The notes beneath the pieces are model-generated. The model saw only the letters and a list, made by a program, of their open reading frames with translations. It did not search any database and was not told where the DNA came from. Position numbers and translations under genes: made by a program. A stretch of DNA of 64,000 bases from Chryseobacterium capnotolerans (GTDB taxonomy: Bacteria > Bacteroidota > Bacteroidia > Flavobacteriales > Weeksellaceae): positions 1,989,001 to 2,053,000 of the forward strand of contig NZ_CP065589.1 of the NCBI RefSeq assembly GCF_021278965.1. Direction: 5' to 3'. Below, piece by piece: positions 1-64,000 of this stretch; position 1 is the first letter of the stretch, and every line of letters starts with the position of its first letter.

Positions 1-208
1 GTTGGAGTTTGCCAACAGTCTTGCTACCTCATTCGGCAATTTGGGAGTCACGTTAGGAACGACTATTGGAGGTTGGATTATTATGAGTCAGGGAGTAGAA
101 TATACTCCATGGATAGGGTTTGTTTTTGGGATTTTAGCCTTCTTTATGATGATATTGAGAAGTGTATTGGAAAAAAGGAGAAGTGTTCTTTCAGGTTGTT
201 TAAAATAA
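1..208 (+). CDS. MFS transporter, C-terminal fragment (cut by window edge)
   Basis: This is the last part, about 68 residues, of a membrane protein whose 5' part lies outside the window. It has two hydrophobic stretches (GVTLGTTIGGWIIM and IGFVFGILAFFMMIL) separated by a short loop, and it ends in a basic tail. The motif NLGVTLGTTIGG resembles the penultimate helix of drug/proton antiporters of the major facilitator superfamily. The substrate cannot be told from this piece. Confidence 0.6.
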   Translation, partial: LEFANSLATSFGNLGVTLGTTIGGWIIMSQGVEYTPWIGFVFGILAFFMMILRSVLEKRRSVLSGCLK

Positions 209-242
209 ATGTAACAAATTTTATTACATTAAAATAATTCCG

Positions 243-250
243 TATCTTTG
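243..250 (+). promoter_or_regulatory. Putative -7 element (TATCTTTG) of the DsbA-like gene
   Basis: TATCTTTG fits the Bacteroidota -7 consensus TAnnTTTG and lies 36 nt before the ATG at 287. No TTG is seen at the usual 17-23 bp upstream, so only the -7 half is supported. A second TATCTTTG at 1206-1213 precedes the nucleosidase gene in the same way. Confidence 0.4.
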
Positions 251-286
251 ATCTATTAAATTTGAATTAAAATTAAATACAATACA

Positions 287-988
287 ATGAAAATAGAAAT
301 ATGGTCGGATGTGATGTGTCCGTTTTGCTATATAGGGAAAAATAATTTTGAAAAGGCTTTAGAAAAATTACCATTTAAAGATGAGGTAGAAGTAGAGTGG
401 AAGAGTTTTCAGCTTGATCCGACTTTAGATTCCGACAAAACTCAGAATACTCTTCAGTATTTTAGAGAGAAAAAAGGAGTTCAGGAGGCTCAGGCATCCC
501 AAATGTTAAGCCAGGTGACCCAGATGGGAAAAGGAGCCGGTATTGACTTTGATTTTGAAAAAGCGCTTATCACCAATACTTTTAGTGCTCACAGACTTCT
601 TCATTTGGCTAAAAAACATAATAAATCAAATGAAATGGAAGAAGCCTTATTTATTGCTCATTTTATTGATGGCAAAAATGTGGGTGACCCAGAAGTATTG
701 ATTTCCCTTGCTGAAAACTTAGGTATTGATAAAGAAGAAGCTAGAGAAGCTGTAACTTCTGACCAGCTTGACTACGAAGTGAACCAGGATATTATGGAAG
801 CAAGAAATAACGGTGTTTCCGGAGTTCCTTTCTTTGTCCTGAACGGGAAATATGCGGTTTCAGGAGCACAGCCTGTAGAAGTGTTTGAAAATGCATTACA
901 ACAGACTTATAAAGAGACGGTAAGTCATTTCAAAGATCTCTCAGGAGGCAACGGCGCTTCCTGTGATGCTGACGGATGCAGCATTTAA
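287..988 (+). CDS. DsbA-family oxidoreductase (FrnE-like)
   Basis: A 233-residue thioredoxin-fold protein with the active-site motif C11-P-F-C14 right after the first beta strand (MKIEIWSDVMCPFCYIG). A long helical insertion follows, and the cis-proline loop is visible as GVSGVPFFVLNGKYAVSGAQ near residue 180. This order is typical of the cytosolic FrnE/2-hydroxychromene isomerase-like branch of DsbA proteins, which handle dithiol exchange. There is no signal peptide, so it probably acts in the cytoplasm. The C-terminus carries two more cysteines (ASCDADGCSI) that could form an additional redox pair. It stands alone, with its own promoter element and a terminator at 995. Confidence 0.85.
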   Translation: MKIEIWSDVMCPFCYIGKNNFEKALEKLPFKDEVEVEWKSFQLDPTLDSDKTQNTLQYFREKKGVQEAQASQMLSQVTQMGKGAGIDFDFEKALITNTFSAHRLLHLAKKHNKSNEMEEALFIAHFIDGKNVGDPEVLISLAENLGIDKEEAREAVTSDQLDYEVNQDIMEARNNGVSGVPFFVLNGKYAVSGAQPVEVFENALQQTYKETVSHFKDLSGGNGASCDADGCSI

Positions 989-994
989 TAATTT

Positions 995-1027
995 AACCCC
1001 AGGCTATTTTAGTTTGGGGTTTTATTT
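995..1027 (+). terminator. Rho-independent terminator after the DsbA-like gene
   Basis: AACCCCA (995-1001) pairs with TGGGGTT (1015-1021) and is followed by a T-rich run. It begins 7 nt after the stop codon of the DsbA-like gene. Confidence 0.7.
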
Positions 1028-1240
1028 TAATATATAAATTATTCGCTAATTATCTTTATAAAGCTGTATTTACTACAAATCCGAATCTTTTATTCAAACA
1101 GCAAATTAAGATTATTTTGTAGCGTTATCCGTGAAATTAGTATTTAAAAAGTTTCTAAAAGTTGATTGAAATTGTTAACGCAATCCAAATACCATAAAAC
1201 TCTTGTATCTTTGTAATACAGTATAAATCTATATTCTTCA

Positions 1241-1822
1241 ATGATAAAAATTAGTAATGAACATCATTATCCTATTGCAGATACTCTATTTGTTTTTGCA
1301 CTGGATTCTGAAGCAGGGACAGTATTTGATGATAAGAATAAATTAATAACAGGAATAGGGAAGGTAAATGCAGCCATTGAGCTTACCAAAGAAATTCATA
1401 CCAGAAAACCGAAATTAATTGTCAATCTGGGTTCAGCAGGAAGCAAAGGATTTCAGAAAGGTGAAGTGGTTTGCTGCACAAAATTCATCCAGCGGGATAT
1501 GGATGTAAGAGGCCTTGGATTTAAAATGTATGAAACTCCATTATCCGGAGTCCCACCCGTTTTGGAATATGGTTTGAAAATGGACACTTTACAAGAAGGA
1601 ATCTGTGGGAGTGGAGACAGTTTTGAAATGAATCACTCAGAAACTGACTATAATATTGTAGATATGGAAGCTTATCCTTTAGCCTTGATTGCACAAAAAG
1701 AAAATATTCCGTTTCTATGCCTAAAATACATTTCAGATGATGCGGGAAGTGACGCTGCAGAGGATTGGAGTGTACAGGTACATCTGGCTTCTGAAGCATT
1801 CAAAAAAATATTATTTTCATAA
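1241..1822 (+). CDS. Nucleosidase / phosphorylase-superfamily protein (MTA/SAH nucleosidase-like)
   Basis: A 193-residue protein of the PNP/UDP phosphorylase superfamily. Seen in the sequence: an acidic start (FALDSEAG), the glycine-rich strand ending TGIGKVNAA, IVNLGSAG, and the signature VDMEAYPLALIAQ near residues 137-149. In nucleosidases of this family the glutamate of the MEAY/MEA motif binds the ribose, and a later aspartate is the acid for N-glycosidic cleavage (here probably the YISDDAGSDAAEDW stretch). The protein is shorter than E. coli Pfs. The likely role is hydrolysis of methylthioadenosine, S-adenosylhomocysteine or a related nucleoside. It lies 13 nt before a GNAT gene and is probably cotranscribed with it. 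Confidence 0.75.
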   Translation: MIKISNEHHYPIADTLFVFALDSEAGTVFDDKNKLITGIGKVNAAIELTKEIHTRKPKLIVNLGSAGSKGFQKGEVVCCTKFIQRDMDVRGLGFKMYETPLSGVPPVLEYGLKMDTLQEGICGSGDSFEMNHSETDYNIVDMEAYPLALIAQKENIPFLCLKYISDDAGSDAAEDWSVQVHLASEAFKKILFS

Positions 1823-1835
1823 AACTTATATAAAA

Positions 1836-2354
1836 ATGGCATCTATTATCATTAACAAAGCATCTGCTGAAGATACAGATAGTATACAGAAACTGGCTAT
1901 TCAGACATTTTCTGAAACCTTTGCAAAAGACAATACGGAAGAAGCCATGGAGAAATACCTGAAAGAAAGTTTCAATACAGAAAAGGTGAAATCCGAAATC
2001 AATAATCCTGATTCTCATTTCTATATTGCATGGGAAGAAGATAATCCGGTAGGGTATTTGAAAGTTAATGGTGGTAAAGCGCAGACTGAACTACAGGATG
2101 AAACCAGCCTTGAAATTGAAAGAATCTATGTAAAGAAAAGCCATCACGGTCAAAAAGTAGGGCAGCTTCTCTATGATCAGGCTTTGAAAATAGCTTATCA
2201 GTTCAATAAATCATATTTGTGGCTGGGTGTCTGGGAAGAAAATCTGAGAGCTTTAAATTTTTACAGAAAGAATGGTTTCATAGAGTTTGATAAGCATATT
2301 TTCAGACTTGGAGATGAGGAGCAGACAGATCTGATGATGAAGAAAATTCTGTAG
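1836..2354 (+). CDS. GNAT-family N-acetyltransferase
   Basis: The ATG at 1836 gives a 172-residue protein that starts just after the nucleosidase stop; an upstream in-frame start at 1737 would lie inside that gene and is less likely. The acetyl-CoA binding motif is clear: LEIERIYVKKSHHGQKVGQLLYDQALKIA (about residues 87-115), followed by LGVWEENLRALNFYRKNGF, the usual motif B of Gcn5-related acetyltransferases. The closest type is the small-molecule acetyltransferase group (PaiA-like). The substrate is unknown. Confidence 0.85.
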   Translation: MASIIINKASAEDTDSIQKLAIQTFSETFAKDNTEEAMEKYLKESFNTEKVKSEINNPDSHFYIAWEEDNPVGYLKVNGGKAQTELQDETSLEIERIYVKKSHHGQKVGQLLYDQALKIAYQFNKSYLWLGVWEENLRALNFYRKNGFIEFDKHIFRLGDEEQTDLMMKKIL

Positions 2355-2426
2355 TAAAATGATCTCAAAGTATTCATGGAAATGAATTATTTGCTCACAG
2401 GTTTTGGAGATTTCGCAGATTTTTAA

Positions 2427-2468
2427 TTGCCACTAATTCACGAATTATTTTTAGAGCATTTGTGGCAA
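2427..2468. repeat. Small inverted repeat (TTGCCAC ... GTGGCAA)
   Basis: TTGCCAC at 2427-2433 pairs with GTGGCAA at 2462-2468, with a loop that includes CTAATTCACGAATT. It lies between the GNAT gene and the Crp-type regulator and looks like an intergenic palindrome. It has no T tract, so it is not a convincing terminator. Confidence 0.5.
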
Positions 2469-2545
2469 AAAAGAAGGGCCACTTTTACTAAAATTTTGAT
2501 TTTCCTGTACCTTAAAGAAAAGCCTATCTTAGTGTTATCGATACA

Positions 2546-3130
2546 ATGAACAATTCAGAATTCTTAAAACAAGTCAATACTTATTATCCGTTATCAGAGG
2601 AAACGATTACAGCCTTATTGGATATCTGTATTGAAGAACAATACAAAAAGAATGAACTTCTTCTGGAAGCCGGAAATATGGCCAGGTATTACTATTTTAT
2701 TAAATCCGGTTTGATAGGATATTATACAATAGATGAAGACGGGAACTACATTTACAAGATTTTTTTTGAAGAGAACAGCTTTGTGGCTTCTACTTCTGCT
2801 ATTATTAAAAATGAACCTAGTGAGTTCAGTATCATTGCGCTTGAAGACTGCTCAGTCATTAAATATCCGGTAAAAGCTTTTCGGGAATTATTAGAAAAGC
2901 ACCATGATCTGGCCCTGTTTCATCTCCGATATCTTGAAAAAAACTGGGTAGTAAAGAAAGAGCCTCTCGAAGTTTCCTTAAAATTTGAAACAGCCAAACA
3001 AAGGTATTTGTCATTGCTTGATCATAAACCTTTACATGATCGTTTAAAACAGCATCATATTGCATCTTATCTGGGGATTACTCCCACTCAGCTTAGCCGG
3101 ATCAAAAAGGATCTCAACAAATTATCTTAA
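2546..3130 (+). CDS. Crp/Fnr-family transcriptional regulator
   Basis: A 194-residue protein with an N-terminal cyclic-nucleotide-binding-like beta barrel (KNELLLEAGNMARYYYFIKSGLIGYYTIDEDGNYIYKIFFEENSFV, about residues 34-80) and a C-terminal helix-turn-helix (HHIASYLGITPTQLSRIKKDLNKL). The glycine and arginine phosphate-binding motif of true CRP is absent, as in most of the short Bacteroidota Crp-like proteins, so cAMP binding is doubtful. It is a single gene and no target is evident. Two relatives lie at 18212 and 49210. Confidence 0.85.
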   Translation: MNNSEFLKQVNTYYPLSEETITALLDICIEEQYKKNELLLEAGNMARYYYFIKSGLIGYYTIDEDGNYIYKIFFEENSFVASTSAIIKNEPSEFSIIALEDCSVIKYPVKAFRELLEKHHDLALFHLRYLEKNWVVKKEPLEVSLKFETAKQRYLSLLDHKPLHDRLKQHHIASYLGITPTQLSRIKKDLNKLS

Positions 3131-3272
3131 AGTTTTTTCTATATTATTTATTAGCACTCTAGTTTTTCATAATTAATTTATTTTTCGTGTAAATTTTACT
3201 AAATTTACAATAATTCTCAGTATAGAGAATTAATTGAAAAATCACAGAAAACCAATCAACATTCTATTAACT

Positions 3273-4247
3273 ATGAAACTTCATCACACTTATTTCTATC
3301 ATCCGGAAAATGCGGAAACAAATCAATTCGTCATCGAACAATTTGAACAGCAAAATGTATCTATGCAGAAGATCCAGAATGCACTGGGACGCAACAATCG
3401 TTTTGTTGTAACTGAAGAGTCTGAAGAGACAACACTTTCTATGGGAATTGAAGCGGCAAAAGGAGTGCTCAGGGAAAGTAATATTTCCATTTTGGATATT
3501 GATATTATCGTATTTGTAACCAGTACTTCAGAACACCTTATACCTTGTGATGCTATTAAAATACATCAGGCATTAGGAGGGAAACCTAATACTTTATGTT
3601 ATGATATCAATGTCAATTGTATCGGGGCCTTTGTAGCTCTGGATCAGGTTTCAAAATATCTTGAAGGCTCTTTCACTGCTCAGAAAGCACTTGTTGTATG
3701 TTCAGAAAAGCTATCCAGAATATTAGATCCTAAAAATCCGATCACCGCATTTTGTTTTTCAGATTCTTCTTTTACTTTTATTGTAGAGAAAGATGATTCT
3801 TCTTCAGGATTACTGGATGTTCTGTATCATACGGACAGTAGTGTTTGCAATACAGTCTTGTTTCCTCCTGAAGGATATTCATGTTATAACCCGAATGATG
3901 TCACTTTATGGGATAGTAGCTTCGACGGAAGTGGCAGTGTCAATTTTGCATTAGATGATATGGAAGAATTTTTAGAGCATAATGATTTAAATATAGAAAA
4001 AATTGATCTGTTTTTATTTTCTCAATTTTCATTAAAGAATATTAATACTATTTGTGAGCACTTTAATTTACCTCCGGAAAAGATTCCGTTCTATTCAAGA
4101 GAAGTAGGGTATACCGGCTCTTCAAGCCCTTTTCTGGCATTACATCAATATCAGCAGAAGGTAAGAAAGCTCAAAAGAGGGGAGCATATTCTGATATGGA
4201 CACTGGGAGCAGGCTATCAGGCAGGATTAATGCTTTGGAAATACTGA
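3273..4247 (+). CDS. KAS III (FabH)-like ketoacyl synthase with an altered active site
   Basis: The ATG at 3273 gives 324 residues; a TTG at 3234 would add 13 residues of non-conserved sequence. The thiolase fold is clear: DIDIIVFVTSTSEHLIPCDA, the catalytic-cysteine motif DINVNCIGAFVALDQV, and the late motif EVGYTGSSSPFLAL. Compared with FabH, the catalytic cysteine is present. The histidine motif (HQAN) is replaced by FSQFS, and the asparagine of the GNTSAAS motif is replaced by tyrosine (GYTGSSS). Decarboxylating condensation of malonyl-ACP normally needs all three residues, so this protein may instead transfer or hydrolyse an acyl group. It has no adjacent fatty-acid or pigment genes. It is a family member with confidence, but its function is open. 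Confidence 0.75.
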   Translation: MKLHHTYFYHPENAETNQFVIEQFEQQNVSMQKIQNALGRNNRFVVTEESEETTLSMGIEAAKGVLRESNISILDIDIIVFVTSTSEHLIPCDAIKIHQALGGKPNTLCYDINVNCIGAFVALDQVSKYLEGSFTAQKALVVCSEKLSRILDPKNPITAFCFSDSSFTFIVEKDDSSSGLLDVLYHTDSSVCNTVLFPPEGYSCYNPNDVTLWDSSFDGSGSVNFALDDMEEFLEHNDLNIEKIDLFLFSQFSLKNINTICEHFNLPPEKIPFYSREVGYTGSSSPFLALHQYQQKVRKLKRGEHILIWTLGAGYQAGLMLWKY

Positions 4248-4282
4248 TACTTTTAAGAGTATAAAAAATAAATTAACATAAG

Positions 4283-4305
4283 CTTCAACATTTGTTGAGG
4301 TTTTT
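4283..4305 (+). terminator. Probable terminator after the KAS III-like gene
   Basis: CTTCAAC (4283-4289) pairs with GTTGAGG (4294-4300) with one G-T pair, followed by TTTTT. It lies 36 nt after the stop at 4247. Confidence 0.55.
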
Positions 4306-4425
4306 CAGTTTTTTCCATTGCACCTTTGTATTGTCATAAGATCATAGATATATTAAGTTTTAATTCTTACATTTAGATGAGATGTACTTCATGATCTGCT
4401 TCTATTAATTAAATATCGTTAAAGC

Positions 4426-5235
4426 ATGAAAAAGTTAATCAACATTGTTGTTGTTCTTACCTCCTTTGCACAGTTTTCTGCACAAAAAATTATTCATCAG
4501 GAAGTTTTCAGTCCCAAAATGAATAAAAAGATCAAAACCATTATCATCACTCCCAACCTGCAGCCCAATACAACATATCCATCCGTATATATTCTTCATG
4601 GTTTCAGTGGCAATCCTGACAGGATTATCAAAGAAGATATTCCCGATATTGTTAAGAAAGCCCAGGAGTATAAAACCATTTATGTACTGCCTGATGGAAA
4701 TTACAGTTCATGGTATGTAGACAGTCCAATTGTAAAAGATTCCCAATATCAAACCTTTATCGGGAAAGAGCTCGTTGAGTTTATCGATAAAAATTATCCG
4801 GTAAAAGCCGATAAAAAGTTCAGAGGAATCCTTGGATGGAGTATGGGAGGCTATGGAGCTACTAATATTGGAGTAACTTATAATAAAACATTCGGAATTG
4901 TAGGAAGTTCTTGTGGTGCTTTAGACTTTAATTCGTTTGGGGAAGGATATACCAAGTATATGGTGAATAAAGTACTGGGGCCTTTAGAATCAATGAATTC
5001 CAACTTCCTTACAGATAGTAAAATAAAGATAATGGCTACAGCTGGTCAACGTTACATTTTCGATTGTGGAACGGAAGATGTTCAGATGATCGGGCAAAAT
5101 AGAAAGTTCCATACAAAACTTACTGAGCAAAGGATACAACACCTTTATATAGAATCTTTAGGAGCTCATGATACGCAGTATTGGAGTCGTTCACTTTCTG
5201 AGCAGTTAACCTTATTCGACAAATACTTTAGATAG
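4426..5235 (+). CDS. Secreted alpha/beta-hydrolase, esterase D (Esterase_PHB/putative esterase) type
   Basis: A 269-residue protein that starts with a signal peptide (MKKLINIVVVLTSFAQFSAQ, cleavage after about residue 20). The esterase family core is visible: YPSVYILHGFSGN (oxyanion region), the nucleophile elbow GWSMGGYGATN with the serine near residue 140, and a late histidine in SLGAHDTQYW that would complete the triad. This resembles the S-formylglutathione hydrolase/antigen 85/feruloyl esterase group. Export suggests cleavage of an extracellular or periplasmic ester. It is transcribed alone and ends at a terminator shared with the convergent MocR gene. Confidence 0.8.
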   Translation: MKKLINIVVVLTSFAQFSAQKIIHQEVFSPKMNKKIKTIIITPNLQPNTTYPSVYILHGFSGNPDRIIKEDIPDIVKKAQEYKTIYVLPDGNYSSWYVDSPIVKDSQYQTFIGKELVEFIDKNYPVKADKKFRGILGWSMGGYGATNIGVTYNKTFGIVGSSCGALDFNSFGEGYTKYMVNKVLGPLESMNSNFLTDSKIKIMATAGQRYIFDCGTEDVQMIGQNRKFHTKLTEQRIQHLYIESLGAHDTQYWSRSLSEQLTLFDKYFR

Positions 5236-5261
5236 TATACATTGTTAAAAATCTTATTAAA

Positions 5262-5290
5262 CCCTTTCTAAAAATTATTCTTAGAAGGGG
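5262..5290. terminator. Bidirectional terminator between convergent genes
   Basis: CCCTTTCTAA (5262-5271) pairs with TTAGAAGGGG (5281-5290) with one bulge, and T or A runs flank it. It separates the esterase (+) and the MocR gene (-). Confidence 0.55.
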
Positions 5291-5300
5291 ATTTACCTTT

Positions 5301-6788
5301 TTATCTAAAATCCTTAGTATTCTTGGAAAGAACCTCAATACTCTTTTCCATTTCATCAAAATTTAAATCACCAAAACCTAACCGCATCGCAATAAGATTC
5401 TTATTCTGATAAAGCAAAGTTTTCGGGATGAAAAGATTATCCTGGGCACATTTCCGGCTCAATTGCATCAGATTAATGGGGATATTCCATTCCATCCAGA
5501 CGGCAAGGCCACCGGAAGGTTTTTCAAATCTGATAATGTCACCAAGATTTTCTTTAAGCAGAATACTGAAATGATCTCGTCTTTCCTGATATACTTTTAA
5601 AGATTTTTTCAGATAACGGTTAATTTCACCTTCTTCAATCATTTCACCCAGTGTTCTTTCCATCAAAATATCTCCTTGGCGGTCAATAATTCCGAGATAC
5701 TTTCTCATTTCCACCATCAGATTTTCAGGAGCTACTATAAATCCGGTTCTGAATCCGGGCGCTAATGATTTCCCGAAAGATCCTATATAGATGACCATTC
5801 CATTCGTATCGGCACTGGCCAGTGGCAAAATTGGACTTTTATCATAATGGAATTCATAATCGTAGTCATCTTCAAGAATAATAAATCCGTATTCATTGGC
5901 TAACTCCAGCAATTCCAACCTTCTCTGTGCACTTAAAGCTACGGTTGTAGGATAGTGATGGTGTGGAGTGAGGTAGAGCATTCTTATTTTCTGTTTTTTA
6001 CAAGCTTCCCGGACGCTTTCTACGATAATTCCGTCTTCATCAATCGGAAGAGTAACAATATTGACTCCAGCCTTCTGGAAAATCATATTCACAGAAAAAT
6101 AACTTAGATCTCCGACCAATACCGTGTCTCCTAAGGACAATAGGATTTCAGAAACAATATATATACTCATTTCCGTACTTCGGGTGATCAGAAGGTTGTT
6201 TTTAGAAATAGGCAATCCGCGGGATAGATTAAGATATTGTGATAAATGTTCCTTAAAAAACTCACTTCCATCATGGTTGTAGTGGCCAAATGCTTTCTGA
6301 TTGGATTTACGCTTAAGGATAGAGCTGTAGAACCTGGAATGCTGTCCGATCTGGGTAAGTCTGATATCCGGAACCCCATCATTAAAAACATATTCACAAT
6401 CCGAATGTTCAAAAGGATTATCTAAAATGTTAGAGGTTTTAAAAGTAAACCCGGTCGCCTTAGGGTAGTTTTGAAGGTTGTTTTCTTTAAAATCCTTCAC
6501 TTTTACAGGTTTTTCCTGATCTTTCCCAATCACAAAAGTTCCTTTGTTCGGAAAACTTTCCACCCAGCCCTGTGCAGAAAGTTCATCATATACTGCTACT
6601 GCCGTATTCCGGTGTACTTCCAGTATTTCACTGAACGCTCTGGTTCCCGGAAGTTTGGTTCCAAAAGGTAAAAAACCTCTTTGGATGGAATTCACCAATT
6701 GATTGGCTATTTGTAAATAGATAGAAGTTTCTGATTTTCTATCTATTTTAATAAAACTTTGGTAAGGAATCTTAACCGGACTATCCAT
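5301..6788 (-). CDS. MocR-type regulator: GntR helix-turn-helix fused to a class I aminotransferase domain
   Basis: A 495-residue protein. Residues 20-90 form a GntR winged helix (IYLQIANQLVNSIQRGFLPFGTKLPGTRAFSEILEVHRNTAVAVYDELSAQGWVESFPNKGTFV). The remainder is a fold-type I PLP-binding domain, with YLTPHHHYP, EDDYDYEF, and the PLP-lysine region YIGSFGKSLAPGFRTGF. MocR proteins are regulators that sense PLP or an amino compound and usually control the divergently transcribed neighbour. Here that neighbour is the biotin operon beginning at 6855, only 66 nt away, so control of biotin genes is possible. This is inference: no second target is visible and no operator was proven. Confidence 0.9.
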   Translation of the reverse strand: MDSPVKIPYQSFIKIDRKSETSIYLQIANQLVNSIQRGFLPFGTKLPGTRAFSEILEVHRNTAVAVYDELSAQGWVESFPNKGTFVIGKDQEKPVKVKDFKENNLQNYPKATGFTFKTSNILDNPFEHSDCEYVFNDGVPDIRLTQIGQHSRFYSSILKRKSNQKAFGHYNHDGSEFFKEHLSQYLNLSRGLPISKNNLLITRSTEMSIYIVSEILLSLGDTVLVGDLSYFSVNMIFQKAGVNIVTLPIDEDGIIVESVREACKKQKIRMLYLTPHHHYPTTVALSAQRRLELLELANEYGFIILEDDYDYEFHYDKSPILPLASADTNGMVIYIGSFGKSLAPGFRTGFIVAPENLMVEMRKYLGIIDRQGDILMERTLGEMIEEGEINRYLKKSLKVYQERRDHFSILLKENLGDIIRFEKPSGGLAVWMEWNIPINLMQLSRKCAQDNLFIPKTLLYQNKNLIAMRLGFGDLNFDEMEKSIEVLSKNTKDFR

Positions 6789-6828
6789 AATGTGAAAACT
6801 GGCACTGTATAACCATCCGGCAATATAC

Positions 6829-6836
6829 TACTTTTG
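6829..6836 (+). promoter_or_regulatory. Putative -7 element of the biotin operon (TACTTTTG)
   Basis: TACTTTTG matches TAnnTTTG and ends 18 nt before the ATG at 6855. It lies in the 66-nt divergent space shared with the MocR-type regulator, which is where such a regulator would bind. No TTG was found at the usual upstream distance. Confidence 0.45.
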
Positions 6837-6854
6837 AAATCAAAATAAAAATCT

Positions 6855-7478
6855 ATGGAATTTCATCATCTGCTTAAAAGAATAGTACAGGAAGGCCGAA
6901 CCCATGCCAAATGGCTAAACACTCTGTCTTTTATGGAAAATGCCGGTGCAAGAAAAATATCGAAGTGTGAACATCCTGTGCTGGTTACTCAAATTCAGTT
7001 AAAACATGCAGCAGAAGAGCATAGACATGCCTATTACCTTAAAAAACAGATTGGAAAAATAGATCCTGAATTTTGCAAAACCTATGAAAGCAATGAGCTG
7101 CTTGCTTCTGTGGCAACCCGGCAATATTTACATTCATTAGATATCAAGGCTTGTAGATACCTTCAGGAAGTATTTGAACTTTCCAAAGAAGATCTCAAAT
7201 ATGCAGCTTATCTATTTGTTACGTATGCTATTGAAGTTCGTGCTGATGAACTTTATCCTGTTTATCAACAAATTCTTACAGAAGAATCTTCCAAAATTAT
7301 GGTAAAGTCGATTATCCTGGAAGAAGAAGGACATCTTGAAGAAATGATTAACCAGCTTAATGAATTCTCTGAAGATTGGCAGCTGCATGCAGATCATATT
7401 CTGAAAATTGAAAAAGAGCTTCATGACCAATGGATCAGTGCAATTGCTGAAGAAGTAGCACAGTTGAATTATGCTTAA
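6855..7478 (+). CDS. Ferritin-like (putative di-iron) protein heading the biotin operon
   Basis: A 207-residue, all-helical, soluble protein that I cannot assign to a named family. Its carboxylate/histidine pattern is that of a ferritin-like four-helix di-iron site: E28 (SFMENAG), E55-x-x-H58 (AAEEHRHA), E127 and E132 (AIEVRADELY), and E157-x-x-H160 (LEEEGHLEEM). The two ExxH motifs are about 100 residues apart, as in di-iron oxidases and oxygenases. Its stop overlaps the bioF start by 8 nt (7471-7478), so the two are translationally coupled. The window holds no bioC, bioH, bioW or bioI, so the source of the pimeloyl group is not encoded here. A hypothesis is that this protein takes part in making or handling the pimeloyl precursor by an oxidative step. 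Fold assignment is moderately sure; function is speculation. Confidence 0.7.
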   Translation: MEFHHLLKRIVQEGRTHAKWLNTLSFMENAGARKISKCEHPVLVTQIQLKHAAEEHRHAYYLKKQIGKIDPEFCKTYESNELLASVATRQYLHSLDIKACRYLQEVFELSKEDLKYAAYLFVTYAIEVRADELYPVYQQILTEESSKIMVKSIILEEEGHLEEMINQLNEFSEDWQLHADHILKIEKELHDQWISAIAEEVAQLNYA

Positions 7479-8580
7479 AAACATTAGTTTTTGTCAGGAA
7501 GCTCTCCACAAAAGAAAACAGGAGGGAACCTTAAGGACTTTAAAGCCTAAAACTGATGGCGTTGATTTCTATTCTAATGATTATCTCGGATTAGCAAGGA
7601 ATGAAGAACTTCATAATAAGTTATTAAAGAAACTCAATGCCAACCCCCAGCTGCTTTCTGGAAGTACAGGCTCCCGGCTGATTAGTGGAAACAGTACTGT
7701 TGCAGATTCTGTAGAAAGTTTTATTGCTGAAAAGCATCAATATCAGTCTGCATTGCTTTTTCCCTCCGGTTACCAGGCTAATTTAGCTCTGTTTTCAACA
7801 CTTCCTGGCCGGCATGATACAGTGATTGTGGATGAGCAGATCCACCGTTCGGTACATGATGGATGCAAAATGTCAAATGCAAGGAAATTAAAATTCAACC
7901 ATAACAATCCTGAGCATCTGGAAAATGTTTTAAAAAGGCAGGAAGGGCATTGCTATATTGCCATTGAAAGTCTTTATTCTATGGAAGGGGATCTTGCTCC
8001 GATCAGAGAAATTGCTGAACTGGCAAAACAGTACGGAGCTGAGTTGATTGTGGATGAAGCTCATGCTTTCGGTGTTTTTGGATATGGCTTGGTAGAAAAA
8101 TATGGCTTAAAAGATGAGATTACAGCTAATGTAGTTACTTATGGTAAAGCATTAGGTGCTCACGGGGCTGCAATTCTTTGTCATGATAGTATAAAATCTT
8201 ATCTGGTCAATTTTGCCTCTCCATTTATTTATACCACTGCTGCACAGGATTTTCAATGGATGAGTATAAAAACGGGATACGATTTTTTGGAAAACCATCA
8301 CGAATTGTCTTTACTGCTCCAGAAAAATATTAAAATATTCCAAAATCAGGGATTGGCATCACCATCTTCGGTAATGAGTCCCATTCAGGCTATTGTTATT
8401 CCTGACAACCAGAAATTGAAAGCTTTACAGGAAACATTATCAGAAGAAGGATTTTTAACCTATGCTATATACAGTCCAACTGTAAAACAAGGAGCTGAAA
8501 GACTCAGAATATGCCTGCACAGCTTCAATACAGAAGAAGAGATTGTTAAACTTACAGAAATCATCAAAGATTTTCTGTAA
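7471..8580 (+). CDS. bioF: 8-amino-7-oxononanoate synthase
   Basis: A 369-residue PLP enzyme of the alpha-oxoamine synthase family, which condenses pimeloyl-ACP (or -CoA) with L-alanine to give 8-amino-7-oxononanoate. Visible motifs are DFYSNDYLGLA near the N-terminus, GSTGSRLISGN, LFPSGYQAN, the PLP-contact VDEAHAFGVFG, and the Schiff-base lysine in VTYGKALGAHGA (about residue 226). Length and order fit BioF well; the related KBL and ALAS enzymes are usually longer. It starts inside the ferritin-like gene and is followed by bioD and bioB, which supports the biotin assignment. Confidence 0.93.
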   Translation: MLKNISFCQEALHKRKQEGTLRTLKPKTDGVDFYSNDYLGLARNEELHNKLLKKLNANPQLLSGSTGSRLISGNSTVADSVESFIAEKHQYQSALLFPSGYQANLALFSTLPGRHDTVIVDEQIHRSVHDGCKMSNARKLKFNHNNPEHLENVLKRQEGHCYIAIESLYSMEGDLAPIREIAELAKQYGAELIVDEAHAFGVFGYGLVEKYGLKDEITANVVTYGKALGAHGAAILCHDSIKSYLVNFASPFIYTTAAQDFQWMSIKTGYDFLENHHELSLLLQKNIKIFQNQGLASPSSVMSPIQAIVIPDNQKLKALQETLSEEGFLTYAIYSPTVKQGAERLRICLHSFNTEEEIVKLTEIIKDFL

Positions 8581-8614
8581 GAGAATTTATGATAATATTG
8601 ATTTACGAACCTCA

Positions 8615-9226
8615 ATGAAACTATTTATAACAGGTATAGGAACTGAAATCGGAAAAACCGTTTGTTCCGCCATTTTAGTACAACATTTCAAAGCCGATTA
8701 CTGGAAGCCTGTACAATCAGGAGATCTTCATTATACAGACAGTCATAAAATTGCAACCTGGACAGATAATACGGTTTGCCATCCCGAAATTTACCGCCTT
8801 CAATTGGCTGCATCACCACATCAGTCAGCAAGAGCAGAAAACATACAGATTCATCTTAATGATTTCCAGCTGCCGGAAACCCAAAACTCTCTGATCGTAG
8901 AAGGCGCCGGAGGGCTTATGGTCCCGCTTTCTGATGATACTTTTATGATTGATCTGCTTGAAAGATTAAGACTTCCTGCTGCACTCGTAGTAAGAAATTA
9001 TTTAGGGTGCATCAATCATACTTTACTCTCCATTATGGTGCTTCAACAAAGAAATATAAGGCTTGAGTACCTTGTTCTCAACGGAGAATTTCCTGAAGAT
9101 ACCGAAAGAGTAATCTGTAATTACATTAAAAATGAAACAAAAATTATCAAAATCCCTGAGATAAAAAGTACGGATAAAGAACATGTAGCAATGGCTGCAC
9201 AACAATTAAAAATAACAAAATTATGA
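8615..9226 (+). CDS. bioD: Dethiobiotin synthetase
   Basis: The ATG at 8615 gives 203 residues and places the P-loop at the right distance ([15 protein letters not shown], residues 1-15). Starts further upstream would overlap bioF by tens of bases and are not conserved. BioD carboxylates 7,8-diaminononanoate with CO2 and ATP to form dethiobiotin. YWKPVQSG and the [14 protein letters not shown] motif (about residue 95) are both diagnostic. The gene begins 34 nt after bioF and overlaps bioB by 4 nt (ATGA at 9223). Confidence 0.93.
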
Positions 9227-10218
9227 TAATGGATAGAACTACAACCAGAAACAACTGGACTAAAGAAGAAATAGAAGAAATTTATCACTTGCCTCTTATG
9301 GAGTTGATCTATAAGGCAGCAACTGTACATCGTGAATGGCATGATCCTTCTGAGGTACAGATCTCTACTTTATTATCCATCAAAACAGGAGGGTGTCCGG
9401 AAGACTGTTCATACTGTGGACAGGCTGCCCGCTATCACACCAATATCAAAGTGCAGGCCTTGCTTCCTACTGAAACCGTAATTGCTCACGCTCAAAAAGC
9501 AAAAGACAGCGGTTCTTCCCGTTTCTGCATGGCTGCTGCCTGGCGTGAAGTTCGTAACAACCGTGATTTTGACAGGGTTATTGATATGGTAAAAGGAGTT
9601 AATGAACTTGGACTGGAAGTATGCTGTACCTTGGGAATGCTTACTGAAGAACAGGCTGTGAGGCTTCAGGAGGCAGGATTATATGCCTACAATCATAATC
9701 TTGATACTTCTGAACAGTATTATGAAGAGATTATTTCCACCAGAACATTTGATAACCGAATCAATACCATCAATAATGTCCGCAAAGCAGGAATTACAGT
9801 GTGTTCCGGTGGAATTATTGGTCTTGGCGAAACCCATAGAGACAGAATTTCCATGCTATTAACATTAGCTACTATGCCTAAGCATCCGGAATCTGTTCCT
9901 ATCAATGCTTTAGCTAGAGTAGAAGGAACTCCATTGGAAGATAATGAGAAAGTAGATCCATGGGAAATGGTAAGGATGATCGCTACTGCGAGAATTGTGA
10001 TGCCGGCTTCTATGGTAAGATTAAGCGCCGGGCGTATAGAAATGACAGAAACTGAACAGGCATGGTGTTTTATGGCAGGAGCTAACTCTATTTTCACAGG
10101 AGAAAGAGAAACGCTTTTGGTTACACCTAATCCAGGGGTGTCTGAAGATATGCAAATGTTGGAAACGCTGGGATTAAAACCGATGATGAAAAAGAAAGCT
10201 GCTGCTAAACGATTATAA
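9223..10218 (+). CDS. bioB: Biotin synthase (radical SAM)
   Basis: A 331-residue radical SAM enzyme that inserts sulfur into dethiobiotin. The [4Fe-4S] motif is C58-x3-C62-x2-C65 ([12 protein letters not shown]). Further BioB marks are [42 protein letters not shown] [16 protein letters not shown], and the arginine-containing VRLSAGR that binds the [2Fe-2S] cluster. The ATG at 9223 overlaps the bioD stop (ATGA); a second ATG at 9229 is an alternative start. A 517-bp repeat-rich gap separates it from bioA. Confidence 0.96.
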
Positions 10219-10735
10219 ATAATGAGTCATGAGTTTCTGGATTTTAATTATGTATATTTTGAGCTTTGTTCAAGAATTACTTATTAAACTCCTTGATTCT
10301 TAGTTTTTATAGATTTAAACGCTAAGACCGCAAAGAGAAGCATAATGAAGCTGCATATTTTTCGTTCGCAAGGGCATTGCATTCAGCAGAGAAAAGTATA
10401 ACAGTTAGTAGCTGAGTGAAACGCCTTTGCGTTCTTAAACTATACTACATGATTATAAAACCTTAGCGAGCATTGCGTTAAAAACAGAAACACTTAATTA
10501 TTATAATTTAAAGGCTAAGACCGCAAAGAGAAGCATAATGAAGCTGCTTATTTTTCGTTCGCAAGTGCATTGCATTCAGCAGAGAAAAGTATATCAATCA
10601 ATGGCTCTTAGCTGAGTGAAACGCCTTTGCGATCTTAAAGATTATACTACATGATTATAAAACTTTAGCGATCATTGCGTTAAAAACAGAAAATAGTACT
10701 GCTTTCAAAAAAGCATCAATACATTTATATCAAAT
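10219..10735. repeat. Repeat-filled gap between bioB and bioA: two direct copies of a palindromic element
   Basis: Two near-identical units lie in direct orientation at 10321-10490 and 10513-10692. Each begins GCTAAGACCGCAAAGAGAAG and ends TTGCGTTAAAAACAGAAA. Within a unit, GCTAAGACCGCAAAG pairs imperfectly with the later CTTTGCG(T/A)TCTTA, so each can fold into a large hairpin. The second copy has about 10 extra bases in the middle. I see no gene here. The bases after 10692 hold the bioA leader. Confidence 0.8.
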
Positions 10736-12025
10736 ATGGATACAATAACACCAACCAGTCTTCAGGAAAGGGATAAAGCCGTTAACTGGCATCCTTATAC
10801 CCAGATGAAAACGGCTGACAATATTATTCCCATTGTGAAAGGGAAAGGTCTTTACCTTTTTGATAATGAAGGTAAAAAATATATGGATGTCGTTTCTTCA
10901 TGGTGGGTAACCCTGCACGGACATTCACATCCTTATATTGCTCAACGTATATTTGAACAGCTCAATACTCTGGAACAGGTTATTTTTGCAGGGTTTACTC
11001 ATGAGCCGGCCACTCAGCTTTCGGAAAGACTGTTAAAGCTTTTACCTGAAAATCAGGACAAAGTCTTCTATTCGGATAATGGGTCTACCGCTGTAGAAGT
11101 AGCTCTGAAAATGTGTATTCAGTATGCCCATAACCAGGGAAAAGAGAAAACGAAAATTCTTGCTTTTAAAAATGCATATCATGGTGATACGTTTGGGGCG
11201 ATGTCTGTAAGTGGAAAAAGCTATTGGACTAAACCTTTTGAAAGCAGGCTCTTTGAGGTTATTTTCATTGATACACCCAATGCTGAAAATATGGAAAGCC
11301 TGCAATCACAAATTAAAGATCTTGCTGATGAGGTAGCATGTTTTATTTATGAACCTTTAGTTCAGGGAGCGGCAGGAATGCTGATGTATAAGGCAGAAGA
11401 TCTGAATAGCTTAATGAAATTCTGCCGGGAGCAGGGAGTGTTGATGATTCAGGATGAGGTTTTTACAGGATTTGGAAGGACCGGAAAGCTTTTTGCGGCT
11501 CATTATCTTACTGAAAAGCCAGATATTATGTGTTTTTCAAAAGGATTGACAGGCGGAACAATGCCGATGGGGATCACAACGTGCTCCAAAACGATCTATG
11601 AAGCTTTCTGGTCTGATGACAAATACAAAACACTTTTTCACGGACATTCATTTACAGCTAATCCTTTAGCCTGTACGGCGGGATTGGCAAGTATGGATTT
11701 ATTACTTCAAGAAGATACCCAAATGAACATCAAACGTATTTCTCAACAGCATTCAACGTTTATTAAAGTGCTGGCTTCTCATCCGCAAGTTGAAAATGCC
11801 CGCCAGATCGGAACTATTCTGGCATTTGATTTTAAAACCGGACATGGCACTTCCTATTTTAATGAAATAGGGAAAAGACTTTATAATGAATTTTTACAAA
11901 GGGGGATCATTATGCGCCCATTAGGAAATGTTCTTTATCTGGTTCCGCCATATTGTATTACTTCTGAAGAACTGAATGTTGTGTATCAGAATATTCTGGA
12001 GGTTCTGGATCAGTTTAAAGATTGA
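10736..12025 (+). CDS. bioA: Adenosylmethionine--8-amino-7-oxononanoate aminotransferase
   Basis: A 429-residue class III aminotransferase that transfers the amino group of S-adenosylmethionine to 8-amino-7-oxononanoate. BioA-specific features include NWHPYTQMKT at residues 18-27, MDVVSSWWVTLHGHSHP, the PLP phosphate loop YSDNGSTAVEVALKM, QDEVFTGFGRTG, and the Schiff-base lysine in CFSKGLTGGTMPMG. The pairing of W-W-V and the tyrosine of HPYTQ is typical of SAM-using enzymes. It is the last gene of the biotin group and was probably once contiguous with bioB before the repeats spread into the gap. Confidence 0.94.
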   Translation: MDTITPTSLQERDKAVNWHPYTQMKTADNIIPIVKGKGLYLFDNEGKKYMDVVSSWWVTLHGHSHPYIAQRIFEQLNTLEQVIFAGFTHEPATQLSERLLKLLPENQDKVFYSDNGSTAVEVALKMCIQYAHNQGKEKTKILAFKNAYHGDTFGAMSVSGKSYWTKPFESRLFEVIFIDTPNAENMESLQSQIKDLADEVACFIYEPLVQGAAGMLMYKAEDLNSLMKFCREQGVLMIQDEVFTGFGRTGKLFAAHYLTEKPDIMCFSKGLTGGTMPMGITTCSKTIYEAFWSDDKYKTLFHGHSFTANPLACTAGLASMDLLLQEDTQMNIKRISQQHSTFIKVLASHPQVENARQIGTILAFDFKTGHGTSYFNEIGKRLYNEFLQRGIIMRPLGNVLYLVPPYCITSEELNVVYQNILEVLDQFKD

Positions 12026-12057
12026 AAATCTTCATTTCCGAAACAATAAATAACATT

Positions 12058-12374
12058 CTAAGAGCTTAACTCATTTCCCCAGAGATGAAGTTGAGAAAGA
12101 ATGGGCCCTAGTTTGTGTCCTTTTTCTGTAAGCTCATAATAAACTTCTGGAGGAAAATTATAGACTTCAATCCGTCGAATAATATGATCTTCCTCCAGTT
12201 GTTTTAGCTGTTCAGCAAGAACCTTTTTAGATACTCTGGGCATATTCCGCCACAATTCTACAAAACGTATTCGGTCTTCTTCAAAAGATTATGCAGGATT
12301 AATGGTTTCCATTTTCCCGAAAGAATATCCAGGCTTTTTCTCAACCCGCAATTTTTAAACTCTTCAAAATTCAT
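12058..12374 (-). pseudogene. HxlR-family regulator, frameshifted
   Basis: The reading frame from the ATG at 12372-12374 encodes MNFEEFKNCGLRKSLDILSG, then KWKPLILHNL, and then runs into a stop. The downstream frame continues exactly where an HxlR winged helix should (RNMPRVSKKVLAEQLKQLEE, then YNFPPEVYYELTEKG). Adding one A to the run at 12283-12286 (one T in the coding strand) restores a 105-residue protein of normal length. The gene is divergent from the hydrolase at 12466, and a palindrome lies between them. It is either a fresh inactivation or, more likely given the pattern elsewhere in the window, a base missed in sequencing. Confidence 0.85.
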
Positions 12375-12399
12375 AGGTTACTTTCATGTAAATAGATCA

Positions 12400-12431
12400 C
12401 CTTTTGGTAACCTTCGATTGTTTTACCAAGG
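12400..12431. promoter_or_regulatory. Candidate HxlR operator
   Basis: CCTTTTGGTA (12400-12409) and TACCAAGG (12424-12431) form an inverted repeat with a 14-nt centre, between the start codons of the hxlR gene (12374) and the hydrolase (12466). HxlR regulators usually bind such palindromes in the shared divergent promoter. Confidence 0.5.
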
Positions 12432-12465
12432 TTAACCAATAGATTTGTTTTACAAACTTAAGCAA

Positions 12466-13236
12466 ATGAAATTACAATTATGGCGCAATGCAACATTGCT
12501 GTTGAATATGGACGGAACCTCTATTTTAATAGATCCAATGCTTGGCGAAAAAGGATCTTTGGGTAAATTTCCGATGACAGATAATGAGTTACTGAATCCT
12601 TTATTGGATCTTCCTTTCAGCAAGGAAGTTGTTGTGAAAAAACTACAGGAGATAGATGCGGTGGCCATTACCCATTTACACCCTGATCACTGGGATTCTA
12701 CAGCTATGGAACTTATTGATAAAACAACAACCATTTTCTGTCCTTCTGCAATTTCAGATCAAATTGAGAAACAGGGGTTTCAGAATATTATAACAATCAA
12801 TGATCATGTTCTTTGGAATAGTATTGATATTTCTATCACAAAAGGACAACATGGGACAGGAGAAATTGGTGATAAAATGGGAATAGTCAATGGATTTGTT
12901 TTCAAAAAAGACGGCCAGTCAGTGTATATTGTGGGAGATAGCATTTGGTATGATGATATTGCAAAGGAAATAGACAAACATCAGCCGAAGCATATTATCG
13001 TAGCAGGTGGAGCTGCTGCATTTTCTGTGGGAGATCCTATTATTATGACAAGTGAAGATATTATCAAAGTCTGTGAATATGCTCCTGGAGCTAAAATTTG
13101 GGTAACTCACCTGGAAGCTGTAAGCCACTGCAAGGAAGATAGGAAATTTATCCAGGAAAATATTGATAATAGAGGATATGGTCATCAATGTTTTATTCCA
13201 AAAGATGGGGAAGAAATAGATTTATCCTTTGATTAA
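12466..13236 (+). CDS. MBL-fold metallo-hydrolase
   Basis: The ATG at 12466 gives 256 residues (a TTG 21 nt upstream is possible). The metallo-beta-lactamase metal motif is present as THLHPDHWD (about residues 66-74), then TKGQHGTGEIG, a metal-bridging aspartate in YIVGDSIWYDD, and a late histidine in WVTHLEAVSH. The HxHxDH-type motif identifies a hydrolase of the UlaG/RNase Z-like branch, with an unknown substrate. It is divergent from the broken hxlR gene, which suggests HxlR-controlled induction by a small molecule. Confidence 0.85.
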   Translation: MKLQLWRNATLLLNMDGTSILIDPMLGEKGSLGKFPMTDNELLNPLLDLPFSKEVVVKKLQEIDAVAITHLHPDHWDSTAMELIDKTTTIFCPSAISDQIEKQGFQNIITINDHVLWNSIDISITKGQHGTGEIGDKMGIVNGFVFKKDGQSVYIVGDSIWYDDIAKEIDKHQPKHIIVAGGAAAFSVGDPIIMTSEDIIKVCEYAPGAKIWVTHLEAVSHCKEDRKFIQENIDNRGYGHQCFIPKDGEEIDLSFD

Positions 13237-13303
13237 AAATACACTCGTTTGTAAATTTTCTTTTCAGAGCAAGTCTTTAGTAACTTTTTGTTTACTCCCT
13301 TTA

Positions 13304-13378
13304 AACCTTATAGGTTTGTAGAATACAGAATAATAATCAAAAAAATGAGACCTTTCATCTAGAAACAGTCTCATTTTT
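13304..13378. terminator. Bidirectional terminator between hydrolase and MFS genes
   Basis: AAAAATGAGAC (13341-13351) pairs with GTCTCATTTTT (13368-13378), so both strands end in a T run, as needed for the two convergent genes. A smaller palindrome, AAACCT-TAT-AGGTTT, lies at 13304-13318. Confidence 0.75.
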
Positions 13379-13405
13379 ATTTAAAATTAAAGCTAAGTGA
13401 ATTGA

Positions 13406-14569
13406 TTAATCTTCTACACATTTATTTCTTGCTGCTTTCAACCCAAAATAAAGCATGATCAATACTGCAATACTTAAGAAGTAGAATGAAGTATTCCAGG
13501 AAATATCCCAATCATGCAGCTTTCCAAACACCGGAGGCCCGAATGCAGCAATCAGATAGCCTACAGATTGTGCCATTCCGGAGATCTTCACCGCATTGAT
13601 ACTGCTTTTCGTTCTTGTAGAGAAAAACAGAATGGATAGACTGAAAGACAATCCATTGGAAATACCTATAATTACAGCATTTACATAGATCCATTGCGAT
13701 TTTAGAAAGACAAACATCATGGTGCTTCCAAACATCAGAGTACAAATAAAAAGAATCATTATTCTTTGGTCTTTCATTTTACTGGCAATAATCGGGCAGC
13801 AGAATGTGATGGGAATCATGGTAATCTGAATTACAAAAAGCACCCATCCCGAACTTTCACCAGGCATATTGTAATCCGTAAGAAATGAAGGCAGCCAAGC
13901 AACCATACAGTAATAAAATAAGGATTGTAACCCCATGAAAATACTGATATTCCAGGCTTGGGAAGATTTAAACATATTAAAATCAGAAGTCCCCAAAGCG
14001 GTTTTTGGCTGTTCTGTATTCTTCTTGTTAAAAATCATTTCAAGGATTAATACCACAAATCCAAGTGCTGCAATCACCAGCCAGATCCCAAGAGAGCCGC
14101 GCCATCCGAATCCTGTCCATTCTCCGATTCTTACACTGAAACCGGAAGCCAGGGCAGCGGTAAGGTTCATGGAAACAGCAAAGATTCCCGTCATTAGGCC
14201 AATCTGCTTGGGAAAGTTATTCTTAACATATCCGGGAGTTACCACATTTCCGATACAAATTCCCAATCCAATAAACACTGAACCGATAAATAACAGCCAA
14301 AGAGAGCCTGAAATTCTCAGAAACAATCCAAAGCTCAGAATAATCAATGAATACATCAATAGTTTACTGATTCCGAACTTATTGGAAAACCTACTCACTA
14401 ACACAGAACAAACCGCAAACATAAAAAGTGGGATAGAGGTCAAAAGGCTTACCTGGAAATTATCCAGTTTCAGAGCCTCTCTTACATCTCCAAGGACCGG
14501 AGATACAGCAACAATGGGTGACCGGAGATTGCTGGAAATCAATATAACCACCAGCACATTCAGAATCAT
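13406..14569 (-). CDS. CynX/NimT-type MFS transporter
   Basis: A 387-residue protein with about twelve hydrophobic segments. The N-terminal helix ISSNLRSPIVAVSPVLGDV is the hallmark of the cyanate/nitroimidazole (CynX/NimT) branch of the MFS. The visible ATG at 14569 falls at the edge of the first helix. The same frame stays open upstream and encodes a plausible N-terminus (ERSKKNASYVL), and it would join ATGs at 14605-14610 if the T run at 14586-14593 had one more base. So about 14 residues may be missing because of a homopolymer error. It is divergent from an AraC regulator that probably controls it. Confidence 0.85.
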   Translation of the reverse strand: MILNVLVVILISSNLRSPIVAVSPVLGDVREALKLDNFQVSLLTSIPLFMFAVCSVLVSRFSNKFGISKLLMYSLIILSFGLFLRISGSLWLLFIGSVFIGLGICIGNVVTPGYVKNNFPKQIGLMTGIFAVSMNLTAALASGFSVRIGEWTGFGWRGSLGIWLVIAALGFVVLILEMIFNKKNTEQPKTALGTSDFNMFKSSQAWNISIFMGLQSLFYYCMVAWLPSFLTDYNMPGESSGWVLFVIQITMIPITFCCPIIASKMKDQRIMILFICTLMFGSTMMFVFLKSQWIYVNAVIIGISNGLSFSLSILFFSTRTKSSINAVKISGMAQSVGYLIAAFGPPVFGKLHDWDISWNTSFYFLSIAVLIMLYFGLKAARNKCVED

Positions 14570-14681
14570 TAAAACATAAGAAGCATTTTTTTTACTTCGC
14601 TCTTCATCATATTAAAAACTTTTGTACAAAATTAGCATAGTAATTTTGTTTAATTTTGCCAAAGTTTTAACCTGAAACGAC

Positions 14682-15487
14682 ATGAATGCTAACGATAGTA
14701 TAAAAATAGATGAGCTTCAGAAACCTTATTTTGTCTGGTTTGAGGAAAACTGGATTCATGACAATGTTCTCCATCAGCATGAAAAAGGACAATTGGTATA
14801 TGTAGAAAGCGGATTTCAGTATATTACCATTCAAGAGCGCATTTATCTCCTTCCTCAGAACCATGCAGCATGGATTCCTCCCAATGCTATTCATAAAACC
14901 AATTCCCATTCGGAGAAAATCAAACTCATGATTATGTTTGCAGATACAGACCGGAAAGACTCTTTTTATGATGAGGTAAATGTTTTTTCCGTTCCTCCTG
15001 TACTGAGGGAAATGATAAAATATGCTGAAAAATGGTCTAAACTGATGGAAAAGATCCGGGCGAAATGGTATTTTTAAAAGCTCTTTTTAATGAATTGCCC
15101 CATTTTGTGGAACATTCCCTGAAGCTGCACATCTGCCTTCCGAAAGACAAACGCCTGGAAAAAGTCATTGAATATCTCCATCATTACTACAATACAGAAA
15201 TCAAAATAGAGAGCCTTGGTGAATTGGCATTGCTTTCTTCACGTAGCTTAGAAAGGATATTCAAAAAAGAAACCGGTCTTACTCTGAGTAAATATCAGCA
15301 AATGCTCCGCATCATTAAGAGTCTTGAACTTTTGAGTTCAGGAAATTTAACCATTTCAGAGACAGCGTATACAGTAGGGTACAAGAGTGTACAGGCATTT
15401 ACCAGAAGTTTTCAGGCTGTGATGCAATTCAGACCTACGGATTTTATGAAAAACATTAACTTAAATATAGTAAAAGGGATTTATTAA
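14682..15487 (+). pseudogene. AraC-family regulator, frameshifted
   Basis: The first part (14682 to about 15040) encodes an AraC cupin domain (HQHEKGQLVYVESG, LPQNHAAWIPPNAIHKTNSH). The second part encodes the rest, ending in a typical double helix-turn-helix (LALLSSRSLERIFKKETG, then TVGYKSVQAFTRSFQAV). One extra A in the run at 15039-15041 joins the two frames through WSKTDGKDPGEMVFLKALF with no loss. The whole protein would be about 268 residues. It is divergent from the CynX-type transporter and likely its regulator. I read it as one gene with a single-base error or a very recent mutation. Confidence 0.88.
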
Positions 15488-15761
15488 TTTGAAAAAATCA
15501 ATTATCCATTTATATAAAAGCTTTTTTAATTGTAATTAAATAAATAATTCCCTTTTTAGTCATTTATCATTTAATTAAAAAAGTGCCCGTTATTGAGTTT
15601 ATAAAAGCAAAAAAGGCCTCCAGTGAGGAGACCTTAAAAAAACACAAATGATGAAAAAAAATTATTTCGATTCACAAATATAAGCAAAAATTATATTATG
15701 CATTACATCATATGTGTATTTTTTTTAAAAATTATTTATTTTAATTAAAAATAGTCATTCA
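15488..15761. other. Intergenic AT-rich space with one hairpin
   Basis: This stretch between the araC and MATE genes holds a hairpin at 15613-15636 (AAGGCCTC, loop CAGT, GAGGAGACCTT) flanked by A and T runs. It probably acts as a terminator for both converging genes. Nothing else is recognised. Confidence 0.5.
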
Positions 15762-17112
15762 TCAACATATTTTGCTTTTCCTTAACATTTTGAAATTTAA
15801 TCCTATCGTATAAATAACTCCACCAAACACAATCCATTCAATAATTGCACTTACAATGTAAATACTGTGAATTCCATACAGCATCGGAATAATGAGAAGA
15901 GCAGGGATGTATAAGATTATTTGCCTTAAAATACTTATTACCGTAGCTGGCCGGGCATTCTCCACAGAAGGAAACCAGACCATGGCCATAAAAATAAATG
16001 GGAGTGCAGGTAAAACGCTCATGTAAATTCTGAAATCAGTTAATTGAGCGGGTTGAAAAAAATACATTAGGAATCATTACGGACAAAACTTCTGACGGAT
16101 ACAGCATGACAAAAATCCAGAAAGGAATAAGAATAATAAGTCCTGTAAAAGAAAAGAGCCAATATGCTTTGATACTTCTATCATATTTTTCAGCCCCAAA
16201 GTTCATGCCTGATACAGGCTGTAAGGCTCGCATTAATCCCCACAGCGGAGTATTCAATAAAATATAAAATCGGTTAACTGCTGTAAAAAAGGTTATATCC
16301 GTATCTTTTCCATATTTAGCAATCACATTGAAGACCACAATATTCTGAATGACAATCATTACCATCATAATAAAACCGGGCATTCCCAATGAAATTGTTT
16401 CTTTAATAATCGCTTTATCATATTGCAGCGACCAAAAATGAGTTTTAAAAGAAGATTTTCCGGAAGCATAATACCAAATTCCCAATATCGTATAAATAAT
16501 CATAGAAATATTGGTAGCCCATGCAGCGCCGCTTACTCCGCCGCCAAAAGAATCAATAAATAACGGTTTTAAAGCCACATCTACAATCAGGCCTACAGCA
16601 ATCATCCAGGCGGCAGTTTTCATTCGTCCTTCTGCCCGGATCAGCATGTTCAGCGCCAGCCCATGAATCCAGAAAAAGCTTCCAAGAATAGTTGCTCTAA
16701 AATATTCTACTCCTAAAGTCAGAATTTCATCTCTTCCGCCCATCATGTACACTAATTCTTTAGCGAAAATATAACATGGAATAGTGATCGCAACAGAAAA
16801 CAGCAAGGTAAGGAAGTTGACTGTTCCCATAGCCTTATTCAGCTTATCTTTATCTCCTGCACCGATCCAGATACTCACTGCAGATCCTATACCGGTTCCT
16901 ATTAAGGTCCCGAATCCCTGTGCAAACTGTGCTAAAGGATAAGCTACTCCTACCGCTGCCAGTGCTGTATTGCTGATCAGGTGACCTACAAAAATTCCAT
17001 CAAGAAAATTATTCAATCCATAAAGCACCATTGCAATAACGGCCGGCCACGACATCTGCCACATGACCTTATGCATTTTTCCGTTTAAAATAAGCTGTTT
17101 CTGTTGTTCCAT
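15762..17112 (-). pseudogene. MATE-family efflux transporter, frameshifted
   Basis: The start MEQQKQLILN at 17112 is preferred over an in-frame start at 17172. It is followed by a MatE domain (MSWPAVIAMVLYGLNNFLDGIFVG, AEGRMKTAAWMIAVG, VGVAYPLAQFAQG). At 16056-16062 the frame changes within a run of seven A; six would keep it open. The C-terminal quarter continues in the other frame (QPAQLTDFRIYMSVLPALPF ... TIGLNFKMLRKSKIC). The intact protein would be about 450 residues, normal for MATE drug/sodium antiporters. Unlike the other damaged genes here, the change looks like a gain of one base. Confidence 0.88.
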
Positions 17113-17505
17113 TGCTATGATAGTAAATTGTTTGAAAGCAAAAGGAAGCTGAAATAGAGAAAATGAAACCAATAAATTCTACAAGATCAATTAAATCTAA
17201 CTCTTCATTAACCAACTGATAATTTCAAATTTCTTTCTTCCAACTCCCAATCAACACTCATTTTAACTATAGCTTCATTGTTGCTAGTTATTAAGAATTA
17301 TTCTAAATAGTTAAAAGTTTTACAAACTTAACAGCTAATGACAATATAGTGACTCCTTAGAACGGAATAAAAACTCCGTATAAAGGAATAATACAGAAGT
17401 GAAAAAGTATTATTCATTATCTTAGTATTTTAAAATCTCAATTAGCAAAGTGACTCTGGTCATAAAGAAAGAGAAACAATTTTTTTTAATTTGATTAAAA
17501 AGAGT
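17113..17505. other. AT-rich intergenic space, no gene seen
   Basis: About 390 bp between the divergent MATE gene and the hypothetical gene at 17506. I see no ORF, strong hairpin or repeat, only AT-rich sequence that must carry both promoters. Confidence 0.5.
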
Positions 17506-18111
17506 ATGAAGCCAAAACAAATCAAGGGAGTTCCCGAACAAAAGTCAGGCGGATTCCACGACACAGAAACTTATGTAGCGTTTGAGAAGGTATTACTACC
17601 ATTAAAATATGAAATTTTGAAGACGCGATTTTTCTCGGTCAATCTATGGAAAAGCTACTGTGGAGAACCCTTTGCAGCCTTTAAGCTCTGCGATCTCAAA
17701 GGAACTCCAGTGGAGCGGGATCCCCAAAAAGGTGACTTCGTCAGGATCAACATTCCCGGACCGGGAGAAACGGAATCTAAAGGATATGACTGGGTAGAAA
17801 TCACAGATATTTGCTATTATGAGGATACTGTTTCCGAAAGTATTACGATGACCTGCCGGCCCTCCAGAAATCCAGAAAATAAAAGCAGTCATATTGCTCA
17901 TTTTTATAGCTCGAATGCGACTTCTACCTTTATGATTCAAAGAAGTGCAACTCATTTAAAAGCTGCTGTATACGGCCGGAATGAATCTCCTAATTATAAT
18001 GCAACTATCATTGATATTATCAGGAATCTGATAGTGGCAATAGGAGGAATGCTTGGAGTGGCCAAAATTCAATGGAAGAAGCTCGCTGACGGACTTTTAG
18101 ATTTTGACTGA
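17506..18111 (+). CDS. Hypothetical soluble protein, 201 residues
   Basis: I do not recognise this family. The ATG at 17506 (MKPKQIKGVPEQ) is preferred over a TTG 15 nt upstream. The protein has no signal peptide. Its middle is a beta-rich domain (GDFVRINIPGPGETESKGYDWVEITDICYY), and it contains several cysteines. A single hydrophobic stretch near the C-terminus (IIDIIRNLIVAIGGMLGV) could be a membrane helix or an amphipathic helix. It is a lone gene with no informative neighbour; a Crp-type regulator starts 100 nt downstream. Confidence 0.7.
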   Translation: MKPKQIKGVPEQKSGGFHDTETYVAFEKVLLPLKYEILKTRFFSVNLWKSYCGEPFAAFKLCDLKGTPVERDPQKGDFVRINIPGPGETESKGYDWVEITDICYYEDTVSESITMTCRPSRNPENKSSHIAHFYSSNATSTFMIQRSATHLKAAVYGRNESPNYNATIIDIIRNLIVAIGGMLGVAKIQWKKLADGLLDFD

Positions 18112-18211
18112 AAATGAAGACTCTGCTTCGAATCCGTTTTCAACTAAATAGATATAAAACATGGATGTATAGAGCATTTATCACTACATTTGTGAGGACT
18201 GACTCAATTAT

Positions 18212-18781
18212 ATGGAAGAACAATTAGTTTCATATATTAAAGATAAAATATCGGTGACTGATGATGAGATGGCAATCATTCTGTCTTATTTTAAACCGAT
18301 TACATTAAAAAAGAACGAATTACTTCTTACCAATGGACAATCCAGCCAAAGAACATTCTTTGTGGCTAATGGCTGCCTGAGAATATTTTTCATTAATGAA
18401 GAAGGGCAGGAGTCTACCCGCTATTTTGCTTTTGAAAACCAATTTGCCACTGCTTTGGTCAGCTTTATAACTTCTGAGCCTTCCGAAGAATTTATTCAAG
18501 CTGTAGAAGATACCAAAGTTTATTACATTACCCACAAAAATTTCTATCATCTTCTGGAAATTGTACCGAAATGGGAAAAATTCTATAGAATTTATCTTGA
18601 AATTGCGTACGTAACCAATACCAAACGATTAATGTCCTTCCTCGTTCAGGATGCATTGGAAAAATACCGTCAGCTATTGGCAGAAAATCCTGTTATTGTC
18701 CGCAGGCTTTCCAATAAAATGGTGGCTTCTTATCTTAATATTTCGCAGGAGACCCTGAGCAGGCTGAAGTCTAAGCTTTAA
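18212..18781 (+). CDS. Crp/Fnr-family transcriptional regulator
   Basis: A 189-residue protein with a cNMP-binding-like barrel (KKNELLLTNGQSSQRTFFVANGCLRIFFINEEGQESTRYFAFENQF) and a C-terminal helix-turn-helix (NKMVASYLNISQETLSRLKSKL). It is of the same short Bacteroidota type as the genes at 2546 and 49210, and it lacks the classical cAMP pocket residues. It precedes the heavy-metal efflux genes by only about 100 nt, but nothing ties it to their control. Confidence 0.85.
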   Translation: MEEQLVSYIKDKISVTDDEMAIILSYFKPITLKKNELLLTNGQSSQRTFFVANGCLRIFFINEEGQESTRYFAFENQFATALVSFITSEPSEEFIQAVEDTKVYYITHKNFYHLLEIVPKWEKFYRIYLEIAYVTNTKRLMSFLVQDALEKYRQLLAENPVIVRRLSNKMVASYLNISQETLSRLKSKL

Positions 18782-18887
18782 TTTCTTTTGGCTCTTCAAA
18801 GGGTAATTGGCCAGAAACCTCATTATTAAACAAAAATTAATCTTTTACTCTTTTCTCAGGAAAAATTTAAGCCTTATATTTGCAGGG

Positions 18888-19250
18888 ATGTTAAAATGGT
18901 TCTCCATATTATGTTCAATGATGTATATGCTGGCTACCACCAATATGGGGGAAGTAATGAAAGTGCCTATGTTTGTAGAGCATTTTATGGAATATCATGG
19001 AAATCTTTCAGAATTTGTCCTGGAACACTATGATAATCATAAGAAAGATGCTGACTGGGATCTGGATCAAAAACTACCGTTTATCAATCCACCCATTGTG
19101 CTCACCGTACATGCACAGCTTCCTGATTATACCTTTGAGATCAAGAAACCTAAGGAAATCAGAATTCCTCAGAAAAACAGCATTTATCAGGAAAAGGATT
19201 TTTCAAACCTTTATCTTTCCAATATTTTTCAGCCTCCGCGGCATTCTTAA
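18888..19250 (+). CDS. Small exported protein upstream of the RND pump
   Basis: The ATG at 18888 gives 120 residues with an N-terminal hydrophobic segment (MLKWFSILCSMMYMLATTNMG) that could be a signal peptide or anchor. The rest is hydrophilic, with HYDNHKKDADWDLDQKLPF and a tail that reads like an extracytoplasmic domain. TATATTTG at 18875-18882 fits the -7 promoter consensus and lies so close that the mRNA may be nearly leaderless. I know similar small proteins next to CusA-type pumps in Bacteroidota, but no function is established. The histidine- and aspartate-rich stretch could bind metal; this is inference. Confidence 0.7.
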   Translation: MLKWFSILCSMMYMLATTNMGEVMKVPMFVEHFMEYHGNLSEFVLEHYDNHKKDADWDLDQKLPFINPPIVLTVHAQLPDYTFEIKKPKEIRIPQKNSIYQEKDFSNLYLSNIFQPPRHS

Positions 19251-19546
19251 TTGATTTAATTAAAAAATATTGCTTTAAGTTTTACTTGAAGTAATATATT
19301 GTTATTGTTTATTAATCAATTCTGTATCGTATTATTTTCAGTTTGTATTTTAAACGTTTGAGTTATTAAACGACGTGTTTTTAGTTTCATAATACTTTTA
19401 GATTTATAAAATTCTTACGGCCTTATTTTAAACTTAAATAAGTATTTAAAAGTTTTTATGACTTCCTGGAATCTACGATTTGTGGTTCAAAGCTCTAAGG
19501 CAAGCAGTTTATAAAACAGTACAGAGTATCTAATTAATCATTTTTC

Positions 19547-22500
19547 ATGTTAAACAAAATTATTGAGTTTTCTGTAAAGAATAAACTCATCATTGCTCTG
19601 TTCACCATAGGTTTGGTTCTTTTTGGAGTATATGAAACAACCCGACTTCCTATTGATGCGCAGCCTGATATTACCAATAACCAGGTACAGATTATCACTA
19701 CAGCCCCTTCATATGGAGCAGCGGATATCGAGCGTCTTGTCACATTTCCTATCGAGCAGGCCACCAGCAACATCAGTGGTATCACTGAGCTTCGAAGCCT
19801 CTCCAGGTTTGGATTATCATTAGTAACTGTTGTTTTCGATGATAAAACAGATGTATATTGGGCCCGTCAGCAGGTTCAGGAACGTTTACAGCTTGTTCAG
19901 GAGAATATCCCTGCAGGAATTGGAAAACCTGAACTGGGTCCTATTTCTACAGGTTTGGGCGAAATTTTCCAGTATGTGGTAAGGGCTAAGAAAGGCTATG
20001 AAAACGTGTATGATGAAACGGAGCTAAGAACTATCCAGGATTGGGTGGTCAGAAGGCAGCTATTGGGGACCAAAGGAGTAGCCGATGTCAGCAGCTTCGG
20101 TGGAAAGCTGAAACAGTATGAAATTGCTATTAATCCTAATAAACTTCAGGCTTTCAATATCAATATTAATGATGTTTTTACCGCTTTGGAAAAGAATAAC
20201 CAGAATACCGGCGGAGCTTATATTGAAAAGAAAGAAACTGTTCTTTTTATTCGAAGTGAAGGGCTTCTGGGAACTACGGAAGATATAGGGAACACCCAGG
20301 TAGCAGAAACTAAAGAAGGTATTCCGGTTCATATCAAAGACGTAGCTTCTGTAAAGATCGGATATGCTACCAGGTATGGAGCTATGACCTACAATGACAC
20401 GGGAGAAGTTTCCGGAGCGATTGTTTTAATGCTTAAAGGAGAAAATGCCAATCAGGTCATTACCAATATTAAACAAAGACTTGAAAAAATCCAGGAATCT
20501 TTACCGGAAGGTGTTGTGATTGAACCTTTCCTTGACCGGGCTAAAATGGTAAATAATACCATCAGTACTGTAAAAACAAACCTGATGGAAGGCGCTTTGA
20601 TTGTGGTCTTCATTCTTGTGGTCTTCCTTGGGAACTTCAGAGCCGGATTATTGGTGGCTTCTGTAATTCCTTTAGCCATGCTGTTTGCTATTATCATGAT
20701 GAATATTTTCGGGGTCGGGGGAAACCTGATGAGCCTTGGAGCGTTAGACTTTGGTCTTATTGTAGATGGTGCAGTTATTATTGTAGAGGCTGTTCTGCAT
20801 CAGCTGGCTCATAAAAAACATTTTGGCAGGGATAATATGCTGAGCAAAAAGGAAATGGATGATCAGGTTTCCAATTCTGCTGCCAAAATGGTCAACAGTG
20901 CTGTTTTTGGACAGATCATTATTCTTATTGTATATCTTCCGATCTTTACTTTACAGGGAATTGAAGGGAAAATGTTCAAACCGATGGCTCAAACGGTTGC
21001 TTTTGCGCTCATTGGTGCATTTATCCTTTCCCTTACTTATATTCCTATGATGAGTTCATGGGTATTAAGCAGAAAGAAAAAGGAAAAAGAGAATATTTCA
21101 GACAGGGTAATGGCTAAAGTGGAATCCGGCCATCAAAAGTTTCTGATGAAAGCTTTAAAGTATAGAAAAACGATCATTCTGAGTGTTCTTATCCTTTTTG
21201 CTGGTGCTGTTTTCACCCTTTCCAGAATGGGTGGGGAATTTATACCCTCCCTGGAAGAAGGGGACTTTGCGGTGGAGATGAGAATTCTTCAGGGAAGTAA
21301 TATCAATGAAACCAAAAAGGTAACCACTCAGGCCTCTGGTATTCTTTTGAAACAGTTTCCGGAAGTACAGAAAATCGTTGTCAAGATCGGAAGTGCTGAG
21401 ATCCCCACAGAACCAATGCCGATGGATGCAGGCGATATGATTATTGTTTTGAAACCTAAAAAGGAATGGACTTCTGCCTCATCATTCCCTGAACTTTCAG
21501 AAAAAATGAGCAAAGCATTAAGCGTCATTCCAGGATTAACAACGAGTTTTCAGTTCCCTGTACAAATGCGTTTTAATGAGCTTATGACAGGGGCAAGACA
21601 GGATATAGTCTGTAAAATTTATGGGGAAGATCTTGACAGTCTTACTACGTATGCTAAAAAGTTGGGCAGTATCATCAATACGGTTAAAGGGGCTCAGGAT
21701 CTTTACATAGAACCTGTTGAAGGGGCTCCACAAGTCGTTATAGATTACAACCGTTCGGAATTATCAAGGTACAATATTTCTGTTGCAGAAATTAACAGGG
21801 TCATCAATATGGCTTTCGCAGGACAAACTGCCGGAGCGTTATATGAAGGAGAAAAGAAGTTTGATATTGTTGTGCGTATGGATAACGATTATAAAAAGAC
21901 ATCACCAGCATTCAGAATCTTTTGGTTCCGACGCCTTCAGGAGAACAGATTCCATTATCTCAGCTGGCGAAAGTAGAACTGAAGGAAAGTCCGAACCAGA
22001 TTCAGAGAGAAGATACCAAAAGAAGAATCATTATTGGGTTTAATGCAAGAGATAGGGATGTTCAGAGTATTGTAGAAGAGCTTCAGCAAAAAGTTGGACA
22101 AAAATTGAAATTCTCACCAGGGTATACCATTGCTTATGGAGGAACTTTTGAAAACCTGAATGAAGCTAAGGCAAGATTAGGTATTGCTGTTCCTATTTCT
22201 TTAGTGATGATTTTCTTACTGTTATTCTTTGCTTTCGGCTCTGTAAAACACAGTTTATTAATTTATACAGCCATTCCGCTATCTGCCATTGGAGGAATCT
22301 ATTTCCTTGCTTTAAGAGGGATGCCTTTCAGTATCAGTGCAGGGGTTGGATTTATTGCCTTGTTTGGGGTTGCCGTACTTAACGGAATTGTTTTGATATC
22401 AGAGTTTAACCGACTAAAAAAGAACGGAATAACGAATACCAGCAGGATTGTTTTGATGGGAACGAAAATCAGGTTACGTCCTGTTCTGATGACCGCTTTT

Positions 22501-23883
22501 GTAGCTTCATTAGGGTTCCTTCCCATGGCCATAAGCAATGGAGCCGGGGCTGAAGTGCAGAGACCTTTGGCAACAGTAGTGATAGGCGGGTTGATGCTGG
22601 CAACCCTTTTAACCTTATTTGTGCTTCCCATTCTCTATGTCTTATTTGAACATATTAATAAAGATAAAATGAAATTTTCTAAAAAAATAAACTATAAAAA
22701 ACGGTCTGTTTTCTTACTATTGGTTTCTTTTGGAAGTCTTCAGGCTCAGGAAAACATCACTTTTGAACAGGCTTTGGAAAAAGCGTATCAGCAAAACGGA
22801 ACACTGAAAAGTTCAAAATTAATCTCTGATTATCAGGAAAAATTAAAAGCAAGCTATCTGGATATTCCCCAATTGGAAGTTACCGGAGCATTCGGACAGA
22901 TACAAGGAGAAGAAACTGACAATTCATTCGGAATTTCGCAAAGGTTCAGCTTTCCAACAGTGTATTCAAAAAGAAAGCAGATGCTGGATGCAGAATGGAC
23001 GGCGAGTGTTATTAATCAGAATCTTACAAAAAAACAGCTGACAAAAGAAGTTACAGATGTTTTTTACAGAATTCTAGTGCTCCGGGAAAAGAAAAAAGTG
23101 TTGGAATACATCGGCCAGTTGTACACCAGCTTTGCAGATAAGGCAAGGTTGAGATTACAAAAAGGAGAAGCCAACATTTTGGAGGAATCTACTGCTGAAA
23201 TTCAAAAAGAACAGATGAACGTACAGCTGAATTCCCTGGAAAATGATCTGAATATTGCCAAACTCCAGCTGCAGGTACTGCTCCAATCCGAAGTTCCTTA
23301 CCAGCCTGTAGCAGATAAGCTTACTATGAATGTGGGGCTTCAGGCTTCAGAGGAAATGCTAAAGCAACATCCTGAACTTCAATACCTGCAGCAGCAGATC
23401 AAAGTAGGAGAGGCTGAAGTACAGCTTGAGAAGAGCAGATTGCTTCCTGAACTTCTGATCGGTTACACTAACCAGAGTATGAAAAATATTAACAACAATC
23501 GCTTCAATTCTGTACAGGTGGGAGTAGGTATTCCTCTGTTTACTAAAGGTCAAAGAGCATTAGCTAAAGCAGCCGAAGCAAAAATTGCGATCTCTGAAAA
23601 TCAATATCAAAGAAAAGAAATTGAGCTTAAAAACAGATTGGGGCAACAGTTGAAAAACTATATGAATCAACAGAGAATCATTGAAAATTATGAGCAAAAA
23701 CAGCTTCCAAAATCTGAAACCATCTTAAAAACAGCTCAAAAACAGATGGATGTAGGAGAAATCGACTATCTGAACTGGGTAATCCTGGTGAATCAGGCCG
23801 TAAAGACCAAAGCAGATTACATCGACAGCCTGGAAAGACTGAATCAGATCGGAGCAGAACTTAATTTCTTAATTTCAAAATAA
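19547..23883 (+). pseudogene. CusA/CzcA-type heavy-metal RND pump fused to a TolC-like domain, frameshifted
   Basis: The N-terminal frame encodes a HME-RND pump: LPIDAQPDITNNQVQI near residue 30, then the family-specific intramembrane motif GALDFGLIVDGAVIIVE (about residues 397-413). At the A run 21893-21897 the frame changes; six A instead of five restores KKDITSIQNLLVPTPSGEQI and the rest of the pump. The same frame then continues without a stop through a hydrophobic segment (RSVFLLLVSFGSLQAQ) into an outer-membrane-factor domain (LEKAYQQNGTLKSSKLIS ... GEIDYLNWVILVNQAV), giving about 1445 residues. Fusion of CusA with its TolC partner is known in this phylum. It is followed 8 nt later by the adaptor gene, so the three parts form one efflux machine, probably for copper, silver, cobalt, zinc or cadmium. 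Confidence 0.88.
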
Positions 23884-23890
23884 CAGCGTC

Positions 23891-25042
23891 ATGCAATTTA
23901 AAATAATATCAATATACAGTCTGGCTTTAACGTTCGCTTTATCATCATGTTCAGGAAAGAAAGAAGAGGAAAAAACAGTTTATGAGAACACAAAATTTGC
24001 AAAAGGAACAGAGAATACCGTTCATCTTACCCAACAGCAGATTCAGTCTGTAGGAATCACCACTACAACTGTTCAGGACAGAAATATGGAGAAACTGGTA
24101 CTACTGAATGGGAAAGCGGAGATTGCACCCTCTCATATCAGCTCAGTTTCAAGCATTATGGGCGGACATATCAAATCCATCAATATCATTAATGGAAGTC
24201 ATTTCAGCAAAGGTCAGGTGCTGGCAGTGGTAGAAGATCCGCAATTTATACAGCTTCAGCAGGATTACCTGGTAACCAAAGCACAGCTGGACGCTGCAAG
24301 ATTGAATTTTAACCGTCAGAAAGATCTTAACACCAGCAAAGCAAGCAGTGATAAAACCCTGCAAACGGCACAGGCAGACTATTCAACGTTGAATGCCACG
24401 TTAAGAGGTCTTGAAGAAAAACTTCGAATTATCGGGATTAATGCTAAAGGGTTAAATACAGGAAATATAAGAAGCAGAATTAATATTTATGCACCATTCA
24501 GTGGTTTTGTGAGCAAAATTCTGGTGAATAACGGACAGTATATCAACCCTGCAGATACTTTATTTGAATTGATTAATCCAGCCGGACTCCTTTTAGAATT
24601 GAAGGTTTTTGAAAACGATGTTAATGATATAAAAGTCGGGCAGGAAATCCTGGTATATACCAATCAAAATCCTGATTCGAAATCTAATGCTAAAATTGTA
24701 AGTGTAGTTCCAAGCATTGAAACCGGAGGTTCTGCAACAGCTGTAGCCCAATTATCATCCGTTAATTCTGAATTTGTAAAAGGAATGTATATCAATGCTG
24801 AAGTCAATATCAGTAACCGCTCTACTCAGGGACTGCCTAATGATGCTGTGGTTTCTTTTGAAAACAAAAATTATGTTTTTGAAGATCTGGGAAAATCAAA
24901 TTATAAGATGGTCCCTGTGGTAACAGGAATTTCAGACGATCAGTTTACAGAAATCGTAAAAGGAGACTTTTTAAAGGATAAAAAGATTGTGCAAAAGGGA
25001 GCTTACAGCCTTCTGATGATGTTGAAGAATAAAGCTGAATAA
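23891..25042 (+). CDS. CusB-type periplasmic adaptor (membrane fusion) lipoprotein
   Basis: A 383-residue adaptor. The N-terminus has a lipobox (ALTFALSSC, Cys about residue 20). A lipoyl/barrel-sandwich hybrid follows (GHIKSINIINGSHFSKGQVLAVVEDP ... RINIYAPFSGFVSKILVNNGQYI), split by an alpha hairpin (YLVTKAQLDAARLNFNRQKDL). It links the inner-membrane RND pump to the outer-membrane channel, here encoded just upstream as one fused gene. Its last 50 codons and terminator are duplicated at 29503-29718 as a fragment. Confidence 0.9.
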   Translation: MQFKIISIYSLALTFALSSCSGKKEEEKTVYENTKFAKGTENTVHLTQQQIQSVGITTTTVQDRNMEKLVLLNGKAEIAPSHISSVSSIMGGHIKSINIINGSHFSKGQVLAVVEDPQFIQLQQDYLVTKAQLDAARLNFNRQKDLNTSKASSDKTLQTAQADYSTLNATLRGLEEKLRIIGINAKGLNTGNIRSRINIYAPFSGFVSKILVNNGQYINPADTLFELINPAGLLLELKVFENDVNDIKVGQEILVYTNQNPDSKSNAKIVSVVPSIETGGSATAVAQLSSVNSEFVKGMYINAEVNISNRSTQGLPNDAVVSFENKNYVFEDLGKSNYKMVPVVTGISDDQFTEIVKGDFLKDKKIVQKGAYSLLMMLKNKAE

Positions 25043-25070
25043 TCCGTTTATAACCAATAACTTTTAAAGG

Positions 25071-25108
25071 AAAAGGTTTTGTTTACTAAGGTAAATGAGA
25101 CCTTTTTT
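25071..25108 (+). terminator. Terminator after the cusB-type gene
   Basis: AAAAGG (25071-25076) with GTTTAC (25081-25086) pairs with GTAAAT (25091-25096) and CCTTTTTT (25101-25108), and a T-rich tail follows. A second copy of the same structure lies at 29681-29718 beside the duplicated cusB end. Confidence 0.75.
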
Positions 25109-25330
25109 ATTTTTTGAGCTTAAGAACCATTAAGAATGGTTTAAGAGAATAAGAATATTTAGCGGTGAGCTTCACTCTAAGTATAATTGATATAAATTGA
25201 TTTAATGCGCTTTATTTTTACCATCCTTTAGCTAGCTTTATTTTTCTGATTAAGGTTTTTAAGAAAATGAGTCGGAGGTATTTTATATCGTTCCTGAAAC
25301 TTTTTAGAAAAACTTTGTGCAGTATTGAAA

Positions 25331-26036
25331 CCCCTCGCTGGCGCGAGCTTCTAGCTCGTGTCCTAAATGTAAATAACAATAAACAAAGCTAGCTCATAAA
25401 AGTTAGCTTTGTTTTTTTACTCAATTCTCTTAATTTTAGAATATAAGTAGAAAATATAAATTTCATGAAAAAGAAGCAGCTTATTTTATAAGTTTTGCTA
25501 CGGTATTCTGGATTGATGTTTTTACCAGAATGAATTATTTTGATATTGTCATTAATGCATTAGATTATTGTATAAAGAATAAAGGGATGTCTATTTTTGG
25601 ATATTGCATCATGCTAAGTCATGTTCATTTGCTTTTTCGATCGGAGAAAGGAGAACCATCAGAATTGATAAGAGATTTTAAAGGATTTACAGTAAGAGTG
25701 TTGTTAAAGGCAATTGAAGAGAATTCTCAGGAAAGTAGAAAAGAGTGGTTACTTTGGATGTTTGAGAAAGCAGGCAAAAGAAATTCAAACGTCAAAAAAT
25801 ATCAATTTTGGCAACAGAATAATAAACCAATAGAAGTTTGGTCTTTAAAAGTATTTGAACAGAAGCTTAATTATATCCATCAAAATCCCGTTGAAAGTGG
25901 TTTTGTTATGGAACCATGGGAATGGAAGTATAGTAGTGCTAGAAATTATTGCGATGATTATCAGGAGATCTTGGAAATAGATGTAAATTTATAAAAATAT
26001 TTGATTAGCACGAGCAAGATGCTCGCGCTAGCGGGG
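25331..26036 (+). mobile_element. REP-associated tyrosine transposase element 1
   Basis: The element is bounded by inverted palindromic REPs. The left REP is at 25331-25363 (begins CCCCTCGCTGGCGCGAGC; hairpin CGAGCT-TCT-AGCTCG). The right REP is at 26008-26036 (hairpin CGAGCA-AGAT-GCTCG, ends GCTAGCGGGGG). Just inside the left REP a second hairpin (AACAAAGCTAGC with GTTAGCTTTGTT, about 25382-25413) precedes the transposase gene, and it recurs before every copy. REP, RAYT gene and inverted REP in this order is the standard plan of these Y1 transposase elements. Confidence 0.85.
25443..25994 (+). pseudogene. RAYT transposase (Y1, IS200-like), copy 1, without a normal start codon
   Basis: The reading frame is intact for 183 codons from 25443, but where copies 2, 3 and 4 have ATG this copy has ATA. 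The first ATG in frame (25530) lies after conserved sequence and would remove 29 residues. The HUH motif is H60-V61-H62 (LSHVHLLF) and the catalytic tyrosine is Y144 in KLNYIHQNPVESG, the typical RAYT signature. The enzyme would cut and rejoin single-stranded DNA at REP hairpins. It may be weakly translated or dead. Its C-terminus is intact, unlike copy 2. Confidence 0.82.
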
Positions 26037-26092
26037 GATGGAACATTTCATGGTTAACCAATAGATTCTAAAACAGCAAAATAATTATAAAA

Positions 26093-26593
26093 ATGTTTGA
26101 GATAAGAACGAAAGGAAAAGCCTCTTTAGATAATTTAAGTGTTACTGATTCCAGTGTTAGTGAGGCATTAAACACAATATATACTCATGATTATGATTTT
26201 ATGATTTTCATAAATTGGAATGGATTTAAAATACCAATGGATGGAGTTAGTTTTTCACAAATCTATAATGATGTAATCATAATGTTAGAAGAACTTGAAG
26301 AGGAGTATGATTTTTCTGTAAATTTTTTAGATACTGGTTTGACTGCAGTATGGAGTTTTACTATTGAAGGTGATTTTCTTAAGGTTGAGGCAAAATGGGT
26401 AGATATTGCTTCTTATGGCTATGAAAATACTACAGTTGAAGAATTAGAAAAAGTTTCGAATATTGTTGTAATAAATAAAAATAAGTTTATCAATGAATGG
26501 GATAACCTTCTTCGAATTGTTAAGGATGATCTTTTAAATACTGGATATAATGGTGATTTAGTGGGATTTGAATATTTAAAAAGATTGGCTTAG
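26093..26593 (+). CDS. Hypothetical acidic protein between RAYT elements 1 and 2
   Basis: A 166-residue soluble protein of unknown family that lies alone between the right REP of element 1 (26008-26036) and the REP at 26605-26636. It is rich in aspartate and glutamate (IIMLEELEEEYDF) and has no signal peptide. Its size, its acidity and its single-gene accessory setting resemble immunity proteins of polymorphic toxin systems, but no toxin is present and I recognise no Imm domain. Its codons are markedly AT-rich, like the other genes interleaved in this array. Confidence 0.6.
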   Translation: MFEIRTKGKASLDNLSVTDSSVSEALNTIYTHDYDFMIFINWNGFKIPMDGVSFSQIYNDVIIMLEELEEEYDFSVNFLDTGLTAVWSFTIEGDFLKVEAKWVDIASYGYENTTVEELEKVSNIVVINKNKFINEWDNLLRIVKDDLLNTGYNGDLVGFEYLKRLA

Positions 26594-26604
26594 TACTGCT
26601 GGTT

Positions 26605-27345
26605 CCCCTCGCTAGCGCGAGCATCTTGCTCGTGCTCAGAATGAAACCAATTGCAAAAAGCTTATAACTTTAAGCAGATAATAAAAAACAAAGCTAGCTC
26701 ATAAAAGTTAGCTTTGTTTTTTAACTCAATTCTCTTAATTTTAGAATATGAGTAGAAAATATAAATTTCATGAAAAAGAAGGAGCTTATTTTATAATTTT
26801 TGCTACGGTATTCTGGATTGATGTTTTTACGAGAATGGAGTATTTTGATATTGTTATTAATGCATTAGATTATTGTAGAAAGAATAAAGGGATGTCTATT
26901 TTTGGATATTGCATCGTGTCAAGTCATGTTCATTTGCTTTTTCAATCGGAGAAAGGAGAACCATCAGAATTGATAAGAGATTTTAAAGGATTTACAGCAA
27001 GAGTGTTGTTAAAGGCAATTGAAGAGAATTCTCAGGAAAGTAGAAAAGAGTGGTTACTTTGGATGTTTGAGAAAGCAGGCAAAAGAAATTCAAACGTCAA
27101 AAAATACCAATTTTGGTAACAGAATAATAAACCAATAGAAGTTTGGTCTTTAAAAGTATTTGAACAGAAGCTCAATTATATCCATCAAAATCCTGTTGAA
27201 AATGGTTTTGTTATTGATCCTTGGGAGTGGAGGTATAGTAGTGCTAGAAATTATTGTGATGATTATCAGGAGATATTAGAAATAGATGTAAATTTATAAA
27301 AGAATGCTTGATGAGCACGAGCAAGATGCTCGCGCCAGCGGGGGG
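26605..27345 (+). mobile_element. REP-associated tyrosine transposase element 2
   Basis: The left REP is at 26605-26636 (CCCCTCGCTAGCGCGAGC, with the CATCTTG loop type normally seen on right ends). The right REP is at 27313-27345. The AACAAAGCTAGC hairpin lies at about 26686-26718, just before the gene. The left REP is further from the gene than in copies 1, 3 and 4, with about 50 bp of unrelated sequence between. Confidence 0.8.
26748..27298 (+). pseudogene. RAYT transposase copy 2, interrupted by a nonsense mutation
   Basis: This copy has the normal start (ATG AGT AGA) and the HUH motif SSHVHLLF. Its codon 124 is TAA (27117-27119) where copy 1 has CAA, a single C-to-T change. The rest of the frame, including the tyrosine motif LNYIHQNPVENG, stays open to 27298. 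The truncated product would keep the metal-binding histidines but lose the nucleophilic tyrosine, so it cannot be an active transposase on its own. Confidence 0.85.
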
Positions 27346-27435
27346 CAAGGTCATTTAATATGCATTCTACTGAAAAAATAAAAATTACTGAAAAAAATAA
27401 TGTAATTATGCCATAATTTAATTATAAAAAATAGT

Positions 27436-27829
27436 ATGAAAAGAAAAGGGATAATATTTTTATTAGTTATTTTAAGTTCCTCTTTTTTATTAAATATATA
27501 TAGAGAATAAGCTTTATGATACTTTTTTAAAAATTCGGTTAGATGATATAAGGAATCTTGAATATAGATCAAATCATAATTTTTATAGAAAAGGAATTGA
27601 AAATATAGGGCAAAACTTTCAAATGGAATTATTAAAGATGAATATAGAAAGGAGTAATATCAGAGTAAGAAATGATTTCTTCTTTATTTTTCAAGAAAAG
27701 AATATATATATTAGTAATAATAAAGAATGTATTGAAGTAAATGTAAAATATGATTTTTTTACATCTAGATTTAAGATTATAGGGTATAAAACCCTCGCTG
27801 GTTCGAGCGTCACACCTGGACACAGATAA
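27436..27829 (+). pseudogene. Membrane-anchored or secreted accessory protein, frameshifted and cut by a REP
   Basis: The gene begins with a signal or anchor peptide (MKRKGIIFLLVILSSSFLLN) and hits a stop at the TATATATA tract near 27495-27502. Restoring two bases there reopens the frame (ENKLYDTFLKIRLDDIRN ... KYDFFTSRFKIIGYK). The frame then runs straight into a degenerate REP at 27791-27813, which supplies the last residues (TLAGSSVTPGHR) before the stop at 27829. So the natural 3' end is missing. The family is not recognised. It lies between RAYT elements 2 and 3. Confidence 0.6.
27791..27813 (+). repeat. Degenerate REP
   Basis: ACCCTCGCTGGTTCGAGCGT matches the left half of the RAYT-associated REP but has lost the hairpin loop. 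It forms the artificial end of the preceding pseudogene. Confidence 0.6.
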
Positions 27830-27834
27830 AAAGT

Positions 27835-27862
27835 AAAACCACTGCAAATTGCAGTGGTTTTT
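27835..27862 (+). terminator. Strong terminator
   Basis: AAAACCACTGC pairs perfectly with GCAGTGGTTTT around the loop AAATT and is followed by T residues. It has the same GC-AAATT-GC core as the terminator at 29051. Confidence 0.75.
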
Positions 27863-27885
27863 ATTATTTAAAAGCTTTTATTTTA

Positions 27886-28214
27886 TCCCTCGCTGGCGCG
27901 AGCTTCTAGCTCGTGTCCTAAATGAAATAACAATAAACAAAGCTAACTTTATGAGTTAGCTTTGTTATTTACTCCAATTCTTTAATTTTATACTATGAGC
28001 AGAAAATATAAATTTCATGAAAAAGAGGGAGCATACTTTATAAGTTTTGCTACGGTATTCTGGATTGATGTTTTTACGAGAATGGAGTATTTTGATATTG
28101 TTATTAAGAGTAGCCTGTAAATTATTGTAATGATTATCAGGAGATAATAGAAATAGATGTAAATTTATAAAAGAATGTTTGACGAGCACGAGCAAGATGC
28201 TCGCGCTAGCGGGG
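27886..28214 (+). mobile_element. RAYT element 3, internally deleted remnant
   Basis: The left REP is at 27886-27919 and the right REP at 28184-28214. The interior keeps the first ~110 bp of the transposase gene (from ATG at 27995: MSRKYKFHEKEGAYFISFAT) and then jumps directly to its last ~60 bp (AATTATTGTAATGATTATCA onward). The middle, with both catalytic motifs, is gone. It is a non-autonomous, MITE-like derivative that still has both ends. Confidence 0.85.
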
Positions 28215-28258
28215 AATTCCTGAAAGAGGATGTTATTAATCTAAAATTTCCAAATAGT

Positions 28259-28963
28259 ATGAATTTTAAGAGTAAAATATTTATAATTTTATTATCCTCT
28301 TTATTACTTACGAATTGTAAGGAGGAAATGAAAAAATGTGTAAGTCAATCAACCGATACTAATGTAAAACTATATAATGATTTAACAGATCAGTTGATAC
28401 CTTATTTTTTTAGAGAAGATTATTTAGGTGAAAAAAGATATTTTGATAGTTTAAGAGTTCACGATGATGATTTATATATCGAAGAGAAGACAAAAGCGCA
28501 CAACGAAATTTTTAATCATCCTGAAAAATTTTGCAATTTGTATATAGATTCTACTAAAAGTAAAAATACATATTTTGCTACAAGTAGTAAAAACTTTATT
28601 ACAGGTCATCCCGAAGCTCATATAAATGACATAAAAAGTAGGAAGGAGCTTTTAAAAGAATTTTCCAGTAATACAGATATTATTAAAAAATTAAGTACAC
28701 GAAGTTCTATAAAAGCAAATCAATTTAATTTGTGTACGGCAAAAGTCCTAGATCTGGCAGAGTATGATAAACATACAAATGAATGTGAGATAGGTGTTGT
28801 CTATTTTTCAGAGATTGTATTTGATCCTTCTAAAAAAATAGCATTAGTTTTTGTTGACCATCGTATAAAAAAAGATTATTACGGTAGAAATGGTATATTT
28901 AAACTAAGATTGCATGATAATTATTGGGAAATAGAAGATTTTATGTTAGTGTCAACTTCCTAA
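28259..28963 (+). CDS. Hypothetical lipoprotein between RAYT elements 3 and 4
   Basis: The ATG at 28259 gives 234 residues with a clear lipoprotein signal (IFIILLSSLLLTNCKEE; Cys about residue 20). An in-frame start at 28175 would read through the REP and is rejected. The mature part is hydrophilic and shows no family I recognise; the C-terminal half (CEIGVVYFSEIVFDPSKKIALVFVDHRI ... LHDNYWEIEDFMLVS) looks like a small alpha/beta fold with a final strand pair, as in many secreted accessory proteins. It begins 45 nt after the right REP of element 3, so any promoter must be very short or lie within the REP. Confidence 0.7.
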   Translation: MNFKSKIFIILLSSLLLTNCKEEMKKCVSQSTDTNVKLYNDLTDQLIPYFFREDYLGEKRYFDSLRVHDDDLYIEEKTKAHNEIFNHPEKFCNLYIDSTKSKNTYFATSSKNFITGHPEAHINDIKSRKELLKEFSSNTDIIKKLSTRSSIKANQFNLCTAKVLDLAEYDKHTNECEIGVVYFSEIVFDPSKKIALVFVDHRIKKDYYGRNGIFKLRLHDNYWEIEDFMLVSTS

Positions 28964-29010
28964 TTTCCGGCTCTTTTCTTTTTTCTCATGAAATTTAGAA
29001 GAAGAAACCC

Positions 29011-29077
29011 CGCTGCGCAAAGTCTCCCGACTTTGAGCAGATAAATAAACAAACCCCTCGCAAATTGCGAGGGGTTT
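29011..29077 (+). terminator. Hairpin plus strong terminator after the lipoprotein gene
   Basis: A hairpin of a different type (GCAAAGTC-TCCC-GACTTTG) lies at about 29017-29035. A perfect stem follows at 29051-29077 (AAACCCCTCGC, loop AAATT, GCGAGGGGTTT). Confidence 0.75.
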
Positions 29078-29114
29078 CTGTTTTAAACAGCAAGCGTATT
29101 AGAAAGTGTTTGTT

Positions 29115-29203
29115 TTAATCTTTGTTTTGTAACAAGTCCGTCAATAATTGAGAATACAGATTTTTTTCGTTCTCTTCCAACTGTTCAATGAGTTGTATTT
29201 TTC
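29115..29203 (-). pseudogene. 3'-terminal gene fragment cut by RAYT element 4
   Basis: On the minus strand a frame is open from the REP at 29203 to a stop at 29115-29117 and encodes GKIQLIEQLEENEKNLYSQL followed by LTDLLQNKD. This reads like the coiled-coil tail of a regulator or transposition protein (compare the tail of the XRE protein at 36926). The 5' part is absent because the REP of element 4 abuts it. Confidence 0.5.
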
Positions 29204-29505
29204 CCCTCGCTGGCCCGAGCTTCTAGCTCCTGTCCTAAATGGAAATAACAATAAACAAAGCTAAATTTATGAGTTAGCTTTGTTATTTACTTCAATTCTT
29301 TAATTTTATACTATGAGCAGAAAATATATATATCATGAAATATATTCCTCAAAATCCCGTTGAAAGTGGTTTTGTTATGGAACGATGGGAGTGGAAGTAT
29401 AGTAGTGCTAGAAATTATTGTGATGATTATCAGGAGATCTTGGAAATAGATGTAAATTTATAAAAATATTTGATGAGCACGAGCAAGATGCTCGCGCCAA
29501 CGGGG
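29203..29505 (+). mobile_element. RAYT element 4, internally deleted remnant
   Basis: The left REP is at 29203-29234, the AACAAAGCTA hairpin at about 29256-29290, and the right REP at 29475-29505. The gene keeps its ATG (29313) and about 27 bp, then joins the segment that encodes YIPQNPVESGFVMERWEWKY to the end (29463). The deletion endpoints differ from element 3, so the two remnants arose independently. Confidence 0.85.
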
Positions 29506-29718
29506 AAAATCAAATTATAAGATGATCCCTGTGGTAACCGGAATTTCAGACGATCAGTTTACAGAAATTGTAAAAGCAGATTTTTGAAAGATAAAAAGAT
29601 TGTACAGAAAGGAGCTTACAGTCTTCTGATGATGCTGAAGAATAAAGCAGAATAATCATTATCAATATATGCTTTAAAGAAAAAGGTTTTGTTTACTAAA
29701 ATAAACAGAACCTTTTTT
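29503..29718 (+). pseudogene. Duplicated 3' end of a cusB-type gene with its terminator
   Basis: From GGGGAAAATC at 29501-29510 the sequence follows the last ~150 bp of the cusB-type gene (24889-25042) and its terminator (25071-25108). There are scattered substitutions, many silent (e.g. GTAACA versus GTAACC, ATCGTA versus ATTGTA), so this is probably the tail of a paralogue and not a fresh copy. A T run (29581-29585) is one base short, which breaks the frame. The right REP of element 4 joins it directly. The two copies bracket the whole RAYT array as direct repeats about 4.6 kb apart. Confidence 0.85.
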
Positions 29719-29859
29719 ATTTAACCACAAAAGCTGCAACAGTTTTGGAAGGCTTTAATTATTTTAAGTTAAAAAGTTTTGCGTATTAGAAGTTCACTTA
29801 AGTTTTGAAAAATCAAAGATTTTTCATTTTTACTCTAATACTTTCAAACCCTCAGACCC

Positions 29860-30417
29860 TCAAACCCTCAAACTCCCCCTAAACCCTCTCGCAGCATAAT
29901 AAGAATCTGCACCGTTATGATAATAGAATACAGTATTGTAGCGTCTGTCGCAGAAAACAGCGCCTCCGAGTTCCCGGATTGAAGCAGGAGTTTGTACCCA
30001 GCTGGAAGTTTTCTGATCAAATTTTCCTAATTCCTGAAGGTGGCGGTATTGTTCTTCGGTTAAAATATCAATGCCCATTTCTGAAGCTTTATCAATGGCG
30101 TTGCTTTCCGGTTTGTTGGCTTTTCTTGATTCCCAGGCAGGATAATCATAGCAAAGGCTTCTGCGTTTCGGACTTTCAGGCGAACAATCGAAGAAGATAT
30201 ATTCATCTGTTTTTTGGTTATAATCCACGACATCAGGTTCACCTTCTGTTTCTTCCATTTCGTTTAAAGACCATAGTTTTTCAAGGTTAGATTCTAATTT
30301 GGATTGAATCTTTTCCCATTTCAGGTCTTTGTGGCGGGGCATATTTTTTTCAAAACGGGCTTTCAGTACTTTTAAAAGGGCTTCGCTTTGTTCGGGAGTT
30401 AAGGATTTCTTTTTCAT
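29860..30417 (-). CDS. DUF4256-domain protein
   Basis: A 185-residue soluble protein. Residues 45-75 (LWSLNEMEETEGEPDVVDYNQKTDEYIFFDCSPESP) and the end (SIRELGGAVFCDRRYNTVFYYHNGADSYYAARGFRG) match my memory of the DUF4256 family, whose function is unknown. Conserved histidine, tyrosine and acidic residues suggest an enzyme or ligand-binding fold. It is the last gene of a same-strand group behind an ArsR regulator. Confidence 0.75.
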   Translation of the reverse strand: MKKKSLTPEQSEALLKVLKARFEKNMPRHKDLKWEKIQSKLESNLEKLWSLNEMEETEGEPDVVDYNQKTDEYIFFDCSPESPKRRSLCYDYPAWESRKANKPESNAIDKASEMGIDILTEEQYRHLQELGKFDQKTSSWVQTPASIRELGGAVFCDRRYNTVFYYHNGADSYYAARGFRGSLRV

Positions 30418-30688
30418 GTTAAATTTTGTTTGTTTGTTCTTTTGAATTAATTGATGGATGTTGTTGGCAATCGCAAAGGGGCAAGAGGCTTTTGAGGCTG
30501 GAAGTATTTTTAAGGGGCAAGAATTTTATCTCCGATAAAATTGAATGCTGCATACTTTCATGTCATATTTGCTGAAAATCTTAGATTTTCTTGCGCCTTA
30601 AAAACAGCATTAGGTTTTAATTCTTAGCGTCTTAGCGATATTCCAACAAAATCAATGTAATTATCGGCATAAAATTTTTAATTGTGTG
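30418..30688. other. Intergenic space without a gene
   Basis: About 270 bp between the DUF4256 and DoxX genes. I see short repeats of the type common in this genome (GGGGCAAGA at 30478 and 30512; CTTAGCGTCTTAGCG near 30624) but no gene and no strong terminator. Confidence 0.5.
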
Positions 30689-31087
30689 TTAGTTGTTGAG
30701 CGAGATTTTTCTGTTGGCAGGTCTGAAATACCATGAAATAATAACCAATACAAAAAGCAATACAGCAGGAAAGGTTCTTCCGGCGGTATCTCCCACAATA
30801 AGGTGTGAGATTACAGCTCCAGACATCACGAAGAAAAACCCTGCATAAGCCCATTCTTTTAATAGTAATTGTTTCGGGATAAGAATAGCAATAACGCCCA
30901 ATAGTTTCCATACTCCGATGATGGTCATAAGATAAGCCGGATAGCCCAGATTGGTAAAATTAGCAAGCTCATCCTTATTTTTCATAAGCTGAACAATGGC
31001 GGTAGAGACCATGCCTAATGCCATCCAGAGCGTAAAGATCCAATAAATGATTCTTTTTCTTTTTTCTGATTTGTTTGATGTTTCCAT
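30689..31087 (-). CDS. DoxX-family membrane protein
   Basis: A 132-residue integral membrane protein with four hydrophobic helices. The motif NLGYPAYLMTIIGVWKLLGVIAILIP is typical of DoxX-like proteins, as is the charged end of helix 2. Function within the family is poorly defined (quinone-linked or redox stress roles are described for relatives). It sits in the ArsR-SRPBCC-YdeI group, where DoxX genes often occur. Confidence 0.85.
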   Translation of the reverse strand: METSNKSEKRKRIIYWIFTLWMALGMVSTAIVQLMKNKDELANFTNLGYPAYLMTIIGVWKLLGVIAILIPKQLLLKEWAYAGFFFVMSGAVISHLIVGDTAGRTFPAVLLFVLVIISWYFRPANRKISLNN

Positions 31088-31104
31088 AGTAATTGTTTTT
31101 GTGA

Positions 31105-31683
31105 TTAGTCGTTAAGGCCTTTTCCTTCAAGGATCTGAGGAATGCATTTTTCGATTCTTGCTTCCCTGGTTTTGGATTGTTTTGCGGAGGAAAAGTGGAG
31201 TAGGTAAGCTCTTTGCCGGCCTGGTGTTAAGGATTCAAAAGCTTCTTTTAATACAGCATCCTGATCGAGTCTGTTTTGAAATTCTTCAACCATTTCAAAA
31301 TCTTTGGTTGTCTTCATTTCAACCTTCACTCCGGATTCTTCAATCTCAACCGCTTCAAACATATACGCCCGAAGTTCCTTTTTAAGATCGTGGATCTGTT
31401 GCACTTCTGTAAAACGGATCTGTCTTGCTGCCTGTACATTTTCAGACTGCTGAATAAGAATCTGGTCGGGATCTTTCATCAAAGCACCTTTAAAAAAGAG
31501 TAGGGCGCAATATTCTTTAAATCCGTGAATTAAAAATATATTTTTACCTTCATAGGTATAACACGGGCAGCCCCATTTTAAATCCTCTACCAATTCGGTA
31601 CTTAGGGCAATGGTTCTTAATGCTTCAAATTCTTCTTTCCACTGTGTGGCTTTATCGAAGAAAAAATCAACTTTTGGATTCAT
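31105..31683 (-). CDS. YdeI/OmpD-associated (DUF1801-type) protein
   Basis: A 192-residue soluble protein. The N-terminal domain (LKWGCPCYTYEGKNIFLIHGFKEYCALLFFKGALM) is the DUF1801/YdhG-like fold. The C-terminal part (FESLTPGRQRAYLLHFSSAKQSKTREARIEKCIPQIL) is the OmdA/YdeI signature. The role is unknown. The gene lies 17 nt upstream of the DoxX gene and is likely cotranscribed with it. Confidence 0.85.
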   Translation of the reverse strand: MNPKVDFFFDKATQWKEEFEALRTIALSTELVEDLKWGCPCYTYEGKNIFLIHGFKEYCALLFFKGALMKDPDQILIQQSENVQAARQIRFTEVQQIHDLKKELRAYMFEAVEIEESGVKVEMKTTKDFEMVEEFQNRLDQDAVLKEAFESLTPGRQRAYLLHFSSAKQSKTREARIEKCIPQILEGKGLND

Positions 31684-31693
31684 GGGGGTAAGT

Positions 31694-31877
31694 TTTAGGG
31701 TTCTAGGGTTTGAGAGTATTAGAGTAGGAGCGTGATAACGTTCAAAGTTTGATGATTAAAGTTCAAGGTTGTTATCCTTTCACTGATGATTGACGATTCA
31801 CTTGCGAAGCAAAATTCACTATTGACATATACAAGTTAAACTTTGACATCATCATCTCTCATCTCTTCGTTTATTAT
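31694..31877. repeat. Dispersed repeat, copy A
   Basis: This intergenic stretch and 32360-32548 share blocks in the same order: GGGTTTGAGAGTATTAGAG, GTTATCCTTTC (or GGTATCCTTTC), TGATGATTGACGATTCACTT, GCGAAGCAAAATT, and CTCTCATCTCTTCGT at the end. A shorter inverted relative (CTCTAATACTTTCAAACCCT) lies at 29833-29852. The element has spread between the genes of this group. Confidence 0.75.
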
Positions 31878-32342
31878 CTATTGGTCTCTAAACAGCTCCT
31901 GCAAACGATTATGCGCCCTATTAATTCCCTGCGCAAACGGCATTTTCAGATGTTGGTCTCTGAAGTCTACGGATTTGTATATCGTCTGAATTGTGATTTT
32001 GCTGGTGGTATCCGTTAATTTTTCAAATTCTAAAAACTCAATCTGAACTGGAAAAGGTGTGTTTTCCATCTGGAATGTTCTTATAATTTTCTCATTTTCA
32101 ACAATGTCATGAATGGTTCCGTTAGCACTAAACATTACTTCTCCCTGAGGATTAGAAGTTTCGAAACGGTAACTTCCATGTTGTTTATTTTCAAACTTGG
32201 TCACTTTGGTTCCCATCCATTGTTCAAAAAGTTCAGCTTCTGTATACGCTTTGAAAAGCAATTCTACAGGAAGATCAAATTCTCTGATGATGAAGATTTC
32301 CTGTTTTCCGTCTTCTGCGTGGATTTTTGTTTTAAGTTCCAT
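31878..32342 (-). CDS. SRPBCC-domain (AHSA1-like) protein
   Basis: A 154-residue START/Bet v 1-like protein: REFDLPVELLFKAYTEAELFEQWMG at residues 20-44, YRFETSNPQGEVMFSANGTIHDIVENEKI, and the closing helix GINRAHNRLQELF. Such AHSA1-type ligand-binding proteins are very often encoded right after an ArsR regulator, as here. Ligand and role are unknown. Confidence 0.9.
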   Translation of the reverse strand: MELKTKIHAEDGKQEIFIIREFDLPVELLFKAYTEAELFEQWMGTKVTKFENKQHGSYRFETSNPQGEVMFSANGTIHDIVENEKIIRTFQMENTPFPVQIEFLEFEKLTDTTSKITIQTIYKSVDFRDQHLKMPFAQGINRAHNRLQELFRDQ

Positions 32343-32359
32343 ATTTTGAGGTTGGTGTT

Positions 32360-32548
32360 TTGGGGTTTGAGAGTATTAGAGTATTAGAGTATTAGAGTAT
32401 TAGAGTATTAGAGTATTAGAGTATTAGAGTGGAACGTTTAAGGTTGGTATCCTTTCCTTGATGATTGACGATTCACTTGCGAAGCAAAATTGACTATTGA
32501 CACCCACAATTTAAACTTTGCACTCATTGTCTCTCATCTCTTCGTCTA
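32360..32548. repeat. Dispersed repeat, copy B, with an 8-bp tandem array
   Basis: This is the second copy of the repeat at 31694-31877. At 32371-32430 the unit GAGTATTA is repeated about 7.5 times in tandem, where copy A has only about 1.5 units. The array therefore looks like a recent slippage expansion and should vary between strains. Confidence 0.85.
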
Positions 32549-32884
32549 TTATCTATCTGTCTTATGTAAGTCTTGGTATGCTTTCATCACACTTTCCAGC
32601 TTATTGAATTTCTCATCCCACATTTGGCGGAATGGCTCTATAAAGTCGGCTATTTCTTTCATTTTATGGGGATTGAGGTGGTACGTAATTTCACGGCCGT
32701 TTTGTTCTGATCTCAGTAACTCACATTCTGTAAGGATCTGAAGATGCTTGGAAACGGTAGGTCTTGCGGTATCGAAATTGGAAGCAATGGCTCCTGCAGT
32801 CATGGATTGAGCAGCCACCAGCATCAATATGGATCTTCTGGTAGGGTCTGCGATCGCCTGGAATACATCTCTTCTTAAATTCAT
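32549..32884 (-). CDS. ArsR-family transcriptional repressor
   Basis: A 111-residue winged-helix protein: [18 protein letters not shown], the recognition region [18 protein letters not shown], and the wing [20 protein letters not shown]. It lacks the usual metal-binding CxC, so it belongs to the SRPBCC-linked, non-metal branch of ArsR. It heads the group SRPBCC, YdeI, DoxX, DUF4256 and probably represses it through the twin palindromes just upstream. Confidence 0.9.
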
Positions 32885-32887
32885 TGT

Positions 32888-32929
32888 GTAGTTATTTGAC
32901 TACAAATATATGTGTAGTTATTTAGCTAC
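32888..32929 (-). promoter_or_regulatory. Twin operator of the ArsR gene
   Basis: Two palindromes in direct repeat with a 26-bp period: GTAGTTATTTGACTAC (32888-32903) and GTAGTTATTTAGCTAC (32914-32929). They start 4 nt before the arsR start codon (ATG on the minus strand at 32884), where an autoregulator would bind. Confidence 0.75.
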
Positions 32930-33011
32930 GCAAGTTTTTAATGAAGAAATTTATATTTTTTATAACGGTAGTTCTCTATATACAAGGATATTCAGTAGTT
33001 AGATTAAATAA

Positions 33012-34663
33012 TTATGTTTTGGGATCAATATATCTTAATTTCTGAATACCTTCTAATGTAAGAAATTCTGAATGTCTTCCACTTCTAGTTTCTCCAATTG
33101 CATTTGTTCTTCGAGTAGAAGTAAATAATATACACCCTTTAATAGCTCGAGTTATTCCTACATAATGAAGATTTAAATCTTGAGTATAATTAGGATATAT
33201 AGGATTATCAAAATCATTATTTTTTCCTGGACGTTTAGCAGGAAGCACCCATTCATATAAATCTAAATGTATAATCAAATCAAATTCTAACCCTTTTGAT
33301 TTATGTAATGTCATAATTACTAATTCCTCACTACCTGCAGATCTATATGAATCCAACTCTTCTTTATTATTTAAGACACTATCCAACAGGTTTATAGATT
33401 CATCATTTGATAGTTTGGGGGCAATAATATTAGCTATATCAATAAATTGCTCTTTTAATTTTGTAATATCAATATTTCCTGATGCTATAATGTAATCAAT
33501 ATTTTTTTTTACTTTTTTCAGTTCTTCAATCTCTCTTTTTAGGAGTTTATCATAGGAGGTAAAAACTTCAATAATATCAATAAATTTATGACTGATATTA
33601 AAAACGTAATGTAATAAATTAGAAAAGATTAGTGACCAAATATTAAGATTACTATCTAGATCATTACTTATAAAATATCTATTTGGTGTTTTTAATGAAT
33701 TAACAAGGATTTTTGCAGTGCTTTTTCCCCTGACTAATAAAGCAATTTGGTTATTATGCTTTATATCAAAATATTTTTTAGCCTAATTAAATTTTTATCT
33801 AAAAAATTTGCAATTGAGCTTTCATCTCCTTCTGTTTCGAAATGATATACTCTAGATTCAACATTAGGAATCATAACTGCTTTATCATTTAATAAATAAT
33901 TGGAATAGTTTATAATTGATGGATGACACCTATGATTCTTATCAAGTATAAATTGTTCAAAAGTATCATTTTCTGATAGTTCTTTCAGAAATTTAGCATC
34001 TTTACCAGAAAAAGCATATATTGACTGATTTAGATCACCTACGGCAATAGCATTAGCACCTAGGTTTTTAATTTTTAAAAAAATATCGTGTTGATGCTGC
34101 CCAGAATCCTGATATTCGTCAATATACATAAACTTATATTTAGCCTTAATATAATTTTGACAGGCTATAGATTGGTCTAGTACATAGTTTGAAAATAATC
34201 CAATGGTTTCTATTAAAATTATTCCATTTAAAAAATAGTTGACTAAAATATTAAGCTTTTCTTTGTCCAAGTCGGTTAATAGAAGATTCCTATCAATCCA
34301 ATCTAAGCTTTCATTTTCAAAATTTTCTAATGAATCTTTCTTAATAATCTTTATATCGGTAGAAGGAATACCAAACAACAATTTTCCAAAAGGTATTAAA
34401 ACTTCTGAAAGATTAAACTTATCAATAGTGCCAAAAAATGATGATTTAGGATTTTCTCCGTTTGAAAGACATCTATTTTTTAATTCTGTACTAGCTTTAT
34501 TTGTATAGGAAATAGCAATTACACCTTCATGTTCTTTTAAATTATGTAAATTTCTTTTTATTTTTTGAGAAATTACAAATGTCTTACCACTTCCAGGTGC
34601 AGCAACTACAACAGAATTACCATTATAATCTATGATTATTTTTTGTTGTTCAGTTGGCTTCAT
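33012..34663 (-). pseudogene. gajB: GajB-like UvrD/PcrA-type helicase, frameshifted
   Basis: The N-terminal frame (34663 to about 33778) has the SF1 helicase motifs Walker A VVAAPGSGKT (residues 19-28), AISYTNKASTELK, FMYIDEYQDSGQ (Walker B, about 179-189) and GDLNQSIYAFSGKD. The frame then stops early. The other frame continues with DIKHNNQIALLVRG, LVIMTLHKSKGLEFDLII (motif V) and LHYVGITRAIKG (motif VI) down to 33012. One more T in the run 33774-33779 joins them (NLIRLKKYFDIKHNNQ). The full protein would be about 550 residues. It follows the OLD-family gene with a 1-nt gap, which is the GajA-GajB arrangement of the Gabija anti-phage system. Confidence 0.85.
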
Positions 34664-34664
34664 G

Positions 34665-36410
34665 TTAAGAAATTAAATCTACACATCTAAATAAGGGAAT
34701 AGCTATATTATCATCTTTAAGATTTTTCAAGCAATTTTTATTTTCCTTTAAAAATTTATACATATAGATTGCCTTCTTTTTTTGCATTATTGATACTAAA
34801 TTTTTCGTTTCATTTTCGTTAAAAGATGTCTGTAAATCTTTTAAAATAGGACTGTTTACTAAATCATTTTCCAGATCTTTTTCAGACAAAAACATATTAT
34901 AACTTCTTAACTCTTCAATAATATATAATGCAGAACTTATATTTTCAGGTTGAGGAGTAATTTTTGAATCCCAAGTTGTATTATCAAGATGTTCTTCTAA
35001 AATTGCTTCAGTTTCAGGATGTTTTTCAAAACAATCTTTATAAATGGAAATGCATCTATGAATTCCTGCAAAACGATGTTTATCTTTTTTAGAGACTTTA
35101 AATATATCATTATCCGTTCTTAAAACCCAATCAATATTTAGAGCATTAAGTATTTTGGCATAGGTTTTAAAGCTAATTCCATCAACCATTAAAATACTTA
35201 TGTTTAGTCTATCTAAATCTATATCTAGTTGTTTGGCTAATGTTTTATAAAAAATTTCTTCTGAGGGTCCTTCAACAAGAAAAACAACACTAGCAAAAAA
35301 GGCTTCAGCAGGTATAATACTCATTCTATAACCAAAATCCTGAAACGCTTCATTAATTATTGGAGAACAGCCTTCTGAAGCAGCTTCTGATTTTAAATTT
35401 TTATTATAGATTCTAATTATTGAATTAGGACTAAATTCAGAGGCAATTTGAGGAGAATGTGTTGTTGTTATTACTTGCCCATACAATTCATTGTTTAAAT
35501 ACTCAGCTAATTTTCTTTGTTGATGTGGATGCAAGTGGGCTTCGGGTTCCTCAATACAAAAAATTGTTACTTCGTTTAGGTTTTCTTCTCTTAATTGATT
35601 TCTTGAGGTCCAAAGTGCTAAATATATTTGGTTTAGCCTACCATCCCCACCTATTAATACTGATTGGTCTTCAGATTTTGCTGAAATTGATACGTTATTA
35701 ATAAATGAATCCAAATTAGATGTAGCAGAATCAAAAACAATTTGTTGTTGAGAATGATGTAGTGATAACTTTGCTAATTCTTCATTAATCGTTGCGGTTG
35801 CATCTTTTACAAAATTTAATTTTGGAATGCGCTCATCTATACTTTTTAAATTTTCTTGAATCTCAGTATATAATTTATTATCAAATTCAGATTCTTCAGC
35901 AGTTCTGTTCTCTTTTGCGGTTTGAAATAAATAGTTTTTCTCTTTGTTTATATATCTTATTAAATCCCTTCTACTACTAATATATTTTAGATTTAATACT
36001 TTTCTATAGTACCTATCATCGATTTCTTCAAGTTTTTCGATTGACGCCCCACAAAATAATTTATATGATTTAGCCTTGGTTTTTGAATCTCTGTAACCTT
36101 CATATTTTATAATTAATTCATCTCCATCGCTTATTTTTCCTTTAAGTTTAGAAACTACACAGTCTTCTACTACATTTGTAAAGAAAAGTATAATCTCGAA
36201 ATTATTAGTTTCTGTAAAGGCATAAAAATCTGAATCTTGTGGCTCAATATCATAATCAGATAAGCTGCGATCTAAAAGAAGCCTAATGGCCCATATTAAA
36301 TTTGTTTTCCCAACATCATTAGAACCTATAATTAATGATTTTTCATTAAAATGTACAGTTGCATTTTTGAAATTTCTAAATCCAATTAATTTAACTTTAG
36401 CAAGTATCAT
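34665..36410 (-). CDS. gajA: GajA-like OLD-family ATPase/TOPRIM nuclease (Gabija defence)
   Basis: A 581-residue protein. The N-terminal ABC/SMC-like ATPase has Walker A at residues 29-36 (GSNDVGKT), Walker B at about 284-290 (FCIEEPEAHLHPHQ) and an H-loop (TTTHSPQIAS, about 316-324). The C-terminal TOPRIM domain has the acidic glutamate in FLVEGPSEE (E380) and the D433-x-D435 pair in LRTDND. This is the domain order and length of GajA, which forms an oligomer with the helicase GajB and cuts DNA on phage infection. The Gabija assignment rests on family knowledge. OLD-plus-UvrD pairs of other subtypes are an alternative. Confidence 0.85.
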   Translation of the reverse strand: MILAKVKLIGFRNFKNATVHFNEKSLIIGSNDVGKTNLIWAIRLLLDRSLSDYDIEPQDSDFYAFTETNNFEIILFFTNVVEDCVVSKLKGKISDGDELIIKYEGYRDSKTKAKSYKLFCGASIEKLEEIDDRYYRKVLNLKYISSRRDLIRYINKEKNYLFQTAKENRTAEESEFDNKLYTEIQENLKSIDERIPKLNFVKDATATINEELAKLSLHHSQQQIVFDSATSNLDSFINNVSISAKSEDQSVLIGGDGRLNQIYLALWTSRNQLREENLNEVTIFCIEEPEAHLHPHQQRKLAEYLNNELYGQVITTTHSPQIASEFSPNSIIRIYNKNLKSEAASEGCSPIINEAFQDFGYRMSIIPAEAFFASVVFLVEGPSEEIFYKTLAKQLDIDLDRLNISILMVDGISFKTYAKILNALNIDWVLRTDNDIFKVSKKDKHRFAGIHRCISIYKDCFEKHPETEAILEEHLDNTTWDSKITPQPENISSALYIIEELRSYNMFLSEKDLENDLVNSPILKDLQTSFNENETKNLVSIMQKKKAIYMYKFLKENKNCLKNLKDDNIAIPLFRCVDLIS

Positions 36411-36427
36411 AAAATTTTATTAATAAA

Positions 36428-36895
36428 TTAATATCCACAGAAATAAACAGGTATACATTCATTTATGTTTAATTCGAGAAATACTCCTAGTCCATATTTG
36501 TATTCTCCATCTTGATGTGTAAAATCTTCAAGTTTAATTTTATCAATTTCTCTAGACTCTTGATTCCACCAACCTTTAATTTCGATTATTAATAAGTTAG
36601 ACTCATTATTTCCTCTTTTATGAATAATCACATCTGGTCTTGTACCATTTGGGCGCCTAGGAGTTCTTTTGGGAGCTAATCCGTTTTTATTGTATTCAAT
36701 ATCAATATCAAGTTGCAAATCATTTACCCATTTAACAGTTTGTAGGGCTTCATTCAAATAAAGAGTGAAGCGAAATGCTATACTTTGTTCCATGCCCTTC
36801 CTTTCGATTAAATCTATATCATCAATATATAATCGACAAATTGATTTTGATATAACTCTTTTGAGACTTTCAGATTGTTCTTCTGTGAGAAACAT
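36428..36895 (-). CDS. Small PD-(D/E)XK nuclease-like protein upstream of gajA
   Basis: A 155-residue soluble protein. It has the core of a PD-(D/E)XK nuclease: E36-x-I39 in GMEQSIAFRFTLYL, D88 in NGTRPDVIIHKRG, and E105-x-K107 in LLIIEIKGWW. It ends just 17 nt before gajA on the same strand, so it is likely the first gene of the same operon. The two-gene Gabija systems I know do not include it, so it may be an extra effector or a modulator. The catalytic pattern is visible; its link to defence is inferred from position. Confidence 0.7.
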   Translation of the reverse strand: MFLTEEQSESLKRVISKSICRLYIDDIDLIERKGMEQSIAFRFTLYLNEALQTVKWVNDLQLDIDIEYNKNGLAPKRTPRRPNGTRPDVIIHKRGNNESNLLIIEIKGWWNQESREIDKIKLEDFTHQDGEYKYGLGVFLELNINECIPVYFCGY

Positions 36896-36906
36896 GATGG
36901 ATATAT

Positions 36907-36930
36907 ATTATTATTATTATTATTATTATT
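36907..36930. repeat. (ATT)8 microsatellite in front of the defence operon
   Basis: Eight ATT triplets in a row lie across the stop codon of the XRE gene (36926-36928) and the spacer in front of the nuclease-like gene (start 36895). Seen from the operon it is an AAT tract 12-35 nt upstream of the start codon. Length change would shift spacing in the leader but, being a triplet, would keep any frame. Confidence 0.85.
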
Positions 36931-37339
36931 TCTTTTCAATTAATCTCTCCAATTTTTCAATCATCTCTTTCTGTTGCTCAAGCATACGCTCATAAAGCTC
37001 AACCATTTTATCAATAGGATTGAAAGTAGGTTGGTAACTATACAATGAATTACCTGTAGCATTATCATTGTTATTAACAGTATTCGAAATAATATTCACA
37101 GCTTGTTCCTCATCAAAATTCTCAATCGCTTCCGCCGGAACTTTCAAAATCTTCGCTACCTGCGCCAGAATATCAGATTCTACGGTTTCCTTTTGTTCCA
37201 AAAGAGAAACTTTCTTTTGGTTCCAGTCGTCACCCAATTCAAAGGCTAAAGCTTCCTGCTTGATGCCCAGCATTTCACGGAAACGTTTTATATTTCTACC
37301 CTGATGTATTTTCTTATTTTGCATATCTGTGTCAATCAT
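36926..37339 (-). CDS. XRE-family helix-turn-helix regulator
   Basis: A 137-residue protein with an HTH_3 domain (GRNIKRFREMLGIKQEALAFELG ... KVSLLEQKE) in residues 14-60. A linker rich in asparagine follows (VNNNDNATGN), and then a coiled-coil tail (MVELYERMLEQQKEMIEKLERLIEKK). Its end lies 30 nt before the nuclease-like gene of the Gabija locus on the same strand, so it may be the operon's regulator. Similar XRE proteins also occur alone in this phylum. Confidence 0.85.
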   Translation of the reverse strand: MIDTDMQNKKIHQGRNIKRFREMLGIKQEALAFELGDDWNQKKVSLLEQKETVESDILAQVAKILKVPAEAIENFDEEQAVNIISNTVNNNDNATGNSLYSYQPTFNPIDKMVELYERMLEQQKEMIEKLERLIEKK

Positions 37340-37487
37340 AATAACAAATATAAAGCTTTAAAAGATAAAAATAAAACCCCTGTTCAAAATAAATTATCTT
37401 CTAAAATATCCTTTCTACGGCCTAAAATATTCATTTTTAACTGGTATAGCTGTCATGATATTTCTTGCTTTGTTGAAAAACAACGAT

Positions 37488-37718
37488 ATGAGAAAAGTAA
37501 TTATTCGGGGCAAATATAAGGTTGTCTCCATTCGTAACCTTACGGTTTCCCATAAATCATTTGAAAGAGCGTATAGAAGGCTAGTTTTCTTCCCGGAAAT
37601 CCGGCTGGCAGGGAAGTGGTTGCTGGAGTGTGGTTTTGAACCTGGAGATCATGTGGTGGTGACCGTTCGGAGGAATCAGATTATTTTAGAAAAGGAGATG
37701 AAGTATCAGGAAGGATAA
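37488..37718 (+). CDS. SymE-like small protein (type I toxin family)
   Basis: The ATG at 37488 gives 76 residues. The C-terminal half (VFFPEIRLAGKWLLECGFEPGDHVVVTVRRNQIIL) is the SymE/SpoVT-like swapped-hairpin motif of SymE toxins, with the typical WL-x-x-x-GF-x-x-G. In E. coli SymE an antisense RNA (SymR) overlaps the start. I see no obvious antisense promoter here and cannot confirm that an antitoxin RNA exists. It lies beside the defence locus, where such genes are common. Confidence 0.75.
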   Translation: MRKVIIRGKYKVVSIRNLTVSHKSFERAYRRLVFFPEIRLAGKWLLECGFEPGDHVVVTVRRNQIILEKEMKYQEG

Positions 37719-38468
37719 GAAAATAGTTTTAATGTATAAACTTAAGTGTTCAGAATCTTTTGTGACTTTTGTGGTTATCTATACATTGCTGTTTACATTT
37801 TCCCACAGATGACACAGATGGGCACAGATGAATATGGAGATATATTTTATAAACTGGCTGTGAAGGTGTGGCTAGTGATTCGAAGGCTTTTGAGATCTCT
37901 CGCAGATTTCGGTGATTAAGCAGATGATTGAGGATTAGAATCTGCGATATCTGCTTGATCTGCGTGAGTTTTTTAACGCAAAGTTTTTATGTTGGTGGCT
38001 GGTTATTTTTAGGGAGCTAAGGATGAGCAAGTGAACTTGCCAGATGAAGGTTATTTTTATATCTCGCAGATTTCGGGGATTAAGCAGATGATTGGGGATT
38101 ATAATCTGCGATATCTGCTTGATCTGCGAGAGTTTTTTATTTAAACGCAAAGTTTTTATGCTGGTGGCTGGATATTTTTAGGGAGGTAAGGCTGGACAAG
38201 TGAACTTGTCTGATGAAGGTGTGGATTGTGATTTGAAGGCTTTTGAGATCTCTCGCAGATTTCTGTGATTAAGCAGATGATTGGGGATTAGAATCTGCGT
38301 TATCAGCTTGATCTGCGAGAGTTTTATAAATTAAATGCAAAGTTAAAGATGTCTCTGTGTTTGAGGAGCTACCCTGGAAAGGTAGTATGCTGATAACTCT
38401 AAGACTCTTAATGGTTTGGAAAAAATATATTCATCTGTTTATCCCTTGGGAATCAGTAAAAAATGAAT
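37719..38468. repeat. Repeat-rich intergenic region: three copies of a ~165-190 bp unit
   Basis: The core CTCGCAGATTTC(G/T)G(T/G)GATTAAG followed by CAGATGATTG and ATCTGCGATATCTGCTTGAT begins at 37898, 38063 and 38252. Between cores lie shared blocks GGTGGCTGG(T/A)TATTTTTAGG and (G/A)CAAGTGAACTTG(C/T)C, the latter a small palindrome at about 38028 and 38199. CAGATGACACAGATGGGCAC at 37806 is a related short repeat. No gene is seen. The units are not spaced like a CRISPR array. Confidence 0.85.
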
Positions 38469-38942
38469 CTATTTCACCTTTCGCATCGGAAATTTCTGGC
38501 TGGTCATTTTTCCGTTCATTATTCCGGAAATCTCTGCAGCCAGAGAATCTTTTCCCTGTTTTTTATAAGCAATCATTTGCGGGAAATCATGAGCCGGATT
38601 TTCAAATACAAGAGAAGTGGGATCTTTGATTTCTTTGGCCGCAAAGTCTACGGGAAGCTCATGGTTTTGATGCTTTACAGAAACAATATAATGCAGCTTT
38701 TTATCCTTTTCTATCAATCGGACAGACTCGAATAAAAGGGTGTCTTTATTTTTCAGATAATAGCTTTTTCCCTGAAATTCGATAGGGCTTTTTCTTTTCC
38801 AGGTTTCATAGAGGCTTCCTTTGGGTGTTTTGGTTTCCCAGGTTCCGAGAAGCCATTCCAGTTTGCTGAGTTCACCTTGTTGCTGAGCCCAGCTTCCCAT
38901 CATCAGAATAGCGATGATGGCAGGGATGAGTTTTGTTTTCAT
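38469..38942 (-). CDS. DUF6265-family exported protein
   Basis: A 157-residue protein with a signal peptide (MKTKLIPAIIAILMMGSWAQ). The mature part has LSKLEWLLGTWETKTPKGSL then YETWKRKS, ESVRLIEKDKKLHYIVSV, FENPAHDFPQMIAYKKQ, all in the order of the lipocalin-like DUF6265 domain. Function is unknown. It is downstream of an AraC gene on the same strand. Confidence 0.8.
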   Translation of the reverse strand: MKTKLIPAIIAILMMGSWAQQQGELSKLEWLLGTWETKTPKGSLYETWKRKSPIEFQGKSYYLKNKDTLLFESVRLIEKDKKLHYIVSVKHQNHELPVDFAAKEIKDPTSLVFENPAHDFPQMIAYKKQGKDSLAAEISGIMNGKMTSQKFPMRKVK

Positions 38943-39008
38943 TGCGGTCGTATTTTATCTCAGCAAAGTTCAGGATAGCAATGATCTTAAAATTGTAAAA
39001 ATGCGACA

Positions 39009-39821
39009 TCAGGAATCTGTACCATAAAATAAATAAGACATTTGAAGATTATCACCATAAAATTCTTTGGGGGTAAGTCCTGTAAATTCTTTAAAATCTT
39101 TGATAAAATGAGCCTGGTCATAATATTCAGCGTCGTGAGCAAGTGTTGTAAGATTAATATATTCCTTATTGAGAAGATTTCTGAGCGTTGACTGAAGTCT
39201 TATGGTTTTGGAAAGTTGTTTGGGACTCATACCAATCGCTGAAGAGAATCTGCGTTCCAATTGTCTTCGGTTGATATTGGTTTGTAGGGAGAGTTCATGT
39301 ACAGAGATTTGCCCGTTGACCTGCAACAAAATATCGACTGTTGATTGTACAATTTTGTCAATGGTTTCTGTGTTCAGTCTTTCCCGCAGGAAGGTTTCTA
39401 CAAGATCTATTTTTTCCTGTATGGTATTGGATTGGTAGACCTTTTCTCCCAATTCAGTTCCGGCTGTTCCAAATAGGTCTTCTAAGGGAATTGCTTTATC
39501 ATCCATTTCTTTGATGGGAATGGTGGCAAAAGGCAGAAAGCCATTATGATGAAAACGGACAGAGAATATTCCGGTAATGCCTGTAGGTTCAATTCTTAAA
39601 GGTTCAGTAAGCTGCCCGAAAACACAGTATCTTGGCTGTACAACGGCTTTTCTATCAATATACTGTTTGTATAGGTCTCCATAATGGAAGATCATTTCCA
39701 TGCAGCCATCAGGAACAATGGTTTGGGTTTGGGGAATGTCTTCTTTGGGACTGTCCAGTGTCCAGTAGCACTTGATGAGCGAAGCCAGCTCCGGATGGGG
39801 TTGGAATATCTGATAATCCAT
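39009..39821 (-). CDS. AraC-family transcriptional regulator (DUF6597 N-terminal domain)
   Basis: A 270-residue regulator. The N-terminal sensor begins YQIFQPHPELASLIKCYWTL and contains TIVPDGCMEMIFHYGD, the pattern of the DUF6597/EthA-type AraC group. The C-terminal AraC domain has VHELSLQTNINRRQLERRFSSAIG and LAHDAEYYDQAHFIKDFKEFTGLTPKEF. The target may be the DUF6265 gene just downstream. Confidence 0.88.
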   Translation of the reverse strand: MDYQIFQPHPELASLIKCYWTLDSPKEDIPQTQTIVPDGCMEMIFHYGDLYKQYIDRKAVVQPRYCVFGQLTEPLRIEPTGITGIFSVRFHHNGFLPFATIPIKEMDDKAIPLEDLFGTAGTELGEKVYQSNTIQEKIDLVETFLRERLNTETIDKIVQSTVDILLQVNGQISVHELSLQTNINRRQLERRFSSAIGMSPKQLSKTIRLQSTLRNLLNKEYINLTTLAHDAEYYDQAHFIKDFKEFTGLTPKEFYGDNLQMSYLFYGTDS

Positions 39822-39970
39822 TGTATATAATCATTCTGATCGGCTAAAATTATTAAAAATAAAATCATTTTCAATAAATCATTGCAATGCAGTGAGAAAA
39901 GTACTAGTCATGAAATAACCTTACCTTTGAAAACTCAAAGTTTTCTTTGCATTAATCAATACTATCATCA

Positions 39971-40753
39971 ATGAAATTTTTACTCGACTTTTTATTTCGT
40001 GTTTTCCAGCTTTTTACAGAACCGTATTTTTTAGTATTTCTTGCAGTAGTTGTTATTGCACTGTTGAAAAGAAAAAATAAAAGTAAGAAACTGAGAATAG
40101 GAATTTTAATATCAACAATTGTCTTGGTTATCCTTATAGGCAATGGTTTTCTGGGGAAACTTATTTCCGGATATTTACAGGAAAGTTACCTCAAGACTTC
40201 TGAGGTGAAGAGTACAGCTGTACAGAATCCTATTATTGTAGTATTGGGTGGCGGTGTTGTTGAGATGAACAATATAGAGAAATTACATACGATGTCTTAT
40301 TCCAGAATGGTGACCGCATATGAATTGTATCATGAGTTTAAGAAAAATAATCAACCTTGTAAGATATTGATTTCCGGAAAGGGAAGAGGACATACCAGTG
40401 AAGCCGAATTATTCAGTGCGAATTTTAAAAAAATGGGAGTGCTGGATTCTGACATTATTAAGGAAGATCAAAGTATGAACACCTATCAGAATGCAAAATT
40501 TTCCAACGAGATATTGAAGAAGATGGGAACTTACAACTTATACCTGGTCACTTCAGGTTTTCATATGAAGAGATCTGTTGCGCTGTTTCAGACATTTGGA
40601 TTAAAACCTATTCCGCAGGCTTCAGACTTTATAGATACTGAAATCACCTGGTTTCCGAATAGTTATAATGCCGCATTTACATTCGTTATGCTGAAAGAAG
40701 TAGTGGGAATATGGCAGGTGCAGTTATATAACAGTTTGGGGATGAATAAATAA
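39971..40753 (+). CDS. YdcF/SanA-family (DUF218) membrane protein
   Basis: A 260-residue protein with two N-terminal membrane helices (PYFLVFLAVVVIALL and IGILISTIVLVILIGNGFLG) and a DUF218 domain: PIIVVLGGGVVE, CKILISGKGRGHTSEAELF, EDQSMNTYQNAKFS and LVTSGFHMKRSVALFQTFGL. Family members (YdcF, SanA, ElyC) act in cell-envelope homeostasis; the exact reaction is unknown. It stands alone with a strong terminator. Confidence 0.88.
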   Translation: MKFLLDFLFRVFQLFTEPYFLVFLAVVVIALLKRKNKSKKLRIGILISTIVLVILIGNGFLGKLISGYLQESYLKTSEVKSTAVQNPIIVVLGGGVVEMNNIEKLHTMSYSRMVTAYELYHEFKKNNQPCKILISGKGRGHTSEAELFSANFKKMGVLDSDIIKEDQSMNTYQNAKFSNEILKKMGTYNLYLVTSGFHMKRSVALFQTFGLKPIPQASDFIDTEITWFPNSYNAAFTFVMLKEVVGIWQVQLYNSLGMNK

Positions 40754-40780
40754 TATTTTATAGTTTATTATAAGAATAAC

Positions 40781-40816
40781 AAACCGGACTCTTAGGCTAG
40801 CTTAAGAGTCCGGTTT
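40781..40816 (+). terminator. Strong terminator after the ydcF-like gene
   Basis: AAACCGGACTCTTA (40781-40794) pairs perfectly with TAAGAGTCCGGTTT (40803-40816), followed by GCTTT. Confidence 0.85.
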
Positions 40817-41121
40817 GCTTTACAATTGTTTTAATTAAGTTTTGGCTAAAGCCAAATTGATTGTAATGTTTTTATTAGATGTGCTAAAGCCCATCTCTAT
40901 AGAATTTATATTGCTGTATTTAAATCATCAGTCTATTTTCTTCAAAAAACAGTCTTGTTTTTATATAGAATTTGTACAAAATCATAGAAAAAGTCCTTAA
41001 ATACATAGGAATCCAAATAAGCCCAAATAAGCCGTGTTTTTCCATCCTCAACCTATGCTATCTGCTTGAAAATAAAGAGGATTTATGGGCAAAAATGAAT
41101 TTTAGTCAAATTTCATAACTT
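40817..41121. repeat. Gene-free stretch with two short palindromes
   Basis: TTTGGCTAAAGCCAAA is a perfect 16-bp palindrome at 40841-40856. GATGTGCTAAAGCCCATC at 40878-40895 is an imperfect relative with the same GCTAAAGC core. They look like members of one small repeat family. The rest shows nothing recognisable. Confidence 0.6.
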
Positions 41122-41517
41122 TTACATCTTAAAGACATTAAATTTATGACCATCAGGATCTGCAAAGACAAAACCATAATAATTGTTTCCAAAACTTTCA
41201 GGTTCCGAAACAATGGTTCCGCCGGCATTTCTAACTTCAGCAGCCCATTGATCAACCTGATCGTTAGTCTCAGCTGAAACGGTAAATATGATTTCATTTG
41301 AAATTTGGGAATCGCCAAAGGAAACACCTTTTACATTGGTTTCCAATATATTTTTCAGGAAGAAATGAATAACAAAATTATTTTCTCCGAAAAAGAAGCT
41401 TACTAACTCATTAGAAGTGTGAGGATTGTTGGGAGTGCATCCTATGGCTTCATAAAATTTTTGGGTACGCTCCAGGTTTGCAACAGCTAGGTTGGCCCAG
41501 ATCATTTTAGGTTTCAT
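41122..41517 (-). CDS. VOC-family (glyoxalase/bleomycin resistance-like) protein
   Basis: The start MKPKMIWANLAVANLERTQK at 41517 gives 131 residues; an earlier in-frame start at 41697 adds unconserved sequence. Two VOC half-modules are visible: FYEAIGC near residue 20 and EPESFGNNYYGFVFADPDGHKFNVFKM at the end, the latter carrying the usual metal-ligand glutamate/histidine region. The substrate is unknown. It is a lone gene. Confidence 0.85.
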   Translation of the reverse strand: MKPKMIWANLAVANLERTQKFYEAIGCTPNNPHTSNELVSFFFGENNFVIHFFLKNILETNVKGVSFGDSQISNEIIFTVSAETNDQVDQWAAEVRNAGGTIVSEPESFGNNYYGFVFADPDGHKFNVFKM

Positions 41518-41680
41518 ATATTTTATTTTTTTGGTGCGGATAAAATTACTTCCTTTTATCAATACAAAGCTTGTCATGTGGCAAGATTTTGTATTTTTAA
41601 TGGACAGAAAGAAATCAATGGAAAAGATACTTAGGACATGAGATTTGCATATTAAAAAAATTAAGACCGGAATTTTATAA

Positions 41681-41785
41681 TCATTTAAACACATCATTAC
41701 CGATAGTCTTGAAGCCTTTTTGAATCAGCTAAATCAATACTACGAAGACTATGTAGGTAAGTTTGATGAAATTCTTTACTGTTGA
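41681..41785 (+). pseudogene. C-terminal remnant of a SUKH (SMI1/KNR4)-like protein
   Basis: A 34-codon open frame without start encodes SFKHIITDSLEAFLNQLNQY, then YEDYVGKFDEILYC. The pattern 'ITDSLEAFLNQL' is what closes SUKH immunity proteins. Its 5' part is missing, and it ends 73 nt before an intact acidic gene. It suggests that the genes to the right were once part of a larger immunity array. Confidence 0.4.
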
Positions 41786-41857
41786 AAGTAGAAAAGACTT
41801 TCCTAAGAGGTTTATAGTTTCGTGATTTAACATAATATATTTGAAAGTAAGTGAATA

Positions 41858-42400
41858 ATGAAGTTAAGAAGTGTAATAGAGCCTGATTTTGAAACTGCTG
41901 AAAAACGATATCCTGAAGTTTTAAAGCTTATTTTGGAATATACAGACTACTGTGATGAGCACGGAGATGAAGATTCCGTTGAATATAAAAAGCTGGAAGA
42001 TAAGCTTCATACTATGACAGGAAAAGAAATGTCCCGGTATAATCTTTGGGAATGGTGGGAAGGCGATGGAGCAGAGCATCTGTCTTTTGATATCAGCTTA
42101 CCAGATCCTCAAATTGTAAAGGATATTACTAAAAATGAGTTGTCCGAAATCATAAGAAGAATGAAGAATTTTGAAGTTCCGGACCTGGATGATTCATCTT
42201 TTAAAGGAATATTTCACAATTATATATATTTTGGAAGCAGTTATTTTCCTGATTTTTTAAAATTGAATTTTAAAGGATATGATATTAAATTATTCCAGTC
42301 TCATAAAGATAAAGACGGTAATTACTATGAGTATAGCCAGGAAGAAATCACAGAGATACTATGGAATGGAGGATTCAATGATCGTATGAAAAAAAAATAA
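41858..42400 (+). CDS. Hypothetical acidic protein, first of a coupled pair
   Basis: A 180-residue soluble protein of unknown family, rich in aspartate, glutamate and aromatic residues (RYNLWEWWEGDGAEHLSFDISLPDP, then GIFHNYIYFGSSYFPDFLKLNF). It has no signal peptide. Its stop overlaps the next start by one base (42400), so the two are translationally coupled. Its composition and setting beside a SUKH-like fragment suggest an immunity-type protein; this is inference. Confidence 0.65.
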   Translation: MKLRSVIEPDFETAEKRYPEVLKLILEYTDYCDEHGDEDSVEYKKLEDKLHTMTGKEMSRYNLWEWWEGDGAEHLSFDISLPDPQIVKDITKNELSEIIRRMKNFEVPDLDDSSFKGIFHNYIYFGSSYFPDFLKLNFKGYDIKLFQSHKDKDGNYYEYSQEEITEILWNGGFNDRMKKK

Positions 42401-42993
42401 TGAATACTACTATAATCAATAAAATCAAAGCTTTAGGCGGAAATACAGATGCTGTACATGCAGATCAAAGCTTTGCAGAGAATTGGAAACAGATTAAATT
42501 TCCTCACTATTTGTATGATAAAGACTGGGATGTTTATGGGATTGACCAGTTTTATGAAGCGAATAAGGAATTATATCAGAATCAACAGGAAAAGTTCTAT
42601 GAGAATCTGATGTCGCATTATTTTTCAGCTCATGACGCAGCGTATGGACAGTATTTTGTGAAAGATTGGATGTTTACGCCTTTTAAAGAAGGTTCTGAAG
42701 ACCATGAAGAATTCGATGATTTAATTGATGAAGATTATGTGCAGAATGTTGTAGGGATTTCTAAACCTGAATTCTTCTGTATATTCTATTCCTACGGATA
42801 TCCTGATCATTATTTCATCTGTACGGAAGATCCGGATCAATCTAATCCAACGGTTTACAGTACAGATCATGAAGTCTATTTTGATGAGCTCGATAATAAA
42901 GGTAAACTTGAAGAATTCCTGGATTGGTTTATGACGAAAGAAGAGTTCCGGGAAGTCGTTGGAGAATATTTGACTGAGAAGCTAGGGGAATAG
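42400..42993 (+). CDS. Hypothetical acidic protein, second of a coupled pair
   Basis: A 197-residue acidic soluble protein. Its middle and end (KPEFFCIFYSYGYPDHYFICTEDPDQSNPTVYSTDHEVYFDE ... LEEFLDWFMTKEEFREVVGEYL) have the layout of SUKH/SMI1-type immunity proteins, where a 'd-h-e-v-y-f' strand is followed by a helix that ends the domain. I cannot assign it firmly. It starts within the stop codon of the preceding gene. Confidence 0.6.
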   Translation: MNTTIINKIKALGGNTDAVHADQSFAENWKQIKFPHYLYDKDWDVYGIDQFYEANKELYQNQQEKFYENLMSHYFSAHDAAYGQYFVKDWMFTPFKEGSEDHEEFDDLIDEDYVQNVVGISKPEFFCIFYSYGYPDHYFICTEDPDQSNPTVYSTDHEVYFDELDNKGKLEEFLDWFMTKEEFREVVGEYLTEKLGE

Positions 42994-43001
42994 TTTTTTG
43001 G

Positions 43002-43145
43002 GCAGGAAGCTGGATGCTGGAAGAGGGAAGCCCTTGAAGTGTTATGAAGAAGAATATCTCTTTTTTAACCTTTTATGCAGTAGTTTTGCAGGGACCAACA
43101 GTTATCTGACTAAAAGTAACTTCCAGCCTCCAGCTTCCATCCTGC
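43002..43145. repeat. Large inverted repeat (MITE-like)
   Basis: GCAGGAAGCTGGATGCTGGA at the left and CTTCCAGCCTCCAGCTTCCA at the right are imperfect reverse complements, about 100 bp apart. The interior has no ORF. It lies directly after the coupled acidic gene pair and before a decayed peptidase gene. Confidence 0.65.
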
Positions 43146-43164
43146 TAATTTAACATAATATAAA

Positions 43165-43737
43165 GTTGCTATTATGAGATCCTAAAAGAGAAAAACTATA
43201 CAATTTTTACTTTCAGGCAATTTGCTGATATAGAAAAATTCAGACCTTTTTTAGAGCAAATGTTTTCAGAATTAAAAGCTGAAGGCAATGGTGGCGGTAA
43301 TTCTGATTTTGGTGATGAGCTTTTAAAATATTGGTATCCAAGAAATTTTCACTGTATGAAAAAGACGGTTGTCATATACAGGGATATCCGTAAGAATTTT
43401 TGAAGAAATCCTCAGGGATCGATTCTATGGAATTAAAAAATTATTTAAGCAGAATATCCGGAACTTTAGGCGTTATAAATCATTTAAAAAATACAATTGA
43501 GCCTAAGGATAAGAGTTGAACGCTTTACAGGAAATGTTTATCTTTTGACAAGTGGCCAGACTTTTTCATCTGCAACAGATTTCGCAAATGCATTCAAATT
43601 TTTGAAGCTGGGAAAACTACAATAGATTTTAATATTGTAGCCACAGAGCATGACAGCATGGTGTAATGCCTGATGATATACAGGTTGAAGCAGAAAAAGC
43701 TTTGGATTATACGGTAGAAAGTCTTATCATGCAATAA
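43165..43737 (+). pseudogene. S41-family peptidase, decayed
   Basis: Pieces of an S41 (C-terminal processing/tricorn-like) peptidase can be read in order: FRQFADIEKFRPFLEQMFSE, then EGNGGGNSDFGDELLKYWYP (the conserved NGGG motif), then KRVERFTGNVYLLTSGQTFS followed by SATDFANAFKFLKLGK (the region with the catalytic serine), and last MPDDIQVEAEKALDYTVESL before a stop at 43735. In-frame stops at about 43400 and 43630 and missing segments show that this is a true pseudogene and not just a one-base error. The start and PDZ region are absent. Confidence 0.75.
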
Positions 43738-43898
43738 GTGAGGCTGTTATGTACTCTTTTTGCAATAATATATTTTTCCTATAATTTATATTATGTTAAA
43801 TTGTATGTATTCCAGGATTTCAATTTCTTCTCATTTTGAATTCCATTTCGTTGATTCTAATTGATTCTATAGAATTTATAAAACATATTTCCATATTG
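43738..43898. other. AT-rich spacer with no gene
   Basis: I see only AT-rich sequence here between the peptidase remnant and the next minus-strand gene. Confidence 0.4.
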
Positions 43899-44195
43899 CT
43901 ATTTTATTCTTGAGATTATTTCATCGAATTTTTCAAGCAACAATAGCTTGTAAAGTTCAGCAACTTCTTTCCAATCTTTAGCTTGATATTTAATTTCTTT
44001 TTCTTCAAAAATTACAGAAAGTGAAAGATCTTTATGTACTTCAACTACCTTTTCATCATTAGTTATAACAGAAACCCAAAAAGCTCCATGCTCGTTATCC
44101 ATTAATTGAATGTCTTTTATCGCTTTTACTATATCCTTTTCATCAATATTGTCTTTTTGATATCCTTCAGCATATTGTATGTAGTTTTCTTTCAT
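43899..44195 (-). CDS. Hypothetical small protein, immunity-like
   Basis: A 98-residue soluble protein of unknown family. It has a long alpha/beta layout with IVKAIKDIQLMDNEHGAFWVSVITNDEKVVEVHKDLSLSVIF and a closing helix VAELYKLLLLEKFDEIISRI. The pattern 'a-I-x-x-i-x-x-m-d-x-x-h-g-x-f-W-V' recalls small immunity proteins that accompany contact-dependent toxins. No toxin gene is nearby. Confidence 0.6.
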   Translation of the reverse strand: MKENYIQYAEGYQKDNIDEKDIVKAIKDIQLMDNEHGAFWVSVITNDEKVVEVHKDLSLSVIFEEKEIKYQAKDWKEVAELYKLLLLEKFDEIISRIK

Positions 44196-44242
44196 TACGT
44201 TTTAGATTGGTTATTTCTTTGTATGAAATAAAGATCAGGCAA

Positions 44243-44830
44243 TTATTTTTCATTAAGAATCTGTTGTAATATTAAAGCTGTTGCCTTAGCATCGTCTAAT
44301 GCTCTATGAAATTTAAAATCTTCTTTTATATTCATTTTTTGTAAAACTCTTTCTAGGGAGATTCCAGATGTAGAAATATTTTTCTTTGCCAGCCAATAAA
44401 CACCCAATGCTCTGATATCAAAACCTCCGCCAACAAAATATTGATTATAATCTAATCCAAATTCCGTAAATTCTTTCCTCAAAAGTGGTAAATCATAGTA
44501 CAATCCCCACCCTGCTAACGTTGATTTATTTTTTTCTCCATACCAATCCAAAAATGTAAGAATTGCTTCATCGAAATACTTTTCACTTTCAACCATTTCA
44601 TTGGTAATGTTTGTAATATTCGTAATTTCAGGTAGAATGGGAAAATGTTTTGGCTTTATTAAAATTGAGAATTCGCTTTTTATTTCAAAAGTTTTCCGGT
44701 CTAACTTTACAGCTCCTATTTCTATTATATTGGTTTCATGTATTTCATTTTTTCCAAAAGTTTTGCAACTTCCTTCTAAATCGTAAATGACTAAATCACT
44801 TGAGAATTTCATATCAATGTTTATTAACAA
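44243..44830 (-). CDS. DEDDh 3'-5' exonuclease (DnaQ/RNase T-like)
   Basis: A 195-residue exonuclease; a start at 44812 (MKFSSDLVIYDLEG) is equally possible. Catalytic acidic residues are visible: D-x-E in VIYDLEGS, a mid aspartate in GWGLYYDLPLLRKEF, and HRALDDAKATALIL with the histidine and last aspartate of the DEDDh set. The insertion EIHETNIIEIGAVKL is typical of this family. It probably trims RNA or DNA 3' ends. It lies among immunity-like genes but is not clearly linked to them. Confidence 0.85.
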   Translation of the reverse strand: MLINIDMKFSSDLVIYDLEGSCKTFGKNEIHETNIIEIGAVKLDRKTFEIKSEFSILIKPKHFPILPEITNITNITNEMVESEKYFDEAILTFLDWYGEKNKSTLAGWGLYYDLPLLRKEFTEFGLDYNQYFVGGGFDIRALGVYWLAKKNISTSGISLERVLQKMNIKEDFKFHRALDDAKATALILQQILNEK

Positions 44831-44882
44831 TCCCTCAAAGGTATATTCTTACTGCGCAATCAATTAGCATATATTATCGTTT

Positions 44883-45650
44883 TTATTTTAATTCAATAAT
44901 TTCAGTATAATATTTCCTCCACTCGTTTGCTAAGTCAACTTTGTCCATCATTTGTAATAAATCTTCCAAATCATACTTGTCATGATTCCTCTCATCATTC
45001 AACAATGTATTAATTGCAGTTATGGCAAATTTTTTATCGTCTTCATTTTGGGATAATAAATACCAGAACCATCCAATAATACTTTGTCCTAAATTATCTT
45101 TATAACTTGAAAAATAAGGATATAACTCAAAATAAAGATCTACATAACATTCAGTAAATTTTTCTTTGTTAATATGGAAAAGAGGTTTCTCATTTACTTT
45201 TAAATCTTGTTGGATCACTACCATTAATTCTCCTTCATAATTATAAAACTCTGTTTTATAGGGAATATTACGTTTCCTGAAATTCCCATTCTTATAAAAG
45301 AAATTATCATTTTTAAGAATAATGTTTCCATCTATATCATATTTAAAACTATCATTTTTTCCAACAGCCCGTTCTGATTCTATTTTTCCGTTTGGATACC
45401 AGGTTTTATAACCTACATAATCACCATTATCAAAATAACTTTCATCGGCTAATTGACCGTTGTCATAATATTCTACAGATTTCCCATGAGCATTACCATT
45501 TTTAAATTGAGTTGTCATATTTCCATCGACTAATGTTCCTGTAAAGGGTTCTCCTTTATAAGACATACAAGTATAATAATCCTGAAGATTTGCTTCAAAA
45601 TCGGTTTCGTTATATTGTATAATTGGTTGTATCATTATCGAATATTTCAA
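44883..45650 (-). CDS. MORN-repeat (YwqK-like) protein
   Basis: A 255-residue protein with consecutive MORN_2 repeats: FTGTLVDG, HGKSVEYYDNGQLADESYFD, GYKTWYPNGKIESERAV, FKYDIDGNIILKNDNFFYK and GNFRKRNIPYKTEFYN. YwqK-like proteins with this layout are annotated as antitoxins because of the B. subtilis YwqJ-YwqK pair. No matching toxin gene is present here. The C-terminal half is unrelated and helical. Confidence 0.8.
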   Translation of the reverse strand: MKYSIMIQPIIQYNETDFEANLQDYYTCMSYKGEPFTGTLVDGNMTTQFKNGNAHGKSVEYYDNGQLADESYFDNGDYVGYKTWYPNGKIESERAVGKNDSFKYDIDGNIILKNDNFFYKNGNFRKRNIPYKTEFYNYEGELMVVIQQDLKVNEKPLFHINKEKFTECYVDLYFELYPYFSSYKDNLGQSIIGWFWYLLSQNEDDKKFAITAINTLLNDERNHDKYDLEDLLQMMDKVDLANEWRKYYTEIIELK

Positions 45651-45757
45651 GGTTGAATTAATTTTATACTCAGAGCTTTTTATTCAATGTGTTCTGAATA
45701 AAATGTATAGGGCACTCTCCTATTTTTATTCTGTACAAGTTATTGCTGATTTTCTTT

Positions 45758-46159
45758 TCAAGTTATTATTTTCCGTATCTCTTTAAGAAGCTCTTGTTTT
45801 TCCGATTCACTTAAATTATTGTTCTTCCCATCTAATGCATATCGAACGTCATGTATGTCCTGCTTACACCACTCTATCATCCGGATAATTCCACTTTTGG
45901 TAATTATTCCTTTACTATCTTCAAATTTTGGAGGTGATGATAAATGAACTAATCTGGTATAATCTTTTAAAATAAGAGCTAGTTTTCGATGATCTTCTTC
46001 TTGCTGCAATCCATATTTTATAAAGTGAGTTTGGTCTGAGCATACTGCTTTAATCTGTATCCCATCAAATTCTGTCTGGTCATACTCATCAAATACCCAC
46101 CACAGATATTCTTTACCATCAACATGAACTTTACTTTTATTTTTCTTGCTTATTGCCAT
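45758..46159 (-). CDS. Hypothetical protein, 133 residues
   Basis: A soluble protein of unknown family. Features: KVHVDGKEYLWWVFDEYDQTEFDGIQIKAVCSDQTHFIKYGL in the first half and a basic, helical end (LSESEKQELLKEIRKIIT). It has no signal peptide. Similar genes occur singly beside immunity-like genes in this phylum, as far as I recall, but no function is known. Confidence 0.6.
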   Translation of the reverse strand: MAISKKNKSKVHVDGKEYLWWVFDEYDQTEFDGIQIKAVCSDQTHFIKYGLQQEEDHRKLALILKDYTRLVHLSSPPKFEDSKGIITKSGIIRMIEWCKQDIHDVRYALDGKNNNLSESEKQELLKEIRKIIT

Positions 46160-46264
46160 ATTTTTAAAAGGTTAGATCCGAAATTAATAAAAAATCACTC
46201 AGCTTTGGTTTGTGAGGGAATGTTCAACGAATAGAAATTGAGAAAGCTATATTAATTCATCATG

Positions 46265-47050
46265 CTAAGTAAACTCAAGCTCATCAAAATCCTTTATTTC
46301 AGATAATTTGATAAGTTTTTCGACCTTGATTGCTTCCCAGGTGTTTTTGTATTTAACTTCATAATGATCCCCATCATCCTCTTTATTTAAATTATCTTTG
46401 GTAAGTTTCTTTTTGGTAAGAAAATTAATACTCACTTCATATTGAGGTACTGGTCCTCTGCTTGAATAGGAATCATAACCAATGAGCTCCATATCCCCAT
46501 TTTGATATCTAAAAGTGTACCCCCAGGATCCATACCTTCCATGTCCATAGTCAATATGTAAGTTTCCTTTTTCAATGCTTACACTTAGCTCAGGAGCAAA
46601 ATATACGCCGCCATCCTCATTTTCAGACGAAAAGCAATTGTAATTTTTAGAAGCCAGCTCATAATAATTGCCTTTATTTAATAGTACAATAATACCTCTC
46701 CTGTTTCGGTCTAATTCACCGCGATTTTCATCTTTTATAACTTTACTTTTGTCTGTTCCTTTGATGATGAGTACAATGTCATCTAATCCGTCTTTGTTCA
46801 GGTCACCTTTTATTTCGTCCCAGCCTTCGGCTGAAACTCCCCCTTCATATTTATTGATGACATAACCTTCCGGAATAAAGTCACTTGGATTTTTCTTTCC
46901 TTCAATGTTTTGTGGAGAATTATTTATATCAATGTCATTTTCCTGAACTTTTTGAACTTCTGTGCTCTTGCCTTCTTTTGAATTCGGCTTTTCATTTTTA
47001 CAAGATTGTAAAGCAAAAGAAAATGCCAGAAGTATAAAAACTTTTTTCAT
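46265..47050 (-). CDS. Hypothetical lipoprotein with an FG-GAP-like calcium motif
   Basis: A 261-residue protein with a lipoprotein signal (VFILLAFSFALQSCKNE, Cys about residue 17). A low-complexity linker rich in N, E and K follows. The mature domain includes GDLNKDGLDDIVLIIKG, a dockerin/FG-GAP-type calcium loop (D-x-N-x-D-G-x-D-D), and GVYFAPELSVSIEKGNLHIDYGHGRYGSWGYTFRYQNGD. It is probably anchored in the outer or inner membrane. Role unknown. Confidence 0.7.
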   Translation of the reverse strand: MKKVFILLAFSFALQSCKNEKPNSKEGKSTEVQKVQENDIDINNSPQNIEGKKNPSDFIPEGYVINKYEGGVSAEGWDEIKGDLNKDGLDDIVLIIKGTDKSKVIKDENRGELDRNRRGIIVLLNKGNYYELASKNYNCFSSENEDGGVYFAPELSVSIEKGNLHIDYGHGRYGSWGYTFRYQNGDMELIGYDSYSSRGPVPQYEVSINFLTKKKLTKDNLNKEDDGDHYEVKYKNTWEAIKVEKLIKLSEIKDFDELEFT

Positions 47051-47243
47051 CGGTTTTTTATATTTTCAATTTTGCTTGGTTATTAATCGCTTATTTATTG
47101 ACGAATATAAATATTTTTTATAATGTATGTAAGGAAAACTTGTAAGTAAGCACTATAAAAATCTGTAGTAAATATATTTTTTAAGCTTATACTGTACTCT
47201 CCTGTTGTTGAATGAATTGCGTGATTACTATCGTTAGTCTAAA

Positions 47244-47272
47244 AAGCCCCAAAGCAAGGCACTTTGGGGCTT
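47244..47272 (-). terminator. Terminator downstream of the T9SS-sorted protein
   Basis: AAGCCCCAAAG (47244-47254) pairs perfectly with CTTTGGGGCTT (47262-47272). It lies 41 nt past the stop of the minus-strand gene at 47313. Confidence 0.8.
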
Positions 47273-47312
47273 AATTTAGATATCTAGTGTCGTCGTATTA
47301 AAGAATAATAGT

Positions 47313-48806
47313 TTATTTCTTAACTATTTTAGTGGAAATTGTATTGCCTTTTAACAAATAATTTCCTGATGGATATTCTGTTAGGTCAATACGGTTGTTT
47401 CCTTTATTTAAAATCATATTTTTAATGAGCTTACCTGTGATATCATATAAATAAACACTTTCGTTGGTAGCAGACTCAACGGTTACTACTCCTGTTGTTG
47501 GGTTTGGATAAGCTGGAATTTTAACTTGTTTTGTTGTTTCAGCGGTTGACAAATTTGAGTTGCAACTCGGATTATAAGAGTCTCCATTAATGGTAAACCC
47601 TTTGTTCGTCAATTGAGCTCTTGCCATAATAGCTTGCGGTGTAGAATAAGTTAATCCTGCCGCTTCTATGACTCCAATTGCGGATCCTAAGTTTGATAAT
47701 GTAGGATTATTGCTGAGAGCAATTAGAAATTTATTATAATTAATGCATGATAAACCGGAATTGTTAAATCCGAAATACACATAGGCCGAAGGAACATTTT
47801 GAAACTTGATATTCCAGGTAGAAATATCCTGATTAAAAAGCGACGCCCCATTAAACATCATAAAACCATAAGCACCCCCAACTTTACTAACATCCCAGTT
47901 TCCAATAGGCTGATTAAATGATGATGCATTGGTAAACATTTGGTCAAAATTTACTACTTTACTGGTATTCCAATTATTAAGAGGCTGATTAAAGGATTTA
48001 GCATTGGAGAACATATAACGAAAGTTGGTCGCATTGCTTGTATTCCATGAATTTAATGGCTGGTTGAACGCTACCGCATCCTGGAACATTGAAATGAAAT
48101 TGGTTCCGGACGAGGTATTCCAGGCAGAAATATTTTGATTAAAAGAAGATGCGTAAGAAAACATATCCCGAAAATCTGTTACTTTTGCCGTATTCCAGGT
48201 TCCAATAGGCTGATTAAACAATTTTGCTTTGCTAAACATACTGTTCATATTCGTAATGTTGCTTGTATTCCAGTTAGCAAATGAAGGGTTACCAATCAAA
48301 GACGGACAGTTAAGGAACATTTGTGATAAATTATTGATTTGTGTCAGATTAGGAACGTCTGTAGCGGTTACATCAAGGTTTGGACAGTTCGAAAAGCCTT
48401 GATCAAATTGCTGAAGCCAAATAATATCTCCCCACTGGCTTACCTCGAAGAGTTCTGGATTTCCACTGGCATTCATATAAGGGCTGCCTCTGAATCCATA
48501 AAATAATCCATTACCATTGGAAACTTTTACTCTGTAGGCTGCCTGGATAGGATTAGGATGTAAAGAAGTACCAAAAGAAATCGTCGTAAAATTACTGCTA
48601 TTAGAAGTTACAGAAAGAGTTCCATGATGCTGCGGATACCCTACTTCTTCCCAGCTAATAGTATAGTTGGTTCCTGTACCGCCAAAAGATATCGAATTAT
48701 CTATGGTTCCATTGATATTAGGTTTCCATAAAGTAATAAATTCGTTTTGTGCATAGGAAATGAAAAAAAGAAAAAGAAAAATGATTACTAGTTGTTTTTT
48801 GTACAT
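47313..48806 (-). CDS. BspA-family repeat surface protein with a type IX secretion sorting domain
   Basis: A 497-residue secreted protein. Residues 1-19 are a signal peptide (MYKKQLVIIFLFLFFISYAQ). The middle (about 145-330) holds at least five DUF285/BspA repeats of about 25 residues with the core W-N-T-S-x-x-x-x-x-x-x-M-F-x-x-A-x-x-F-N-Q. The C-terminus (AYPNPTTGVVTVESATNESV ... YPSGNYLLKGNTISTKIVKK) is a T9SS type A sorting domain. So it should cross the outer membrane by the type IX system and be displayed or released. Such repeats often mediate adhesion; the partner is unknown. Confidence 0.9.
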   Translation of the reverse strand: MYKKQLVIIFLFLFFISYAQNEFITLWKPNINGTIDNSISFGGTGTNYTISWEEVGYPQHHGTLSVTSNSSNFTTISFGTSLHPNPIQAAYRVKVSNGNGLFYGFRGSPYMNASGNPELFEVSQWGDIIWLQQFDQGFSNCPNLDVTATDVPNLTQINNLSQMFLNCPSLIGNPSFANWNTSNITNMNSMFSKAKLFNQPIGTWNTAKVTDFRDMFSYASSFNQNISAWNTSSGTNFISMFQDAVAFNQPLNSWNTSNATNFRYMFSNAKSFNQPLNNWNTSKVVNFDQMFTNASSFNQPIGNWDVSKVGGAYGFMMFNGASLFNQDISTWNIKFQNVPSAYVYFGFNNSGLSCINYNKFLIALSNNPTLSNLGSAIGVIEAAGLTYSTPQAIMARAQLTNKGFTINGDSYNPSCNSNLSTAETTKQVKIPAYPNPTTGVVTVESATNESVYLYDITGKLIKNMILNKGNNRIDLTEYPSGNYLLKGNTISTKIVKK

Positions 48807-49209
48807 AATTTAAAATAATAATTTTTAAGGTTAAAATTGGTTTTAATAAGATGATAACTTCCCGGGGTTCTGTATCTTATCTCTAATACAAAGATATAGA
48901 CGCATAGCGACAGAACGTGTCGCATTAAAATTATTATGCATTATTTTTTTAATATTTTTCTTTAAAAGACTGGATTGTATATTGTTGATTATCAATAAAA
49001 TGAAGACGATTGAGTAGTATGATTGCATAATTTCTCTTCAAATCAAAAAGACTTTTTCAAATAAAGCCTAACAACGCATAATTATCTGTGAAAATCTGTG
49101 CTCTCTGTGGTTAAAAAATCTATAAATATTTCATACCATTTAGTCCAAGTAAGATATTCTAGATAAAATGTATATTGTACTCTCCTATTCCTATGCTATT
49201 TTATAGATT
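48807..49209. other. Intergenic region without a gene
   Basis: About 400 bp between divergent genes, AT-rich. It contains ATAAAATGTATA and ACTCTCCTATT (49163-49189), a pair of short motifs that recurs at 45698-45724 and in part at 47196-47206, and a repeat-like CTGTGAAAATCTGTGCTCTC at 49088-49107. I see no ORF of substance. Confidence 0.5.
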
Positions 49210-49788
49210 ATGCTGCTAGAAAAATTATTCAAAGAATTTAATGTAGATATTCATACATTCAATTCGGCTGATTCTGCACTTTTTGACCAATATTTTGAAC
49301 GAATTCTGTTTAAAAAAAATACCTTTCTTATCCAAGAAGGTGAATTGGAGCAATACAGTTATTTTATTTTCAATGGAATAGCCAGATGCTGGACTTTAAA
49401 TCACAAAGGGGAAGAACAAACCTTTTGGTTTTGTAAGGAAGGTTCATTTTCTTTATCCAATATCTCCTTTACGCTAAAGGAAAAATCTACTTTTAATGTT
49501 CAAACCCTTACAGAATGCGAAATTTATAGAATTGATCAGGAACAGGCAGCTCAGTTGTATGAAGCAATTCCTGCTTTAAAAGCTGTTTTTGATGACCTTA
49601 CCGCCAGATTGCTGAATAAACTTTTAAACCGGAATATAGACCTGATAAAATATACTCCTGAGCAATATTATCTGGAAATGATGGCTGAATATGGAAATAC
49701 TTTCAATGATATTCCTTTAAAGGATATTGCTTCGTATCTGGGAATTACTCCTCAGGCATTAAGCCGAATACGGAAACGGATTTTTTAA
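49210..49788 (+). CDS. Crp/Fnr-family transcriptional regulator
   Basis: A 192-residue protein with a cNMP-binding-like barrel (KKNTFLIQEGELEQYSYFIFNGIARCWTLNHKGEEQTFWFCKEGSF) and a terminal helix-turn-helix (PLKDIASYLGITPQALSRIRKRIF). It is the third short Crp-type regulator in the window. It is followed 59 nt later by a GNAT gene and may share a transcript with it. Confidence 0.85.
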   Translation: MLLEKLFKEFNVDIHTFNSADSALFDQYFERILFKKNTFLIQEGELEQYSYFIFNGIARCWTLNHKGEEQTFWFCKEGSFSLSNISFTLKEKSTFNVQTLTECEIYRIDQEQAAQLYEAIPALKAVFDDLTARLLNKLLNRNIDLIKYTPEQYYLEMMAEYGNTFNDIPLKDIASYLGITPQALSRIRKRIF

Positions 49789-49847
49789 CCCAGGTTCAGT
49801 GTTTACCATTAAGAAAATACGACTTTTGCTGCTCAATATTTACGATT

Positions 49848-50270
49848 ATGATCAGAGAAATACATGAAACAGATTACCCTCAATTAATGAAAATATGGGA
49901 AAGTTCCGTGCTTAATACGCATGATTTTTTGAAAGAGGAAGATTTTAAGTATTATAAAAAAGAGATTCCTGGCTATTTTGAACACGTTAGTCTACTCGGA
50001 TTTGAGGAAGAAGGTACCTTAGTTGGATTTATGGGAGTAGCTGAAGGAAATCTTGAAATGCTGTTCATTCATAATGATCACCGTGGCAAAGGGATTGGTA
50101 AGAAGCTGATTCAGTATGGAATTGATCATTTAAAAGTGACCAAAGTAGACGTGAATGAACAAAATGAACAGGGGGTTGGTTTTTATAAGCATATTGGATT
50201 TAAAGTGCTGAATAGATCAGCATTAGATGATCAGGGTAAAGAATACCCTATTTTACATATGGAATTATAA
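49848..50270 (+). CDS. GNAT-family N-acetyltransferase
   Basis: A 140-residue acetyltransferase. Acetyl-CoA binding motif: LEMLFIHNDHRGKGIGKKLIQYGI (about residues 74-97), then VDVNEQNEQGVGFYKHIGFKVLNR. This short form with the ending 'YPILHMEL' matches the YjaB/PhnO-like small N-acetyltransferases. Substrate unknown. Confidence 0.88.
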   Translation: MIREIHETDYPQLMKIWESSVLNTHDFLKEEDFKYYKKEIPGYFEHVSLLGFEEEGTLVGFMGVAEGNLEMLFIHNDHRGKGIGKKLIQYGIDHLKVTKVDVNEQNEQGVGFYKHIGFKVLNRSALDDQGKEYPILHMEL

Positions 50271-50281
50271 TCTTACATAGC

Positions 50282-50305
50282 AAAAGCATCCGTCCGGATG
50301 CTTTT
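50282..50305. terminator. Terminator between GNAT and ferritin-like genes
   Basis: AAAAGCATCCG pairs perfectly with CGGATGCTTTT across a 2-nt loop, usable from both strands. A very similar hairpin lies at 54738-54763. Confidence 0.8.
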
Positions 50306-50345
50306 GAATTTCATAATATAGATATGTTTATACCTCTCGTGATTG

Positions 50346-51161
50346 CTATACAATAAATAACGATGCAATGGCCTGTGCATCACTTCCACTTAATGTCTCA
50401 TCATATGCCGCAGACCCAGCCGCTGCTCCAAATGCAGTTCCGGTATTGTACCCTGCCTGATTAACATTATCTTCTCCTGCGTATACAGGATCAGTTGCTG
50501 AAGGCATATTTCCTCCGTTAGCAAGCTCAATCCAGCCTTTATTGGCTCTCATTCTTCTTACCTGCGAGGCATGTCTTGCTTCCACAGAATGAATTTGTAA
50601 TGCAGCTTGAAGGACAACCTTATTTGACATTACGTTTCCAGCCTGTCCTTTATAGGCTCTTACCCCGGTATCTTCGAAAGCCTGTGCCAGAATCAGAAAT
50701 TGATTGTAATCGGTAAATGGAGAAAAATTTCCATTAGCGGTAAAATCAAACGTAGGTTTAGATCCTGGCGTAGAGCCTAAGGAAGTAAGTGTACTTTTGA
50801 GAAAACTAACATGGGCTGATTCATGCTTGGAAATTTGCATAAACACTGTTCTGTCTGCATTGGGAATTAAACCTGCTGTGGATAATCCTATAGCATAATA
50901 TTCATTTTCAAGATATTCAAGCACTAAAGCGAGCTGTAAAGCATCCGTTAAAGTACTTTTAAGGGCAGTTCCTGTCATTGTGGCATGGGGTGTTTCTGCT
51001 TTTGCAGGAGCCGTCATGAGTGCACCTAGTCCAAGGGGAACAGCTGCTGTAGCTGCTTTTTTTCCAAATAATGATAGATTGGTAATCGTTTCTAATCGGG
51101 AAGCTTCCGTTGTGAAAAATTTATCATGAGAAAGCTTATCTAGTAGTCTAAGAATGTTCAT
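50346..51161 (-). CDS. Exported ferritin-like (Ferritin_2) protein, second of a pair
   Basis: A 271-residue protein with a non-Tat hydrophobic leader ending near AKAETPHA. The ferritin-like bundle has the di-iron pattern: glutamates in LALVLEYLENEYYAIG, ExxH in SKHESAHVSFLK, a glutamate in QAFEDTGVRAYKG, and ExxH in IHSVEARHASQVRRM. A glycine/asparagine-rich stretch follows toward the C-terminus. It is 26 nt downstream of its paralogue and cotranscribed with it. Proteins of this type are predicted to act in the periplasm against oxidants or in metal handling, but are not characterised. Confidence 0.85.
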   Translation of the reverse strand: MNILRLLDKLSHDKFFTTEASRLETITNLSLFGKKAATAAVPLGLGALMTAPAKAETPHATMTGTALKSTLTDALQLALVLEYLENEYYAIGLSTAGLIPNADRTVFMQISKHESAHVSFLKSTLTSLGSTPGSKPTFDFTANGNFSPFTDYNQFLILAQAFEDTGVRAYKGQAGNVMSNKVVLQAALQIHSVEARHASQVRRMRANKGWIELANGGNMPSATDPVYAGEDNVNQAGYNTGTAFGAAAGSAAYDETLSGSDAQAIASLFIV

Positions 51162-51187
51162 AATACAAGTTTTTGAAGATGAATAAT

Positions 51188-51901
51188 TTAATTAATACCT
51201 CTTTCTTTCCATGTAAAGCGGGTTTTGATAAATCCTCCTGCTGCCGCTACAATATCTTTCGGCTCTTTAGCAAGATCGAGACCATTAGCATCGATCACAT
51301 CGTCCCCTGAAAAGTCAGCAGACCCCGGATTGATAAGATTCCTGATAGCAGAGGCATGTCTGGCTTCTACAGAAACTATTTTTCCTGCAATAACAAGATA
51401 AGCGGCATTAGTAATATATTTTCCAGCGCCATTATAGGCTGCCACTCCAGTATCTTCCAGTGCTTTAGCTGTTGCTAATACAGAGTTTCTGTCATTAAAA
51501 TTCACATTAGGATATTGAAAATCAAGTTTCGGAAGTACATTTTGAGTAGCACCGGTGATGGCTGCCTTAAAAAAGTCCCGATGGATTACTTCGTGATGGT
51601 AAAGATCCGTAAAAACTTCTTTTTCAATACTGGAAATCCCGCTGTAAAAATTGTTTACAACTTTGGTGTAAAAATCGGCTTCCAGCTGCTCCAGAGCGTA
51701 AGCATAGTTTAAGACTCCTACATCGCCAGATCCTAAATCAAAGATCTGACTGTCATTTATCATCTGAAAATCATCATCATCATTACATCCTATCATCGTA
51801 AGGCCGGCAATTGCCAGTCCCACTCCACCTAATTTTAAAAAATTTCTTCTGCTGGTATCCAGCGTCGCTCCCTGATTAGAAACATGAATTGTATTTTTCA
51901 T
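51188..51901 (-). CDS. Tat-exported ferritin-like (Ferritin_2) lipoprotein, first of a pair
   Basis: A 237-residue protein. The leader has a twin-arginine motif (TSRRNFLKLGG, R18-R19) and then a lipobox-like AGLTMIGC (C39), followed by an acidic run (NDDDD). Di-iron residues: E71/E74 (YALEQLEADFY), E104-x-x-H107 (HHEVIHRDF), E150 (ALEDTGVAAYNG) and E179-x-x-H182 (SVEARHAS). Tat export fits a cofactor or metal loaded in the cytoplasm. It is followed by its paralogue and lies in the group with fasciclin, MsrB and an ECF sigma factor. Confidence 0.88.
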   Translation of the reverse strand: MKNTIHVSNQGATLDTSRRNFLKLGGVGLAIAGLTMIGCNDDDDFQMINDSQIFDLGSGDVGVLNYAYALEQLEADFYTKVVNNFYSGISSIEKEVFTDLYHHEVIHRDFFKAAITGATQNVLPKLDFQYPNVNFNDRNSVLATAKALEDTGVAAYNGAGKYITNAAYLVIAGKIVSVEARHASAIRNLINPGSADFSGDDVIDANGLDLAKEPKDIVAAAGGFIKTRFTWKERGIN

Positions 51902-51983
51902 AATATTAATCTTTAAAGTGTTTGATTACATGATAAAAAGAAGAAAAACAGCACTAAAATGCTGTTTTAGATTCTGCTGTTTT

Positions 51984-52553
51984 CTACGGCATTAAAACCG
52001 TATCAATGACATGAATGACGCCATTGGATTGATTTACATCTGCAATAGTTACTTTGGCACTGTTCCCTTTTGCATCTTTTATATAAAGATCTTTTCCTTT
52101 TGTCCAGAAAGTAAGTTCTTCGCCTTGTACGGTTTTCATCATACTTTTGCCATTTCCAGCTTTTACGGCAGCCCAGATCTCTTTAGCGCTGTATTTTCCT
52201 GGTAAGACATGATAGGTCAATATACTTGTAAGCATCGCTTTATTTTCAGGCTTTACAAGAGTTTCTACTGTTCCTTTCGGAAGTTTTGCAAATGCAGCAT
52301 CAGTAGGAGCCAATACAGTAAATGGGCCTTTTCCTTCTAATGTTTCTACTAATCCTGCTGCTTTTACGGCTGCTACTAAAGTTTTGTGATCTTTAGAGTT
52401 TACAGCATTTTCAATAATGTTTTTGGAAGGATACATAGGAGCTCCTCCTACCATTACTGTTTTTTCTTTCATCATTTGTGCATTTACCTTTCCACTGAAA
52501 GCAAATGATAAAGCTACCATTGCTAAAACTGTGATGTGTGTTCGTGTGTTCAT
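51984..52553 (-). CDS. Secreted fasciclin-domain protein
   Basis: A 189-residue protein: signal peptide MNTRTHITVLAMVALSFAFS up to about residue 26, then one FAS1 domain (KTLVAAVKAAGLVETLEGKGPFTVLAPTDAAFAKLPKGTVETLV, LTSILTYHVLPGKYSA, and the closing VTIADVNQSNGVIHVIDTVLMP). Fasciclin domains mediate adhesion or act as scaffold. In many Bacteroidota they are encoded beside ECF sigma/anti-sigma pairs, as here. Confidence 0.92.
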   Translation of the reverse strand: MNTRTHITVLAMVALSFAFSGKVNAQMMKEKTVMVGGAPMYPSKNIIENAVNSKDHKTLVAAVKAAGLVETLEGKGPFTVLAPTDAAFAKLPKGTVETLVKPENKAMLTSILTYHVLPGKYSAKEIWAAVKAGNGKSMMKTVQGEELTFWTKGKDLYIKDAKGNSAKVTIADVNQSNGVIHVIDTVLMP

Positions 52554-52673
52554 TGTAATATTTTTTTAAATTAATTGTAGTTAATTTGTGCTTTTAATGT
52601 CATTTACGAGCTTGGTTGTATTTTAGATTGAAAAAAAAATGAAATTTTATTTAACTTATTGTAATTCAGTGTA

Positions 52674-53189
52674 TTAATTTTTAATCGGAATAAAATCAAG
52701 ACAGATCGAGTTCATGCAGAATCGTTTTCCTGTTGGTTTTGGGCCATCTTCGAAGATATGTCCCAAATGAGAACCACATCTTCCGCATAGAACTTCCCTT
52801 CGGACCATATTGTAAGAAGTATCTTTCCTGTAGATAACACTGTTTTTACGGATTGGTTGATAAAATGAAGGCCAGCCGCAAGTGGTCGCAAACTTTGAAG
52901 TGGAAAGAAACAATGGATTTCCACATACTGCACAGTAATAAGTTCCTTTTTCATCAAGCTCATAATATTTTCCTGTAAATGCTGTTTCTGTAGCTCCTTC
53001 TCTGGCAACCTCATAGAGTTCGGGTTTTAAAATCTTTTTCCATTCAGAATTACTTACTTTCAACAGGTTTACTGCAGTATGAGAGTAATAAGGATTTCTG
53101 ATTTTAAAATGATCTGTCTGCGCTTTATAAGTTTCTGTTGATAAGACAATACAACAGATTAATACTGTTTTTGATATTAAGTTCTTCAT
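52674..53189 (-). CDS. msrB: Exported peptide-methionine (R)-S-oxide reductase
   Basis: A 171-residue protein with a signal peptide (TVLICCIVLSTETYKAQ). The MsrB domain has the zinc-binding cysteine pairs (YYCAVCGN and VLCGRCGSHLGH), GWPSFYQPIR, and the catalytic region GKRFCMNSICLDF, in which the first cysteine is the nucleophile. It repairs methionine R-sulfoxide in the periplasm. With the ferritin-like and fasciclin genes behind it, it points to an envelope oxidative-stress module under the divergent sigma factor. Confidence 0.92.
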   Translation of the reverse strand: MKNLISKTVLICCIVLSTETYKAQTDHFKIRNPYYSHTAVNLLKVSNSEWKKILKPELYEVAREGATETAFTGKYYELDEKGTYYCAVCGNPLFLSTSKFATTCGWPSFYQPIRKNSVIYRKDTSYNMVRREVLCGRCGSHLGHIFEDGPKPTGKRFCMNSICLDFIPIKN

Positions 53190-53279
53190 ATTTAATATTT
53201 TTTAAATATTTTCTTAGAACTACATACGATGTAAAAGATTTTCCGGATTTTATTGGATATTTGTTTTATTTTATTACAT

Positions 53280-53849
53280 TTGGATAGAAAAATAATTACT
53301 ATTAAAACAACCTATTCTGAAGAAGAACTTATCGTTTTACTAAAAGAAAGAAACGAAAATGGTTTTCATTATCTGTATGACCACTATTCCGGTGCGTTGT
53401 ATGGTATTGTTCTTCGTATTGTTCAGTCTAAAGAATACACTGAAGAAGTCATTCAGGATGTTTTTGTTAAAATATGGAATTCTATTCATCAATATGATGC
53501 CTCTAAAGGAAGGTTTTATACTTGGATGATTAATATTGCACGCAATACTGCTATCGATTATCTAAAATCTAAAGGATTCCAGAACGAACTTAAAAACCAA
53601 TCACTTCCCGATTTCGTATATAACACTACAGAGCTTTCAACGGTCAACAACTCATCAGACTATATTGGGTTTAACAACGTGCTTGAGAATCTGGAAGTGG
53701 ACAAACAAGAACTTATTAATCTTGCTTATTATCAGGGATATACCCAACATGAAATATCCGAGAAACTGAAGATACCGCTGGGAACGGTAAAAACGAAGAT
53801 GCGAAATGCATTGATGAAATTAAAAGATTTGCTAAAAGACTATCAATAA
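53280..53849 (+). CDS. ECF-type RNA polymerase sigma factor
   Basis: The protein has sigma-70 region 2 (LYDHYSGALYGIVLRIVQSKEYTEEVIQDVFVKIWNSI) and region 4 (LINLAYYQGYTQHEISEKLKIPLGTVKTKMRNALMKL). No ATG is available at the start of the domain; a TTG at 53280 (189 residues) or 53253 must be used. GATATTTG at 53257-53264 is one base off the -7 consensus. It overlaps no gene and is 7 nt before the anti-sigma gene. It is of the SigK type and divergent from the msrB group, which it may control. Confidence 0.88.
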   Translation: MDRKIITIKTTYSEEELIVLLKERNENGFHYLYDHYSGALYGIVLRIVQSKEYTEEVIQDVFVKIWNSIHQYDASKGRFYTWMINIARNTAIDYLKSKGFQNELKNQSLPDFVYNTTELSTVNNSSDYIGFNNVLENLEVDKQELINLAYYQGYTQHEISEKLKIPLGTVKTKMRNALMKLKDLLKDYQ

Positions 53850-53855
53850 ATTAAA

Positions 53856-54680
53856 TTGAACACTAAAGAATACATATCGTCCGGAATTATAGAATCTTAT
53901 ATTCTAGGCCATGCTTCTCCTGAGGAAGCGGGGATTTTGGAGTGTGTGATGAAGAATAATGCTGAAGTAAAAGCTGCTTTTGAAGAGGCACAAATAACTT
54001 TGGAACATCTTGCTACAGCTCAGGCTGTAACACCTCCAAGTGATCTGAAATCTAAAATCTGGAATAAAATTCAACAGGAACAGTCTCCTGTTGTGGACGT
54101 AAAACCGTCCATTTCTATAGAGACTCAGGAAACTAATGATGACAGAGATATCAAAAATCCGGAACAGATACAAGGGAAAATAAACTGGAAAGCTTTTGCC
54201 GTTGCAGCATCTGCTTTATTCCTTATCAGTATTGCCGGGAATCTATTTTGGATGAATAGTCAGTCTGCAACAAAACAAGAAATGACAAAATTGGCAGCAG
54301 AAAAACAATCTCAGGATGCTGCTATGGAAAAGATGGATAGAAAACTGGGTATGTTTTCCAATCCTGATATGCAAATGGTGATGCTCAAAGGAGTAGAAAA
54401 GCACCAGGATGCCAAGGCCATGGTTTTCTGGGATAAAAAAACAAAAAAAGTGTATCTTAATGGTGAACATCTTCCTAAAGCACCAACGGGAATGCAATAC
54501 CAGCTTTGGGCTCTTGAAGATGGAAAACCGGTAAATGCAGGTATGTATACTGAAGACAAAGACAGTAAGACTGCTTTGGCTACCATTTCAAAAGCACAGG
54601 CTTTTGCTATTACTCTTGAAAAACAAGGCGGAAGCCCGGTTCCTACTATGGAAAATATGTACGTAATGGGAGGAATCTAA
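53856..54680 (+). CDS. RskA-type anti-sigma factor
   Basis: A 274-residue membrane protein starting at a TTG (no ATG fits). Residues 1-80 form the cytoplasmic anti-sigma domain (SGIIESYILGHASPEEAGIL). One membrane helix follows (AFAVAASALFLISIAGNLFW, about 110-130), and then a periplasmic RskA domain (VFWDKKTKKVYLNGEHLPKAPTGMQYQLWAL). It would hold the preceding sigma factor inactive until a periplasmic signal releases it. Pairing, spacing and family all support this. Confidence 0.88.
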   Translation: MNTKEYISSGIIESYILGHASPEEAGILECVMKNNAEVKAAFEEAQITLEHLATAQAVTPPSDLKSKIWNKIQQEQSPVVDVKPSISIETQETNDDRDIKNPEQIQGKINWKAFAVAASALFLISIAGNLFWMNSQSATKQEMTKLAAEKQSQDAAMEKMDRKLGMFSNPDMQMVMLKGVEKHQDAKAMVFWDKKTKKVYLNGEHLPKAPTGMQYQLWALEDGKPVNAGMYTEDKDSKTALATISKAQAFAITLEKQGGSPVPTMENMYVMGGI

Positions 54681-54737
54681 AGGTAATAACAGATTGAATT
54701 TGTGAATGTTTTCACGCTTGAAATAATTTTAAAAAAT

Positions 54738-54763
54738 AAAAGCATCCGAGGCGGATGCTTTTT
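54738..54763. terminator. Bidirectional terminator between anti-sigma gene and metE
   Basis: AAAAGCATCCG (54738-54748) pairs with CGGATGCTTTT (54752-54762). The genes on both sides end here. Confidence 0.8.
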
Positions 54764-54787
54764 GATTTTCTATGCGGGTGAAATATT

Positions 54788-57091
54788 TTAAGAGGCATAT
54801 TCTAAAGATGCTTCTTTAGCAGCAGCAACCATAGCAATTAAAGCCTTTTCCGTTTCTTCCCAATGTCTGGTTTTTAAACCACAATCCGGATTGACCCAAA
54901 GTTGATTCGAAGGAATGACATCCTGAGCCTTTTTCAGCAGTTCAATCATTTCTTCCTTGGAAGGAACTCTTGGTGAATGAATATCATACACACCCGGACC
55001 GATCTCATTAGGATATTTGAAGTCTGCGAAAGCATGTAAAAGTTCCATTTGAGACCTTGAACATTCTATTGTAATCACATCAGCATCCATATCTGCAATG
55101 TTTTTAATGATATCATTAAATTCTGAATAACACATATGGGTATGGATTTGGGTAGCATCTTCTACTCCACTTGCTGAGATTTTAAATGCTTCTACTGCCC
55201 ATTTCAGATAATTTTGCCAGTCTGTTTTTCTCAATGGTAGCCCTTCACGAATAGCAGGTTCATCAATCTGAATAATTCTGATCCCTGCTTTTTCAAGATC
55301 CTGAACTTCATCACGGATTGCCAGGGCAATTTGTTTACAGGTTTCGGAACGAGGCTGATCGTCACGTACAAATGACCATTGTAAAATAGTTACAGGCCCT
55401 GTCAGCATTCCTTTTACCCATTGATTGGTTTGAGACTGCGCATACTGAGACCAGTATACAGTCATTGGCTCAGGCCTGGAAACATCTCCAAAAATGATCG
55501 GTGGTTTTACGCAACGGCTTCCGTAGCTTTGTACCCAGCCGTTTTTAGTAAAAGTAAATCCTTGCAATTGCTCTCCAAAATATTCCACCATATCATTACG
55601 CTCGTATTCTCCGTGAACCAGAACATCAATTCCGATGTCTTCCTGCCAGCGGATGGTTCTCTGGGTTTCCTCTTTTAATAAAGTATCATATTGTTCTGCA
55701 GTTAGTTCTCCTTTTTTGAATTTGGCTCTCCAGGTTCTTACTTCGGCAGTCTGTGGAAATGATCCGATGGTTGTTGTTGGAAATAATGGAAGCTGTAATG
55801 CCTTTTGTTGTGCTTCCTTACGGATACTGAATGGGTTTTTCCTCTGTGAGTCCTTCTCTGTTACAGAGCTTGCTCTTTGTTTTACGCTTTCATTATGGAT
55901 CAGCGAAGATGTTCTTCTATCTGAAGCCGCTTTTTTGTTATCCTCAAAATCCTGTAGAATAGCTGGGTCTGAAGTTCCTGCAGCGAGCTCTTTAAGTGTT
56001 ACTACCTCTTTTACCTTTTGTTTAGCAAAAGAAAGCCAGTTTTTAATTTCGGTATGAAGACCGTTTTCAACATCTAAATCACATGGTGAGTGCAGCAAAG
56101 AACATGACGGAGCGATGAAAACTCTTTCAGATCCCAGTTTTTCAGTTGCTTTTTTAATAAAGGACAAAGATTTTTCATAATCATTTTTCCAGATGTTTCT
56201 TCCATCTACAACTCCTATTGATAAGCTCAGGCTCTCAGGAATAGAATTGAGAACGTCTTCAAGCTGTTCAGGATTTCTTGCCAGATCAATATGCAGAACA
56301 TTTACAGGAAGTGAAGAAGCAAGAGACGCATTGTTCTTTAAGCCTTCAAAATAAGTGGTTACAATAAACTTAAGCTTTGGAAACAATCTTCTAAGTTCAG
56401 CATAGACAAAAGTATAAGCTTCTTTTGCTTTTTCAGTAAGGTCTAAGGCTAAGAAAGGTTCATCAAACTGAATCCATTCAGCACCCTGGTTTTGTAGTTT
56501 TGATAAGATCTCAATATAAACAGGAAGAAGATGATGGGCAAGATCCAGCTTATCAAATCCTTCTTCTTTTTCCTTTCCTAAAAGTAAATAAGAAACCAGA
56601 CCAATAATTACAGGTTTTGCATTAATTCCTGCCTGCTTAGCCCCTGCAAATTCATTGAATATTTTATCTGAGGTAAGTTTAAATTGCTGGTTTTTATAAA
56701 ATTCAGGAACAATATAATGGTAATTGGTATCAAACCATTTAGTCATTTCCATAGCGGTGATATCCAATCCTTCTTTCTGATAGCCTCTTGCCATCGCAAA
56801 ATAAAGATCCAGTTCAGAATTGTTCTTTTTAAGCGCTACTTCATGATATCGTGTAGGAATAGCTCCTACCACCAGGCTCATATCCAATACCTGATCGTAA
56901 TAAGAGAAATCATTACACGGAATAAGGTCTATCCCTGCTTCTTTCTGTAGATTCCAGTTTTGGCTGCAGATGGTTCTTCCTGCTGTAAGAAGTTCTTCCA
57001 AAACGATTTTACCTGACCAATACTGTTCGCAGGCCTTTTTAAGTTCTCTTTTGCTACCAATACGCGGATAGCCCAGAATGTGAGTTTGCAT
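54788..57091 (-). CDS. metE: Cobalamin-independent methionine synthase
   Basis: A 767-residue protein of normal MetE length. The N-terminal half (MQTHILGYPRIGSKRELKKA ... EWIQFDEPFLALDL) and the C-terminal catalytic half (TTTIGSFPQTAEVRTWRAKFKKG, YGERDMVEYFGEQL-like YERNDMVEYFGEQLQGF, IQIDEPAIREGLPLR) are both present. The zinc ligands appear in IHTHMCYSEF and WVNPDCGLKTR. It methylates homocysteine with 5-methyltetrahydropteroyltri-glutamate. A cobalamin riboswitch lies upstream, so it should be off when B12 allows MetH to work. Confidence 0.96.
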   Translation of the reverse strand: MQTHILGYPRIGSKRELKKACEQYWSGKIVLEELLTAGRTICSQNWNLQKEAGIDLIPCNDFSYYDQVLDMSLVVGAIPTRYHEVALKKNNSELDLYFAMARGYQKEGLDITAMEMTKWFDTNYHYIVPEFYKNQQFKLTSDKIFNEFAGAKQAGINAKPVIIGLVSYLLLGKEKEEGFDKLDLAHHLLPVYIEILSKLQNQGAEWIQFDEPFLALDLTEKAKEAYTFVYAELRRLFPKLKFIVTTYFEGLKNNASLASSLPVNVLHIDLARNPEQLEDVLNSIPESLSLSIGVVDGRNIWKNDYEKSLSFIKKATEKLGSERVFIAPSCSLLHSPCDLDVENGLHTEIKNWLSFAKQKVKEVVTLKELAAGTSDPAILQDFEDNKKAASDRRTSSLIHNESVKQRASSVTEKDSQRKNPFSIRKEAQQKALQLPLFPTTTIGSFPQTAEVRTWRAKFKKGELTAEQYDTLLKEETQRTIRWQEDIGIDVLVHGEYERNDMVEYFGEQLQGFTFTKNGWVQSYGSRCVKPPIIFGDVSRPEPMTVYWSQYAQSQTNQWVKGMLTGPVTILQWSFVRDDQPRSETCKQIALAIRDEVQDLEKAGIRIIQIDEPAIREGLPLRKTDWQNYLKWAVEAFKISASGVEDATQIHTHMCYSEFNDIIKNIADMDADVITIECSRSQMELLHAFADFKYPNEIGPGVYDIHSPRVPSKEEMIELLKKAQDVIPSNQLWVNPDCGLKTRHWEETEKALIAMVAAAKEASLEYAS

Positions 57092-57194
57092 TTTTACAAA
57101 TTTTAGATTACACTTATTTTCAATGCTCTTTGAAATGCTTCGGAATGCTTTGTATGGATAAGAAAATGTTTGAAATCATTGATATAGACAGATT

Positions 57195-57221
57195 GTACAA
57201 TTCTCCCAAGGGAAAATGTAC
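57195..57221 (-). promoter_or_regulatory. Hairpin in the metE leader, possible expression platform
   Basis: GTACAATTCTCCC (57195-57207) pairs almost completely with GGGAAAATGTAC (57210-57221). It lies between the riboswitch and metE, about 105 nt before the start codon. It lacks a U tract on the minus strand, so it is not a plain terminator. Confidence 0.4.
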
Positions 57222-57278
57222 TGCCAATATCATCTGTATGACCCAAAAGCTTCAAACCGCGAAAGCATCGTCCATTCA

Positions 57279-57425
57279 GTAAAGGCAGGTCTCCTGACTT
57301 GTAACGGTTTCCGTCATCCTTCCCGCTTTTGGCAGTGGATATCCAAGGACAGAAACCTTTGGTGTGTTACTTACAGTTGCGCGACAGCTCGTGATTCTCA
57401 CACGATTCCCTATTAATCTACCTTA
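57279..57425 (-). promoter_or_regulatory. Cobalamin (B12) riboswitch
   Basis: Read on the minus strand it carries the family landmarks in order: GGGAATCGTGTGAGAATCAC, GAGCTGTCGCGCAACTGTAA, GCCAAAAGCGGGAAGG, and the B12 box AGTCAGGAGACCTGCC (57284-57299). It precedes metE by about 190 nt, the usual use of this element. Confidence 0.95.
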
Positions 57426-57641
57426 AGTAAAACCTTTCCTGTTTGATGAAGATTGTAAAGAACGAATCTATTATCAATAATAAGTTTAATAATAGATTTT
57501 AATTTTGTGTAAAATTATTAAAACAGAATATATAATCAATTATGTAGGATTTATTCGGTTAAAATTGCTTTTATATTCTTTTTTTAAAGAATATAATTCT
57601 GTAAATTTGACTGATTTTAAACCCTAAAAGAATAATATTCT

Positions 57642-58103
57642 GTGGAACAACTAGATGATAAGGATATAAAACTGCTGAAACTGCTTCAGAATAATGCAAA
57701 ACTAACCGTTAAAGAACTTGCTAAGGAAATTAACCTGTCTCCTTCACCTGTTTTTGAGAGAGTAAAAAGGCTTGAACAGGAAGGTTTTGTGAAGAGATAT
57801 GCGGCAGTACTGGATGCTGAAAAGCTTAACCGTGGATTTACGGTATTCTGCCAGATTAAATTAAAGATTCATGACCGTTCTGTGGGCTATGATTTTGTAA
57901 AAGAAATTATGGAAATTTCGGAAGTGGCAGAATGCTACAATATTTCCGGCGATTTTGATTTCCTGCTGAAAGTTCAGGTTCGGGATATGAAACATTATCA
58001 GGACTTTGTGTTCAATAAGCTTGGATCTGTAGATTCTATCGGCAGTACCCACAGTACATTTGTAATGGCTGAAGTCAAGAATAATCATGGGTTGACTTTA
58101 TAG
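57642..58103 (+). CDS. Lrp/AsnC-family transcriptional regulator
   Basis: A 153-residue protein starting at GTG (57642). The N-terminal helix-turn-helix is LLQNNAKLTVKELAKEINLSPSPVFERVKRLEQEGFVKRY, and the C-terminal RAM (ligand-binding) domain is EVAECYNISGDFDFLLKVQVRDM. Such regulators sense amino acids. It is divergent from metE across the riboswitch region, so control of methionine genes is plausible but not shown. Confidence 0.9.
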   Translation: MEQLDDKDIKLLKLLQNNAKLTVKELAKEINLSPSPVFERVKRLEQEGFVKRYAAVLDAEKLNRGFTVFCQIKLKIHDRSVGYDFVKEIMEISEVAECYNISGDFDFLLKVQVRDMKHYQDFVFNKLGSVDSIGSTHSTFVMAEVKNNHGLTL

Positions 58104-58177
58104 AACTGCTTTTATTGAAAATGATCAGGTTTCAAAAATCTGTTAGGTTTAATATGCTTTATTCAGGAAATATAAAA

Positions 58178-58197
58178 GCCGCTCTTTTCAGAGCGGC
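58178..58197. terminator. Terminator shared by the lrp-type and bacteriocin-like genes
   Basis: GCCGCTC (58178-58184) pairs with GAGCGGC (58191-58197) around TTTTCA. CTTTTTT follows on the plus side, and CTTTTATA on the minus side. Confidence 0.7.
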
Positions 58198-58228
58198 ATA
58201 CTTTTTTAACTTTTAATGGAGCTGCTGA

Positions 58229-58513
58229 TTAGCAAGTAGAACCACACTCTAATAATTTGATGTGGATTACACCATTAACTACACACTGTGTTTGGCATAA
58301 AGCGTTTCCTACAACGGTACCTACACCGCCGATAACACCACCTACTGTAGAACCTACACCGCCGATAACACCACCAACGATAGTACCTACTCCTCCGACA
58401 ACGCCACCAACAACGCCACCTAGACCTCCTAATAAGTTTCCGATTGGATCAAGTAATCCTTCTCCTGAAATAGATTTTAGTTCGTTTCTGTCTAGTTTTT
58501 TGAAATTTTTCAT
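58229..58513 (-). CDS. Bacteriocin-like peptide with a glycine-zipper core
   Basis: A 94-residue peptide. The first ~18 residues (MKNFKKLDRNELKSISG) are the leader type found in Bacteroidota bacteriocin-like peptides. The usual Gly-Gly processing site is here G-E-G. The core has three near-exact 11-residue units (V/I-G-G-V-x-G-G-V-G-x-x) at about residues 36-70, a dense GxxxG pattern suited to membrane insertion. The C-terminal tail has four cysteines (CQTQC, later C, C). No dedicated transporter, protease or immunity gene lies beside it. Antimicrobial activity is an inference from leader and composition. Confidence 0.8.
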   Translation of the reverse strand: MKNFKKLDRNELKSISGEGLLDPIGNLLGGLGGVVGGVVGGVGTIVGGVIGGVGSTVGGVIGGVGTVVGNALCQTQCVVNGVIHIKLLECGSTC

Positions 58514-58542
58514 GATTAAAATTTTATATGATTAATACATCA

Positions 58543-58550
58543 CAAATATA
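58543..58550 (-). promoter_or_regulatory. -7 element of the bacteriocin-like gene
   Basis: TATATTTG on the minus strand (CAAATATA on the plus strand) fits TAnnTTTG and lies 30 nt before the start codon at 58513. Confidence 0.55.
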
Positions 58551-58902
58551 TGATAAATAATAATAAACTCATATTGTTTTCAAAAAAATAATTAAACATT
58601 TTTATTATTTAATATTTCGTTAATATAAATGTATAATAATATGAAAATCGTTTTTATCTTGTATCTGTTTGATTTACTAAATTTTAAAAAACATATTTCA
58701 AATTTTAAATATTGGAGTTAATATTTTAAAGGTAAATGAAGTTTTTTATGGTTAATATTTAAAATTTGTTAAAATGAGGTTTTAGAGAGTAAAATCTAAC
58801 GATAAAACAGGAAAAAATAAGGGTGTTATTAACCCGTTTTCACCGCTTTAGTTAAGAAATTATAAAATTCTCCAAATTTTATGGTAAAAGGCCTTTCTAT
58901 TA
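58551..58902. other. AT-rich divergent intergenic region
   Basis: About 350 bp with no ORF. It consists mostly of A/T runs between the divergent bacteriocin-like gene and the S24-type regulator. Only the two promoters described separately are recognised. Confidence 0.5.
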
Positions 58903-58933
58903 TTGATAAGAGAAGGCAAAATTCGTATTTTTG
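58903..58933 (+). promoter_or_regulatory. Promoter of the XRE/S24 regulator gene
   Basis: TTG (58903-58905) and TATTTTTG (58926-58933) are separated by 20 bp, a full match to the Bacteroidota promoter consensus TTG-N17-23-TAnnTTTG. The ATG at 58951 follows 17 nt later. It is the clearest promoter in the window. Confidence 0.75.
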
Positions 58934-58950
58934 TGGACATACTTCTATCA

Positions 58951-59742
58951 ATGTCAATTTTTTCAAATAATATACGCTCTCTAAGAGCCAAGAGAAAACT
59001 TTCTCAACAAAATGTAGCTGATGACCTTACGATATCCCGGGTGAGATATTCTAAATATGAGAATGGGATTTCAGAACCTCCTATTGAGCTTCTAATCAAA
59101 ATTTCAAAGTATTTTCACGTCAGTATAGATCTTTTATTGTCTGTAGATCTTCAGAAATATTCAACAGAAGATATGCTGAAACTTCCGGACAATAGAATTG
59201 TTCTTCCTGTAGCAGTGGATGATCTTGGCAATGATACCATAGAAATTATTCCTCAGAAAGCCTCTATGGGGTATTTGGAAGGATATAGTGATGTTGGATA
59301 TATTGAAAGTCTCCAGCGTATTGCCCTGCCCTTTTTGAATAATGGAAAATACAGAGCATTTCCGGCAGACGGAGACTCAATGCCGCCATTCAGAAACGGT
59401 TCTTATATTGTAGGAAAATATGTAGAGGGAATTGATGAATTGAAACCGGGAAAAACTTATGTTTTCATTACCCAAAATGATGGGATTACTTATAAGCGTT
59501 TTAAAGAAAATAAAGGAAATGCGATTTGTGTAACTGCGGATAATTCTTTCTATGAACCTTATGATATTCCGTTTGAGGATATTGTAGAGATCTGGCAATA
59601 TGCTTCAGGTATTTTCCCGGAAGATTTTGAACCGGGAGATTATGAAAGTTACAATTTCAAAGAAATGTTCAGGGAGTTGAGACAGGATATCAAAGAATTG
59701 GATAAAAAGGTTTCTACACGCCGTAGAAAGTCTTCACAATAA
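58951..59742 (+). CDS. XRE-family regulator with a C-terminal S24 (LexA/CI-like) domain
   Basis: The ATG at 58951 gives 263 residues and fits the promoter at 58903-58933; an in-frame start at 58903 would lie inside that promoter. Residues 8-65 are an HTH_3 domain (IRSLRAKRKLSQQNVADDLTISRVRYSKYENG). The C-terminal S24 domain has the serine of FPADGDSMPPFRNGSYIVG and the lysine of DGITYKRFKENKG, so the Ser-Lys dyad for self-cleavage is present. A coiled basic tail (RQDIKELDKKVSTRRRKSS) follows. It may be a stress-cleaved repressor. No phage genes are nearby. Confidence 0.88.
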   Translation: MSIFSNNIRSLRAKRKLSQQNVADDLTISRVRYSKYENGISEPPIELLIKISKYFHVSIDLLLSVDLQKYSTEDMLKLPDNRIVLPVAVDDLGNDTIEIIPQKASMGYLEGYSDVGYIESLQRIALPFLNNGKYRAFPADGDSMPPFRNGSYIVGKYVEGIDELKPGKTYVFITQNDGITYKRFKENKGNAICVTADNSFYEPYDIPFEDIVEIWQYASGIFPEDFEPGDYESYNFKEMFRELRQDIKELDKKVSTRRRKSSQ

Positions 59743-59773
59743 AAACGGGATATTACATTTCGCGGTACAAAAT

Positions 59774-59809
59774 AAACAGGCTCTCCAAATGATTTGAAGA
59801 GCCTGTTTT
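59774..59809. terminator. Terminator between S24 regulator and alkaline phosphatase
   Basis: AAACAGGCTCT (59774-59784) pairs with AAGAGCCTGTTTT (59797-59809). Confidence 0.8.
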
Positions 59810-59847
59810 AAAACCAAATAAAAATATGATATGAAAACACGTTTTGT

Positions 59848-61241
59848 TTATAAAGGAACTGCATTCAGCATAAGGTGATGCAGGTCCGTATTTTTAATGT
59901 AAGGCTGTAACAACTGGCTTCCAGGTCCATAAGCAGCTACTTCTGCATAATCTCCTGAGTGATCCATACTGATCCAGCCTACAGCATTCCTACTTTTTTG
60001 AATTTCTGAATACAGTTTGAACGGTAATTTTTTATAATTATAAAGTCCTTCTTCTTTTTCAAGCCCATTGTAAAAACTTTGCAAATGTTTGGCTTCATCA
60101 TCACTTAAAACAAGCTTGTTAGCTTCAAATATCCAGTCTTTAATATCTTTAGCAGAATGATCTTTATGAATTTTATTCAGAATATATTCATTGGTATACT
60201 GATAGTTTGAAATGCTATTGAAATTCTTAGTGGCATCAGCTCCATAAATGGTTCCTGGATTGGCATTTCCGTGATCTGTAGTGATAATGACTAAAGTATT
60301 TCCATCTTTTTCAGCAAAGTCCATTACGGTCTTTACAGCTTCATCAAATGCCAGCTGATCATGAAGCAATGCGGCTATATCATTGGCATGAGCGGCCCAG
60401 TCTACTTTCCCGCCTTCTATCTGAAGAACAAAACCTTCCGGATGTTCTTTCATCTGTTCAATAGCAGCATCTGCCATCTCTGCTAAAGTAGGGGTAGTCT
60501 TTAATTCAGGAAGATGGGCTCTGTCAATACTGTAAGGCAAAGCTCCTGTAGTGAAGATTCCTAAAACTTTCTCTCCCTTTTTAATTGTTTTCAGATCTGA
60601 TCGATCTTTAAGAATCTGATAATTCTTTTTCTATAGGCAGAATAGAGATCTTTTTGATCTTCTCTTTTTAATGGATTAAAAAACTCATCTCCTCCTCCCA
60701 TCAGAACATCTATTCCCAGCTCTGCATACATTTCAGCAATTTGGGGCTCAGCATTTCTTTTTGAGGAATTCACACAAAATCCCGCAGGTGTAGCGTGGGT
60801 AACAGTAACAGTTGTAACGCAGCCCACCTTTTTTCCTGCTTTTTTATATTTCTGCCATATTGGAACATGGCTTTCACCATTAGCCCCCATATTTAATACT
60901 CCGTTCTGCACTCTTATTCCGCCTCCAAAAGCTGAACTGGCTGCTGCGGAGTCTGTAACAATTGAGCTTGCAGAAGCTGTATCCATTAATGCCCGTGAAA
61001 CTTTTTTGTGATGATATAAACTGAGCCAATGGCTATCTTTCCCCAATATATTTCTTGAATAAAGATCGGCCATTGAAAGAGTTCCCAGGCTCATTCCATC
61101 ACTGATCATGAATATAATGTTTTTGGCTTTACCGTTTTCATGAGATTCAATATTCCTCCTGGAGCTCCAAACTTCAGATGGTGATAAGGATAATAAACCT
61201 GACAGCAATGCTGAACCTTTTAAAAATTTTCTTCTATCCAT
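59848..61241 (-). pseudogene. PhoA-type alkaline phosphatase, frameshifted
   Basis: The start MDRRKFLKGSALLSGLLSLS at 61241 is a Tat-like leader. The N-terminal frame has IIFMISDGMSLGT (metal aspartate), TASASSIVTDSAAASSAFGGG (nucleophilic serine), VTHATPAGF, and then stops at 60591. The other frame continues with EGFVLQIEGGKVDWAAHAND, TTDHGNANPG (metal ligands) to the stop at 59848. One more T in the run 60626-60630 joins them (AYRKKNYQILKDRSD). The whole protein would be about 464 residues, a normal two-zinc alkaline phosphatase. A Zur-like box precedes it, so it may be a zinc-regulated enzyme. Confidence 0.88.
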
Positions 61242-61284
61242 ATATTGTATCAATAAAGCACTAAATTATTACATATTTTCAATT

Positions 61285-61303
61285 AATGAAACTTAGTTGC
61301 GTT
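61285..61303 (-). promoter_or_regulatory. Zur-like box upstream of the alkaline phosphatase gene
   Basis: Read on the minus strand it is AACGCAACTAAGTTTCATT, almost the same as AACGCAACTTTGTTGCATT at 62929-62947 in front of the Fur/Zur gene. It is 44 nt before the phosphatase start. Fur-family binding is inferred from this match. Confidence 0.6.
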
Positions 61304-61318
61304 AATTGAAAGTTAATT

Positions 61319-62518
61319 TTAGATATGTTCAGGAAAAGGGTCTTCAAAATTTGCTTTTCTATCGAATAATTCTTTTTCATAGTCATTGATTAAGCAATCT
61401 GTAAGGTCCTGTAAGATTTGCTCCTTGTTGAGATGTTGACCGATAAAGACCAATTCATTAATTCTGTCACCCCAGTTTTTATCCCATCTGCTCTCAATAA
61501 ATTCCTGATTTTCTAAAAAAGAAGGATATTGTACCCTATGGCTCATTGGCATACTGCTCCACCAGACTCCTGCTTTCTCCAAACGAAATGAACCCCCTGC
61601 CTGAGAAAAGTTAAGGGCATCGCTGGATCTGGAAGCTAGCCAGAAAAGTCCTTTGGCTCTTAATATGCCTTCAGGATACTGATTAAGATACTCCCATAAC
61701 CTTTCCGGATGAAATGGACGTTTGTTTCTGAATACCACAGAGCTTATTCCATATTCTTCTGTTTCAGGGGTATGATGTTCGGATTGCAGTTCTTTTTGCC
61801 AGCCTGCAGAATGTTGGGCTTTATCAAAATCAAAAAGTTTCGTGTTTAAGATCTGTTTTGGATCAATTTTACCGAATTCTGATTCCAGGATACTGGCTTC
61901 CGGGTTGAGTTTTTTAATAGCAGATTTCAAAAATCCAAGCGTTTCCGGATCAATCAGATCGGCTTTATTTAGAATAATGACATTGGCAAACTCAATCTGG
62001 TCCGTAAGAAGGTTGACAATGGTACGGTAATCTCCGTCAATATCAGTAAGGCTGCGATCCATTAATCGTTCATTCGAAGCGAAATCTTTCATGAAATTGA
62101 AACTGTCCACTACAGTTACCATAGTATCTACATAGCTGAAACGGGAAAGGTCTATTCCGCTTTCTTCATCTATATACGTGAAGGTTTGTGCTACAGGAAT
62201 AGGTTCACTGATGCCGGTGCTTTCAATTAAAAGATAGTCGAAACGATCCTCATGCGCCAAGCGTTCCACTTCTATCATAAGATCTTCTCTTAAGGTACAG
62301 CAGATGCATCCATTGCTCATTTCAACCAGCTTTTCTTCTGTTCTTGAAAGGGTATTCTGATTTTCAACCAATCGGGCGTCAATATTAACTTCACTCATAT
62401 CATTAACAATGACTGCTACTTTTAAGCCTTGTTTATTATGCAGAATATGGTTTAGTAAAGTTGTTTTTCCAGCCCCTAAAAAACCGCTGAGTACTGTTAC
62501 AGGGAGTTTCTTTTTCAT
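61319..62518 (-). CDS. ZigA/CobW-family (COG0523) GTPase, putative zinc metallochaperone
   Basis: A 399-residue GTPase. Walker A is [15 protein letters not shown] (residues 12-26); the metal motif is C-x-C-C in [15 protein letters not shown] (about 70-84); Walker B/guanine motifs are ESTGISEP and ILNKADLID. The C-terminal CobW_C domain has [17 protein letters not shown]. The length and the 'GCICC' match the ZigA/ZNG1-like zinc chaperones that supply zinc to enzymes in zinc-poor cells. It lies 6 nt downstream of a MerC-like gene and behind Zur-like boxes. Confidence 0.9.
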
Positions 62519-62524
62519 ACCTTC

Positions 62525-62863
62525 TTAATGTTTATGATTTTTAAAGTTGATAAGATGTGCTGTAATCAGTCCTGCTGCACCTGCATAGATGAAGGGCAAA
62601 TGAATTTCAAACAGAAAGTCAATCAATATTGAAATAGCAATGCATCCAATGGAAGCCCAGAATAAAATTCGTAACCAATTATTGGTCATATGTCTTGTTT
62701 GCCTGTATACCACAAAGGTTCCGATAATAAGGAATGCAAGGTCGATATAAGGATTATGTGATATCCCTAAAGGAATAATAAGCAACAAAGGGAAAATAAT
62801 ACAATGAACCAGGCACAGAACGACGGCTGATATTCCTACTGCATCAAGAATTTTTGACTTCAT
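62525..62863 (-). CDS. MerC-family membrane protein
   Basis: The start at 62863 (MKSKILDAVGISAVVLCLVH) gives 112 residues with four hydrophobic helices. It carries the MerC motif C-L-V-H-C-I-I-F-P with two cysteines and a histidine in helix 1, suited to carry a metal ion. It is 6 nt upstream of zigA and divergent from the Fur/Zur gene, so it may import or shuttle zinc. True mercury transport is unlikely, since no other mer genes are present. Confidence 0.85.
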   Translation of the reverse strand: MKSKILDAVGISAVVLCLVHCIIFPLLLIIPLGISHNPYIDLAFLIIGTFVVYRQTRHMTNNWLRILFWASIGCIAISILIDFLFEIHLPFIYAGAAGLITAHLINFKNHKH

Positions 62864-62891
62864 AAAAAGATTAGGATTTAAAATTGTTATT

Positions 62892-62947
62892 GTAACTTTG
62901 TTGCAAATGTATATATAAAAAATCAAATAACGCAACTTTGTTGCATT
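62892..62947. promoter_or_regulatory. Two Zur-like boxes between merC-like and zur-like genes
   Basis: GTAACTTTGTTGC (62892-62904) and AACGCAACTTTGTTGCATT (62929-62947) share the palindromic core GCAAC-TTT-GTTGC. They lie in the divergent promoter space, with the second ending 6 nt before the regulator's ATG. This suggests autoregulation and control of the merC-zigA side. Confidence 0.7.
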
Positions 62948-62953
62948 AAAAAT

Positions 62954-63346
62954 ATGAAACAGGTTAGAAATACCCACGCCAAAACTGAAATTTTAAACCT
63001 TATTAATGGCTCTGAGGTAGCATTGAGTCATTCTGATATTCAGAAGAAATTAGGAGAGCTATGTAATAGAGTTACGATTTACAGGGTTTTAGAACGTCTT
63101 GAAAATGAGGGAGCTATTCACAGGATTGTTAATGTGGATGGTGTCGTAAATTTTGCGAAATGCAGTGGAAAATGTAGTCATGAACAACATTTTCATAATC
63201 ATGTGCATTTTAACTGTAAAAAATGCCATTCAGTGACATGTATTGAGAATGCAATCCCTGAAATTAGCTTACCGGAGCATTTTATTGCGGAAGAATATAA
63301 CTTTATTATTAGCGGAGTGTGCCCAAAATGTACGATAAAGGCATAA
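62954..63346 (+). CDS. Fur-family regulator, probably Zur
   Basis: A 130-residue metalloregulator: winged helix ALSHSDIQKKLGELCNRVTIYRVLERLENEGAIHRI, then the metal-binding HEQHFHNHVHFNCKKCHSVTC and the closing CPKC. Both CxxC pairs needed for the structural zinc site are present. The neighbouring ZigA- and MerC-like genes argue for zinc (Zur) and against iron. Confidence 0.85.
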   Translation: MKQVRNTHAKTEILNLINGSEVALSHSDIQKKLGELCNRVTIYRVLERLENEGAIHRIVNVDGVVNFAKCSGKCSHEQHFHNHVHFNCKKCHSVTCIENAIPEISLPEHFIAEEYNFIISGVCPKCTIKA

Positions 63347-63366
63347 ATAAGCTTCCAGATTCATTT

Positions 63367-64000
63367 TTAATTTCCTCTGTAAGCAGAAGGCGTCATACCG
63401 GTGTATCGTTTGAAAAACCGACAAAAGAGGGATGATTCAGCAAAATTTAGTACATCAGTAATTTCCATGACTGAAAGATTGGTTGTTTTCAATAAAGATT
63501 TAGATTGTGCTATAACTGCTTCATTGATCCAAATCAGGATAGACTTCCCTGTCTGTTTACGGATTATTGTTGTCAAATATTTACTGGTAAGATGCATTTT
63601 CTGTGCATAAAAGGAAACGCTTCTTTCTTCTTTATGATGCTGATATAATAAATCAAAAAAAATAGTAGTTAATTCTGCTGCCCTTGTATGTTTTTGAACC
63701 TGTTCATTATTCGTATTATATACATCTTTTATTTCTGCTAAAAGAGCTAATAAGAGGAACTGAAGTATATCTGTCTTACTCCTGCTTTCTTCTCTATGAT
63801 AATGCATAGAAATATTTGTATGATGTTGGCTAAAGATTTCAAAACCGGTATTATTCAGCCTGATACATGGTAGTTGTCTTATTTCATGGAAAAGCATGTA
63901 GTTATTGGAAAGAGAATTGCTGGAAATACAATCAGGATCGAAAAAAATAGTATCTATATGCAGATCTTCTGATATTTCTATCGGCTCCATCATAGAACCG
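63367..64000 (-). CDS. AraC-family regulator, N-terminus beyond the window
   Basis: At least 208 residues are in the window; the frame is open to the edge, so the start may lie outside. The C-terminal AraC domain is complete: SFYAQKMHLTSKYLTTIIRKQTG and LNFAESSLFCRFFKRYTGMTPSAYRGN. The N-terminal part (FEIFSQHHTNISMHYHREES) belongs to a cupin-like sensor. The target is unknown. Confidence 0.85.
   Translation of the reverse strand, partial: GSMMEPIEISEDLHIDTIFFDPDCISSNSLSNNYMLFHEIRQLPCIRLNNTGFEIFSQHHTNISMHYHREESRSKTDILQFLLLALLAEIKDVYNTNNEQVQKHTRAAELTTIFFDLLYQHHKEERSVSFYAQKMHLTSKYLTTIIRKQTGKSILIWINEAVIAQSKSLLKTTNLSVMEITDVLNFAESSLFCRFFKRYTGMTPSAYRGN

Follow-up and report, generated by a model that had tools for sequence, protein, structure and literature searches.

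The first gene of the biotin operon of Chryseobacterium capnotolerans encodes a 207-aa protein that, judged from its sequence, is almost certainly BioE, an ortholog of a published di-iron oxygenase, and would supply pimeloyl by cleavage of an acyl chain. The gene (bioE, positions 6855–7478, forward strand) lies in a window of 64,000 nt (assembly GCF_021278965.1, contig NZ_CP065589.1, positions 1,989,001 to 2,053,000 of the forward strand), to which all coordinates refer. BioE has been described from Elizabethkingia and Chryseobacterium as a non-heme di-iron oxygenase that cuts C7–C8 of long-chain acyl-ACP/CoA to yield pimeloyl-ACP/CoA, and its partner BioL as a repressor of the MocR family that responds to 8-amino-7-oxononanoate (PMC12915131, Adv Sci, December 2025); the original BioE report is cited there as ref. 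37 (PNAS 2025). In an initial annotation of the window a di-iron oxidase cleaving acyl-ACP to pimeloyl in the manner of BioI had been guessed, and this is exactly what PMC12915131 reports for orthologs. The same annotation called the route undescribed, which is wrong because it was in print in 2025 as BioE-BioL with this genus included. The window gene is an ordinary ortholog of a known enzyme and is not new, so that no novelty is left for the gene itself.

The bioE gene and its product

The open reading frame starts with ATG, and a chance ORF is excluded by 80 invariant columns among 59 aligned sequences with identities to the window protein as low as 55%. Among named relatives the nearest are from Chryseobacterium (77 of the 80 named loci), and C. 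indologenes records encode proteins that are 79–90% identical to window BioE; for comparison, PMC12915131 set the limit of its ortholog search, with EmBioE as reference, at >40% identity with 85% coverage. A tblastn search of the PLSDB plasmids gave no BioE match, and no RNA element of Rfam reached its gathering score between 5200 and 12500.

Searches of Pfam, NCBIfam and PDB with the 207-aa protein returned nothing significant; the best solved chains for BioE matched with E 0.23 and 1.4. For 24 of the 59 aligned members, the window protein not being one of them, weak matches to Pfam Rubrerythrin were observed (best E 1.4e-4). From the ligand spacing, these weak matches in relatives and the published models we infer a ferritin-like fold for window BioE. 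The same matches, together with the names rubrerythrin or bacterioferritin that relatives bear in some sources, could be taken to indicate an iron or peroxide-stress protein of this kind that is merely located in a biotin operon. We regard this as very improbable, as bioE stays beside bioF or bioA across several families, BioE excludes BioC in the genome survey described below and pimeloyl-forming activity has been measured for orthologs (PMC12915131).

Iron ligands and channel residues of published BioE are conserved

The ligands of EmBioE, E26, E53, H56, E125, E155 and H158, correspond to E28, E55, H58, E127, E157 and H160 of the window protein with a constant shift of +2. All six are invariant in 107 of 107 bioE loci, a set made up of the window locus itself, 80 named loci and 26 others in which species may repeat. 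The ligand pattern read in the initial annotation stands for E28, E55xxH58 and E157xxH160; its alternative 'E127/E132' narrows to E127, which is present in 107 of 107 loci, E132 being found in only 97. Eleven further EmBioE residues have been published (acyl channel, CoA patch and inhibitor contacts), and 10 of them are identical at +2 in the window protein. The sole mismatch is K46 of EmBioE, which is Q48 here. The CoA patch is the least conserved of the published parts: R89 is kept in 77 of the 107 loci, F26 and Q90 in 95 and H93 in 101.

In the BioE of Chlamydia psittaci (CpBioE) the six ligands recur, offset by −13, and 9 of 11 channel residues are identical and fall on invariant columns, as determined by arithmetic on the 59-sequence alignment; both EmBioE and CpBioE were compared by their published residue numbers. 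However, the chlamydial enzyme differs in being a monomer that accepts acyl-ACP only, and Chlamydia has no bioL (PMC12915131).

Organization of the biotin operon

The initial annotation was right that the 207-aa frame is the first of a biotin operon, with an 8-nt overlap into bioF. On the same strand follow bioF, bioD, bioB and bioA. For bioF (7471–8580; 8-oxoamino acid synthase) the best match was TIGR00858 with 302.5 bits, below the cut-off of 426.45. The other three genes score above the cut-offs of their models: bioD (8615–9226; dethiobiotin synthase) with 111.6 bits for TIGR00347, bioB (9223–10218; biotin synthase), whose start overlaps the bioD stop, with 408.2 bits for TIGR00433, and bioA (10736–12025; DAPA aminotransferase) with 556.7 bits for TIGR00508. 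A gap of 517 nt precedes bioA. This gap contains a doubled repeat of about 190–200 nt (10313–10692); it belongs to a dispersed repeat for which the genome gives 14 matches, this copy counted.

With the window copy counted, bioF turned up in the vicinity of bioE in 105 of 107 loci and a divergent bioL in 100 of 107; in the seven loci lacking bioL and the two lacking bioF the gene may sit elsewhere, because those stretches had only 1.5 kb of flank. In 74 of the 105 cases bioF overlaps bioE, in 27 it starts no more than 40 nt away, in three it lies farther off and in one it is on the opposite strand. The order bioL, bioE, bioF, bioD, bioB, bioA is wholly kept in a locus with a 63% identical BioE (L121). 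In three distant loci (L089, L090 and L091, 58% identical) bioE is away from the operon head, beside bioA or opposite bioF; bioE adjoins bioA in L090 and L091. The 1.5-kb flanks of these three loci contain no bioL, and the nearest named proteins to the BioE of L091 are from Mucilaginibacter.

Other pimeloyl routes in the genome

The initial annotation had noted that no bioC, bioH, bioW or bioI is nearby, and a model search for these four extends the statement to the whole genome. No BioC exceeded the curated cut-off of 184.95 bits (81.4 bits at best, with partial coverage of the model) and none of 16 matches to the BioH model exceeded 206.95 bits (best 74.6 bits). Neither a BioW at E 1e-5 nor any P450 at E 0.001 was found anywhere in the genome. 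The search covered BioC, BioH, BioW and P450. The BioI of Bacillus subtilis likewise produces pimeloyl-ACP by oxidative cleavage of a long acyl-ACP (PMC12915131), but it is a heme P450, the type of enzyme for which the window genome gave no match.

A FabH-like KAS III gene (3234–4247, listed with a TTG start) is located 2.6 kb upstream of bioE and yields 113.5 bits with the fabH model (cut-off 292.1); a putative esterase gene (4426–5235) lies near it. That this KAS III provides pimeloyl in a BioZ-like manner, leaving another role for the di-iron protein, is suggested by its proximity and appears exceedingly unlikely, since among the 80 named relative loci, for the most part taken with 8 kb of flank, the gene occurs at only 3 (L002, L007 and L013), and it was rejected as a member of the system.

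The divergent regulator BioL and a putative operator

A gene that the initial annotation had not mentioned starts 66 nt upstream of bioE on the other strand (bioL, 5301–6788, reverse strand) and encodes a MocR-family regulator of 495 aa, for which the PdxR-like model NF052282 was best (308.6 bits, cut-off 320). In EmBioL, R50 belongs to the DNA-binding domain and K340 binds PLP (PMC12915131). Window BioL carries both residues at the published numbers, and among 100 bioL copies R50 is kept in 100 and K340 in 99. By these sequence features the product matches the repressor BioL. A bioL deletion has been made in C. indologenes and repression by BioL has been shown (PMC12915131).

Within the gap we found a conserved stretch of 38 bp (6799–6836) which consists of two C[T/C]GGCA half-sites 18 bp apart, followed by TACTTTTG; its sequence reads CTGGCAC, ten bases, TCCGGCAATATACTACTTTTG. 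The TACTTTTG element (6829–6836) ends 18 nt ahead of the bioE start. The window gap shows 0 mismatches to the operator pattern with its 35 fixed positions. In the set of 100 bioL-bioE gaps, 94 have 0–6 mismatches and six have 12–14; an alignment of the gaps left out the 6 that are longer than 80 nt. The matches are not independent proof, because the pattern was derived from the same sites. Genome-wide, one exact copy and nine sites at 3 mismatches were detected, in comparison to 1 for a reversed control. We infer that the conserved stretch is a putative BioL site, and BioL probably represses the biotin operon at this position within the 66-nt gap.

Next to the site ahead of bioE, the upstream stretches of bioA and bioB were searched with the same pattern. 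Before bioA, the best sites in 79 stretches of 450 nt had 16–20 mismatches, compared with 12–20 for one shuffle of each; before bioB, 79 stretches of 150 nt gave 17–21 mismatches, no better than shuffled sequence. In Elizabethkingia BioL has two targets, bioEFD and bioBA (PMC12915131). The window differs in that we detected no second operator ahead of either bioB or bioA; since bioB overlaps bioD, one putative operator could serve bioEFDB. In other respects the system resembles BioE-BioL of Elizabethkingia meningoseptica and Chryseobacterium: the ligands and all but one of the other published residues are shared, a divergent MocR gene with both key residues is present, bioE stands ahead of bioF and bioD, and the genome is without BioC, BioW and P450.

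Distribution of BioE and BioC in Bacteroidota

The survey comprised 296 Bacteroidota genomes with a completeness of at least 90%. BioE is carried by 11 of them; within the host's family it was found in 22 of 110 genomes. The BioC model TIGR02072 exceeded its cut-off in 61 genomes and reached E 1e-35 or better in 97, and the latter, looser than the curated cut-off, were taken as BioC carriers. Matches between 1e-20 and 1e-35 were left uncounted; such matches occur in 8 of the 11 genomes with BioE and in 12 further ones. In the eight BioE genomes, including the window genome, the matches are weak and partial (79.8–89.5 bits) and look like other methyltransferases. We found bioB in 151 genomes and bioA over the cut-off in 141, with 6 genomes below the cut-off dropped.

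The anti-correlation for which the initial annotation had proposed a survey is borne out: 0 of 296 genomes carry BioE together with BioC, and BioW is present in 0 of 296. Among the 140 genomes that possess both bioA and bioB, 85 contain a BioC-like protein, 11 contain BioE, none contains both and 44 contain neither (Fisher p 1.8e-5 for the exclusion, ignoring shared descent). These 44 genomes carry none of BioE, BioC and BioW. From genomes without the three, eight bioA loci were fetched, and in three of them a ketosynthase gene (PF00109, PF02801) is close to bioA (L126:7025–8200, L127:7294–8460 and L133:10292–11512). The bioA-linked ketosynthase is a possible further route to pimelate; a literature search, judged by title, found no report of it in this role.

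Proposed mechanism

For the orthologs EmBioE and CpBioE, formation of pimeloyl from acyl-ACP/CoA and bypass of BioC-BioH in E. coli have been reported; a need for O2 has likewise been shown for orthologs, as has the iron content of CpBioE (PMC12915131). By analogy, the window ortholog would be expected to have a pimeloyl-forming activity like that of published BioE. The protein would hold its di-iron site inside a ferritin-like helical bundle, and its hydrophobic channel would take a long acyl chain on ACP (or CoA). With O2 and electrons it would cut C7–C8 and release pimeloyl-ACP/CoA and a shorter fatty acid. The pimeloyl thioester would be used by BioF, which is read from the overlapping frame, and BioA, BioD and BioB would complete biotin. 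BioL would repress the operon and sense 8-amino-7-oxononanoate as published. Cyanobacterial aldehyde deformylating oxygenase and other ferritin-like di-iron oxygenases have a comparable di-iron site (PMC12915131); they differ in substrate and reaction, and sequence searches with BioE gave no significant match to solved chains.

It is hardly conceivable that the enzyme only hydroxylates or desaturates the acyl chain and leaves the cleavage itself to an unknown partner: PMC12915131 does propose several oxidation steps and says that the exact mechanism calls for more study, but in that study purified CpBioE converted C18-ACP in the presence of PMS and NADH to pimeloyl-ACP and undecanoic acid, and the operon here is without any other uncharacterised gene.

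Starting from cleavage by BioE itself, a tentative extension, which we consider rather doubtful, concerns substrate and control. Chryseobacterium BioE might act chiefly on acyl-CoA and deliver pimeloyl-CoA to a CoA-specific BioF, in which case biotin would draw on fatty acids that are taken up or broken down and not on newly synthesized ones; in addition, a single BioL operator might act on bioEFDB, with bioA not under its control. CoA specificity of EmBioF has been reported in vivo.

Implications

Reading the sequence by itself recovered a biotin route that was not in print before 2025, a point in favour of the method. To the published route our analysis adds that the other tested routes are missing in this genome, that BioE and BioC are mutually exclusive in the 296 Bacteroidota genomes surveyed and that a putative BioL operator is conserved. 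The question of pimelate supply extends beyond BioE to the 44 of 140 genomes with bioA and bioB that are without BioE, BioC and BioW.
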